IMG/VR virus record: IMGVR_UViG_3300025087_000206
Coordinates: 1 to 37,074 of that record
Source: a virus
DNA length: 37,074 bases
Reading direction: 5' to 3' (one strand)
A program made the translations under genes and the position numbers. Position 1 is the stretch's first letter. Each line of letters opens with the position of its first letter. A model generated the notes under the pieces. It did not search any database and was not told the origin of the DNA. It saw only the letters and a program-made list of their open reading frames with translations. Shown here in pieces: positions 1 through 37,074 of the stretch.

Positions 1-690
1 CGTCACACCCAGGCGGCGCTGATCATCGGGCGGTATTGGCTGGCAGCGCTGGGAGTGACGAACCTGATCGAGGGCAACCATGATGAACGGCCGGGGAAGG
101 CGATCCTGGCGTATAACCAGGTGGAGGCTTATGGGCTAAGGCCGGCGGATCAACTGGAGGGCTGGCCGGTGTTCAGCGTGCCCTACCTGCTGGGATTGGA
201 CAGCCTGAAGATCAATTATGCGTCCCCATATCCGGACGCGGAGGTGTGGATCAATCCAGAGGTGCGCCTGATCCATGGGGAGATCGTGCGGGGCAAATCG
301 TTGGCCACAGCCAGCGCAGTGCTGGAGCAGTCCAACCACACGACGGTCTTCGGGCATATCCACCGGGCGGAAACGGCCAGCAAGCGGGTGCGGGCAGATG
401 GCGGAGGCTGGAAGGAGATCACGGCGTTCTGCCCAGGATGCGCCTGCCACGTGGATGGACGGGTGCCTGGGTCCAAACAATCAGCGAATTGGAACCAGGG
501 GCTGGGAGTCGTGACCTACTCGGATGAGGGATTTCACTCGGTAGAGCGGGTGAAGATCGTGGACGGAAGGGCGATCTATGCCGGGCAGGTGATCGAGGCC
601 AGGGACCGAGCTGAGGAAATGGCTGAGCTGGTGCACGAGAGCCTGCGGAAGATCGATGATTGGAGAAAAGAGAACGTGCTGATCGGATGA
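1..690 (+). CDS. Metallophosphoesterase, C-terminal part (gene continues from the window end)
   Basis: This is the 3' part of a calcineurin-like metallophosphoesterase. The reading frame is open from base 1, and the N-terminal part lies at 36216-37074. Visible metal-site motifs are GNHDE (about residues 24-28 of this part), LIHGE and FGHIHR, following the D-x-H and GDxxD motifs of the other part. A short Cys-rich stretch (CPGCAC) follows. Joined across the circle the protein is about 472 aa. Family members hydrolyse phosphodiesters or phosphomonoesters; the substrate here is unknown. A hairpin terminator lies just after the stop, and the last 115 bases overlap the tail of the convergent recombinase gene. 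The first four bases (codons reading R-H) differ from the matching window end (N-N), so they may be a variant or assembly edge. Confidence 0.85.
   Translation, partial: RHTQAALIIGRYWLAALGVTNLIEGNHDERPGKAILAYNQVEAYGLRPADQLEGWPVFSVPYLLGLDSLKINYASPYPDAEVWINPEVRLIHGEIVRGKSLATASAVLEQSNHTTVFGHIHRAETASKRVRADGGGWKEITAFCPGCACHVDGRVPGSKQSANWNQGLGVVTYSDEGFHSVERVKIVDGRAIYAGQVIEARDRAEEMAELVHESLRKIDDWRKENVLIG
5..130. repeat. Terminal direct repeat, left copy
   Basis: These 126 bases are identical to 36949-37074. The repeat lies inside one gene whose frame is preserved across the join. This is the normal sign of a circular or circularly permuted genome assembled past its starting point, not of a biological long terminal repeat. 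The identity stops at base 5; bases 1-4 differ from 36945-36948. Confidence 0.95.
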
Positions 691-2345
691 GGGAGGGGAA
701 AAGCCCGGTGGGCGAGGCCGGGCCTTTCCAGGAGAAGAGGGGAGGTTGCCAGAAATTGGGAGGTTTCGGGCGGAAAAACGAGAGGATGTGAGAATTTATG
801 TCTATGGGTGGCGTCCCCGTGGGGGCACTGATCATAGGCATAAGGATCGTAGTACACGATCTCGCCTCGCAGGATGTCCTTGCTACCAACAGCAAGGACT
901 TTTGCTATTAATGAGGCGTAGATGGCGTGCAGCTCGTCGGGGGCGGCGTGTTTGATCAGATAGATGAGTTTGGCTGACATTTTGTTGATGTCAATAGCAG
1001 GGTCAAGCGCCGGGGGGTGGTCGATGATGCGTTGGAGGGTTTGGAGCTGCAGGGAGATCTCGGTGCGGCGGTCTTCCATTTTGGAGAGGGCAGCAAGCAT
1101 GGCGCTGGTGTGGCCTTTCTCGGCGATGGCGTTGACCAGGTTGGCTATCTTGTGATCCAGGGCAGCGATCTCCTGGGTGAGCTGGGCATGGACGGCGCGG
1201 TATTGGTCGGGGGCGGCGGTCTGGAGCTCGAGGATGCGCTGGTGGATTGAGGCGAGATTTTCAGGGATGAGGATGTATTCGATGAGGGTGTCGAGCACGC
1301 ACTGTTCGAGGAGCTGCTGGGGGATCATCTTGACGGTGCAGCCGGCATTTCGTTTGGCGTTGGAGCAGGCGTAATAGGTGTAGGTCTTTTTGGATTTGCG
1401 CGAGCTGATCACATGGCCATTGAGAGGGGCGCCGCATTCGTTGCAGTAAGCCAGTCCGGAGAGCACAAAGTTTTGGCCAGTACGGCGCGGGTGGGCCGGG
1501 TTGTCTGTTCCAGCGAGCGGAGATTGGCGGTTGGTGCGGTTCATTTGCTGTACTTTATTCCATGCCTGCAGATCGATGATCGGGTCACAGTAGTTTTCGA
1601 GGGTCTTTCCTCCAAATTCGAGGATGCCGATATAGAGTTTATTACGGAAGAAAGTGGAATAGGAATTTTTGCTGCCGAATAGACGAGTTTCCTGGTTGAT
1701 GTGTTTGTAGGATGCACCAGCAGCGCGCATGTGCCAGGCTTTCTGGATGAGGGGGATGAGGTCAGGATCGGGAACCCAGCGGTGGACGATGTGACGGGTG
1801 CCATCACGGCGGGAGCCGAGATCGAGCTCCTGGCGGATGAAGCCGGTTGGCGGTGTGCCGCCTAAAGCGCCGTGCTGATCAGCGATGTAGTGCAGGCCGC
1901 GCTTGACCTCTTTGCGGAGTTCGACCAGGCGGCGGTTGTTGGCCCAGTCGATGGCGGCCTCAAAAAAGCGGCCATCCAGGCCAGCGGGAATGGGATCGGT
2001 GATGGAGTAGATCTCATAACCCTGGCGGCGCAGATCGGCTTTGAAGTATTGGGAGTCGTCGATGTCGCGGCTGAAGCGGGCGTAGGACCAGAGGATGATG
2101 CCGGTCTCCTGACAGTTGGGGGTTTGAAAGTGGCGCAGCATGTCGAAGAATGCTGTGCGCCCAATGGTGGTGCTCCCGGTGCGAGCTTCGTCAGTGTAGG
2201 CCTGGGCGAGGATGAAGCCATGGTCAGCGCACCAGGCCTGAATGTGGCTGAGCTGCTGGGGGATGGAGAGATCCTGATCATCCCCACCTGAATCACGCAG
2301 ATAAGCAACCAGGCGGGATCCTGCGGGAAATGGGAGTTCGGTCAT
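576..2345 (-). CDS. Large serine recombinase (phage integrase)
   Basis: This 589-aa protein is a large serine recombinase that would integrate and excise the phage at att sites. The N-terminal resolvase domain has the YLRDSG motif with S19 as likely nucleophile, and the arginine-rich YARFSRD helix. A recombinase domain follows, then a zinc ribbon (CNECG near residue 300, with paired Cys about 25 residues later) and a coiled-coil segment (about residues 380-440), the usual order for this family. The C-terminal 40-50 residues look low in complexity and are read from DNA that also encodes a terminator and the end of the metallophosphoesterase gene, so the tail may have been gained by loss of an earlier stop. 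It starts 4 bases after the small upstream gene with no clear ribosome site of its own, implying translational coupling. Confidence 0.93.
   Translation of the reverse strand: MTELPFPAGSRLVAYLRDSGGDDQDLSIPQQLSHIQAWCADHGFILAQAYTDEARTGSTTIGRTAFFDMLRHFQTPNCQETGIILWSYARFSRDIDDSQYFKADLRRQGYEIYSITDPIPAGLDGRFFEAAIDWANNRRLVELRKEVKRGLHYIADQHGALGGTPPTGFIRQELDLGSRRDGTRHIVHRWVPDPDLIPLIQKAWHMRAAGASYKHINQETRLFGSKNSYSTFFRNKLYIGILEFGGKTLENYCDPIIDLQAWNKVQQMNRTNRQSPLAGTDNPAHPRRTGQNFVLSGLAYCNECGAPLNGHVISSRKSKKTYTYYACSNAKRNAGCTVKMIPQQLLEQCVLDTLIEYILIPENLASIHQRILELQTAAPDQYRAVHAQLTQEIAALDHKIANLVNAIAEKGHTSAMLAALSKMEDRRTEISLQLQTLQRIIDHPPALDPAIDINKMSAKLIYLIKHAAPDELHAIYASLIAKVLAVGSKDILRGEIVYYDPYAYDQCPHGDATHRHKFSHPLVFPPETSQFLATSPLLLERPGLAHRAFPLPHPISTFSFLQSSIFRRLSCTSSAISSARSLASITCPA
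699..727. terminator. Bidirectional intrinsic terminator
   Basis: A 6-bp GC stem (GCCCGG at 703-708, CCGGGC at 718-723) has an A run on the left and a T run on the right. It lies 9 bases after the metallophosphoesterase stop and can end that transcript. On the minus strand the same hairpin falls inside the last part of the recombinase reading frame. Confidence 0.6.
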
Positions 2346-2349
2346 AGCT

Positions 2350-2535
2350 TTATTTTATAGTTTTTCTACGGAGTCCGGTGGTTTTTGGAGCGGTGAGTTT
2401 TAGATAGAGCGGCAGATGTTGTTGAAGGCGGACGATGAGCAACGGGCGGAGATGGGCTGGGCATTGGTTGAAGATATCGAGCCATTCTTTATACTGATCT
2501 GTGAAGATGATCTGATCATCTTTTTTGCAGGTCAT
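2350..2535 (-). CDS. Small protein, QYxEWxxIFxxCP family, upstream of recombinase
   Basis: This 61-aa protein has no recognised family. The start at 2535 is chosen because a strong ribosome site (AGGGAGGG) lies 6-7 bases upstream; an upstream in-frame ATG at 2559 lacks one. Residues about 14-37 (QYKEWLDIFNQCPAHL) resemble residues 20-35 of the 56-aa protein at 16401-16571 (QYAEWMAIFEGCPEEL), so the two are paralogues. The C-terminus is basic (GLRRKTIK). It is the first gene of a two-gene unit with the serine recombinase. A role as a recombination directionality factor or regulator is possible from position only; nothing in the sequence proves it. Confidence 0.7.
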   Translation of the reverse strand: MTCKKDDQIIFTDQYKEWLDIFNQCPAHLRPLLIVRLQQHLPLYLKLTAPKTTGLRRKTIK

Positions 2536-2570
2536 GCGTAACCCTCCCTGGGCAAACAATAGGGGAGGTT

Positions 2571-2599
2571 ATTATAGAACAGTTGTTCTTGTAATGCAA
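2571..2599 (-). promoter_or_regulatory. Promoter of small gene-recombinase operon
   Basis: On the minus strand, -35 TTGCAT (2599-2594) and -10 TATAAT (2576-2571) are separated by exactly 17 bases. The -35 box is the same TTGCAT seen at three other promoters here (2774, 16127, 16683). The spacer carries a LexA-like palindrome. Confidence 0.75.
2577..2588. promoter_or_regulatory. Putative SOS (LexA) box in the recombinase promoter
   Basis: GAACAGTTGTTC fits the GAAC-N4-GTTC core of Gram-positive-type LexA sites and sits between the -35 and -10 boxes of the recombinase promoter, a position where a bound repressor blocks polymerase. It would tie recombinase expression to DNA damage. LexA itself would be supplied by the host; no LexA gene is in the window. 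Confidence 0.55.
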
Positions 2600-2679
2600 G
2601 GATATTCAGGGGTTTGTCAAGTGTTGGGGTGCGAGGTTGGTCTGGTAATTAACCCTCAACTAATGTAGAATTTAGATGT

Positions 2680-2748
2680 GTGGGCCCGCCAGGTGGTAAA
2701 GAGGCCTCCAAAACCAACTTTATGGGGTTCAATTCCCCACGGGTCCAC
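2680..2748 (+). tRNA. tRNA-like element, Trp(CCA)-like loop, reduced D-arm
   Basis: The acceptor stem is GGGCCCG/CGGGTCC (2682-2688 with 2740-2746, one G-U), extendable to 9 bp. The T-arm is a perfect TGGGG/CCCCA stem with loop TTCAATT, followed by A and CCG where mature tRNAs have discriminator and CCA. The middle is abnormal: only 34 bases, with a possible 2-bp D-arm (CC-AGGT-GG). The anticodon-like arm has stem TAAAG/CTTTA and loop CTCCAAA, with U33 and anticodon CCA in place, but its lower stem is interrupted. It is either a minimal or decayed phage tRNA, or a tRNA mimic. A possible -10 (TAGAAT, 2666-2671) would start transcription right at its 5' end. Transfer RNA function is uncertain. 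Confidence 0.5.
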
Positions 2749-2773
2749 CGGTCGGTTTAGAACGCCAGTCCTA

Positions 2774-2802
2774 TTGCATTACCAGTCTATTTGTGCTATG
2801 AT
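2774..2802 (+). promoter_or_regulatory. Promoter of predicted small RNA 1
   Basis: TTGCAT (2774-2779), 17-base spacer, TATGAT (2797-2802). It lies 26 bases after the tRNA-like element and points at the antisense small RNA. The -35 and the spacing are identical to those of the promoters at 16127 and 16683. Confidence 0.7.
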
Positions 2803-2808
2803 TTTTAT

Positions 2809-2906
2809 GGAGACCTCTTTACCAAGACTTGGTAAAGTTGGAATTGACAAACAAGCCCGCCTTGTCCCTGTCGGCCCCGCCCCTTTCCCAGGGGCGGTGT
2901 GCTTTT
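2809..2906 (+). ncRNA. Predicted small RNA 1, antisense to the tRNA-like element
   Basis: The expected start, 7 bases after the -10 box, begins GGAGACCTCTTTACCA (2809-2824). This is the reverse complement of 2694-2709 in the tRNA-like element, with 15 of 16 bases matching. Next comes a perfect 10-bp palindrome CTTTACCAAG/CTTGGTAAAG around 2827, then TAAAGTTGG (2833-2841), which is complementary to 2714-2722 of the same element. The RNA would end at a GC hairpin (2877-2897) and T run (2903-2906), giving about 98 nt. No credible protein is encoded. It is predicted from promoter, pairing and terminator only. Confidence 0.55.
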
Positions 2907-2927
2907 AAGGGGGCGGCAGGGACAAGG
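2860..2927. terminator. Nested inverted repeat, likely two-way terminator
   Basis: Outer arms CCTTGTCCCTG (2860-2870) and CAGGGACAAGG (2917-2927) are perfect and extend inward to about 17 of 19 pairs. They enclose an inner hairpin CCGCCCCT/AGGGGCGG (2877-2897) followed by CTTTT. It lies between convergent units: small RNA 1 on the plus strand and the lipoprotein gene on the minus strand. A close relative of the inner part recurs at 16758-16790. Confidence 0.6.
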
Positions 2928-2943
2928 AGACCATGCAGGATAG

Positions 2944-3564
2944 TTATGGGTTGAGCAGTTTTTCTAATTCTTTGGTGGCGTTATCCAAATATGTGTTTAT
3001 ATTGGTCAAATTTTCAATTGCTTTTGGGATATAGGTTGCATCGATCAGTTCGACGCTGGACCAATAATTTTCAACGAATTCCTGTGTCTCCGGATAAAGT
3101 AATTCAACCCAATTGTGAAAGGAATTGAATTTCTCGGGGACATTGGGGTAATTGGCCATTTCTTCGGTAATGGTGAGCAACTGATCAAATAAGGCTGCCA
3201 GGTCGAATTTCCATTGGGTGTCGAATATGATGGTTGGATCAGCTTCCGCCTGCCGGTTCATGGCTAAGAATTCTGTCATCAGGGTGCTAAATTCAGTGAG
3301 AAATTCCTGATAGGTGTTTTTGTAGAGTATCTCATCGTAGGTCAGGCCAGTTCTGGTCGGCGTTGGTGTCTTTGTTGGTTTTGGAGTGGGTGTGGAAGTG
3401 GGCATGGGTGTGGGGGTGTCTGTGGGGGGAAGAGGAGTGCTGGTAGGTTTTGCGGCTTCGGTGAGGACGATGGCGGTTTGGATCTGATCCTCTTTGGGGA
3501 CTGAACTGCAGGCAGATAGAAACACAATAACAGCCAGTATAAGCCAAATTGTTTTTTTCATCAT
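2944..3564 (-). CDS. Secreted lipoprotein with Pro/Thr linker
   Basis: This 206-aa protein has a lipoprotein signal (basic start, hydrophobic stretch, lipobox LSAC with Cys near residue 19). A Pro/Thr linker of about 35 residues (repeated TPTP, PTKTP units) is followed by a mostly helical domain of about 130 residues of no recognised family. It should be exported and anchored on the outer face of the membrane. The second ATG (3561) is better spaced from the GGAGG ribosome site than the first. It is transcribed from the prophage-repressor side on the minus strand, like lysogenic-conversion cargo, so a host-surface role (for example superinfection exclusion) is possible but unproven. Confidence 0.8.
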   Translation of the reverse strand: MMKKTIWLILAVIVFLSACSSVPKEDQIQTAIVLTEAAKPTSTPLPPTDTPTPMPTSTPTPKPTKTPTPTRTGLTYDEILYKNTYQEFLTEFSTLMTEFLAMNRQAEADPTIIFDTQWKFDLAALFDQLLTITEEMANYPNVPEKFNSFHNWVELLYPETQEFVENYWSSVELIDATYIPKAIENLTNINTYLDNATKELEKLLNP

Positions 3565-3603
3565 TCTCCTCCTCTGGCTTGATCAGCCAGGTGGTCCGAG
3601 TAG

Positions 3604-3954
3604 TTATTTCCTCTTCTGTTCTCTCTTGATGCGCTCGAGTTCAAAGCGGGCGAGTTCCAGCAGGCGCTGGCGCTCTTCGTCGCTGGCGGCCTGGCGGAAG
3701 ATGTGCTCCCATTCGTCCAGCAAGGGGACGTTCTCAGGTTTGGGGGGCAGCAGGCCGGCAGCACGGAAGACGATCTCAGGGGGATATCCCAGGGCTTTGG
3801 CAATCTGGATCAGAGCCTCTGGCCCGGCGTTCTGTTTATGATTAAGGATGCGGGAAAGATATCCAGAATGAATACCACCGCGGATAGCTATCTCATTTGC
3901 CACCCAGCCGCGCTGTTTTAACTCTTCTTCCAACCATTCCGCAAAATCTGACAT
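3604..3954 (-). CDS. Cro/CI-type helix-turn-helix repressor
   Basis: This 116-aa protein has an XRE-type helix-turn-helix at about residues 15-60 (VANEIAIRGGIHSGYLSRIL, then PEALIQIAKALG) and a charged helical C-terminal part ending in a basic tail. There is no peptidase domain, so it is not a self-cleaving lambda CI. It is divergent from the early operon and separated from it by 129 bases with repeated AATACT-type sites, the standard lysogeny switch layout. It likely represses the early promoter at 4009-4037 and may control itself. The lipoprotein gene lies 39 bases downstream on the same strand. Confidence 0.85.
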   Translation of the reverse strand: MSDFAEWLEEELKQRGWVANEIAIRGGIHSGYLSRILNHKQNAGPEALIQIAKALGYPPEIVFRAAGLLPPKPENVPLLDEWEHIFRQAASDEERQRLLELARFELERIKREQKRK

Positions 3955-3958
3955 CTAT

Positions 3959-4035
3959 CAGTATTGTATATATTTTCATACTCATAAGTATTAGCAAAAA
4001 ATTCGCTATTGACAGATAACCAACAATACTGTATA
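3959..4035. promoter_or_regulatory. Operator cluster between repressor and early operon
   Basis: Three related sites are visible: CAGTATTGT at 3959-3967, its exact inverse ACAATACTG at 4023-4031, and the perfect dyad ATACT-CATA-AGTAT at 3978-3991. The right site overlaps the -10 region of the early promoter and the left site lies at the repressor start codon, so repressor binding could shut off both directions. Confidence 0.6.
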
Positions 4036-4037
4036 AA
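4009..4037 (+). promoter_or_regulatory. Early rightward promoter
   Basis: TTGACA (4009-4014), 17-base spacer, TATAAA (4032-4037): a near-consensus sigma70-type promoter. The -10 box overlaps an AATACTGTAT operator site. It would drive the plus-strand early genes from 4084. Confidence 0.8.
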
Positions 4038-4083
4038 CGTATAAAAGTGAATTTTAATTTCACATTTATTAGGAGGATACAAG

Positions 4084-4278
4084 TTGGACGAATTTGAAAC
4101 AAGGAATGTGGTACTGGACGGCAGGAGCGTGGAGATCATCGAGGGGGTGGTGGTGGAGCGCGGGCTGGGTGTGCGGGGGTTTTCGGCGGCTTTGCGGATG
4201 ATCGTGCGCGAGTGGCAGGAACAGCAATCAGCCAGGGACACATTTGAGCCGAGCATAGCACAGGCCAGCGGGGAATAG
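4084..4278 (+). CDS. Small putative ribbon-helix-helix DNA-binding protein
   Basis: This 64-aa protein is the first gene of the early operon. The start is TTG, chosen because AGGAGG (4071-4076) lies 7 bases before it and no ATG fits. The segment VVLDGRSVEIIEGVVVERGLG followed by GFSAALRMIVREW resembles the strand-helix-helix plan of Arc/MetJ-type proteins. It occupies the Cro position opposite the repressor, so it could be an early regulator. The family assignment is by eye. Confidence 0.6.
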   Translation: MDEFETRNVVLDGRSVEIIEGVVVERGLGVRGFSAALRMIVREWQEQQSARDTFEPSIAQASGE

Positions 4279-4286
4279 GAATTTCT

Positions 4287-4526
4287 GTGGCCATCAGACT
4301 GGGAAAGAAGCGAGCGCAGCCGCAACGCGGCGGGATGGTGCTGAGCGTGTTCGAGTACCGCCGCCACACGGTGTTCCTGATCCATTCAGAGAAGGCCGGC
4401 AGCTGGTACGGCGAGGTGCTGGATGGCCAGCGCACGATGGACGTCACCGGGGTGCATAAGCAGCGGGGGAAAGCGGAAGGACAGGCGAAGAGATTGATCG
4501 ACCGCTTATTGGAGAAAAGCAAATGA
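4287..4526 (+). CDS. Small basic protein of unknown function
   Basis: This 79-aa protein starts with GTG (AGGA ribosome site 6 bases before). It is rich in Lys and Arg (MAIRLGKKRAQPQRGG start, KRLIDRLLEKSK end), with a central beta-like stretch (VFEYRRHTVFLIH) and GSWYGEVLDG. I do not recognise a family. The stop overlaps the ATG of the next gene (ATGA), so the two are co-translated. Confidence 0.65.
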   Translation: MAIRLGKKRAQPQRGGMVLSVFEYRRHTVFLIHSEKAGSWYGEVLDGQRTMDVTGVHKQRGKAEGQAKRLIDRLLEKSK

Positions 4527-4792
4527 TAGAAAAAATATGGTGGTTCGTAAAACGGGCGGCCGCGATGGCGCTGATCGGGATCTGCATGTTGTTCCTGTTC
4601 AATGTGGCCGTGCAGGTGGGCCAGGCGAGTGATCCGTTGGCGGCGACGATCGAGATAGCGCGGCCGGATCTGGATGGGCAGGCCTACACGGCCCAGGTGG
4701 TCAAGGGCGTGCTGGCAGGGGCAGCGGTGATGGCGATCATCCTGCTGGGGACGGCGTTTGCGCTGTTGAATGAGCATGGGAAGGAGGAATAG
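4523..4792 (+). CDS. Small membrane protein, two transmembrane helices
   Basis: This 89-aa protein has hydrophobic segments at about residues 11-33 and 62-83, joined by a polar loop (VGQASDPLAATIEIARPDLDG), with a charged tail HGKEE. It overlaps the preceding gene by 4 bases and sits in the early operon, where small membrane proteins often act on host physiology or exclusion. No family is recognised. Confidence 0.65.
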   Translation: MIEKIWWFVKRAAAMALIGICMLFLFNVAVQVGQASDPLAATIEIARPDLDGQAYTAQVVKGVLAGAAVMAIILLGTAFALLNEHGKEE

Positions 4793-4795
4793 AAG

Positions 4796-5119
4796 ATGGG
4801 AACGCGAGTTGTTAAGGTAAGTCCTAAATTGGTGATCGATGCTTTGTTGACCAGGGGCAACCAGATAAAACTAAAGCTCGGGGATGGCACTTATTATGTG
4901 GCGGAGTGCGAAGAGGGGCTCCCGGAAGAGGCGCGGCTGGTGGATATCCAGGTGGAACGCACGCTGGTGGGAGAGCCGGTCATGCTGGGGTTTGAGTTCG
5001 AATTTCCTGACCTGGAGGGGCATAGTGAGCTCACGGTCATCTTCCAGCAGGTTGTGGACTTTGAGAGCATTTACAACGTGGAGATCTACACCAAAGCCAG
5101 GGTCAAAGAGGCGGAATGA
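4796..5119 (+). CDS. Unknown early protein, 107 aa
   Basis: A soluble, acidic, beta-rich protein (FEFEFPDLEGHSELTVIF, VVDFESIYNVEIYTKARV) with no recognised domain. It has a GGAGG ribosome site (within aaggaggaat) and starts 3 bases after the preceding stop. The stop overlaps the next start (ATGATG), so it is part of the coupled early run. Confidence 0.65.
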   Translation: MGTRVVKVSPKLVIDALLTRGNQIKLKLGDGTYYVAECEEGLPEEARLVDIQVERTLVGEPVMLGFEFEFPDLEGHSELTVIFQQVVDFESIYNVEIYTKARVKEAE

Positions 5120-5313
5120 TGGCGATCTATTTCAGCGGGTACGCGCTGGTGAAGCATCCGGGATCCAGGATCAAGGCCTATTACGGAGAAGTGGTAGTCA
5201 GCCAGAGTGGAAAGCGCCGGCTGCACAGGAAATTCAACACGGCTCACCAGGCGATCAGCTATGCGACGCGGGTGACGGCGCGCTACAACGATATTTACCG
5301 GAGGCAGCGATGA
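5116..5313 (+). CDS. Small basic early protein, 65 aa
   Basis: A compact basic protein (KHPGSRIKAYYGEVVVSQSGKRRLHRKF, then a helical ATRVTARYNDIYRRQR tail). The composition fits nucleic-acid binding but no family is recognised. It overlaps the upstream gene by 4 bases and its TGA overlaps the next ATG. Confidence 0.6.
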   Translation: MMAIYFSGYALVKHPGSRIKAYYGEVVVSQSGKRRLHRKFNTAHQAISYATRVTARYNDIYRRQR

Positions 5314-5585
5314 GCGCTGAGACCAGAGCGACACCCCTGGGGCCATGGGATGCCAACCAGGCGGAGCTGGCAGAGTGGCATGACACCGAAGGCATCGGGG
5401 AAGACGAGCAGGCGATCCTGTTGCGGCTGGCCATGCTGGGCACGTCGGCGGTGAGCAACGCCTTGTGGAAACAGGGCTACTCAGCCGCCCTGATCGTTTT
5501 TGTGACCGTGCTGGAAGCGGCGTTCCAGGTGGGGCGCAGCATCGGCCAGCGGGAAAAGAAGGGAGCATATCCATGGGAACGATGA
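5310..5585 (+). CDS. Small early protein, 91 aa, one hydrophobic helix
   Basis: The ATG at 5310 overlaps the upstream stop. The protein begins MSAETRATPLGPWDANQAEL, has an acidic stretch (DTEGIGEDEQA) and a long apolar helix (SAALIVFVTVLEAAFQVG, about residues 58-76), and ends EKKGAYPWER. No family is recognised. A longer frame opening upstream from 4884 is not used because it runs through two other genes and lacks a ribosome site. Confidence 0.6.
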   Translation: MSAETRATPLGPWDANQAELAEWHDTEGIGEDEQAILLRLAMLGTSAVSNALWKQGYSAALIVFVTVLEAAFQVGRSIGQREKKGAYPWER

Positions 5586-5998
5586 ATGACGCCATGACCG
5601 AGGTATTGAGCAAAGAGCAGGACCGGCGAACGCAGATCCGGCTGCGCATGATCGCAAGGCGCAGGCTGGAAGAAACCGTGAGCGACCTGATCCGCGAATG
5701 GCTGTGGCGCGACGTCAAGATCGGGCTGCCCGAAGACGCCAAAGTGCGGGCGATCGCCCAGCCGGTGGTGCACGGCGTCACCACCTTCGATGTCTGGGTG
5801 CACATGCGCTCAGACCAGCCAGCCTTCGGGGTGCGGCTGATGAACACGGTCACGCTGGAGAACGGCCAGGTGATCGTCAAAGGGAAACAACTGCTCTGGC
5901 GCGGCTTCATGGGCGCCGAGCACGCCGATTATGGCGAGGACTTTTGGGGAGCAGCGCTGTACTCGGTCGGGACTAAGAGAAAGGCAGGGGAGCGGTGA
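5573..5998 (+). CDS. Unknown early protein, 141 aa
   Basis: The start at 5573 (MGTMNDAMTEVL) has GGGAG 8 bases upstream. The N-terminal half is helical and Arg-rich (RRTQIRLRMIARRRLEE). The C-terminal half looks like a beta-sandwich (TTFDVWVHMRSDQPAFGVRL, TLENGQVIVKGKQLLWRGF). No family is recognised. It overlaps the upstream gene by 13 bases and its stop overlaps a GTG start downstream. Confidence 0.65.
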   Translation: MGTMNDAMTEVLSKEQDRRTQIRLRMIARRRLEETVSDLIREWLWRDVKIGLPEDAKVRAIAQPVVHGVTTFDVWVHMRSDQPAFGVRLMNTVTLENGQVIVKGKQLLWRGFMGAEHADYGEDFWGAALYSVGTKRKAGER

Positions 5999-6108
5999 GC
6001 CGCTGGATTGCCAGGGGTTTGAGGCGATTTATGGCGGAAGCGATCCTGGTGGGCAGCCTGGGCCTGGGGATCGGTATCCTGATCGGAATTTTATTGGCAT
6101 TTGCCTAA
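5995..6108 (+). CDS. Very small membrane protein, 37 aa
   Basis: GTG start overlapping the upstream TGA (GTGA). A basic N-terminus (MSRWIARGLRRF) is followed by a single Gly/Ile/Leu-rich transmembrane helix (EAILVGSLGLGIGILIGILL). It fits the coupled layout of the operon. A GGGGAG site lies very close to the start. Short, so coding status is moderate. Confidence 0.5.
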   Translation: MSRWIARGLRRFMAEAILVGSLGLGIGILIGILLAFA

Positions 6109-6125
6109 AAAAAAAGGAGATAGAC

Positions 6126-7046
6126 ATGACCTGGTTAGAAGAATTCGAGATCTGGCTGGAAAGCCAGACGATGAGCACACACACGATCAAGAGCTATGTG
6201 GGGGATCTGAGGCAGTTCTCGGACTGGATGGGTAAGCGGCAAGGGGAGGACTTCGAGGCCGGAAAGCTGACCGCGGTGGATGTGAGAGCCTATCAGAAGG
6301 CGCTGCAGGGAATGAAACGGCACCCGGCAACGGTGAACCGCAAGATCAACGCCCTGCGCACCTTCGCACGCTTCGCTTCTGGAAAGTACACCGGGGGCAG
6401 CATCCAGGAAGAGATCAGCGGGCTGGTAAAGAAGATCGAAGAGCCGGCGCCGATGCCCAGGGCGATCAGCAAGCAGGATAGCAGCCGATTACTGGCAGCC
6501 TACGAGCGCGAGATCAGCCACGAGCAGTTGAAGGGCAGGACCGGGCGCTATCGCCAGGCGGTGATGCAGCGGGCGATCCTGTACCTGCAAAGGGGCGGGG
6601 GATTGCGCACCGGCGAAGCGGTGGCGCTGGATGCTGGGGATGTGGTCCTCAAAGAACGGTCTGGATATGTGATCGTGCGCCAGGGCAAGGGCGGGAAATA
6701 CGCCGAACAGCCGCTGCCGGCCGAGACGCGCTATTACCTGGCGGAGTGGATCAGGATCAGAGGCAGCCAGCCCGGGGCGCTGTTCACCAGCCAGAAGGGT
6801 GGCAGGCTGGGCGCCAGGCAGGTGCAGCGGTATTTCGCCGCGATGTGTGAGCGCGCTGGCCTGAAAGGGACGTACACGCCGCACAGCAACCGGCACACCT
6901 TTATTCGCACGCTGGTGGCGGATCCCAACGTGCCGCTGCCGGAAGCCCAGAAGCTGGCCCGGCATGCACGCGTGGAGATGACCCTGCGCTATGCGATGGC
7001 CACCGAAGAAGATCTACAGGCCGCGGTCGAGCGGGTGTTCTCGTAA
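6126..7046 (+). CDS. Tyrosine recombinase, XerC/D-like
   Basis: This 306-aa protein carries an N-terminal SAM-like core-binding domain (about residues 1-85, SQTMSTHTIKSYVGDLRQF) and a C-terminal catalytic domain. The catalytic set is complete: Arg in GLRTGEAVAL, Lys in VRQGKGGKYAEQ, HSNRHTF for H-x-x-R, and LARHARVEMTLRYA with the Tyr nucleophile. It starts at 6126 behind AGGAG (6116-6120). It is the second site-specific recombinase of the genome. Family members integrate DNA, resolve dimers or invert segments; lying in the early replication block rather than beside an att-like site, it could resolve multimers or flip the inverted repeats noted at 2694/2824 and 16615/16731. The substrate is unproven. 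Confidence 0.92.
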   Translation: MTWLEEFEIWLESQTMSTHTIKSYVGDLRQFSDWMGKRQGEDFEAGKLTAVDVRAYQKALQGMKRHPATVNRKINALRTFARFASGKYTGGSIQEEISGLVKKIEEPAPMPRAISKQDSSRLLAAYEREISHEQLKGRTGRYRQAVMQRAILYLQRGGGLRTGEAVALDAGDVVLKERSGYVIVRQGKGGKYAEQPLPAETRYYLAEWIRIRGSQPGALFTSQKGGRLGARQVQRYFAAMCERAGLKGTYTPHSNRHTFIRTLVADPNVPLPEAQKLARHARVEMTLRYAMATEEDLQAAVERVFS

Positions 7047-7056
7047 GGGAGCAGGC

Positions 7057-7263
7057 ATGAAGATTGATGGTGAATTTTATGACGAGATAGCAAAGATATG
7101 GGAACGAATTGATGATCTTGCGTGTGCTGGTGGCCCAACACATGACTTGCATGAGGCGTTTGTCCGCGCCGCATACGCAATGGATGAGGTGTTAGATCTT
7201 GTCCACGATAAGCTGGAACAAGAAGAACACGAGTTCCTAAACAACGTCAGAGTGGCAGCATGA
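7057..7263 (+). CDS. Small acidic protein of unknown function, 68 aa
   Basis: The start at 7057 has AAGGGAG upstream. The protein is helical and acidic (YDEIAKIWERIDDLACAGG, YAMDEVLDLVHDKLEQEEHEF), with no recognised family. Its TGA overlaps the ATG of the ParB-like gene, so the two are probably made together. It occupies the position usually held by a partner of ParB but is far too small for ParA. Confidence 0.65.
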   Translation: MKIDGEFYDEIAKIWERIDDLACAGGPTHDLHEAFVRAAYAMDEVLDLVHDKLEQEEHEFLNNVRVAA

Positions 7264-8126
7264 AAGTTCCAGTCGATCAAATCGTGGTCAATCCCAAACA
7301 ACCCAGGACGATCTTCGATCAAGAGGATCTGAAGAACCTGGCCGCCTCTATCAGGGAATACGGCATCATCCTGCCGATCCCGGTACGGGCGGTGAACGGG
7401 CAGTATCAGCTCATCGATGGGGAGAGGCGCTGGCGGGCGGCCATACTGGCCGGGCTGGCAGAAGTGCCGGTGGAGGTCCGCGAAGCCAGTGACAGCCAGA
7501 TGCTGGAGATCGCCCTGGTGGCCAACCTGCACCGCACCGATCTCAACCCACTGGAAGAAGGGCAGGCCTACCAGGCGCTGATAGATGGGGGATTGAGCCT
7601 GGATGAGATCTGCGAGCGCATGGGAGTGCGGATCGACCGGGTGAGAGCCAGGCTGAAGGTACTCGAATTGGATGAGCCAATCAAAAAGCTGATCGCAGAG
7701 GAAAAGCTGCCCCCATCCGAGAAGATGGCCCGGGCGCTGTTATCCGTACCGGATCAGGACAAGCGGCTGGAAATAGCCAGGTGGGCAACCAGGCCGGATG
7801 TGACCGTGGGAATGGTCAGACAGCAGTGCAAATATCACAAAGACAGATTGCAGATCAAAGCCGAGAACGATATGGCGGACCCGCCAGCGATGCGCTATGC
7901 CAAACGGCGGGAGGTCCTGCCGCGCTTCCAGATGTGGGACTCGCTATTGAAGAAGCAGCTGGTGCCACCCTGGGAGATCGTGGAGGCAGCCGCACGAAGG
8001 ACGTGCGAGGATTGCGCTCTATCGGATGTGGCCTCAGAGAAAGTGTGCCAGGAATGCCCGGCAGTGATGATGGTGGGGGCGATGTTGAAAATGACCATGC
8101 GCGGACGGAGTAATGACCGGCCTTGA
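7260..8126 (+). CDS. ParB-like DNA-binding protein
   Basis: This 288-aa protein begins with a ParB/Spo0J nuclease-like domain (NPKQPRTIFD near residues 11-20, then GERRWRAA near 57-64, the CTP-binding box) and continues with a helix-turn-helix (LSLDEICERMGVRIDRVRAR, about residues 116-135). The C-terminus has a four-Cys cluster (CEDC...CQEC, about residues 246-268) that could bind zinc. No ParA is present, so it may act as a regulator, a replication protein or a segregation protein using host factors. It overlaps the upstream gene by 4 bases. Confidence 0.85.
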   Translation: MKVPVDQIVVNPKQPRTIFDQEDLKNLAASIREYGIILPIPVRAVNGQYQLIDGERRWRAAILAGLAEVPVEVREASDSQMLEIALVANLHRTDLNPLEEGQAYQALIDGGLSLDEICERMGVRIDRVRARLKVLELDEPIKKLIAEEKLPPSEKMARALLSVPDQDKRLEIARWATRPDVTVGMVRQQCKYHKDRLQIKAENDMADPPAMRYAKRREVLPRFQMWDSLLKKQLVPPWEIVEAAARRTCEDCALSDVASEKVCQECPAVMMVGAMLKMTMRGRSNDRP

Positions 8127-8289
8127 TATTTCAGTGCGGTTCTACATGGCCGGACAGAGTTCAGGATCTATTTGGGATGTGCTGGCTGATTTGTATTTGA
8201 GATATTGGCCGAAAGGAGAAGACCATGATTTATCCGATGTTGGAAGTGCTCAGCCTGATGGCGGCGATGATGATCGCTGGACTGGCTGA
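8113..8289 (+). CDS. Possible 58-aa protein overlapping its neighbours
   Basis: An open frame starting inside the end of the ParB-like gene (8113) and ending inside the next membrane-protein gene (8289). It reads like protein at first (FYMAGQSSGSIWDVLADLYLRYW), but its GGAG lies only 2 bases from the ATG. If it is not coding, 8127-8224 is a short gap carrying only the ribosome site of the next gene. Confidence 0.3.
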   Translation: MTGLDISVRFYMAGQSSGSIWDVLADLYLRYWPKGEDHDLSDVGSAQPDGGDDDRWTG

Positions 8290-8632
8290 GGCAGCGCTGC
8301 ACTACTTCCCGTGGCGAATGCTGCTGGGAAGGCCTATCCGGGCTCCCTGGAGCTATGTGGTGGGCGTTGCAGCTTTCTTGGGGCCTTACATCACCCTGTT
8401 GGTGTGGTGGGCGCTTTTCCCGCCTGAAAGTGGGGCGCTGGTATGGGCGCTGGCCGGGATCATCGGCGTGGTGGCTGCCAGCGGGGGGGCTGTGCTGGTG
8501 GCGTACTGGCTGGATGATTACCTGCTGGCCAGGCGCAGGACAAAGGAGCTGGGGGAGGAGATCGAATTATTGGGTGAGATGGTGGATAGCAGGATCGATC
8601 AAATGAAAGGCGGTAGGGATGTACGTTTATAA
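8225..8632 (+). CDS. Membrane protein, three transmembrane helices, coiled tail
   Basis: This 135-aa protein has hydrophobic segments at about residues 3-25, 42-64 and 71-95, then a charged helical tail (RRRTKELGEEIELLGEMVDSRIDQM). The ribosome site AAAGGAG is well placed. No family is recognised. It overlaps the next gene by 14 bases. Confidence 0.7.
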   Translation: MIYPMLEVLSLMAAMMIAGLAEAALHYFPWRMLLGRPIRAPWSYVVGVAAFLGPYITLLVWWALFPPESGALVWALAGIIGVVAASGGAVLVAYWLDDYLLARRRTKELGEEIELLGEMVDSRIDQMKGGRDVRL

Positions 8633-8864
8633 GAGGACTGAACCTATGCTTTGGACAGTGGGATGGGAAGACTCAGAAGGCCGCTGGCATTCAGAAAGCG
8701 ATCATGACAGCAGTGAGGAGGCAGCTGGGAGAGTGGCTTTCCTGAATGGCAACTCAAGCGATAAAGCAATTCTCAACAAGCTGGATACCATCATTGGTCT
8801 TTTGGGAGAAATAAAATCTGACAAGGCTCAGCAATTTATGGTTGATCTGTACAAGGAAGATTGA
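8619..8864 (+). CDS. Small acidic protein, 81 aa
   Basis: The N-terminal half (MLWTVGWEDSEGRWHSESDHDSSEEAA split by Trp residues) looks like a small beta domain for sequence-context display; the C-terminal half is helical (DKAILNKLDTIIGLLGEI). No family is recognised. It overlaps the membrane-protein gene. Confidence 0.6.
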   Translation: MYVYKRTEPMLWTVGWEDSEGRWHSESDHDSSEEAAGRVAFLNGNSSDKAILNKLDTIIGLLGEIKSDKAQQFMVDLYKED

Positions 8865-8870
8865 TCTCTG

Positions 8871-9131
8871 ATGTCACGATTAAACAAGATCGCCAAGGCA
8901 CGGCGTGACCGGCTGGAAGAAGCCATGATCCGCAGCACCACGGCACGTGAGCGGCTGACCATGGCCATGCTACGGATCAGACAGGCCCAGGAACGCAGTG
9001 GGCTGGCTGATCTGTTGGAGCCGGCCTTTGACCACATGGTTGAGGTCAGGGCAGAGATCAGGGAAATGCAGAACATCATGGAGATGATCTGGCGAGAGTG
9101 CGAACAGCACGGCTGGGAGTACCGGGACTGA
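8871..9131 (+). CDS. Helical, Met/Arg-rich small protein, 86 aa
   Basis: Almost entirely helical, with heptad-like spacing (ARERLTMAMLRIRQAQER, VEVRAEIREMQNIMEMIW), so probably a coiled-coil protein. No family is recognised. The ribosome site is weak (AAGGA about 12 bases before ATG). It is the last gene before a 400-base gap ahead of the primase gene. Confidence 0.6.
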   Translation: MSRLNKIAKARRDRLEEAMIRSTTARERLTMAMLRIRQAQERSGLADLLEPAFDHMVEVRAEIREMQNIMEMIWRECEQHGWEYRD

Positions 9132-9529
9132 GGCCTGGCAGTCTGCATCCTGGTGGTTGGGTGCAGGCTGGCGGGCATCAGTGAAACCAGGCGCTGGTGT
9201 CTGTTCTATCTCCTCCAAGGGGGCACGTTGTAGTAGCAGCACAGCGTGCCCCCCAAGGAAATCGAGGGAGTTGGTCTGATGGTTATCAGGTTGGCAAGCC
9301 GCCGCCGCTGCTTAGGCAGTAATACAGTAGCAGGAAAAATTCGCAATGTTCTCTTTTTCACCCCATGGGTAGGGGTGGTGGGGAAGAGGGGCGGGCTGGC
9401 CGGCGGGCTGAAAAATGACGCATATCTATCAGGTTATCGGTCATTTTTATGGGCTGAGATGGCGCTGGGGCAGGGGTTTGGTGCCTGCTAAGCACCTGAA
9501 TTAATGACGCATAAGTCGGAGAGGCATAC
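9132..9529. other. Non-coding control region before the primase gene
   Basis: No credible gene is seen in these 398 bases. They hold two hairpins (9143-9150/9159-9166, CTGCATCC/GGGTGCAG; and 9219-9227/9245-9253, GGGGGCACG/CGTGCCCCC), an AT-rich inverted repeat at 9411-9448, a direct repeat AATGACGCATA (9414-9424 and 9503-9513) and a small hairpin GGTGC/GCACC (9480-9496). The first two hairpins may end upstream transcription; the later sites may control the primase gene. Confidence 0.5.
9411..9448. repeat. Perfect AT-rich inverted repeat upstream of primase
   Basis: AAAAATGAC (9411-9419) and GTCATTTTT (9440-9448) are perfect inverse copies separated by 20 bases. The left arm continues into AATGACGCATA, which recurs 89 bases later, close to the primase start. 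It could be an operator, an initiator site or a weak two-way terminator. Confidence 0.55.
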
Positions 9530-12244
9530 ATGACGGACGATATCTTTGAGCAAGTCAAGGGGGGCAACAAGATCGAGGACGTGATCCAGGAGGCCGGATA
9601 CAGTTTGAGGCGCTCTTCAGCCAGGTACATGCGGGCACGGGAGCATGACAGCCTGGTGGTGGATGTGCAGAACCAGGCGTTCTTCTGGAACAGCCGGGCC
9701 ATGCAGGGGGATGTGATCACCTGGGTGCAGGACTGGAAGCGAACAGATGCCAAGGGGGCGATCGAATTTCTGGCCAGGCGGGCCGGCCTGCCTGAGCCAA
9801 CCTGGGGACAGAGCAACCAGGTACGGGTGGCAGCTCGCAAGCGGGATGATGCACTGACGGTGGCTGCCCGGGTGATGGTGCGCTGGTTATGGTCCAACCA
9901 GGAGGCCATGGCCTATGCTATCGGTAGAGGATGGACAGAGGAAACGATCAAGGCAGCGGGGCTGGGGTACTCTGGCAGGGGGACGCCGACCGAGCAGGCA
10001 GAGCTGCGCCAGGCACTGGAGGCGGAAGGTGTAGATCTGGCCAGCCCTGCAGCAGTGGCCGTGTGCGGATACAAGGGGGACGTGGAGAAGTGGGTGGAGA
10101 AACAGCCCAGGGAGCTGGTGCCAGCGCTGCCAACGGATTGGATCGGGAAGAAAGAGCTGAAGGGGATCCCGAATGGGATGCTGGTGTACCCGCATGTGGT
10201 TGGCGGGCGGGTAAGGTACCTGTCCTGCCGGGCAGTGGGTGAGAAGAAGATGCACTACAACCTGCCAGCTGCGCTGGTGGGCGAACGCCAGGCGTATTAC
10301 AACCATGTGTACTCACCAGGTGCTGAGCGGTGTGTGGTGGTGGAGGGACAGGCAGATGCGATCAGCCTGGGACAGTGGGATATCCCAGCGGTGGCGCTGG
10401 CTGGTACAGCAGCGGATAGCCAGGCACTGGCCAACGTGAGAGGACGGCACGCTGAGCTGTACATTGCAGTGGATCAGGACAAGGCAGGGCAGAGCGCCCT
10501 GCATCCACTGGGTGAAGCACTTGGCCCAATGAGCCGGCTGGTCAGATTTCCAGAGCAATACAAGGACGTCAACGATTGGTTACAAGGGATGGTAGGGGGT
10601 GGTTTTGCCGTGAAAAAGCAAACCGCCCTCGCCGACGAGGCCCTGTCCAGAGCCATACCCTATGTAGAATGGGTCTGCAAATCTGTGGGGGAGATGATGG
10701 GGGCGCCACGTGAAGAGGGGATCAGGACGGCGGTACGGTTGATCAACCGGATCGACAATGCGATCACCCAGGCTGACCTGCGCCCACGCCTGGCCAAGGC
10801 GCTGGGGGTGAGCGTGCGGGATTACAACTACTTGCTGAAGGCGGACCAACAGGCAGCCAAGGATGAGCGCAGATCAGCGAGCGACGATGCGCCAGAGATC
10901 GTGGAAACTTTAGGAGGCTGGTATGACGGCTGGCTGGTCGAGCTGACCTATGACCCAGAATCGGAGAGCACAGGGCTGGCTTATCGGGATCCCGCTGGGA
11001 ACATTGGAGAGGCATCCAAGCTGGACATCGGCGGGGTGCGGTATGTGCCAGCGCTGCCCAATGCGCTGATGATGCAAGAGGTGGTGCTGTTTCCCACCAA
11101 GCTGGGGCCGAAGAGATCCACCAAGGAGCTGGTGGACATGCTGACGGCATTCATGGAGCGGTATTACGACTTCAAAGGGGATGATTTTTTCCTTCGATTG
11201 AGCGCCTATTATGCACTGTTCTCCTGGGTGTATGACTGCTTCCAGGTGGTGCCCTACCTGCGGGCACTGGGGGATTATGGGACAGGCAAGACACAGATGA
11301 TCTACCGGTTGGGGCATGTGTGCTACCGGTTGATGAAGACCTCTGGAGCGAGCACACTCAGCCCGATCTTCCGGATCATCCACCGGTACAAGGGGACGCT
11401 GTTCCTGGATGAGGCTGACTTTGGGAAGAGCGATGCAACGATCGAGATCATCAAGCTGCTCAACACCGGGTATATGAAAGGGGTGCCGATGCTGAGGGCA
11501 AAGGACACGGGGGGTGGATCGTTCGACATTGACTCCTTCAACGTGTACTGCCCGAAGCTGATCGCCACACGGGAGCTGTTCCAGGACCGGGCGGTGGAGA
11601 GCCGCTGCCTGACCAAGGAAGTGATGGGGGGACCGGTAAAGCCAGGGATACCGAGGATCCTTGGCAAGGCGTTCTACCGCGAAGCGGCGGAGCTGCGGAA
11701 CATGCTGCTGACCTGGCGCCTACTGACCTGGCAGGAAGAGATCGAGGTGAGCGATGAGGATTTCGACCCGAAGATAGAAGACCGGCTGAACCAGGTAACG
11801 ATGAGCCTGAAAAAGCTCGTGGACGATGAAGATATGAAACAGGACATCCGGGACTTCATCCGGAAATACAACTCAAGATTGGTTTTCGAGCGCAGCCAGA
11901 CACTGGAAGCGAAGGTGCTGGAGGCGTTGATCAAGATCCGGGGCGAGGTGCCACAACTGATCAAAGGGGAGCCGTTCTGGGATCTGTCGGTGCAGCATAT
12001 CACGGATATCGCCAATGTGATCGTGGATGAGGAGAACAAGCTGGACGATCCGGAAGCGGAAGAACGGCGCAAACGGACGGGCAAGGATCTGACGCCGCGG
12101 GGGGTGGGACATCTAATAGATAAGAAGCTGACGCTGGAACGGGAGCGAGCCACGAGCGGGCCGAACAAAGGGCGGTACGTGGTGGTGTGGGATGAGGAAC
12201 GGATCGTGTCGCTGTGCGAGCGGTTCGGGGTGGAGTTTTCATGA
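9530..12244 (+). CDS. Primase-helicase (TOPRIM plus P-loop ATPase)
   Basis: This 904-aa replication protein starts with a CHC2-like region lacking the zinc Cys/His (residues about 5-90; FFWNSRAMQGDVITWVQ keeps the fold signature). A TOPRIM domain follows (VVVEGQADAIS near 266-276, AVDQDKAG near 313-320). A P-loop ATPase comes next, with Walker A GDYGTGKT near 581 and Walker B LFLDEAD near 623. The last 60 residues hold a small domain with the motif SGPNKGRY, shared with the next gene. It would prime and unwind DNA at the phage origin. An iteron-rich gap lies directly downstream. Confidence 0.85.
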   Translation: MTDDIFEQVKGGNKIEDVIQEAGYSLRRSSARYMRAREHDSLVVDVQNQAFFWNSRAMQGDVITWVQDWKRTDAKGAIEFLARRAGLPEPTWGQSNQVRVAARKRDDALTVAARVMVRWLWSNQEAMAYAIGRGWTEETIKAAGLGYSGRGTPTEQAELRQALEAEGVDLASPAAVAVCGYKGDVEKWVEKQPRELVPALPTDWIGKKELKGIPNGMLVYPHVVGGRVRYLSCRAVGEKKMHYNLPAALVGERQAYYNHVYSPGAERCVVVEGQADAISLGQWDIPAVALAGTAADSQALANVRGRHAELYIAVDQDKAGQSALHPLGEALGPMSRLVRFPEQYKDVNDWLQGMVGGGFAVKKQTALADEALSRAIPYVEWVCKSVGEMMGAPREEGIRTAVRLINRIDNAITQADLRPRLAKALGVSVRDYNYLLKADQQAAKDERRSASDDAPEIVETLGGWYDGWLVELTYDPESESTGLAYRDPAGNIGEASKLDIGGVRYVPALPNALMMQEVVLFPTKLGPKRSTKELVDMLTAFMERYYDFKGDDFFLRLSAYYALFSWVYDCFQVVPYLRALGDYGTGKTQMIYRLGHVCYRLMKTSGASTLSPIFRIIHRYKGTLFLDEADFGKSDATIEIIKLLNTGYMKGVPMLRAKDTGGGSFDIDSFNVYCPKLIATRELFQDRAVESRCLTKEVMGGPVKPGIPRILGKAFYREAAELRNMLLTWRLLTWQEEIEVSDEDFDPKIEDRLNQVTMSLKKLVDDEDMKQDIRDFIRKYNSRLVFERSQTLEAKVLEALIKIRGEVPQLIKGEPFWDLSVQHITDIANVIVDEENKLDDPEAEERRKRTGKDLTPRGVGHLIDKKLTLERERATSGPNKGRYVVVWDEERIVSLCERFGVEFS

Positions 12245-12766
12245 ACAAAAAGGAGATTTTTGCCCGAGTGAATGTCGGTGAACCTTGTTTTTTAGCTGCT
12301 CCTAAATTTGGGGAGGGGGTGCGGGGGAGGAAAAAAATGTCGTTTTATGGCACAGCAGGCCCAAATTCCAGTGTTTTAAGGGTTTTTAAGGGTTTTAGTG
12401 AATGACGGTTGACTTTAAAAGGCTCAAAAGAGGTAGATCAAAAATGTTTTGTCTGCGAGGCAAACGACATAACAAATTTCAATATGCCCAAAAAGGCGTT
12501 TTGAGCTTCACCGACATTCACTATTTTCTAGCTAGTGACGGATTTCACAATCTTTTGGTTAAAAATGTCGTTTTGCGGGCAAAAATGGTGAAAGAGTTGA
12601 TGTCAGTGAACTATGTATACGAGATTTAAGAAAAAAAAGATGCTATGGAGCCTATTGGAACTTAAATTAGTGAATGATGGAGATCGAGTTTAAGAACTTT
12701 TTAAAAACAATCCGCCACCGACATTCACTACAGCTAAAGATATTGCACAGATAAAGGAGACAAACG
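12245..12766. other. Probable replication origin region with iterons
   Basis: A 522-base non-coding, locally AT-rich stretch after the primase gene. The 14-mer AGTGAATGTCGGTG occurs at 12267-12280 and, inverted and exact, at 12509-12522 and 12716-12729. Diverged copies lie at 12397-12410 and 12669-12680. A second repeat, AAAAATGTCGTTTT, occurs at 12333-12346 and 12561-12574, with ATGTCGTTT inverted at 12462-12470. TTTTAAGGG-type units repeat at about 12373-12396. Repeated protein sites next to replication genes and AT-rich DNA fit an origin; the initiator is unknown. Confidence 0.65.
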
Positions 12767-13162
12767 ATGGACATACTAGAAAAATTCGATATCGAAGAGT
12801 TCAAAGAGAAAATCAGCCGCTTCAAAGAAGCGCTAGAAGAAGCACAGAAGGCCTTATCCACGGCTGAGTTCCTGGTGCACTTCTATGAGAACCAAAAACA
12901 GGATTATATGGAGAAACGGATCAAGGGCATCATACAAAAGGCCGTCGAAAAAGCCAGGCTCGAGGGAAGCGACCAGACCGTGGGAAAAATCGCAGAGCTG
13001 GCAAAGGAATTCGCCCTGGGTGAAGAAAAAGATCTGTTCTCATCCAAACGGATAGGGATCTATCTGCGCAAGATGGGATACATCCTGAAAAGAAAGACCA
13101 GCGGCCCCAACAAAGGGAGATACACGATCGAGGATCCGGGAGGGCGATATGGCAATAGATAA
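12767..13162 (+). CDS. Coiled-coil protein with primase-like C-terminal domain
   Basis: This 131-aa protein begins with a long charged coiled coil (about residues 5-45, FKEKISRFKEALEEAQKAL). It ends in a winged-helix-like segment (IGIYLRKMGYILKRKTSGPNKGRY) that matches the C-terminal end of the primase-helicase (VGHLIDKKLTLERERATSGPNKGRY, split here at 20). The shared motif suggests both bind the same DNA or partner. AAGGAG lies 8 bases before the start, and iterons lie just upstream, so it may act at the origin. Confidence 0.7.
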   Translation: MDILEKFDIEEFKEKISRFKEALEEAQKALSTAEFLVHFYENQKQDYMEKRIKGIIQKAVEKARLEGSDQTVGKIAELAKEFALGEEKDLFSSKRIGIYLRKMGYILKRKTSGPNKGRYTIEDPGGRYGNR

Positions 13163-13550
13163 AGAGAAGGTGGGCGGCGGCACGGCTGCTGAGCCTATGG
13201 TTTCAGGGGAGTACGGATTTTGCCCGGAGTGCGGGTCGGTACGGGAGGTGATGATGCCGCCAGGGGACCGGCTGCAGGAACGATTGCGAAAGGCGGCGGA
13301 CCAGATCGCCAGGGTGACCGGCACGGATGTGGAAGAAACAGCAGAGGGGCTGATCTCGTTCGCGATCGACGAGCTGAAGGTGTTCGGGATATTGGAGAAT
13401 TTATCGCCGCGACATTTACGGAGCATACTGACCCGATTGATGCAGGGGCTGATGGTGATGGAGAGGTATCTGGAACGCAGGCTGGATGAGCCGGTGGATC
13501 TGTTGAAAGAAACCACCGAGCAATTAGAAAAGCAGGCGGGCCATGACTAA
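13149..13550 (+). CDS. Small zinc-motif protein, 133 aa
   Basis: An N-terminal CPECG motif (about residues 25-29) is a single zinc half-site. The rest is helical (QERLRKAADQIARVTG, then a long helical C-terminus LKETTEQLEKQ). No family is recognised. It overlaps both neighbours by 8-14 bases, typical of a tightly coupled operon. Confidence 0.65.
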   Translation: MAIDKEKVGGGTAAEPMVSGEYGFCPECGSVREVMMPPGDRLQERLRKAADQIARVTGTDVEETAEGLISFAIDELKVFGILENLSPRHLRSILTRLMQGLMVMERYLERRLDEPVDLLKETTEQLEKQAGHD

Positions 13551-13953
13551 ATGGAAAACGTTGACCGAGGAAGAGGCCTGGGCGCTGCCGGTGGATGAGG
13601 TAATGGCCATCCCGCTGAATGAGCTGATGGAAGGCTATACGCCGGTCACGGAAGAGGAACGAGCCTGGCTGTTTGCGACGCTGGGGAAACCCACCGGGGT
13701 GGGATTGGAGAGCTGGGTGGTAGGCGTAGAGGGGCCAGCGCTGCCGGAGATCGAACTCTATCCGGGGGATCTGTTGATGGAGAACCAGACCAACCGGCGG
13801 GGAGTGAAACTGCTGAAGATCTGCAGGTTGGGAAAAATGCCGGTCAGGAGCATATACGAAGAGCAAGCGATGAGAGCAGGGGCAAAAATAGTGGCGTGGG
13901 ATGAGACGGTCAATGATCACAGGGTGCATACCCTAACACTGTGGTGGAGGTGA
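13543..13953 (+). CDS. Unknown protein, 136 aa
   Basis: An acidic N-terminal part with repeated short helices (EEEAWALPVDEVMAIPLNEL) and a beta-rich C-terminal part (IVAWDETVNDHRVHTLTLWW). No family is recognised. It is coupled to the preceding gene by an 8-base overlap. Confidence 0.65.
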   Translation: MTKWKTLTEEEAWALPVDEVMAIPLNELMEGYTPVTEEERAWLFATLGKPTGVGLESWVVGVEGPALPEIELYPGDLLMENQTNRRGVKLLKICRLGKMPVRSIYEEQAMRAGAKIVAWDETVNDHRVHTLTLWWR

Positions 13954-13955
13954 GG

Positions 13956-14216
13956 ATGGTGATCGGGAAGATGTGGCGATGCCAGGGCGGGCACGTGCTG
14001 GGGCTGGCGGCCAGGGGATCGGATAAGACGATGCGGGTGCACGTGCTGAGGCAGGCGCTGGAGACAGAGCCGGAGGAGCTGCTGGAAGTGGGGATAATCA
14101 TGGAGGAGCATTTTGTGGCCACGCTGAGCGAGGGGGTGGTGACGTGCAGCCTATGCGGACGAAAGAGAAGGTGGGTGGCAGAGCCGGTGAAGGCGCTGGA
14201 GGTGTGCTTTGAGTAG
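13956..14216 (+). CDS. Small zinc-finger-like protein, 86 aa
   Basis: The start at 13956 is set by GGAGG five bases upstream; GTG codons at 13941 and 13950 are less well placed. CQGGH near the start and CSLCG near residue 67 form a possible four-ligand zinc site. No family is recognised. It overlaps the next gene. Confidence 0.6.
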   Translation: MVIGKMWRCQGGHVLGLAARGSDKTMRVHVLRQALETEPEELLEVGIIMEEHFVATLSEGVVTCSLCGRKRRWVAEPVKALEVCFE

Positions 14217-14454
14217 GCAAATGGCGGGGTGGTGGTATGGTCCAGATGTATTCGGGCGGATCCCGAATGGGATGCACCGATGGAAGGTGGGCGAGCATGA
14301 GCGGGTGACACCGGCGTGCGGGGTGAGAAACGATTACGGCGAGGCGGTGATGATCTCGAGCGGGATGCTGATCAGCGAGGATGAACGGCCAGATATCGAG
14401 AGATGCCAGGCGTGCGTGGAAAGGAGCCAGGATGATCTTCAAAAAAATCAATGA
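14209..14454 (+). CDS. Small Cys-containing protein, 81 aa
   Basis: A TTG start at 14209 has GGAGGT five bases before it; ATG at 14221 is the alternative but has a poor site. The protein has H...TPACG and later CQAC (ERCQACVE), a likely zinc knuckle. No family is recognised. It overlaps the following membrane-protein gene by 23 bases. Confidence 0.55.
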   Translation: MSRQMAGWWYGPDVFGRIPNGMHRWKVGEHERVTPACGVRNDYGEAVMISSGMLISEDERPDIERCQACVERSQDDLQKNQ

Positions 14455-15148
14455 ATGGATCCGGATGTGGGAAGCGAGCGTGATCAATCTGCTATCGGCG
14501 ATCGCCCCATGGCTGGCACCACTGGCGCCGGCGTATATGACCTACCAGAACTGCCGGGGAGTTTTCGAGTTCCCGGAGTGGCTGGCGGTGGCGCTGGCGG
14601 TACTGGCGGAGATCCTCGGGCTGGCATCGATCAATACGGCGCTGACGTTCTGGGCACATAACCGGAAGTACACACTGGACAAGCACAAGGTGCCGCTGTG
14701 GATCCCGATAACGGCGTTCGTGTTCTACCTGATGGTGATCGGGACGATGAACGTGGTACTGGAGATCTGGCCAGGGGACAGGGGGGTGCTGATCCTGGCG
14801 CGGGCGTTGTTACTGGCGATGGTGATCCCGGCAGGGGTGCTGATCGCAGTGCGGGCGGCACACACGGAGATCATTGAAGGGCTGCGACGGCCTGCGACGC
14901 AGAGTACCACGCAGCATGAAGGGGAGGAACGCAGGCCTGCGCGGGGCAAGGCGCAAGCCTGCCTGGCCTGCGGGAAGAGGTTCAACAACCAGCAGGGGCT
15001 TGCGGCGCACTTCAAACATTTGCCGGCGCACCGTGCCCCGCACTTTGCGGCGCATGAGGCACGCGTGCGAGTCAGCAGTACAGGTAATGGACAGAGCGAA
15101 CTAGCAGGGGAGGGGGCACCTGATGGAGGTAAGCATGGAGAGAGATGA
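14432..15148 (+). CDS. Four-helix membrane protein with a C2H2 zinc finger
   Basis: This 238-aa protein starts at 14432 behind AAGGAG. It has four hydrophobic segments (about residues 16-38, 50-74, 87-113, 118-140), then a polar linker and a C2H2-type finger (CLACGKRF, followed 12 residues later by HFKHLPAH). The tail is Ala/Arg/His-rich. The finger would lie in the cytoplasm. The architecture suggests tethering of DNA or a protein to the membrane, for example during phage replication; no family is recognised. It overlaps the next gene slightly. Confidence 0.65.
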   Translation: MIFKKINEWIRMWEASVINLLSAIAPWLAPLAPAYMTYQNCRGVFEFPEWLAVALAVLAEILGLASINTALTFWAHNRKYTLDKHKVPLWIPITAFVFYLMVIGTMNVVLEIWPGDRGVLILARALLLAMVIPAGVLIAVRAAHTEIIEGLRRPATQSTTQHEGEERRPARGKAQACLACGKRFNNQQGLAAHFKHLPAHRAPHFAAHEARVRVSSTGNGQSELAGEGAPDGGKHGER

Positions 15149-15761
15149 TCTGAAAAGATGTGTGGGATATCTCACGCTGGCGATCGTGGCGGGAAGCCTG
15201 GGCTGGCGAGCAGGGGAGGAATGGGCGTGGGTGGGGGTGCTGTTATGGCTGGTGGCAGGCGCCTGGCTGACGGGGGCGATCGCGGCAGGGTGGGAGCATG
15301 TGCGGGCAAGCTGGCACCAGGAGCAGGAACGGCGGCTGTTCCGGGAGGCGATCACGCCGGAAGTGGAGAAATACCGAGCGCTGGCGGACCTGGCCCGGGC
15401 GAATACGAACATGATCGAGGTGGTGAACAAGGTATCGGAGAAACGGCTGTATGTGCTGTTGATGTCGGCGCCGTACCTGTTCGAGATCGAGCCGACAGGG
15501 CTGGAGGAGGTGGGGGGGTTCAGCCTGTATGATGCGAAGATCGTGATGGAGATGTGCACGGAAGAATACGGGGTGACGTACCTGCCACTGCAGCATGGGC
15601 TGCCGGAGTGCCGGGCCAGGCGGCTGATCAGATCGGTGACGGATGAGCTGATCGGGATGAAGCTGGCGTATAAGAAGAACGATAACGACCGGCCGCGGCT
15701 GCTGGTGAGCAAGGAAGAGGCGCTGGCGAAGCTGGCGGAGCGGGTGGCGGTGGAGATCTAG
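15135..15761 (+). CDS. Membrane-anchored protein with cytoplasmic domain, 208 aa
   Basis: Two N-terminal hydrophobic helices (about residues 8-26 and 32-52) are followed by a soluble domain of about 150 residues (helical HQEQERRLFREAITPEVEKY, then mixed, ending KEEALAKLAERVAVEI). The start at 15135 fits a GGAGG five bases upstream better than ATG at 15123. The C-terminal part may be a small winged-helix-like fold, but I do not recognise it. It follows the zinc-finger membrane protein and may act with it. Confidence 0.65.
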   Translation: MERDDLKRCVGYLTLAIVAGSLGWRAGEEWAWVGVLLWLVAGAWLTGAIAAGWEHVRASWHQEQERRLFREAITPEVEKYRALADLARANTNMIEVVNKVSEKRLYVLLMSAPYLFEIEPTGLEEVGGFSLYDAKIVMEMCTEEYGVTYLPLQHGLPECRARRLIRSVTDELIGMKLAYKKNDNDRPRLLVSKEEALAKLAERVAVEI

Positions 15762-15774
15762 AAAGGAGAGGGTG

Positions 15775-16071
15775 ATGGGAATCACGATGGATTATGACGA
15801 TTATGAGGATTACGAGGACGATGAACCATGGGAGGATGATCTGTTCAAGCCTCTGGATGATGAATCATTGGAGGATGATTGGATCTATAACGAGGAGGAT
15901 GGCTGTTGGGAATATGACCTGAATTGCCAGGCGTTCCAGCTGGAGGACGGGAGCTGGTACTGCCCAGCGGCGGGAACTGAGGAGTGCGAGTTCGACTGCC
16001 CGCTGGGAGGGCCGGGGTGGTGGGAGCGGCTGGATGAGGATGAAGGGGAAGAGGATGAGATGCCGTTCTAG
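15775..16071 (+). CDS. Extremely acidic small protein, possible DNA mimic
   Basis: This 98-aa protein contains 38 Asp/Glu and only one Lys and one Arg. The N-terminal third is almost all D/E/Y/W (DYEDYEDDEPWEDD). The middle has five Cys (GCW, LNC, WYC, EEC, FDC) that could bind metal. AAAGGAG precedes the start. The charge density is like that of phage DNA mimics such as Ocr, which block restriction or recombination enzymes, but no homology to Ocr is visible; the Cys cluster would be unusual for one. Confidence 0.65.
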   Translation: MGITMDYDDYEDYEDDEPWEDDLFKPLDDESLEDDWIYNEEDGCWEYDLNCQAFQLEDGSWYCPAAGTEECEFDCPLGGPGWWERLDEDEGEEDEMPF

Positions 16072-16097
16072 TTCGGTCAAGGGGCGGGATGGCCAAA

Positions 16098-16124
16098 GGG
16101 CGCATTGCAATGCGCCCCTACGGG
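16098..16124 (+). repeat. Palindromic repeat, left copy bounding the tRNA cassette
   Basis: The 27-mer starting GGGCGCATTGCAATGCGCCC (a perfect 20-base palindrome) and ending CTACGGG is identical to 16851-16877 in the same orientation. The two copies bracket the leader RNA, 56-aa gene, tRNA and small RNA. The form is that of host intergenic repeats. Confidence 0.85.
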
Positions 16125-16126
16125 GA

Positions 16127-16155
16127 TTGCATTGTGGGAAAATGTGTGATATGCT
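16127..16155 (+). promoter_or_regulatory. Promoter of leader-small gene-tRNA unit
   Basis: TTGCAT (16127-16132), 17-base spacer, TATGCT (16150-16155). The expected start at about 16162 is at the foot of the long hairpin. The -35 box and spacing equal those of the two small-RNA promoters; its TTGCAT lies just after the palindromic repeat. Confidence 0.6.
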
Positions 16156-16159
16156 GGAG

Positions 16160-16251
16160 GTGCGACCAAAGAAGATAACTCAGAACATTTCTTTTAACCG
16201 GTAGAGTTCCCTCTATCACGTACCTAAATGGTCTGAGTTCTTTGGTCGCAC
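16160..16251 (+). ncRNA. Long structured leader RNA
   Basis: Perfect 13-bp outer arms (GTGCGACCAAAGA at 16160-16172 with 16239-16251), a 5-base bulge, a second 7-bp helix (ACTCAGA/TCTGAGT), a 1x1 mismatch and CATTT/AAATG form one continuous stem. The apical loop holds another hairpin (GGTAGAG/CTCTATC, 16200-16206 with 16211-16217). There is no T run after it, so it is not a simple terminator. It would form the 5' leader of the 56-aa gene and tRNA transcript. Function unknown. Confidence 0.6.
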
Positions 16252-16400
16252 AAAGAAGCGTGGTGGAGGGAATTCTGCATTAACGAGACGGGCCTGGCGG
16301 TGGCCGGAACCACGCACCAGACCCTGACCGACACACCGGATGGGCCGGTGCATAGGCTAAGACCTATTGTACCAGCCTCCGGAAATTCTGGAGGACCGTG
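16252..16400 (+). other. Leader segment with further hairpins
   Basis: Between the long stem and the 56-aa gene lie three smaller hairpins: CACCGG/CCGGTG (about 16334-16351), ATAGG-CTAAGA-CCTAT (16352-16367), and CCTCCGG/CTGGAGG (16376-16394). The last one includes the GGAGG ribosome site of the next gene, so folding could control its translation. Confidence 0.5.
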
Positions 16401-16571
16401 ATGTTGGACAACGTTGGAGCGGACAAGCGGGATGATGGGGGGGAGGAATTCGAGAGGCAGTACGCGGAGTGGATGGCGATCTTTGAGGGATGCCCGGAGG
16501 AGCTGCAGGGGGAGCTGGTAGAGGCGGTGAGGGGGATGTGGGAGCGGGTGAGGATTGATGAGGGGGAATAA
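16401..16571 (+). CDS. Small protein, QYxEWxxIFxxCP family, beside tRNA
   Basis: This 56-aa acidic protein has GGAGG seven bases before its ATG. Its middle (QYAEWMAIFEGCPEEL, residues 20-35) resembles that of the 61-aa protein at 2350-2535, sharing Q, Y, E, W, I, F, C, P and L positions. The rest is acidic (DKRDDGGEEFE; RVRIDEGE). The tRNA begins 19 bases after its stop, so the two are likely on one transcript. The ribosome site lies within a hairpin. Function unknown; the pairing of this family with a tRNA element in both places suggests a shared role. Confidence 0.6.
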   Translation: MLDNVGADKRDDGGEEFERQYAEWMAIFEGCPEELQGELVEAVRGMWERVRIDEGE

Positions 16572-16589
16572 GAGATGTACAATTATAAA

Positions 16590-16663
16590 GCCCCCGTCGT
16601 CCAATGGAAAGGACACTAACTTCGCAAGTTAGAACCATCCCAGTACGAATCTGGGCGGGGGCG
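16590..16663 (+). tRNA. tRNA-Ala (anticodon CGC), atypical
   Basis: A full cloverleaf: acceptor GCCCCCG/CGGGGGC, D-stem GTCC/GGAC, anticodon stem CTAAC/GTTAG with loop TTCGCAA (U33 present, anticodon CGC at 16623-16625), T-stem CCCAG/CTGGG. CCA is not encoded; the next base is G. By the code it reads GCG (Ala). Two features are unusual: the third acceptor pair is C-G rather than the G-U that marks most tRNA-Ala, and the T loop is TACGAAT, with A where U55 is normally invariant. GCG codons are common in this phage. The body also resembles arginine tRNAs, so charging identity is open. Confidence 0.85.
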
Positions 16664-16682
16664 TCGTTGAGGAATTGAGGTA

Positions 16683-16711
16683 TTGCATAAAAATACATTT
16701 AACCTTATAAT
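16683..16711 (+). promoter_or_regulatory. Promoter of predicted small RNA 2
   Basis: TTGCAT (16683-16688), 17-base spacer, TATAAT (16706-16711), in AT-rich DNA 20 bases after the tRNA. It is the strongest member of the TTGCAT group and points at the sequence antisense to the tRNA anticodon arm. Confidence 0.8.
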
Positions 16712-16717
16712 AAGGGC

Positions 16718-16789
16718 ACTTGCGAAGTTAGTCAGATAAGAACTGACGATCCCGGCCCCGCCCCTGCCCCCCAGGGGCGGCGCCCTTTT
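16718..16789 (+). ncRNA. Predicted small RNA 2, antisense to the tRNA anticodon arm
   Basis: The expected 5' end, 7 bases after the -10 box, begins with ACTTGCGAAGTTAGT (16717-16731 includes the first base). This is the exact reverse complement of tRNA bases 16615-16629, which cover the anticodon loop and most of its stem. A hairpin GTCAG-ATAAGAA-CTGAC follows, then a GC hairpin CCGCCCCT/AGGGGCGG (16758-16780) and CTTTT, giving about 72 nt. The 3' hairpin is nearly the same as in small RNA 1. There is no coding frame. Predicted from sequence only. Confidence 0.6.
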
Positions 16790-16802
16790 AAGGGAGACAA
16801 GC

Positions 16803-16841
16803 AGATTGCCACGTCGCCGCGGGGCGGCTCCTCGCAATGAC
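16803..16841. repeat. Host-type palindromic intergenic repeat
   Basis: On the minus strand this reads GTCATTGCGAGGAGC ... GCGACGTGGCAATCT, a form of a palindromic repeat that is scattered between genes in many bacterial genomes. Its presence in a phage suggests capture of host DNA along with the cassette. Confidence 0.6.
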
Positions 16842-16870
16842 AAAAAAAGAGGGCGCATTGCAATGCGCCC
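16842..16870 (-). terminator. Terminator of the minus-strand pair 17561-16884
   Basis: Read on the minus strand, the palindrome GGGCGCATTGCAATGCGCCC (16870-16851) is followed by TCTTTTTTTG. It lies 14 bases after the stop of the minus-strand gene ending at 16884 and is a standard intrinsic terminator. Confidence 0.8.
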
Positions 16871-16877
16871 CTACGGG
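16851..16877 (+). repeat. Palindromic repeat, right copy bounding the tRNA cassette
   Basis: Identical to 16098-16124 over 27 bases and in the same orientation. Here it also works as the hairpin of a minus-strand terminator. Confidence 0.85.
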
Positions 16878-16883
16878 AGTAGA

Positions 16884-17231
16884 TCAAGGAGATTTTTTGG
16901 GTCTGCCTCCCAATTTGCCATTCGCAGCGCTTGATCTTGCTTTGCGGGAGGAGGTTGCGGAGCCTAGATTTGCAGCAGCCGCGGAACGCTTTATTGCAAT
17001 TTTGACTTCGGTTTGATCGAGCGTGCGGATTGCTCCAGCATTGCCCTGGACGTATATGCCTGATGCCAACTGGATCAATGCGCCTGTCTGGTTATTATCC
17101 CGTGTAATGGTCCCGATCGCTTTTGCGCCTTGCGGGAGATTGATATATCCCCAGTAGATCTGCCATTTTCCATTTTTTGAGATTCTCATTTTAATTCTGT
17201 CACCGAGGACATCAACGTAAGAGAGTATCAT
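16884..17231 (-). CDS. Unknown protein with basic GGRPKK tail, 115 aa
   Basis: A beta-rich N-terminal part (MRISKNGKWQIYWGYINL, GTITRDNNQTGALIQLASG) is followed by an Ala/Ser/Lys-rich tail ending GKLGGRPKKSP. The GGRPKK end is an AT-hook-like basic tail seen on some small DNA-binding proteins. AGGAGC precedes the start. It is second in a two-gene minus-strand unit. No family is recognised; a regulator or antitoxin-like role would be inference. Confidence 0.65.
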   Translation of the reverse strand: MILSYVDVLGDRIKMRISKNGKWQIYWGYINLPQGAKAIGTITRDNNQTGALIQLASGIYVQGNAGAIRTLDQTEVKIAIKRSAAAANLGSATSSRKARSSAANGKLGGRPKKSP

Positions 17232-17240
17232 TGTTTGCTC

Positions 17241-17561
17241 CTAGTCAGTGGGCTGACCCATAGAGCCAGCACCACGTCCGCCGTCGTACTGATCCTGTGC
17301 ATCGCCCTTGTTATCGTCGCCATAACCTTCGGTTTCGAGCATTTCAATTGCATGACGACGAGCAACTTCTTCTTCTTTGCTTTCGAACTTCCACACTTCA
17401 ATCTTTTCTCCATCAACGATTTTACTTTTCTGTTTGCGTGCGCCACATTTACAGACATAGAGTGTATCTCCCCGTTCTAGTTTCTGGGGCGCGTGGATGT
17501 GCGTCTGCGCTGCCGCTTGTTCGATTTCGCCTTCAGGGTTTATGGTGATTTGTGCATTCAT
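17241..17561 (-). CDS. Unknown protein with CKCG motif, 106 aa
   Basis: The start at 17561 (MNAQITINPEG) is set by AGGAAAG five bases upstream; an ATG at 17600 lies in the operator hairpin region. VCKCGARKQKS (about residue 36) is a small metal-type motif, followed by a charged helical part (FESKEEEVARRHAIEML) and a Gly/Asp-rich tail. No family is recognised. It leads the two-gene minus unit under a strong regulated promoter. Confidence 0.65.
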   Translation of the reverse strand: MNAQITINPEGEIEQAAAQTHIHAPQKLERGDTLYVCKCGARKQKSKIVDGEKIEVWKFESKEEEVARRHAIEMLETEGYGDDNKGDAQDQYDGGRGAGSMGQPTD

Positions 17562-17582
17562 CTTTACTTTCCTTTTTATTTT

Positions 17583-17601
17583 GTTGAGAACCGCTCTCAA
17601 C
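17583..17601. repeat. Inverted repeat in the minus-unit leader
   Basis: GTTGAGA (17583-17589) and TCTCAAC (17595-17601) are perfect inverse copies around a 5-base centre, just downstream of the minus-strand promoter. It is either a second operator or a 5' hairpin in the mRNA. Confidence 0.55.
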
Positions 17602-17611
17602 TTATGACTAT

Positions 17612-17640
17612 ATTATAAAACCTATCGTTAGGTTTGTCAA
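17612..17640 (-). promoter_or_regulatory. Consensus minus-strand promoter with operator in its spacer
   Basis: On the minus strand TTGACA (17640-17635), a 17-base spacer and TATAAT (17617-17612) match the sigma70 consensus at every base. The spacer contains a perfect dyad AACCTA-N4-TAGGTT (17619-17634), so a repressor could control this strong promoter tightly. Confidence 0.85.
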
Positions 17641-17673
17641 TAGGCAATTATCCAGGAAAGTATGATATTTCGG

Positions 17674-17702
17674 TTGAAAGGGGAGAATGTTTGTGCTAAA
17701 AT
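17674..17702 (+). promoter_or_regulatory. Likely late promoter
   Basis: TTGAAA (17674-17679), 17-base spacer, TAAAAT (17697-17702). It is the only good promoter seen ahead of the terminase and structural genes. Part of the spacer and -10 (TTTGTGCTA) matches the small RNA 1 promoter. Confidence 0.7.
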
Positions 17703-17708
17703 GGGGGT

Positions 17709-17794
17709 AATTAAAAATATTACGCAGCTCCCTACTTGTGGTGGGAGCGCAGCTGGAGATGAGCGCCAGCGGCTATATGCCGCTGGCGTTTTTT
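17709..17794 (+). ncRNA. Short terminated late leader RNA
   Basis: From the late promoter to the terminator only about 86 nt would be made. The RNA has a first hairpin CTCCC/GGGAG (within 17728-17755) and then the terminator stem. There is no reading frame with a ribosome site. The layout matches lambda pR'-tR' (6S RNA), where an antiterminator lets polymerase pass into the late genes. Confidence 0.55.
17764..17794 (+). terminator. Strong intrinsic terminator before the late genes
   Basis: A perfect 10-bp stem CGCCAGCGGC/GCCGCTGGCG with loop TATAT is followed by six T (17789-17794). It lies 32 bases before the terminase small subunit start, so late transcription must pass it. Confidence 0.9.
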
Positions 17795-17825
17795 GTTTAA
17801 GGCCAGGGGCGAGAGGAAGAGGCCG

Positions 17826-18449
17826 ATGCCGTTAGATAAACCCAATTTGCAGCCAACGCTGTTCGAGATCGAGGAGCTGGTGGATGAGGGGCGGGATGAC
17901 CGGACGCGGGAGGAACAGGCGCGGGAGATGCTGATCGCTTCGTTCACGGGCCAGGCGGAACCGCCGGCGTGGATGGACTCTTATTTGATGCTGAGGGAGC
18001 AGGGCTGGGGTTTCCGGAAGGCGGCGTACATTGCCTGGGCGGCAACGCCCAAAGAGAAGCGCTGGCCGGATACCCAGGAGGAGCTGGCCACGAAGGTATT
18101 GGGGCTGACCACTGACCGGGTGATCAGCACGTGGCGGCGGAAAAACCCAGCGCTGGAAGAGGCAATTGCGCAGCTGCAAACGGCGGAACTGTACCGGCAC
18201 CGGGGAGCGGTGCTGAATGCGCTGGTGGCCAGCGCGAGCGACCCAGATTACAAGCACCACCCCGATAGGAAGATGTACCTGGAGATGGTGGGTGACTATA
18301 TCCCGATCAGCCAACTGCGGGCGATGCTGTTGAGCGGGAAACTGTCGACGGGGCGCAGGCTGGAAGATATGGACGAGGAAGACCTGATGCGGCTGGCTGG
18401 GGGGGACTGGTCGGTGCTGGCTGAGAACAACGAAGAGGCAGAGGAATGA
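17826..18449 (+). CDS. Terminase small subunit
   Basis: This 207-aa protein starts at 17826 (MPLDKPNLQP) behind a GAGG site; a longer frame from 17793 would begin in the terminator. A DNA-binding helix-turn-helix-like segment (TQEELATKVLGLTTDRVISTW) lies near residues 85-105, followed by helical and acidic C-terminal parts (MDEEDLMRLAGG). Position directly before the large subunit, with a 4-base overlap, supports the call. It would recognise the packaging site. Confidence 0.75.
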   Translation: MPLDKPNLQPTLFEIEELVDEGRDDRTREEQAREMLIASFTGQAEPPAWMDSYLMLREQGWGFRKAAYIAWAATPKEKRWPDTQEELATKVLGLTTDRVISTWRRKNPALEEAIAQLQTAELYRHRGAVLNALVASASDPDYKHHPDRKMYLEMVGDYIPISQLRAMLLSGKLSTGRRLEDMDEEDLMRLAGGDWSVLAENNEEAEE

Positions 18450-19972
18450 CAGTAACAGCCCCTGCGGTCGGGCAGAGCGAAGCGAAGCGCGAACTGGCAC
18501 GGCGCGAGCTGGCCAGGCGGCGGCTTTTGGCGTTCGGGGAGTACCTGCTGCCGTGGTATGAGACGGCGAAGGTGCACAAGCTGATCGCGGGGGAGCTGGA
18601 GCAGGTCGAGAAGTATATTCGCACGTTCGGGAAGCAAGGGCTGGGGCGGTTGATCATCGAGCTGCAGCCCAGAATTGGGAAGACGGAGCTGGTGAGCAAG
18701 CTGTTCCCGGCGTGGCTGTTGGGCCGGATGCCGAACAAGCGAGTGATGGAGGCGAGTTATGCAGCGAACCTGGCACACGCCAACAGCCGGATCGTGCGGG
18801 AGTATGTGGACAGTGTGCGGTTCCAGAGCATCTTTGGGACACGGTCGTTGAACGATGCGCCGGTGGCGCTGAGCTGGGACAGCCGGAGCGCGCAGGCATG
18901 GAACCTGGCGACGCCACACCTGGGCGGAGTGATCGCCAACGGCGTGGGGGGCGGTTTTACCGGCTTCGGCGGGCATCTGCTGGTACTGGATGACCCCTTC
19001 AAGAACCGAGAAGAGGCCGAGAGCCAGAACCAGCGGGATGCGGTGTGGGACTGGTGGAATTCATCTTTTTATACCCGAAGGGAACCCGGGGCGGCGATCG
19101 TGATCGTGATGACCAGATGGCACCCGGATGATATTGTCGGCCGGCTGTTGAAGCGGATGGCGACGAACAGCCAGGCGGACCAGTACAAGGTAGTGAGCGT
19201 GCCGGCGCTGGCGTTCGAGGAAGGGCAGTACGCCAAGGATGAGGCCGGCCAACAGGAGGCGATGCTGGAAGGGCGGTACCTGAACCTGGCCGATCCGATA
19301 GGAAGGGAGAGCGGAGAGGCGGCCTGGCCGGAGCGTTTCGGGCGTGAGGAGCTGCTGAAGACGCAGCAAAACATGAGCGCACATGAGTGGACGGCGCTGT
19401 ACCAACAGCAGCCGGTGGCGCTGACAGGCAACTTCTTCGGGCCGAAATGGGATATCGCAGAGAAAGCGCCGGAAGGGCTGCGATGGGTGCGGTACTGGGA
19501 TCTGGCGGTGAGCGAGAAGAAAACGGCGGATTACACGGCGAGCGCAGCGGTGGCCTACGATGCGGAAGGGACACTGTACATCCGGGATATGCTGCGAGGA
19601 CGCTGGGAATGGCCGAAGACACAAGGGGTGATGGCAGAGTGGAGCGGTAGAGAGGACTACGGGACGGTATGGGGGATCGAGAATGTGGCGTTCCAACTGG
19701 CGGCGTTCCAGGACCTGAAACGAGATAAACGGCTGACGGGCAGGCCGATCAAGCCGGTGACACCGGAGAAGGACAAATTCGGGCGGGCAATCCCGCTGCA
19801 GGTGCTGCAGGAGACCGGCAGGGTGAAGCTGGTGAGAGGCCCGTGGATAGGCGAATTCATCGCGGAGGCGCTGGCGTTCAAGCCGGACGGGACCAGCCTG
19901 CATGATGACCAGATCGACACGGTGACCGGTGGGATGCAGATGCTACGGAAGAACAGCAAAGGAATCTATTGA
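18446..19972 (+). CDS. terL: Terminase large subunit
   Basis: This 508-aa packaging motor and nuclease has an ATPase domain with Walker A-type LQPRIGKTE near residue 73 and Walker B LLVLDDP near 177, then a coupling motif region (VIVMTRWHPDDI). The RNase H-like nuclease domain has acidic motifs at WDLAV (about 350), GIEN (about 411) and HDDQIDT (about 486). It would cut concatemers and pump DNA through the portal. It overlaps the small subunit (ATGA) and the portal gene (TGATG). Confidence 0.93.
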   Translation: MTVTAPAVGQSEAKRELARRELARRRLLAFGEYLLPWYETAKVHKLIAGELEQVEKYIRTFGKQGLGRLIIELQPRIGKTELVSKLFPAWLLGRMPNKRVMEASYAANLAHANSRIVREYVDSVRFQSIFGTRSLNDAPVALSWDSRSAQAWNLATPHLGGVIANGVGGGFTGFGGHLLVLDDPFKNREEAESQNQRDAVWDWWNSSFYTRREPGAAIVIVMTRWHPDDIVGRLLKRMATNSQADQYKVVSVPALAFEEGQYAKDEAGQQEAMLEGRYLNLADPIGRESGEAAWPERFGREELLKTQQNMSAHEWTALYQQQPVALTGNFFGPKWDIAEKAPEGLRWVRYWDLAVSEKKTADYTASAAVAYDAEGTLYIRDMLRGRWEWPKTQGVMAEWSGREDYGTVWGIENVAFQLAAFQDLKRDKRLTGRPIKPVTPEKDKFGRAIPLQVLQETGRVKLVRGPWIGEFIAEALAFKPDGTSLHDDQIDTVTGGMQMLRKNSKGIY

Positions 19973-22110
19973 TGGCAAAACGACGGTTTGGCGAACGGCT
20001 GTTGACGGCCAGTAAATTGATCGGGACGGCGGTGCGGCATGTGACAGGGGGCAGCCGGCAGAAATCGCCGTATATGTTCCCGGGGTGGCAGCGGATGAGG
20101 CCGGTGAAGAGTCTGGTGGATTACCAGACCTTCGCAGAAGAGGGGTATGAGAAAAACCAGATCGTGTTCGCATGCATCCGGAAGATCGCAACCACAGCCA
20201 AGGGGACGCACCTGCGGGTGGAACGGATGGTAGATGGGCAAGGGGAGGCGTGGCAAGAGCACCATCTGCAAAGGCTGTTCGACCGGCCGAACGAGAATTA
20301 TTCGATGCGTTACATCCTGGAGATGATGAACACCTACCGCAACCTGGAAGGGAATGCCTTTTTGATCAAGGAGAAGAAGGGCAAGCAGACGGAGAAGCTG
20401 TGGCTGGTGAGACCGGACCGGATGCGGCCGGTGCCGAAGGAGAAAGAACTGCTTGGGTACGTGTATGTGCCGGTGGAAGGGGAGAAGGTGCCGTACCTGC
20501 CAGGGGAAGTGATCCATGTGAAATTCGTGAACCCGCTGGACCCGTTCGAGGGGCTGGGGCGGGGGATCCCGCCATTGATGGCAGCGGCGCGGGAAGTGGA
20601 TATCGACAACCGGGCAACGGCGTTCATCGACCAATTTTTCAAACAGGCGGCGGTGCCGATGGGAGTGTGGGGGGTCAAGCACGAGATCGATGATGCTGAG
20701 ATGACGCGGATCCGGGCGCGGATCGACGAGCAGTACGCAGGAGAAGCCGGCTGGTGGAAAGACTTGATCCTGGATACGGAGGCAGAATACCAGCGGATCG
20801 GGCTGAACATGGAAGAGATGGCCTTCCCGGACCTGCGGAGCATGTCCGAGGTGAGGATCTGCACGACATTCGACGTGCCACCAATCCTGATCGGGATCAA
20901 GGCCGGGCTGGAAGCGAGCACTTATTCCAACTACGAGCAGGCACGCAAGGAGCTGTGGGAGGAGAAAGTAGAGCCGGAAACAGCGGACATCATCGAGGCG
21001 ATGAACGTGTCGTTCGCGGATGAGCTGGGGGAAATCGGCCAGGTGGTGCCGGATTACTCGCATGTGCCGGCGGCGCGGGATGACCGGGCGGCACAGTTCC
21101 AGAGAGCCGACACGGGCGTGAAAGGTGGCTGGATGACAGTCAACGAAGCACGGCGCGAGGTGGAACTGGGAGAAGTCGAGAACGGGGATGTGTTCCTGCG
21201 GCCGATGATGATCACAGAGATCGGGGAAAAAGGGCTAGGGATGGTTCCGGCGAAGGAGAAGAAGAGCAGGAAAGCGACGCGTGAGGAGATGGGGGCGAAA
21301 TTCCATAAGGCACTGGACGTGGTGGCGCGAGCCTGGGAGGGACGGTTCGAGCAGGCAGCCAGGGAGCAATTTGAAAAAGAACTGCCGGCAATGCTGGCAG
21401 AGTTGAAGCAATTCAAGCGGCGCAAGGCAGACGAGCCGTGGAGCGATATCCTGAAATTTTTATTGGGCGTGATCAGCCAGAACACCCAGTTCTGGAAAAT
21501 GGCGTACCTGCCGCTGTTCCTGGCGCTGATGGACGAGCAAGGGGAGACGATATCGGCCAGCTTCGGGATCAGCTGGGATCTGAGCAGCCAGGACACACTG
21601 GCATGGCTGGAGAACTACGCGTTCACGTTTGCGGAGCAGATCAGCATGAGCACAGCGGAAGGGGTGCGGCAGCTGGTGATGCAGGCACAACTGGAAGGCT
21701 GGGGAGTTGGCAAGCTGGCCGACGAGCTGCAGGCGCTGTATGGCGGATGGTCCAAAGACCGGGCGCTGACGATCGCCAGGACGGAGACGATACGATCCAG
21801 CAATGCGGGAGCTGAGGAATCGTACCGGCAGGCAGGGGTGGAGCGCAAGGAATGGTACACGGCGCTGGATGAACGGGTGTGCCCGTTCTGCGGAGAGATG
21901 CACGGCAGCGTGATCGCGATCGGAACGAATTATTTCGGTAAGGGAGACACGATGGTGGTGGAGCTGCCAGATGATGCGCTGGCGATACTGCCTGAAGGAG
22001 CTGAACAAAAGGGGCGGTTACTGACGATGGTGATGGGCTATTCGGACGTCGGTTACCCGCCATTACACCCGAAGTGCCGGTGCACGCTGTTACCGGTGAT
22101 CGAAGATTAA
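19972..22110 (+). CDS. Portal protein fused to MuF head-morphogenesis domain
   Basis: This 712-aa protein has an HK97-type portal region in residues about 1-420 (YEKNQIVFACIRKIATTAKG, then VKFVNPLDPFEGLGRG-type core, and FDVPPILIGIK). A long helical linker follows. The C-terminal MuF-type domain is at about residues 560-712 (IARTETIRSSNAGAEESY, CPFCGEMHG, then YPPLHPKCRCTLLPV). Usually these are two genes; here they are one frame. The portal forms the DNA gate and the MuF domain helps head assembly. The ATG at 19972 overlaps the terminase stop; a TTG three bases earlier is possible. Confidence 0.88.
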   Translation: MAKRRFGERLLTASKLIGTAVRHVTGGSRQKSPYMFPGWQRMRPVKSLVDYQTFAEEGYEKNQIVFACIRKIATTAKGTHLRVERMVDGQGEAWQEHHLQRLFDRPNENYSMRYILEMMNTYRNLEGNAFLIKEKKGKQTEKLWLVRPDRMRPVPKEKELLGYVYVPVEGEKVPYLPGEVIHVKFVNPLDPFEGLGRGIPPLMAAAREVDIDNRATAFIDQFFKQAAVPMGVWGVKHEIDDAEMTRIRARIDEQYAGEAGWWKDLILDTEAEYQRIGLNMEEMAFPDLRSMSEVRICTTFDVPPILIGIKAGLEASTYSNYEQARKELWEEKVEPETADIIEAMNVSFADELGEIGQVVPDYSHVPAARDDRAAQFQRADTGVKGGWMTVNEARREVELGEVENGDVFLRPMMITEIGEKGLGMVPAKEKKSRKATREEMGAKFHKALDVVARAWEGRFEQAAREQFEKELPAMLAELKQFKRRKADEPWSDILKFLLGVISQNTQFWKMAYLPLFLALMDEQGETISASFGISWDLSSQDTLAWLENYAFTFAEQISMSTAEGVRQLVMQAQLEGWGVGKLADELQALYGGWSKDRALTIARTETIRSSNAGAEESYRQAGVERKEWYTALDERVCPFCGEMHGSVIAIGTNYFGKGDTMVVELPDDALAILPEGAEQKGRLLTMVMGYSDVGYPPLHPKCRCTLLPVIED

Positions 22111-22121
22111 GGAGAGGCGAG

Positions 22122-22877
22122 ATGGCAGGAGAACGGAAGCAAAAAATCTTCCCGTCGATGACGATGGGGCTGGATGATGAAACCGGCATTGTGGAGGCGT
22201 ATGTGTCGGTGATGGGGATCATGGATCACGATATGCCGCCGGACATCATCGAGTACGGGGCGTTCGGCAAGTCGCTCGAGGAGCGCGGCCCGAACGGGTC
22301 GAGCAAGATCCGGGTGCTATGGCAGCACCAATGGACAGAGGTGATCGGGATGCCGCTGGTGATCCAGGAGCACAGCCGGGACCTGCTGCCGGAGGCGGTG
22401 CGGATGCGATATCCGAATGCCAGCGGGGGGCTGTTTACGAGGACGCAACTGGTGATGGATGTCCAGCGAGGGCGGGAGGCGTACGCGCTGTACAAGGCCG
22501 GGGCGATGTCTGAGTGGTCGATCGGCTTTGATGCAGTGCTGGCCGAGCTGGACAAAGTGGAGGGGGCGACGGTGCGAAGGATCAAGGAGATCCGGCTGTG
22601 GGAATACAGCCCGGTGACGTGGGGGGCGAACCCGGCAACGGTGACCACAGATGTAAAGATGGCAGATATCCAGGCGGAAGAAGAACTGAGACGCCTGGTT
22701 ACTGGGCTGGGGATCGACCCAGCCATGATGGGCATCTCTGAACTGGTAGAGGCAATTGAGAAGCACCTGGAGGTAAGGGCCGGGCCGGTCACGCCACCCA
22801 CCCTGGAACAGGCCGCGCAACTGCGGATCCGGATCTTGGAGCTGAACCATCGCCTACAATCCAAATTTAATGTGTGA
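22122..22877 (+). CDS. Prohead maturation protease, HK97 type
   Basis: This 251-aa protein of the U35-like family matures the capsid. The likely catalytic His lies in LWQHQWTEVIG (about residue 69) and the Ser in EWSIGF (about 133), with the usual spacing, followed by LWEYSPVTWGANPATVT. The last 70 residues are helical and could act as a scaffold-like tail. GGAGAGGCGAG precedes the ATG. It lies between portal and capsid genes, as in HK97-like phages. Confidence 0.88.
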   Translation: MAGERKQKIFPSMTMGLDDETGIVEAYVSVMGIMDHDMPPDIIEYGAFGKSLEERGPNGSSKIRVLWQHQWTEVIGMPLVIQEHSRDLLPEAVRMRYPNASGGLFTRTQLVMDVQRGREAYALYKAGAMSEWSIGFDAVLAELDKVEGATVRRIKEIRLWEYSPVTWGANPATVTTDVKMADIQAEEELRRLVTGLGIDPAMMGISELVEAIEKHLEVRAGPVTPPTLEQAAQLRIRILELNHRLQSKFNV

Positions 22878-22885
22878 GGTGACAG

Positions 22886-24160
22886 ATGACTACAAAAATC
22901 GAGGAGCTGTACAAGCAAGCTCACAATCTGATCAGCCAGGCAAAGGCAGCCCTGGAGGCTGACGGCGAACTGACCGATCAGAAGCGCGAGGAGATTGACC
23001 GCTGGCTGAGCCAGGCGGAAGAAATCGAGAAGCGCGCCAAGCAGATGGAAAGTGTGCTGGAACGTGATCTGGCGCTGGTGGAGGCTGAGAACCGCCAGGC
23101 GGTGGAGGCGCAGACCCGCGAGAAGGACGCAAAGGCTGAGAAAGGCGGCTTCAAGAGCTTCGGCGAGTACCTGGCCTCCATCGTGAAATTCCGCGAGAAA
23201 CACGTCCCGGATGCACGCCTGACAGCGCTCGAAGAGAAGGCGCTGGCGGGAGAACAGGGCGACCTGGGCGGATTCCTGATCCAACCGGAACACCGCCAGG
23301 ATATCCTGACCGCCCGCGGCGAGGCTTCGATCATCCGCCAACGGGCCCGGGTCATTCCGATGGGCAGCCGGGTAGTGCCGTTCCCAGCGGTGGACCTGAC
23401 CCAGGGCGCAGCGGGAGCCTCGGCGTTCTATGGCGGCGGGGTGTATTACTGGGTCGAAGAAAACGCGGAGATCACCGAATCGAGCGTGAAATTCCGCGAG
23501 ATCGAACTACATGCCCGCGAACTGGCCGGGCTGATCAGCATGCCCAACGGATTGATCCGCGACAGTATCGTGTCGATGGAAGTCTTCCTGGCGGGGCCGG
23601 GCTCCTTTGGGGGCGGGCTGGGCTGGTCAGAAGATTACGCCTTCCTGCGCGCCAACGGGGTGGGCAAACCAGTAGGCATGTTGAATGCCGACTGCAAGGT
23701 GACGGTGGCACGCGCCGGAGCCGGTGCGATCGCGTATGCGGACATCATCGGGATGTACGCCAAGATGCTGATGGGCGGCGAGCCGATCTGGATCGCCAGC
23801 CAGTCGATCCTGCCGCAACTGATGGCAATGGTGGACGCGGGCAACACGCTGGTGTGGCAGCCGGGAGCAGTGGTCGGGAAACCGGATACCCTGCTGGGGC
23901 GGCCGATCTTCTACACCGAGAAACTGCCGGCGCTGGGAACTGAGGGCGACCTGATGTTCGTGGACCCGAGCTACTACCTGGTGGGCGACCGCCAGAACAT
24001 CACCATCGACTGGTCCGAACATATCGAGTTCAAGAAGAACAAGAAGGTCTTCCGCATTCTCGAAGCGGTTGACGGGCAGGCCTGGCTGAACGCGAGCATC
24101 ACGCTGGCAGACGGCTCGACCTCGGTGAGCCCGATCGTAGTTCTGACTGACGCTGCATAA
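22886..24160 (+). CDS. Major capsid protein, HK97 fold
   Basis: This 424-aa protein has an N-terminal coiled-coil delta domain (about residues 1-95, highly charged, expected to be cut off by the protease). The capsid body begins near residue 100 (FGEYLASIVKF, then GGFLIQPEHRQDIL, RARVIPMGSRVVPFP, and the C-terminal DPSYYLVGDRQNITIDWSEH signature). It forms the icosahedral shell. GGTGAC is a modest ribosome site. The synonymous codon style is more C-ending than in flanking genes, fitting high expression. Confidence 0.93.
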   Translation: MTTKIEELYKQAHNLISQAKAALEADGELTDQKREEIDRWLSQAEEIEKRAKQMESVLERDLALVEAENRQAVEAQTREKDAKAEKGGFKSFGEYLASIVKFREKHVPDARLTALEEKALAGEQGDLGGFLIQPEHRQDILTARGEASIIRQRARVIPMGSRVVPFPAVDLTQGAAGASAFYGGGVYYWVEENAEITESSVKFREIELHARELAGLISMPNGLIRDSIVSMEVFLAGPGSFGGGLGWSEDYAFLRANGVGKPVGMLNADCKVTVARAGAGAIAYADIIGMYAKMLMGGEPIWIASQSILPQLMAMVDAGNTLVWQPGAVVGKPDTLLGRPIFYTEKLPALGTEGDLMFVDPSYYLVGDRQNITIDWSEHIEFKKNKKVFRILEAVDGQAWLNASITLADGSTSVSPIVVLTDAA

Positions 24161-24170
24161 GGAGGCAGAA

Positions 24171-24605
24171 ATGACAGCACTATTGAGCGAGAAAATCGCA
24201 GTAATGGGGGCGATCGACCCCCAGCTGGTGGATAACACCAGCGTGACATCGGACTGGGTACCGATGGAGAACCTGGGCCAGGTACTGGCGGTGCTGAACG
24301 TGGGCGCCACAGACATCACCCTGGATGCCAAACTGCAGGAAGCGACCAGTGCGGCTGGCGCCGGTGCGGCAGACCTGACCGGCAAGGCGATCACCCAATT
24401 CGCGGCCACCGACGACAACAAGCAGGCGTTGATCGGGGTGCGGGCAGACGAGATCTCGTCCGGTTTCACCCACGTGGCGCTGGTGGTCACGGTAGGCGAT
24501 GGCGTAGCTGGCGCATATGTGTCAGCCGTGCTGCTGGGCGGAGATGCACGTTACCGCCCGGCGGATGACCTGGATGTGGCCAGTGTTGACGAGATCGTGA
24601 ACTAG
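24171..24605 (+). CDS. Probable capsid-associated protein, 144 aa
   Basis: It follows the capsid gene by 10 bases with GGAGG before the ATG. The composition is Ala/Val/Asp-rich and beta-like (WVPMENLGQVLAVLNVGATD, THVALVVTVGDGVAGAYVSA), as expected for head decoration or stabilisation proteins in this position; no family is recognised with certainty. It ends at TAG, with two more in-frame TAG codons in the next 24 bases (24615, 24627). Confidence 0.7.
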   Translation: MTALLSEKIAVMGAIDPQLVDNTSVTSDWVPMENLGQVLAVLNVGATDITLDAKLQEATSAAGAGAADLTGKAITQFAATDDNKQALIGVRADEISSGFTHVALVVTVGDGVAGAYVSAVLLGGDARYRPADDLDVASVDEIVN

Positions 24606-24631
24606 CCGGTGGATTAGCCGATGAACTAGAC

Positions 24632-24747
24632 CGGGGGCGGCGGCGCGGATGGCCTGGCTGGCAGGGGTTGGCCTCCCGTAAGACGCTGCACCGCAACGGG
24701 AAGGGATCCAGTCCCCAAGGAGAGGTTCAAATCCTCCCCGCCCCCGG
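24632..24747 (+). tRNA. Non-canonical tRNA-like structure in the late operon
   Basis: A perfect 10-bp closing stem CCGGGGGCGG/CCGCCCCCGG (24632-24641 with 24738-24747) is stacked on a T-arm (GAGG-TTCAAAT-CCTC). Inside are CCCGT/ACGGG (24675-24679 with 24696-24700) with a 16-base loop and a variable-arm-like GGGA-TCCAG-TCCC. The acceptor and T-arm layout is that of a long-variable-arm tRNA, but no 7-base anticodon loop with U33 can be drawn. It could be a decayed tRNA, a tRNA mimic or a processing or regulatory element in the mRNA. Confidence 0.4.
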
Positions 24748-24764
24748 ATTTGAAGGAGCGTGAA

Positions 24765-24962
24765 ATGAAAGTGATCGTATTGAGAGCATTCTACGATGTG
24801 CCCACCGGCAAGGATTACCGGCCGGGAGACGAGATCGTGGGCTGGCCGGAGGAACGAACCGAACGCTATGCAAGAGCCGGCTTTGTGAAAACGGAAAAGG
24901 CAGCCGAGGTACCTAGGAAGCGAGCGACCAAACGGGAGAAAGGCCCGAGCGAGGATAAGTAA
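24765..24962 (+). CDS. Small protein between capsid and connector genes, 65 aa
   Basis: The start at 24765 has AAGGAG six bases upstream; an ATG at 24750 does not. The N-terminal 45 residues form a compact beta domain (VIVLRAFYDVPTGKDYRPGD, then YARAGFV), and the tail is strongly basic (RKRATKREKG). Similar short proteins often lie between capsid and adaptor genes. Function unknown. Confidence 0.65.
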   Translation: MKVIVLRAFYDVPTGKDYRPGDEIVGWPEERTERYARAGFVKTEKAAEVPRKRATKREKGPSEDK

Positions 24963-24964
24963 AA

Positions 24965-25840
24965 ATGCCGAACCTGTATGCAACCCCGAGCGAGCTGAAG
25001 GCGGCGATGGCGGACGTGTACCAACCAGGGAACACGGATTATGACGCGCTGATGCTGACCCTATTGAACCAGGCGAGCCGGGAGGTGGACCGGCACTGCA
25101 AGCGGTCGTTCTACCCGGCGTATGCGGCACGCAGTTATTCAGTGCGAAAAAGCTCTGACGAGCTGTGGGTGGATGACCTGATCGAGATCGACACGGTGGA
25201 GATCAGCGACGATGACGGCGAGACCTACGATACGCTGGCAGCCACAGATTACTACGCCACAGTGGCGGGAGATCTGAACTCTGCGAGAAGCTACAGCCTG
25301 TTGATCATGGACCCGAACGGCACAGAGGGACTATGGCCGGCAGGTCAGAAATCGGTGCGGATCACGGGCTGGTGGGCGTGTGCGGATGATCGAGATGAGG
25401 TGTGGGAGAACAGTCAGGACACGGTGGAGAACAACCCGCTGGCGGCGGATGGGGTGTCCATCACGGTAAACGATGCAGACGGGGCGGACCAGTGGGGGGT
25501 GACGCCGCGGTTCCAGGCCGGGCAACTGGCGAGGATCGAGGATGAAGCAGTCGAGATCACGGTGGTAACTGCAGGCATTACGAACACGCTGACGGTGGCG
25601 AGGGGGCGGAACGGGAGCACAGCGGCGGTACACATCCAGAACACAGAGATCAAGATCTTCAGGGCGCCGGAGATGGTGAAGCGAGCGACGATCGTGGTGG
25701 CGGGGGTGATGCTGGGGAGAGGTAAAGCCGGCTTTGGGGACGGCACGGCGAATGTCGAGCTGGGGCGGGTGTTCTTCGTGAAGGAGTTCCCGGCCGAGGT
25801 GCGCAAGATGCTGGAAATGTACAAGAAGGTGACGGTGTAA
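24965..25840 (+). CDS. Head-tail adaptor (connector) protein
   Basis: This 291-aa protein starts with the helical pattern of HK97 gp6-like adaptors (YATPSELKAAMADVYQPG, LLNQASREVDRHCKRSFYP, YSV). A beta-rich middle (VRITGWWACADD, then ITVVTAGITNTLTVARGRNG) and a helical end (FPAEVRKMLEMYKKV) follow. It is longer than typical gp6, with an inserted beta segment. It would bind under the portal. Its TAA overlaps the next ATG. Confidence 0.75.
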   Translation: MPNLYATPSELKAAMADVYQPGNTDYDALMLTLLNQASREVDRHCKRSFYPAYAARSYSVRKSSDELWVDDLIEIDTVEISDDDGETYDTLAATDYYATVAGDLNSARSYSLLIMDPNGTEGLWPAGQKSVRITGWWACADDRDEVWENSQDTVENNPLAADGVSITVNDADGADQWGVTPRFQAGQLARIEDEAVEITVVTAGITNTLTVARGRNGSTAAVHIQNTEIKIFRAPEMVKRATIVVAGVMLGRGKAGFGDGTANVELGRVFFVKEFPAEVRKMLEMYKKVTV

Positions 25841-26271
25841 TGGGCGCAAAGATCGATATCCAAATACCGGGCCTGGCGAAGCTGATCCGCAATCTAGCGA
25901 ATTTCGACCGGATGTGGACCGAGGAAATGGAGAAAGCCGGCAAGCAAGGGGGGGCATTGCTGATGCGGGAGTGGAAGGTTGAAGCGCCAGTAGATAAAGG
26001 CATATATCGCTCCAAAATCACTGCTCAAACCACCTCGATCGTGGGGCGGGAAGTGACGACACGGGTGGGCACGAATGTGACCAGCGATGGAGGTTTTCTG
26101 TATCCGAAGCAACTGGAAGAAGAGTCCGGCTATCACTATGCGAGCGGGCCGCGCAAGGGGCAGCCGCTGCAAGGCAGGGTGAAGGCGATACTGGCAAGGA
26201 ATGAGGATAAGTTGAACGCGCTGATCAAACAGGCCGGAGAACGGCTACTGGACCGGATGGTGGTGAAGTAA
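25840..26271 (+). CDS. Neck/tail-completion protein, HK97 gp10-like
   Basis: This 143-aa protein matches the gp10-like pattern: short basic N-terminal strand (KIDIQIPGLAKLI), long helix (EEMEKAGKQGGALLMREW), APVDKGIYRSKI, then beta segments and a C-terminal helix. It would join head and tail. It is coupled by 1-base overlaps to both neighbours. Confidence 0.75.
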   Translation: MGAKIDIQIPGLAKLIRNLANFDRMWTEEMEKAGKQGGALLMREWKVEAPVDKGIYRSKITAQTTSIVGREVTTRVGTNVTSDGGFLYPKQLEEESGYHYASGPRKGQPLQGRVKAILARNEDKLNALIKQAGERLLDRMVVK

Positions 26272-26753
26272 TGGCAGACACCTATTTCCCATGGATGGAC
26301 GAACTGAAGACGCTGTTCCAGACGGTGCACACGGCGGCCAAGACGGCCGAGTTGACGGACAACGCGGGACAGGTGCACATCTACAGCGAGCTGCCGGAGA
26401 TGATCAGGAGCTACCCGACCACGCTGATCACCTTTGTGAGCGGGGGGGATGTGTACAGCGCGGGAGGGGTGCAGCGGGCGGAGTATGACATCCAGGTGAC
26501 GCTGTACGTGGCCAGGGCGAGCCTGCCGGATGCGCTGAGCACGGCGGCGCCGTTCGTGATCCTGGTGAAACATGAGGCAGCCAAAAATCTGACGCTGAGC
26601 GGCACGGTGGAGGACTTCGAGCCGCCGATGCTGCCAGAGCGGTGGTGGTCCGGGCCGGGGAACATCGTCTATGGCGATGAGCAGCACACAGGACTCATTT
26701 TCAAGTTCATTGTACGAGTCAACGAATCCGGGGTGTACCCGGTGAACGCTTAG
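26271..26753 (+). CDS. Putative tail terminator protein
   Basis: A 160-aa protein in the position of the tail terminator, between the gp10-like and tail-tube genes. The pattern is an N-terminal helix (WMDELKTLFQTVHTAAKTAE) and alternating strands (AEYDIQVTLYVARAS, LIFKFIVRV), as in lambda gpU-like folds, but similarity is by order and pattern only. Confidence 0.6.
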   Translation: MADTYFPWMDELKTLFQTVHTAAKTAELTDNAGQVHIYSELPEMIRSYPTTLITFVSGGDVYSAGGVQRAEYDIQVTLYVARASLPDALSTAAPFVILVKHEAAKNLTLSGTVEDFEPPMLPERWWSGPGNIVYGDEQHTGLIFKFIVRVNESGVYPVNA

Positions 26754-26761
26754 GAGGCGAG

Positions 26762-27037
26762 ATGGAAAAATACGTGTATGCAGGCAAAGGCGAGGGTGTG
26801 ATCGGGCTGCCGCATGAGATCAGCGAGGAGCTGGCCGAGCAGTGGAAACAGGAATATGAGGAAAAGGTTCTGGATGGGAAGAGCCAAGCAGAGCTGGCCA
26901 ACGACCCCTGGGTGATCCTGCAGGCGGCGCTGGAACGGAAGACCTACGAGCTGGTGAAACCCGCCAGAAAAACCAAAACCAAGCCGGAGGAAACCGGCGA
27001 AGAACTGATCGAGGAAGCGATCGAAGGAGCTAACTAA
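26762..27037 (+). CDS. Small acidic protein before the tail tube, 91 aa
   Basis: GGAGG precedes the ATG. A short beta start (MEKYVYAGKGEGVIGLPHE) is followed by a long charged helical part ending in a Lys/Glu-rich tail. No family is recognised. Its TAA overlaps the tail-tube ATG, so it is translated in step with it. Confidence 0.65.
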   Translation: MEKYVYAGKGEGVIGLPHEISEELAEQWKQEYEEKVLDGKSQAELANDPWVILQAALERKTYELVKPARKTKTKPEETGEELIEEAIEGAN

Positions 27038-28065
27038 TGGCAAGCGGACAAAAAGCATTGACGGCAATTTTGTATGGGGCTGAAGACCCGCATGGGACGC
27101 TGGCAGCAGCGACCGGATATGTGCTGGGCGAACACCAGCCGATCACGGCGGATCACCAGACGGCGAAGATCCGGGATGACATGAAGGTACGGGCGGATGC
27201 AACGCGCACGATGGTGTACGCCAAGCTGGTGACGGACACACTGAGGATCCCGCACGGGTACTTCCAGATCCTGCCCATGCTGGGGTCGATCTGCCTGGAG
27301 GGCGCAGTTGTGCCGTCCGAGCAAACAGTCGGTCAACTAGATTATCTGTGGACGTTCGACCCATCCATGACGGCGGAAAATGAGCCGGACAGCATCGCAC
27401 TGTGGCTGGAGGACAATGTTGATGTGTCGCTGCGGCATTATGTGATGGGCAAGCGGCTGCGCTTCAGCTTCCAGGTACCGCAGGGGCAGGGGGATGCCAA
27501 CCTGCAGGCCGAACTGGAATATTTTGCCCAGAAGAACGATACCGGCGTGGCACAGGCGGGCATATCCAAGCCGACCGTGGAGACGATCAACGCCAAGCTG
27601 ATGCGGATCTATCTGGATGCCACCTGGGCGGCCCTGGGTACTACCGAGAAGGCCGGCATTTTGCGGGCAGGCACGGTGGAGATCCTGACCGGACTGCACC
27701 CGATCATGAATGGATCTGCCTACACGTATTTCACGGACCACGAAGAGGGCATGATCGGAGTGACGGCGGCACTGACCTTTGAACGCAATGCGACGAGCCA
27801 GGCGATCATAGCGGCGGCCAAGAGTTCTGCCGGCGGCCCGAAGACCCCGGCGGCTCTGAGACTGGAAGTCGAGGGATCGCAGATCGGCACCGGCGAGAAT
27901 CACAGCCTGAAGCTGGATATCTGGGGCTACTGGGACCAGTACGTGGGCAACGCGCAGGAAGCGGATGGCACGCTGCTGGACACAGTGACCTTTGCGGGCA
28001 TCTATGACCCGACATCGGCCAAGATGTTCCAAATGCTGGTGAGCACCAACGTAAGCACCATCTAG
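27037..28065 (+). CDS. Major tail (tube) protein
   Basis: This 342-aa protein lies immediately before the tail assembly chaperones and tape measure, the standard place for the tube protein of long non-contractile tails. It is beta-rich with few Cys (FQILPMLGSICLEG, LRFSFQVPQGQGD) and has a likely C-terminal immunoglobulin-like or carbohydrate-binding extension from about residue 265 (LRLEVEGSQIGTGENHSLKL). It polymerises into the tail tube. Confidence 0.75.
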   Translation: MASGQKALTAILYGAEDPHGTLAAATGYVLGEHQPITADHQTAKIRDDMKVRADATRTMVYAKLVTDTLRIPHGYFQILPMLGSICLEGAVVPSEQTVGQLDYLWTFDPSMTAENEPDSIALWLEDNVDVSLRHYVMGKRLRFSFQVPQGQGDANLQAELEYFAQKNDTGVAQAGISKPTVETINAKLMRIYLDATWAALGTTEKAGILRAGTVEILTGLHPIMNGSAYTYFTDHEEGMIGVTAALTFERNATSQAIIAAAKSSAGGPKTPAALRLEVEGSQIGTGENHSLKLDIWGYWDQYVGNAQEADGTLLDTVTFAGIYDPTSAKMFQMLVSTNVSTI

Positions 28066-28073
28066 GAGACAGG

Positions 28074-28526
28074 ATGAGCAAACTACAACAAGCACTGGAT
28101 CTGGGTTACCAGAAGATCACCCGGCCGATGAACCTGGGGAGCTATCACCAGGCCTATAAGGCGATCACCTTCGAGGTGTGGGTCAACCTGCCGCGGGCGG
28201 TGAGAGAGACGTATGCCGACTTGCAGCGCAAGAACCGCGAGCTGGAAAACGTGTTCCGGATGCAGATCAAAGCGCTGGGCAGCACGAGCGACGAGGCCGA
28301 GCATGAACGGCTGAACGGGGAGATCGAGGCGCTGAACAAGGACATGATCACGTTGAACGATGAGGTGTATGCCTGGTACGCGCAGGTGTGGGGGGAAAGT
28401 CCGGAGAAGGTGCGGGAGTTCGCTAAAACATTATTGGATCAGGAAATGATCGGGCTGTGGAAGTGGATGCAGACCGAGACCTGGGCGCTGATCACGATGC
28501 ACCTGGAGGGACTGGAAAAAAACTAA
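28074..28526 (+). CDS. Tail assembly chaperone (frame 0 product)
   Basis: This 150-aa helical, charged protein sits between the tail tube and tape measure genes. It ends GLEKN-stop, where the codons GAA AAA AAC TAA contain a -1 slippery heptamer. It corresponds to lambda gpG: the short chaperone that coats the tape measure protein. A fraction of ribosomes should shift to make the 236-aa fusion with the following frame. Confidence 0.85.
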   Translation: MSKLQQALDLGYQKITRPMNLGSYHQAYKAITFEVWVNLPRAVRETYADLQRKNRELENVFRMQIKALGSTSDEAEHERLNGEIEALNKDMITLNDEVYAWYAQVWGESPEKVREFAKTLLDQEMIGLWKWMQTETWALITMHLEGLEKN

Positions 28527-28561
28527 AGGATGCGCTGCTGGATGTGGCACACAGCGGCGCA
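28517..28561 (+). promoter_or_regulatory. Programmed -1 ribosomal frameshift signal
   Basis: The heptamer A AAA AAC (28517-28523) is in the correct phase, with the frame-0 stop TAA right after it. A 7-base spacer leads to a stem TGCGCTGCTG/CAGCGGCGCA (28531-28540 with 28552-28561, one G-U, 11-base loop). Heptamer, spacer and stem match known -1 shift sites. Confidence 0.88.
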
Positions 28562-28783
28562 ACCGATCACAGGATGCTGATCCAGGTGAACACGGCCAGC
28601 CTGATCAACCAGATATGCGGGGGAGCGGTGATCGCCCCATGGGAGATCGACTGGCTGCCAGAGGACTGGCTGAGCGTGTTCAAAGGCCTGGACAGGCTAC
28701 CGGAGATGAAGAGGCTGATGACTGACGTGGAACGGGCGCTGGAGAAGAAACGCAAGGAGCACCCGAACTATGGCGGAAGGTAA
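28523..28783 (+). CDS. Tail assembly chaperone, -1 frame extension
   Basis: After slippage the ribosome reads on from 28523 (LKDALLDVAHSG...) for 86 more residues, making a gpGT-like fusion of 236 aa. This frame has no good start codon or ribosome site of its own. Its sequence (NQICGGAVIAPWEIDWLPEDWL) resembles the T-part of such chaperones, which recruits tail tube protein to the tape measure. It ends 3 bases before the tape measure gene. Confidence 0.85.
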   Translation, partial: LKDALLDVAHSGATDHRMLIQVNTASLINQICGGAVIAPWEIDWLPEDWLSVFKGLDRLPEMKRLMTDVERALEKKRKEHPNYGGR

Positions 28784-28786
28784 AAC

Positions 28787-30757
28787 ATGGCGAGTTCGGT
28801 ATTAGACATTCTGTTGAGAACGCTGAAATCCGGCATGGGGGTAACGGAGGTCAAGCGCGAGCTGACCGACCTGGAACGGGAAACCGGAAACGCTGAGAAG
28901 ACCACCAAGGGCTTCAATATAGCGCAGATGGCGATGTCGGCCACGGCAGTGACCGCGGTTAGGACCATAGCCAGGGAAACGCTGGAGATGTTCGAGCTGG
29001 GAGCAGGATCTACCCGGGCAACCACAGCGCTGCAAGCGTTCGCCGGTGGAAGCGCCGAGGCAGAACAGGCACTGGATGGGGTGTTGAGAGCCTCGGATGG
29101 GGCGATCAGCCGGATGTCGGCGGCGGCGAACGCAGCCAGACTGTTCTCGATGGGGCTGGCGAGCAACGCCCAGGAAGCAGAACAGCTCACCAAGATAGCG
29201 ATCACGCTAGGCACGGCGATGGGACGCGGCCCCCAGGAGGCGTTCGAGGAGTTCACGCTGTTACTGGCCAACCAGTCGATCCAACGGCTGGACACATTCG
29301 GGATCAGCGCGGGGCGGGTGCGGACGCGCATCGAAGAATTGCAGAAGCAAGTAGTGGGGCTGAGCCGTGAAGAAGCGTTCAAGATGGCCACAATTGAGAT
29401 CGCCACACAGCGGCTGGAAGCCCTGGAAGAGCAGGGATATCAAGCGGCGACGGCGATCGACCAGATGAAGGCTGCGTTCGAAAATGTCAAAGTGGCGCTG
29501 GCGGAACGGATCTTCAATCTGGGGAAGGATGCGGACGCCGGCGGGATCGTCGAGTTTACAAACGCGTTCGCAGAGTTGAACCAGATGGTGGATGCTGGAT
29601 CGATCAGCCAGGGGAAATTCACCATGATGCTGTGGAAGGCGGCACTCAGCGGAGCAAACCTGTCCGGGGAGCTGGGTAAGATCAATTGGGAGATGGCCTT
29701 ACAGCAGGCGGCGGCACAGAGCAGCGATGAGGTGTGGGACGAGATCGCGGCCACGTGGGAAGAGGCCAGCGACGCCGGTGAGGGGCTGGCTCAAACGACA
29801 CTGGACACTGACGCGGCAATGAAAGCATTGCAGCAAACGATGAGCCTGGGGCTGACGGAGGGATTTGAAAAGGCGAGGGAAAAGGTCACCGAGCTAAAGG
29901 ACGAAGAAGCCGAGCTGGTGGCGAAGATCGCCGAACTGGAGGGCAAGAGTTATCTGAATTCCCGGCAGAAAGATGAACTGGAGAACCTGAACGGCCAACT
30001 GGGAGGGGTGCGGGAAGAGATCGACAACGTGACGGCTGCATGGGATCTGCAGACCAAGCAGATGATCTTCAACCTGGCGCAGCAGCAACTGGCCGTGGAC
30101 GGCTTCACCGAAGAGGAAATGATGGCGCTGGCCAAGCTGGCCGGTCCGGAGGGTTTTGGGCTGGTGGATGAGGCTGGAGTGAAAATGATCGAGGGTGTTG
30201 CCAGGTCAGGAGAGGTGCTGGCGGAAGCCGGAGACCAATCGGATTATTACACGCAGATGCTGAAGCAGCAACAGGGGGCGATCAACGACCTGAACCTGGA
30301 ACAGGAGGAAATGGAAGATGCCCTGGAGCGCTCAGGGGCGAGCATGGAGGAATGGTCGGCGATCCTGGCGTTACCGCGAGACCAGATCTGGAGCATCGTG
30401 AGCGGCCTGCACGGGTTGGTAGGCACCTACATTGCGGAAGTGTGGATCAATGTGCACGGGCGGGTCCCGTTTGTGGCCAGGCAGGGGATCACGGCTGAAC
30501 CGCCAGGAGAGGATGATCCGTATGCGATGGCAGAGGGCGGATCGTTCATCGTGGGGGGGGCGCCAGGCAGAGACCGGGTGCCGGTGAATTTGATGCTTCA
30601 GCAGGGCGAACGGGTGACAGTTGAAAATCGTGAACAGCAGTACAACGCAGGCAGCGCCGGCGGAGAGCAAGCCGTGGTGGTCAACGTGTTCCTGGACGGG
30701 CAACTGATCCAGCGGCAACTGGCACGCGGGCTGGCGATGCAGGGAGTGAGCGGATGA
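28787..30757 (+). CDS. Tape measure protein
   Basis: This 656-aa protein is the longest gene in the tail block and largely helical, with an N-terminal coiled coil (TEVKRELTDLERETGNAEK), an Ala/Gly-rich region, and a central phage tape-measure repeat-like part (AANAARLFSMGLASNAQEAE, FGISAGRVRTRI). A second coiled coil lies at about residues 365-425. The Gly-rich C-terminus (FIVGGAPGRDRVPVNLMLQQ) is typical of the family. Its length sets tail length; at about 1.5 angstrom per residue this gives roughly 100 nm, an estimate only. It overlaps the next gene by 4 bases. Confidence 0.88.
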   Translation: MASSVLDILLRTLKSGMGVTEVKRELTDLERETGNAEKTTKGFNIAQMAMSATAVTAVRTIARETLEMFELGAGSTRATTALQAFAGGSAEAEQALDGVLRASDGAISRMSAAANAARLFSMGLASNAQEAEQLTKIAITLGTAMGRGPQEAFEEFTLLLANQSIQRLDTFGISAGRVRTRIEELQKQVVGLSREEAFKMATIEIATQRLEALEEQGYQAATAIDQMKAAFENVKVALAERIFNLGKDADAGGIVEFTNAFAELNQMVDAGSISQGKFTMMLWKAALSGANLSGELGKINWEMALQQAAAQSSDEVWDEIAATWEEASDAGEGLAQTTLDTDAAMKALQQTMSLGLTEGFEKAREKVTELKDEEAELVAKIAELEGKSYLNSRQKDELENLNGQLGGVREEIDNVTAAWDLQTKQMIFNLAQQQLAVDGFTEEEMMALAKLAGPEGFGLVDEAGVKMIEGVARSGEVLAEAGDQSDYYTQMLKQQQGAINDLNLEQEEMEDALERSGASMEEWSAILALPRDQIWSIVSGLHGLVGTYIAEVWINVHGRVPFVARQGITAEPPGEDDPYAMAEGGSFIVGGAPGRDRVPVNLMLQQGERVTVENREQQYNAGSAGGEQAVVVNVFLDGQLIQRQLARGLAMQGVSG

Positions 30758-32274
30758 GCCCGTACGATCCAGGAACAGCCAACGTGAAGGTGAAGGTGGG
30801 GGGAGTGGATATCACTGCAAATGTGAGCCTGATCCCCACCGGGGAACGCGGCCTGCCGGGAATGACGATCGTGCAGGAAATGGGCAAGGCGTATGACGTG
30901 TTAACCCTGCCGGTGTTCAATGCGCTCAGCCTGGGGCTGGGTCCCTGGGACGAGGTGATCGTGAGCAATACGGCGGAGACGGTGAGGTATTTTGCCGGGC
31001 GGCTGTTGAATTACCGGGACATGGAGTTCGGGCCGGCGCTGGACCAGATCTGGACGGCGGCGGATTACACGGTGGAGATGGGAAAAAGCCTTATCACGAA
31101 GTCCTGGGAAGGGCAGACAGATGCACAAATCCTGGCGGATATCCGGACGTATGCGGATCCCGATCTGACGGCGTTCGATTTTTCAACCTATGTGACCAGC
31201 CAGGGGACGGCGCCCAGTTTTGTGGCGCCAAAGATATCAGATCGAGAGGCGCTGGACAAGCTGGCTGAGATGATGGGGGCGGACTGGTACATTGATTATG
31301 ACAAAAAGCTGCACTGGTACGCGGTGAGCGCGGCGGATGCACCCTTTTCATTCTCCGATGCGCCCAATTATGCAACCACCTTCCCTTACAGCGGGCTGCA
31401 GCGGGAAGGTGATGGCGCTGGGATCGTGAACCGGGTGACGGTGATGGGGGGAACCTATCTGTCGAGCGATGTTACTCATGAATATGCCGGAGACGGGCAG
31501 CAGGTGCGCTTCGTGGTGCCGCATTTCTACCATGCGCCATCGTCAGGCTCTGCGGTGGTGATCGATAAAAACACAGGAACAGATGCCGTGCCGGTGTGGG
31601 ATGAACAGGTGATCGGGATCAAATACATTGATGACGATGATGCCGGGGTGGAAGTGTTATTCGCATACCGGGAGAAATTTTTTGAATTCAAAACAGCCCC
31701 AGCCAACTTGAAACGCGGCTGGCGGGTGACGGCCAGGTACGAAGCGCCGGTGAGGATCCGAGTGCGCAATGATGACAGTTACGATACCTACGGGCGCTGG
31801 TTCGATGATGTGTATGAGGACGTCAATCTGGACAGCCGGGAGGCGGCCCGAGAGGTGGGGCGGGGGATTCTGGCAGAGAAAGCCATGGAGCGAACGGCTT
31901 ATTCCCTTACCCAGAACCGGCCTGGCTTGCGCGCCGGGACGGTGATCACGCTGGTGAACAGCTTGCGGTCGATCAGTGGCGCATTTATGATCCGGCGCCT
32001 GGAAAGGAACTGGGTCGGCGGAGGGTGGATCGAAGAGAAGCTGGACCTGGGCGATTATTTCCCGGACCTGTATATGCTGATGCTGAAGATCGCCAGAGAT
32101 GCGGCCAGGAAGGCGGATTTCAGGGAGGATGATGTGCTGTCCGAGATGTTCGACAAGGCAGAGAGCATCACACTGGCCAGCGAGACCGCGACTTTCGATG
32201 ACAGCCAGAGGCCGTACACCTGGGGGAGCGGCGGAGCCAACGACACAGAATGGGAGTATGGCACATGGAATTAG
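30754..32274 (+). CDS. Tail tip / baseplate hub-like protein
   Basis: This 506-aa protein follows the tape measure gene. The middle (PSFVAPKISDREALDKLAEM, then WYIDYDKKLHWYAV) is the pattern of phage tail-hub domains, and a late segment (LRAGTVITLVNSLRSISGAF) fits a hub-type beta domain near the C-terminus. It would close the tail tip. Combined distal-tail and hub roles are possible since no separate Dit gene is clear. Confidence 0.7.
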   Translation: MSPYDPGTANVKVKVGGVDITANVSLIPTGERGLPGMTIVQEMGKAYDVLTLPVFNALSLGLGPWDEVIVSNTAETVRYFAGRLLNYRDMEFGPALDQIWTAADYTVEMGKSLITKSWEGQTDAQILADIRTYADPDLTAFDFSTYVTSQGTAPSFVAPKISDREALDKLAEMMGADWYIDYDKKLHWYAVSAADAPFSFSDAPNYATTFPYSGLQREGDGAGIVNRVTVMGGTYLSSDVTHEYAGDGQQVRFVVPHFYHAPSSGSAVVIDKNTGTDAVPVWDEQVIGIKYIDDDDAGVEVLFAYREKFFEFKTAPANLKRGWRVTARYEAPVRIRVRNDDSYDTYGRWFDDVYEDVNLDSREAAREVGRGILAEKAMERTAYSLTQNRPGLRAGTVITLVNSLRSISGAFMIRRLERNWVGGGWIEEKLDLGDYFPDLYMLMLKIARDAARKADFREDDVLSEMFDKAESITLASETATFDDSQRPYTWGSGGANDTEWEYGTWN

Positions 32275-32789
32275 AGCAGATCTGGATACATGGGCAGTCA
32301 CAGTTGAGCGTGTGGCGCAGAGGGCTGATCGAGCGGTTCCTACGGGAAGGCCTGACGCTGTGGGAGGCGCAACTGGCGGCGATCGCCCAGGGCGGGCTGG
32401 TGTACGAACATGTGGCTAAGAACCTGGTGGTGACGCGGGGAAAGGCACTCACCGCGAAATTCCTGATCAATGAGGACACTGCAGGGCTGACCTACCACGC
32501 TTTAGGGACTGGTGTGGCAGCGCCAGCAATTGGGGATATCTGGCTGGGGGCTGAACAGACCAGGAAAGCGATCACGCTGAAGAGCCGGAGCACCGCGGTG
32601 ATCACGCTCTCGACGTTCTTCACGGGAGCCGAGAGCACTTATAACATCAAGGAATGCGGCATCTTTGGCGGGGCATCCGCTACAGCCACGACCGGCACCG
32701 GTTTTCTGTTCAGCCGCTGGCTGCAGGCCTTTGATAATTCGTCAGGCTCTTATGACCTGACCTATGACTACCAGCTCACAGTGAGTTAA
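32265..32789 (+). CDS. Putative tail tip or fibre-base protein, 174 aa
   Basis: The ATG at 32265 overlaps the hub gene stop, with GGGAG eight bases upstream. The middle to C-terminal part is Gly/Thr/Ser-rich and beta-like (YHALGTGVAAPAIGDIWLG, ECGIFGGASATATTGTGFL), which occurs in small structural proteins at tail tips. The N-terminus is helical. Function is inferred mainly from place. Confidence 0.6.
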   Translation: MELEQIWIHGQSQLSVWRRGLIERFLREGLTLWEAQLAAIAQGGLVYEHVAKNLVVTRGKALTAKFLINEDTAGLTYHALGTGVAAPAIGDIWLGAEQTRKAITLKSRSTAVITLSTFFTGAESTYNIKECGIFGGASATATTGTGFLFSRWLQAFDNSSGSYDLTYDYQLTVS

Positions 32790-32798
32790 GGAGAAAAA

Positions 32799-33737
32799 AT
32801 GCCAAACAGCGCAGATGTATCCATAGGAGATCAGATCCTGGCGAGCCAGTACAACGCCTTGCGGGATGATATCGGGCTGCCAGATGAAGCGCACGGCGTG
32901 AACCTGGCGATGAACTTTCCATCCATCGAATTTGTGACCAATGCACAGCCGAGATGGTGGAATACCGCCGGGACGATCGCCAGTTTGTGGGAGCAAACCT
33001 CGGCGGGACCATTTCCGCGGCTTTTGCGGATCTCCAATCCTGGCGCTCCAGTGGCAACGGACTACATTTACCAGACCCACCTGCACACCAAATATCTGAA
33101 AGACAGCAACACCAAGATCAGCGTGGGGGTGTGGTTCAATCTGCCTGCCAACGACACCTTCACGATGATCCTCTACGATGTGGGCGGGGCCACCGCTCTG
33201 GCTACGTACACCAAGCTGGCGGTGTCAGGGTGGGAATATGCGGAGATCAAGAACATCACCATCGGCACCACCAGCACCCAGCTACGGATCAGATCGGATA
33301 CCAAAAATGTACCCGGTACCATTTACTGGTACATCGCCAATCCGGTGATCAGCGTGGGACCGAGAGTGCTGGCCTTTAAGCCGCGGGGACTGGTGTACCG
33401 CGAGAAGTTCCAGGGGAACGTGCTGAACGAGAACCCGGCAGACACCAACTGGGCGGACGTGGATTTTTCGGCCTATTTGAGCTCGCTGGCGGCCAAGCTG
33501 CACCTGGGTGTGGATATGACCTCGTCAGGAGCGACGGCCAACGGGTATCTGCGGCCTAATGGGAGCAGCGCCGCCGCGGACGGAGCTACGCAGGTGGTCA
33601 GGGTGCCAGCGAGTGGTCTGGCAGCAGGCGAGGCGATCGTGCTGTGCGACGCTGCCGGGGTGATAGAAGAAAGTGTGAGCCATGCGGATGTGAGTGTTTG
33701 GAAGCTGAGCCTGAAAGGCTACTGGGAATGGGAATAA
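32799..33737 (+). CDS. Tail fibre or receptor-binding protein candidate
   Basis: This 312-aa protein begins with a short attachment-like segment (SADVSIGDQILASQYNALRDD, split here) seen at the start of many tail fibre proteins. A jelly-roll-like sugar-binding domain follows (about residues 45-190, KISVGVWFNLPANDTFTMIL, YAEIKNITIG). A second Gly/Ala-rich domain ends in EWE. It is the last structural gene before lysis, so a receptor-binding role is likely. Confidence 0.65.
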   Translation: MPNSADVSIGDQILASQYNALRDDIGLPDEAHGVNLAMNFPSIEFVTNAQPRWWNTAGTIASLWEQTSAGPFPRLLRISNPGAPVATDYIYQTHLHTKYLKDSNTKISVGVWFNLPANDTFTMILYDVGGATALATYTKLAVSGWEYAEIKNITIGTTSTQLRIRSDTKNVPGTIYWYIANPVISVGPRVLAFKPRGLVYREKFQGNVLNENPADTNWADVDFSAYLSSLAAKLHLGVDMTSSGATANGYLRPNGSSAAADGATQVVRVPASGLAAGEAIVLCDAAGVIEESVSHADVSVWKLSLKGYWEWE

Positions 33738-33785
33738 CCTGCTGAGCATACGTACTCAACAGGAACTATGTGAAAGGCGAGGAAG

Positions 33786-34103
33786 ATGAAAGGCAAACTT
33801 GTTTTACTGGGGATGTTGATAGTGTTTATCCTGGCGCTGGCATTCAGCCAGAGCCAGCCAGCGCAGGCGGAAGTGACCGAGACGTTCGTTGGCCTGAAGG
33901 GGGCTGACATCTGGGACAAACCGCCTGGTATGGGCGGGTCGGTAGTGGGGCATTTGCCGTTCCTGTTCGAGGTGCGAGTGTACACCTGTATAGGGCAGGA
34001 GCCGAATGTGTGGGCGAAGATCAACCAGCTATTTGGTTACTGGGTGGATGCTAAGGACCTGGACTGGAAATGCGGGATGATCATCTGGGAACCGGAGGGG
34101 TGA
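33786..34103 (+). CDS. Secreted SH3-like small protein
   Basis: This 105-aa protein has a signal peptide (MKGKLVLLGMLIVFILALAF, cleavage likely after AQA near residue 29). The mature part is about 75 residues and looks like a bacterial SH3 domain (FVGLKGADIWDKPPGMGGSV, GYWVDAKDLDWKCG). Two Cys could form a disulfide. It lies one base upstream of the lysin gene, so it may help the lysin bind the wall or act on the cell surface. Confidence 0.7.
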   Translation: MKGKLVLLGMLIVFILALAFSQSQPAQAEVTETFVGLKGADIWDKPPGMGGSVVGHLPFLFEVRVYTCIGQEPNVWAKINQLFGYWVDAKDLDWKCGMIIWEPEG

Positions 34104-34104
34104 G

Positions 34105-35385
34105 ATGACGGAAAACTGGACGCTGGCGATCGATATTTCTCACTGGTGGCAGGTGGATTGGTCCAAGCTGCCTGAAAATGTGCGGGTGATCTTTATCAAG
34201 GCCACCGAGGATGACGAGTTTGTGGACCCGGCATTTGAGCGGCACGTGGAAGGCGCGCTGGAGGCGGGGAAGATCGTGGCGCCGTACCATTTCTATCGGA
34301 CACAATTCTTCGCGAAGGGGAGAAAGCCTTCACCAGTGGCCCAGGCAGAGCACTTCCTGGATGTGACCCGGCAATACTGGCCGCATTTCCTGGCACGGGC
34401 AAATGATTATGAGAAGGGCCCTCATAGTGAGGTCCTCGGAGATTACAACCCAACCACCGGCACTGAGATCAATGACCTGTATGAGTTCCACCGCCGGCTG
34501 CACGAGTCGGACTGGAAGGTGGAGGCCGACCTGTTATACACCAGCTATGGGGAGTGGGGCGATTTCAAGATGATGACCTGGCAGAACGCCTGGCAGGGGC
34601 CGAAGTGGCTGGCGGATAACCCATTCGGTCTGAAGCTGTGGCTGGCGGCCTGGCAGAAATCGCTGCCGGAAAAACAATTCTATCCACGGCCGTTCAAGAC
34701 GATCTGGATGTGGCAGTACAGCGCTGCTGCGATGCTGCCAGGCATCACCAATGAGAACGGGGCGCCGCGTGCGGTGGATGCCAACTGGATACTTTTACCA
34801 GAGGGCGTTGTGGACGATCTTTTGCGAACAGAACCGGGCGAATCGCCCGAAGTTCCGGTGGATATCCCCACAGAAACGCCTACAGGCAGCACAGACGTTC
34901 TGGACGTACTAAATGACCTTAAAGCCCAAATCGTTGAAATTTCGACTCAAACGACACAGATCAGGGGCATTGTAGAACAATTGGGCGAAAGGGTGGAGCG
35001 ACTGGAGAAGGCTGGCGGTCAACCAGGCAGCCCGGCGCCGGTTGAGCCGGACCCGATCGGGCCGGATCCTGAACCAGTGGAAGCGGCAAGCCGGTGGAAG
35101 TTCGTGCGAAAGGGCGGCAGCCAGCAGACCAAGTTCTTCTGGGCACGAAAAAAGAACAATGAAAAAATCGGTCTGGAAGAGATGGGGGTGAATTGGAAGA
35201 TCACCCATGGGAATATCGTGGAGGAGATCCCGGTGCCGGCAGAGTGGGAGTTCGGGGTGAACCTGGCTCCAGCGAAAACGCCGGCTGACCTGAAGTACGT
35301 GAAGTTCAAGGGGCGCCCGGGCTTGATCGTGCGCGGGTTGAACGATGGTAAGTTCGTCAACCTGGACAGCGGAGAGGAGTGGTAG
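34105..35385 (+). CDS. Endolysin, GH25-type muramidase
   Basis: This 426-aa protein has a GH25 catalytic domain in residues about 1-235: AIDISHW near the start, PYHFYR, acidic pair in NDYE (likely catalytic D-x-E) and MWQYSAA. A proline/threonine hinge (EVPVDIPTETPTGSTD) and a coiled coil (LNDLKAQIVEISTQ... LGERVERLEKA) follow, then a C-terminal beta domain of about 110 residues of unknown family, probably wall binding. It would cut peptidoglycan sugar chains at lysis. No signal peptide is seen, so a holin must release it. GGAGGGG lies before the ATG. Confidence 0.85.
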   Translation: MTENWTLAIDISHWWQVDWSKLPENVRVIFIKATEDDEFVDPAFERHVEGALEAGKIVAPYHFYRTQFFAKGRKPSPVAQAEHFLDVTRQYWPHFLARANDYEKGPHSEVLGDYNPTTGTEINDLYEFHRRLHESDWKVEADLLYTSYGEWGDFKMMTWQNAWQGPKWLADNPFGLKLWLAAWQKSLPEKQFYPRPFKTIWMWQYSAAAMLPGITNENGAPRAVDANWILLPEGVVDDLLRTEPGESPEVPVDIPTETPTGSTDVLDVLNDLKAQIVEISTQTTQIRGIVEQLGERVERLEKAGGQPGSPAPVEPDPIGPDPEPVEAASRWKFVRKGGSQQTKFFWARKKNNEKIGLEEMGVNWKITHGNIVEEIPVPAEWEFGVNLAPAKTPADLKYVKFKGRPGLIVRGLNDGKFVNLDSGEEW

Positions 35386-35751
35386 ATGAGCGAAAACGAT
35401 ACGATCGACCGGGTGGCAAGGATACTGGAAGGGGAAGAGGATATCCCCACCAGGGTAACCAGCGGGATGCTGATGCTGGCGATCAAACAGATGCGTGATG
35501 ACCAAAAAGAGGAGTACGGCAAGCTAAGCGGGGAGTTAACTGGCATCAAGACGCAGCTGGATGAGTTGAAAAAGAACACGATGGTGAAACTGGGCGTGTT
35601 CTGGCAGAGTTACCGGGGCCTGGCCTGGTTCTTAATGATCACGATCTTCGTGCTGGCCAACCTGTGGTTCGTGGCGCCGTTCAGGGTGGCGCTGCTGCAG
35701 GCGGCAGGGGCGCCGGACGAGATCGTAGAGTGGTTCAAGATCGGGAATTGA
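35386..35751 (+). CDS. Single-helix membrane protein in the lysis block
   Basis: This 121-aa protein starts directly after the lysin stop. The N-terminal two thirds are soluble and end in a coiled coil (KLSGELTGIKTQLDELKKN). One transmembrane helix lies at about residues 78-99 (LAWFLMITIFVLANLWFV). It resembles phage proteins called holin-like or hemolysin XhlA-like, which act with a multi-helix holin. The call is by layout. Confidence 0.65.
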   Translation: MSENDTIDRVARILEGEEDIPTRVTSGMLMLAIKQMRDDQKEEYGKLSGELTGIKTQLDELKKNTMVKLGVFWQSYRGLAWFLMITIFVLANLWFVAPFRVALLQAAGAPDEIVEWFKIGN

Positions 35752-35771
35752 GATCCCGAAAGGAGAGAAAA

Positions 35772-36173
35772 ATGAAAAACCTATTCAATTTGGTTGTGGG
35801 GGCGCTGATCGTTTTGCTGGTGGTGGCCGGGTTCGTGGTGACCGGCACGCACCCGGAATACCTGGCCGGGGTGGAGGCGTTCTTCGCCGGGTACACCGCC
35901 GAGCAGTTGATCGCCACGCTGGTGGTGGCGGTGCTGTTCCTGTGGCCGGATGCCGGCTTCACGTTCCTGAACTGGATCAAAACCTTACTGGGTGTGGAGG
36001 GTGATGAGGCGAACAAGGCAGTCCTGATGACACTTACCGTATTGTCAGTGGTCATATTACTGGTGACCGGGGCGTTCAATGCGGAGGAGCTGACCTTTGG
36101 CAACCTGATCTACTATCTGGGCGAGGCGTATCTGCTCTCGCAGTACACCTACAAGCGCCTGACGGCGGGCTGA
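35772..36173 (+). CDS. Putative holin
   Basis: This 133-aa protein is mostly hydrophobic, with helices at about residues 6-26, 44-66 and 82-102 and a weaker C-terminal one, and a basic end (YKRLTAG). AAAGGAG is well placed for the start at 35772; a longer frame from 35664 runs through the previous gene. Position after the lysin and a single-helix partner supports a holin, which opens the membrane at lysis. Confidence 0.7.
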   Translation: MKNLFNLVVGALIVLLVVAGFVVTGTHPEYLAGVEAFFAGYTAEQLIATLVVAVLFLWPDAGFTFLNWIKTLLGVEGDEANKAVLMTLTVLSVVILLVTGAFNAEELTFGNLIYYLGEAYLLSQYTYKRLTAG

Positions 36174-36183
36174 TCCAACACAC

Positions 36184-36205
36184 AGGGCGGGAGAAATCCC
36201 GCCCT
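36184..36205. terminator. Hairpin after the lysis genes
   Basis: A perfect 8-bp stem AGGGCGGG/CCCGCCCT with loop AGAAAT lies 10 bases after the holin stop. No T run follows, so it is a weak or factor-dependent terminator or an mRNA-stabilising hairpin. It also sits just before the next start codon. Confidence 0.55.
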
Positions 36206-36215
36206 GACCCATCTT

Positions 36216-37074
36216 ATGCCTAATAAACCAAAACACGACTATCCAAATTTATACAGCCAGGCGCAGGCGCTGATCCAGAGCGGAGCGGCCCAACCGACCT
36301 TTCTCGAACTGGCAGAGAGACTGGATGTGCCGCTGAGATCGTTGATCAGGGGATTTAAGAACATCGGGGTAACAGCACGAGATCTGCGCAGCTTCAGGGG
36401 GATCGAAGAGAAACCGAACGACCAACAAACCGGCATGGTGGAGGAGGGCAACTATTTGCAGATATTAACCCCAAGGGTTAATATCATCCGCACGGAAGAG
36501 GAGCTGATCAAGGCCTGCAAGATCGATCTGGAATACTGGCAGAAGGAAAAGATCAAGTTCAACGCCTGGCCGACGTCGATGAAGCTGGAAACTACCGGAG
36601 AGGTGGTACAGGTGCAGAATTTCCAGGTGGACATGCGCCTGGTGCGGAGGAGACCGCTGGAGATCAAACCAGCGATCTATCCGGTGGCGTTCGATGTCGA
36701 TCGGGTTGCGCTGCCAAAGGGGCGGCGAAGCGGATTGAAGCGCGACCTGGTGATCCCGGATGTCCACTTTGGTTTCTCGAGGAACTTGCAGACCGGGGAT
36801 CTGATGCCGTTCCACGACACGCGGGTGCTGGATATCGCCCAGCAGCTGAGAGAGAGCCTGAGATTTGAGCGGGTGCATGTGATCGGGGACTGGCAGGATA
36901 TGACGGACTGGTCGCTGAAGTTCCCGGCGCCACCGGATTTCCGGAACAACACCCAGGCGGCGCTGATCATCGGGCGGTATTGGCTGGCAGCGCTGGGAGT
37001 GACGAACCTGATCGAGGGCAACCATGATGAACGGCCGGGGAAGGCGATCCTGGCGTATAACCAGGTGGAGGCTT
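36216..37074 (+). CDS. Metallophosphoesterase, N-terminal part (continues at window start)
   Basis: The first 286 codons of the 472-aa metallophosphoesterase. Residues about 1-60 look like a helix-turn-helix (FLELAERLDVPLRSLIRGF), giving a possible DNA-binding head on the enzyme. The catalytic domain begins near residue 175 (DLVIPDVHFGF with D-x-H; VIGDWQDM with GDxxD) and continues into GNHDE. The start ATG at 36216 has no ribosome site and is 10 bases after a strong hairpin, so its translation may be low or coupled. It may be a late or packaging-linked gene, since it lies between lysis genes and, across the join, the recombinase. Confidence 0.85.
   Translation, partial: MPNKPKHDYPNLYSQAQALIQSGAAQPTFLELAERLDVPLRSLIRGFKNIGVTARDLRSFRGIEEKPNDQQTGMVEEGNYLQILTPRVNIIRTEEELIKACKIDLEYWQKEKIKFNAWPTSMKLETTGEVVQVQNFQVDMRLVRRRPLEIKPAIYPVAFDVDRVALPKGRRSGLKRDLVIPDVHFGFSRNLQTGDLMPFHDTRVLDIAQQLRESLRFERVHVIGDWQDMTDWSLKFPAPPDFRNNTQAALIIGRYWLAALGVTNLIEGNHDERPGKAILAYNQVEA
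36949..37074. repeat. Terminal direct repeat, right copy
   Basis: Identical to bases 5-130. It marks where the circular sequence was opened, inside the metallophosphoesterase gene. Confidence 0.95.

Follow-up and report, generated by a model that had tools for sequence, protein, structure and literature searches.

The stretch of DNA analysed here, hereafter the window, comprises positions 1 to 37,074 of the 37,074-nt IMG/VR virus record IMGVR_UViG_3300025087_000206 and, like all sequences considered in this study, is metagenomic or MAG-derived. It represents a tailed phage encoding a terminase, a portal protein, a major capsid protein and an endolysin. Genes for both a serine integrase (780-2345, minus strand) and a tyrosine integrase (5931-7046) are present, together with a ParB-like gene. 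Relatives of the serine integrase occur in genomes of Anaerolineae (Chloroflexota) and in metagenomic phages, and a bacterium of this class is therefore the likely host; a query of viral contigs with the terminase returned no match.

At 2643-2927 lies a compact element on the plus strand, termed module B (winB), in which a tRNA-like sequence is followed by the predicted coding sequence of a small RNA (sRNA). A putative promoter, P1 (TGGTAA-N17-TAGAAT, 2643-2671; 8 of 12 consensus positions), precedes the tRNA-like RNA (2680-2748), whose acceptor stem (GGGCCCG, 2682-2688; CGGGTCC, 2740-2746) includes G3:U70 and is followed by A73 (2747). The D region is reduced to 12 nt without a D stem; the anticodon CCA (2708-2710), corresponding to Trp, is presented in a 7-nt loop, CTCCAAA, having U33 and a purine at position 37; and the T arm occupies 2723-2739. 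The label "tRNA-like" in the original prediction required amendment, in that neither ARAGORN nor Rfam reports a tRNA at 2680-2748 and a proper D arm is lacking. Module B thus fails two criteria of a canonical tRNA, a cloverleaf recognized by tRNA finders and an identity matching the anticodon (G3:U70 and A73 against CCA).

A second promoter, P2 (TTGCAT-N17-TATGAT, 2774-2802), ends 5 nt before the first pairing segment of the sRNA (2808-2824), which begins at the predicted transcription start and opposes 2694-2710, a target made up of the anticodon arm's 5' side and the loop up to and including the anticodon. The original prediction had described 2694-2709 (TGGTAAAGAGGCCTCC) and 2809-2824 (GGAGACCTCTTTACCA) as inverse copies matching at 15 of 16 bases, the second placed just after this promoter; both claims held, and the match proved larger, extending over 17 nt with one mismatch and, further, to 18 of 20. 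Also upheld was the claim that 2833-2841 pairs with 2714-2722, on the variable-region side of the tRNA-like RNA, the two being exact reverse complements. The description as antisense was amended, since the sRNA presents its anticodon-side segment first and its variable-side segment second and is not a plain collinear antisense. A conserved 3' scaffold follows (2844-2907), comprising a short stem (TTGACA..TGTCGG), a terminator-like hairpin (CCGCCCC, 2877-2883; GGGGCGG, 2891-2897) and then TGTGCTTTTAA; a larger inverted repeat with 19-nt arms (2860-2878 and 2909-2927) encloses the hairpin. The next ORF (2944-3564) lies on the opposite strand. A 76-aa ORF traversing module B (2678-2908) was treated as fortuitous because the sRNA of a related module, L051B, contains an early in-frame stop, as judged by inspection.

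A sister element on the same strand, module A (winA), contains a tRNA called by ARAGORN (16590-16662, anticodon CGC), a promoter TTGCAT-N17-TATAAT (16682-16710) and an sRNA that includes the terminator hairpin (16718-16790). Its positions 16718-16732 perfectly complement the anticodon arm (16615-16629) over 15 nt. As had been claimed, the two modules share a CCGCCCC/GGGGCGG hairpin, the similarity amounting to 83% over 42 nt. Inverted pairs scoring at least 12 within 300 nt number only five in the whole 37-kb window, modules A and B accounting for two. A match as good as that observed arose in 1 of 5000 shuffles of the sRNA 5' end for B and in none of 5000 for A; the 9-nt second segment of B was reached by 171 of 5000 shuffles and is not significant alone, its support coming from the cross-locus comparison described below. 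Just upstream of module A we observed an inverted repeat of about 92 nt (16160-16251) with perfect 14-nt ends, GTGCGACCAAAGAA..TTCTTTGGTCGCAC, which may be a MITE or some other structured RNA. Direct repeats GGGCGCATTGCAATGCGCCCCTACGGG at 16098-16125 and 16852-16878 bracket the module A region, and it is conceivable that the module travelled as a cassette.

Searches by several routes brought the inventory to 17 modules in Anaerolineae phages and prophages, all with the order promoter, tRNA-like sequence, promoter, antisense sRNA, terminator. Relatives of the integrase led to L023 (two modules), L035, L046 and L051. A terminator pattern, applied without regard to complementarity, matched eight viral stretches, including L060 (the B module of L023) and three with new modules (L056, L057 and L059), as well as the variant L055; the remaining matches, L053, L054 and L058, contained no module. 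Two relaxed versions of the pattern disclosed no new module, so short terminator motifs cannot by themselves identify a module; since 395 other genomes of the class lacked the terminator pattern, it is not a generic host terminator. A tRNA scan of two MAGs located a module adjoining a host tRNA-Arg gene (L110). A covariance model, R1, was built on the sRNA 3' scaffold only (module B, itself included in the model, scores 68.3 bits, E=1.6e-13). Interrogation of 400 genomes of the order with R1 gave eleven matches: two known, six new (E <= 1.2e-6) and three weaker. Each of the six new strong matches (L164-L169) proved to lie downstream of a tRNA-like sequence, with a promoter present and with complementarity between the anticodon arm and the sRNA 5' end; the weaker matches (L170-L172) lacked this combination. 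At the L170 tail (G385 C130), a weaker scaffold match without a recognisable tRNA-like sequence, a TGTAATA/TATTACA match was seen upstream. Only 6 of 147 genomes of the family contained an R1 match, a sporadic occurrence as expected of prophage cargo. Searches with an Arg-like body DNA pattern matched only two phages already known, and blastn in phages returned nothing. In all, complementarity played no part in the discovery of ten modules, which came from the terminator pattern, the covariance model or the tRNA scan. The inventory excludes L053, L054, L055, L058 and L170-L172. Because R1 covers one scaffold type, modules with other terminators (such as L023A, L035A and L046A) are undercounted.

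Pairing is specific to each module. The 5' segment scores 10-16 against its own tRNA in the 17 modules, versus an off-pair mean of 4.9, and no permutation out of 50,000 attained the observed sum. The ten modules discovered independently of complementarity gave 10-16 against an off-pair mean of 5.0 and maximum of 9, again with none of 50,000 permutations reaching the observed value. The later segment likewise exceeds chance (0/50,000 permutations for all 17 and 9/50,000 for the unselected ten), while being absent or weak in winA, L165, L166 and L169, among others. These permutation tests carry no correction for phylogeny or relatedness. When cofolded, the cognate sRNA ranks first for 15 of 17 tRNAs, and the best partner of the module B tRNA-like RNA among the 17 sRNAs is its own. 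The closest pair of modules, winB and L166, differ at four tRNA positions within the paired segment; the L166 sRNA fits its own tRNA perfectly, and winB retains one A:C mismatch. The whole anticodon falls within the paired segment in 15 of 17 modules and is missed by one base in L056 and L167. Host tRNAs were considered as the sRNA target and rejected, as matches to host tRNAs having the same anticodon (from two MAGs only) reach just 4-8, the level expected by chance; when host tRNAs of every kind are considered, the top match mostly falls at 7-10. The original prediction would have been refuted had relatives keeping both elements lost complementarity; the opposite was seen, the 17 modules retaining it despite largely unrelated sequences. 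The predicted functional two-RNA architecture with a changing target is to this extent supported by comparison, with expression only inferred. A variant locus, L055 (1560-1790), is syntenic with the L059 module and has an 89-nt hairpin in place of the tRNA-like sequence; this hairpin is still complementary to the sRNA over 12 nt, and the sRNA contains GTAACTC twice.

The anatomy of the sRNAs is similarly recurrent. An initial stretch of 10-17 nt is complementary to the 5' strand of the anticodon stem and to the loop as far as the anticodon; this complementarity opens at, or a few nt from, a transcription start known only by prediction. An anti-D segment, TTGAGCTA, pairs with the D arm in L056, L059 and L165, and L169 has a variant of it with one G.U; another segment pairs with the 5' side of the variable region and T stem in most copies. 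Beyond the pairing segments most copies have a short stem and then the near-invariant terminator hairpin. We place little weight on the scaffold stem, because its covariation is modest (one pair changed on both sides). A promoter-like site ends 6-16 nt before the tRNA-like sequence in all 17 modules, and P2 is near consensus in modules other than B as well. Both promoters are close to the consensus, scores of 8 and 9 of 12 being met by about 4% and 0.8% of random positions, respectively. By a crude count P2 scores above P1 in only 11 of 17 modules, P1 also being a good promoter.

The tRNA halves take two forms, one with a near-complete body and one with a reduced or odd D region. Bodies of the near-complete form are nearest to host tRNA-Arg or tRNA-Glu, with mixed anticodons (GCU in three, ACU, GCA, CGC, GUC and CAC). 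In the D-reduced form, which includes module B, the G3:U70 and A73 of alanine identity are present in eight of nine, accompanied by anticodons (CCA in four, UCC, UCG, CCU and UCU) that correspond to Trp, Gly or Arg codons; the exception, L051B, has anticodon CCC and a Trp-like acceptor without G3:U70. No alanine anticodon occurs among the nine. In 86 host tRNAs, G3:U70 was found in tRNA-Ala and in one tRNA-Gln reading. This base pair is sufficient for charging by AlaRS (PMC11415595), and the D-reduced forms should therefore be alanylated whatever their anticodon, although charging is here inferred. If such RNAs enter the ribosome, their sequences imply that they would place Ala at Trp, Gly or Arg codons; it remains possible that they are nonfunctional on the ribosome. 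U33 is retained in 16 of 17 loops, the exception being one Arg/Glu-bodied tRNA, and a purine at 37 in 13 of 17, as expected of decoding loops and unneeded by a mere tag or sponge.

Seven of the 17 modules adjoin an integrase or recombinase gene; other neighbours include lysis genes, capsid genes and an N6/N4 DNA methylase. No protein gene is common to all neighbourhoods compared, the recurrent integrases and N6/N4 methylase not being universal. Control in cis of downstream genes was considered and judged unlikely because those genes are mostly convergent. Possession of their own promoters and terminators in varied phage neighbourhoods fits autonomous morons, which is likely what the modules represent.

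Sequence comparison thus shows the module architecture, the cognate pairing and its coverage of the anticodon. That these constitute a functional two-RNA module is strongly supported, expression being inferred. How such a module might act is more conjectural. We propose that each RNA has its own promoter: the first yields a small tRNA or tRNA-like RNA and the second, downstream on the same strand, an sRNA roughly 100 nt long that on binding would cover the anticodon and should disrupt the folding of the tRNA. The D-reduced tRNA would combine an alanine acceptor identity with an anticodon reading Trp, Gly or Arg codons; the prophage would hold this harmful tRNA silent by a constant supply of antisense RNA, and cessation of that supply, through prophage loss or transcriptional shut-off, would leave the tRNA active. 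In the window phage UGG is used 115 times in 5270 codons, and an Ala tRNA reading UGG should therefore be harmful, toxicity being inferred. A misdecoding tRNA silenced by a dedicated antisense RNA would amount to an RNA-only addiction or abortive cassette. This is our preferred reading, with chances of being right or wrong that we judge much the same, expression, aminoacylation, toxicity and antidote action all being inferred; the argument from alanine identity is moreover limited to the D-reduced form. Further points against it are the mixed anticodons of the Arg/Glu-bodied form, the possible inactivity of D-reduced tRNAs on the ribosome, the lead of P2 over P1 in only 11 of 17 modules and the non-tRNA partner in L055. 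Bolder, and in our estimate rather more apt to be wrong than right, is the proposal of a new RNA-only toxin-antitoxin class, in which the toxin would be a misdecoding tRNA (here of Ala identity at the Trp codon UGG), the antitoxin an anticodon-masking antisense RNA, and co-evolving private pairs would spare host tRNAs; toxicity and charging are again inferred.

Other explanations cannot all be dismissed. The tRNA might be useful to the phage, as a decoy or replacement countering host anticodon nucleases, with the sRNA setting its dose or timing and keeping it inert in the lysogen. Phage tRNAs are known to counter tRNA-cleaving defences (PMC11555353), most loops retain U33 and A37, and some bodies are near complete (L056, L059); however, the anticodon arms are unlike those of host tRNAs with the same anticodon, most D-reduced forms couple Ala identity with other anticodons, and winA, L023A and others also lack a matching identity. 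We regard this explanation as unlikely without excluding it. The same judgement applies to the possibility that the sRNA is an effector acting on another target, perhaps with a protein bound to its 3' scaffold, and that the tRNA-like RNA sequesters or neutralises it. The conserved, near-invariant scaffold, the good P2 and the persistence of complementarity with a non-tRNA-like partner in L055 would accord with it, but no other target is evident (host tRNA matches being as low as noted above), the paired sequence varies freely with the tRNA, and the partner stays a tRNA with U33 nearly throughout, beyond the needs of a sponge.

Less probable still is a two-RNA guide or assembly for an unknown protein, in the style of crRNA and tracrRNA; a guide-like 5' segment joined to a constant 3' scaffold invites the comparison, whereas the neighbourhoods compared share no protein gene, and we consider it very unlikely, though not excluded. 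Least probable is that the inverted copies, without any RNA function, were left behind by recombination or as attachment sites of tRNA-targeting integrases. The integrase or recombinase genes beside seven modules and the host tRNA-Arg gene beside one speak for such an origin. Against it, the inverted copy begins just after a promoter and is followed in most copies by the shared terminator scaffold, it covaries with the tRNA, winA, L168 and L057 sit away from integrases, and attachment-site copies would be expected to be direct rather than inverted.

Among known systems, the addiction reading most resembles the RNA-RNA (type VIII) toxin-antitoxin CreTA, likewise a small RNA-only addiction pair working through tRNA biology, the addiction role of our modules being inferred. 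CreT sequesters a host tRNA by means of rare codons, and CreA represses CreT through CRISPR-Cas (PMC8501985), whereas the suspected toxin of the module is itself a tRNA with which the suspected antidote pairs directly. A CRISPR-repeat guide acting with Cas is not indicated, as the sRNA pairs directly with the tRNA, the window gave no Rfam match and the proteins scanned included no Cas family; as to the type VIII criterion of two RNAs, one targeting the other, no conserved coding sequence was seen and cognate pairing is supported by comparison, toxin and antitoxin roles remaining inferred. Mistranslating tRNAs of hybrid identity, such as Streptomyces tRNA-ProX and G3:U70 variants, share the disagreement between body identity and anticodon, G3:U70 bringing Ala to other codons (PMC11415595); that review mentions neither phage nor antisense RNA, whereas the module forms are often D-arm-reduced and each has an antisense partner. 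The pseudo-tRNA tRNA-Other of Bacillus cereus is also an unusual tRNA with a Trp anticodon and flanks a genomic island (PMC3399842), but it is reported to act outside translation, and the relevant passages describe no antisense sRNA. Phage tRNAs evading anticodon nucleases are phage-encoded, some with altered anticodon loops, but no antisense partner is mentioned (PMC11555353). T-box riboswitches show a similar order of contact, with the anticodon of a tRNA first and a more 3' part second. The module differs in the extent of contact (10-17 nt), in being a free-standing RNA with its own terminator and in having mostly convergent downstream genes; the window contains no Rfam match to suggest a T-box, and the ORF following module B is on the opposite strand. 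Nor is module B a tmRNA by ARAGORN or Rfam, only the Ala-type acceptor being in common.

No case of a tRNA gene coupled to an antisense RNA directed against it emerged from the open-access literature searched; absence elsewhere is unproven. Within these bounds, pairing retained in 17 copies of differing sequence suggests an RNA switch not described before. Should the proposed mechanism hold, rogue tRNAs would serve phages as weapons or for addiction, and a short complementary RNA would be the antidote; the module would offer a compact on/off switch for a chosen tRNA and a natural instance of controlled mistranslation, and it would account for some of the odd tRNAs without a D arm that mobile elements carry and tRNA finders overlook. 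Should the toxin reading be wrong, a conserved anticodon-masking sRNA would still be a new kind of riboregulator.

Several minor features were recorded in passing. N6/N4 DNA methylase-type genes stand beside the module or its variant in L178 (6580-8136), L176 (10245-11783), L055 (2008-3693) and L059 (5895-7505); that of L178 also has an Mrr-like domain (Pfam), and the other three were assigned by similarity or inspection. A PIN-domain-like ORF, VapC-like by eye, occurs near the module in L057 (1721-2218). The strongest inverted pair of its kind in the window is a perfect 16-nt repeat, 12267-12282 and 12507-12522, its arms 224 nt apart.
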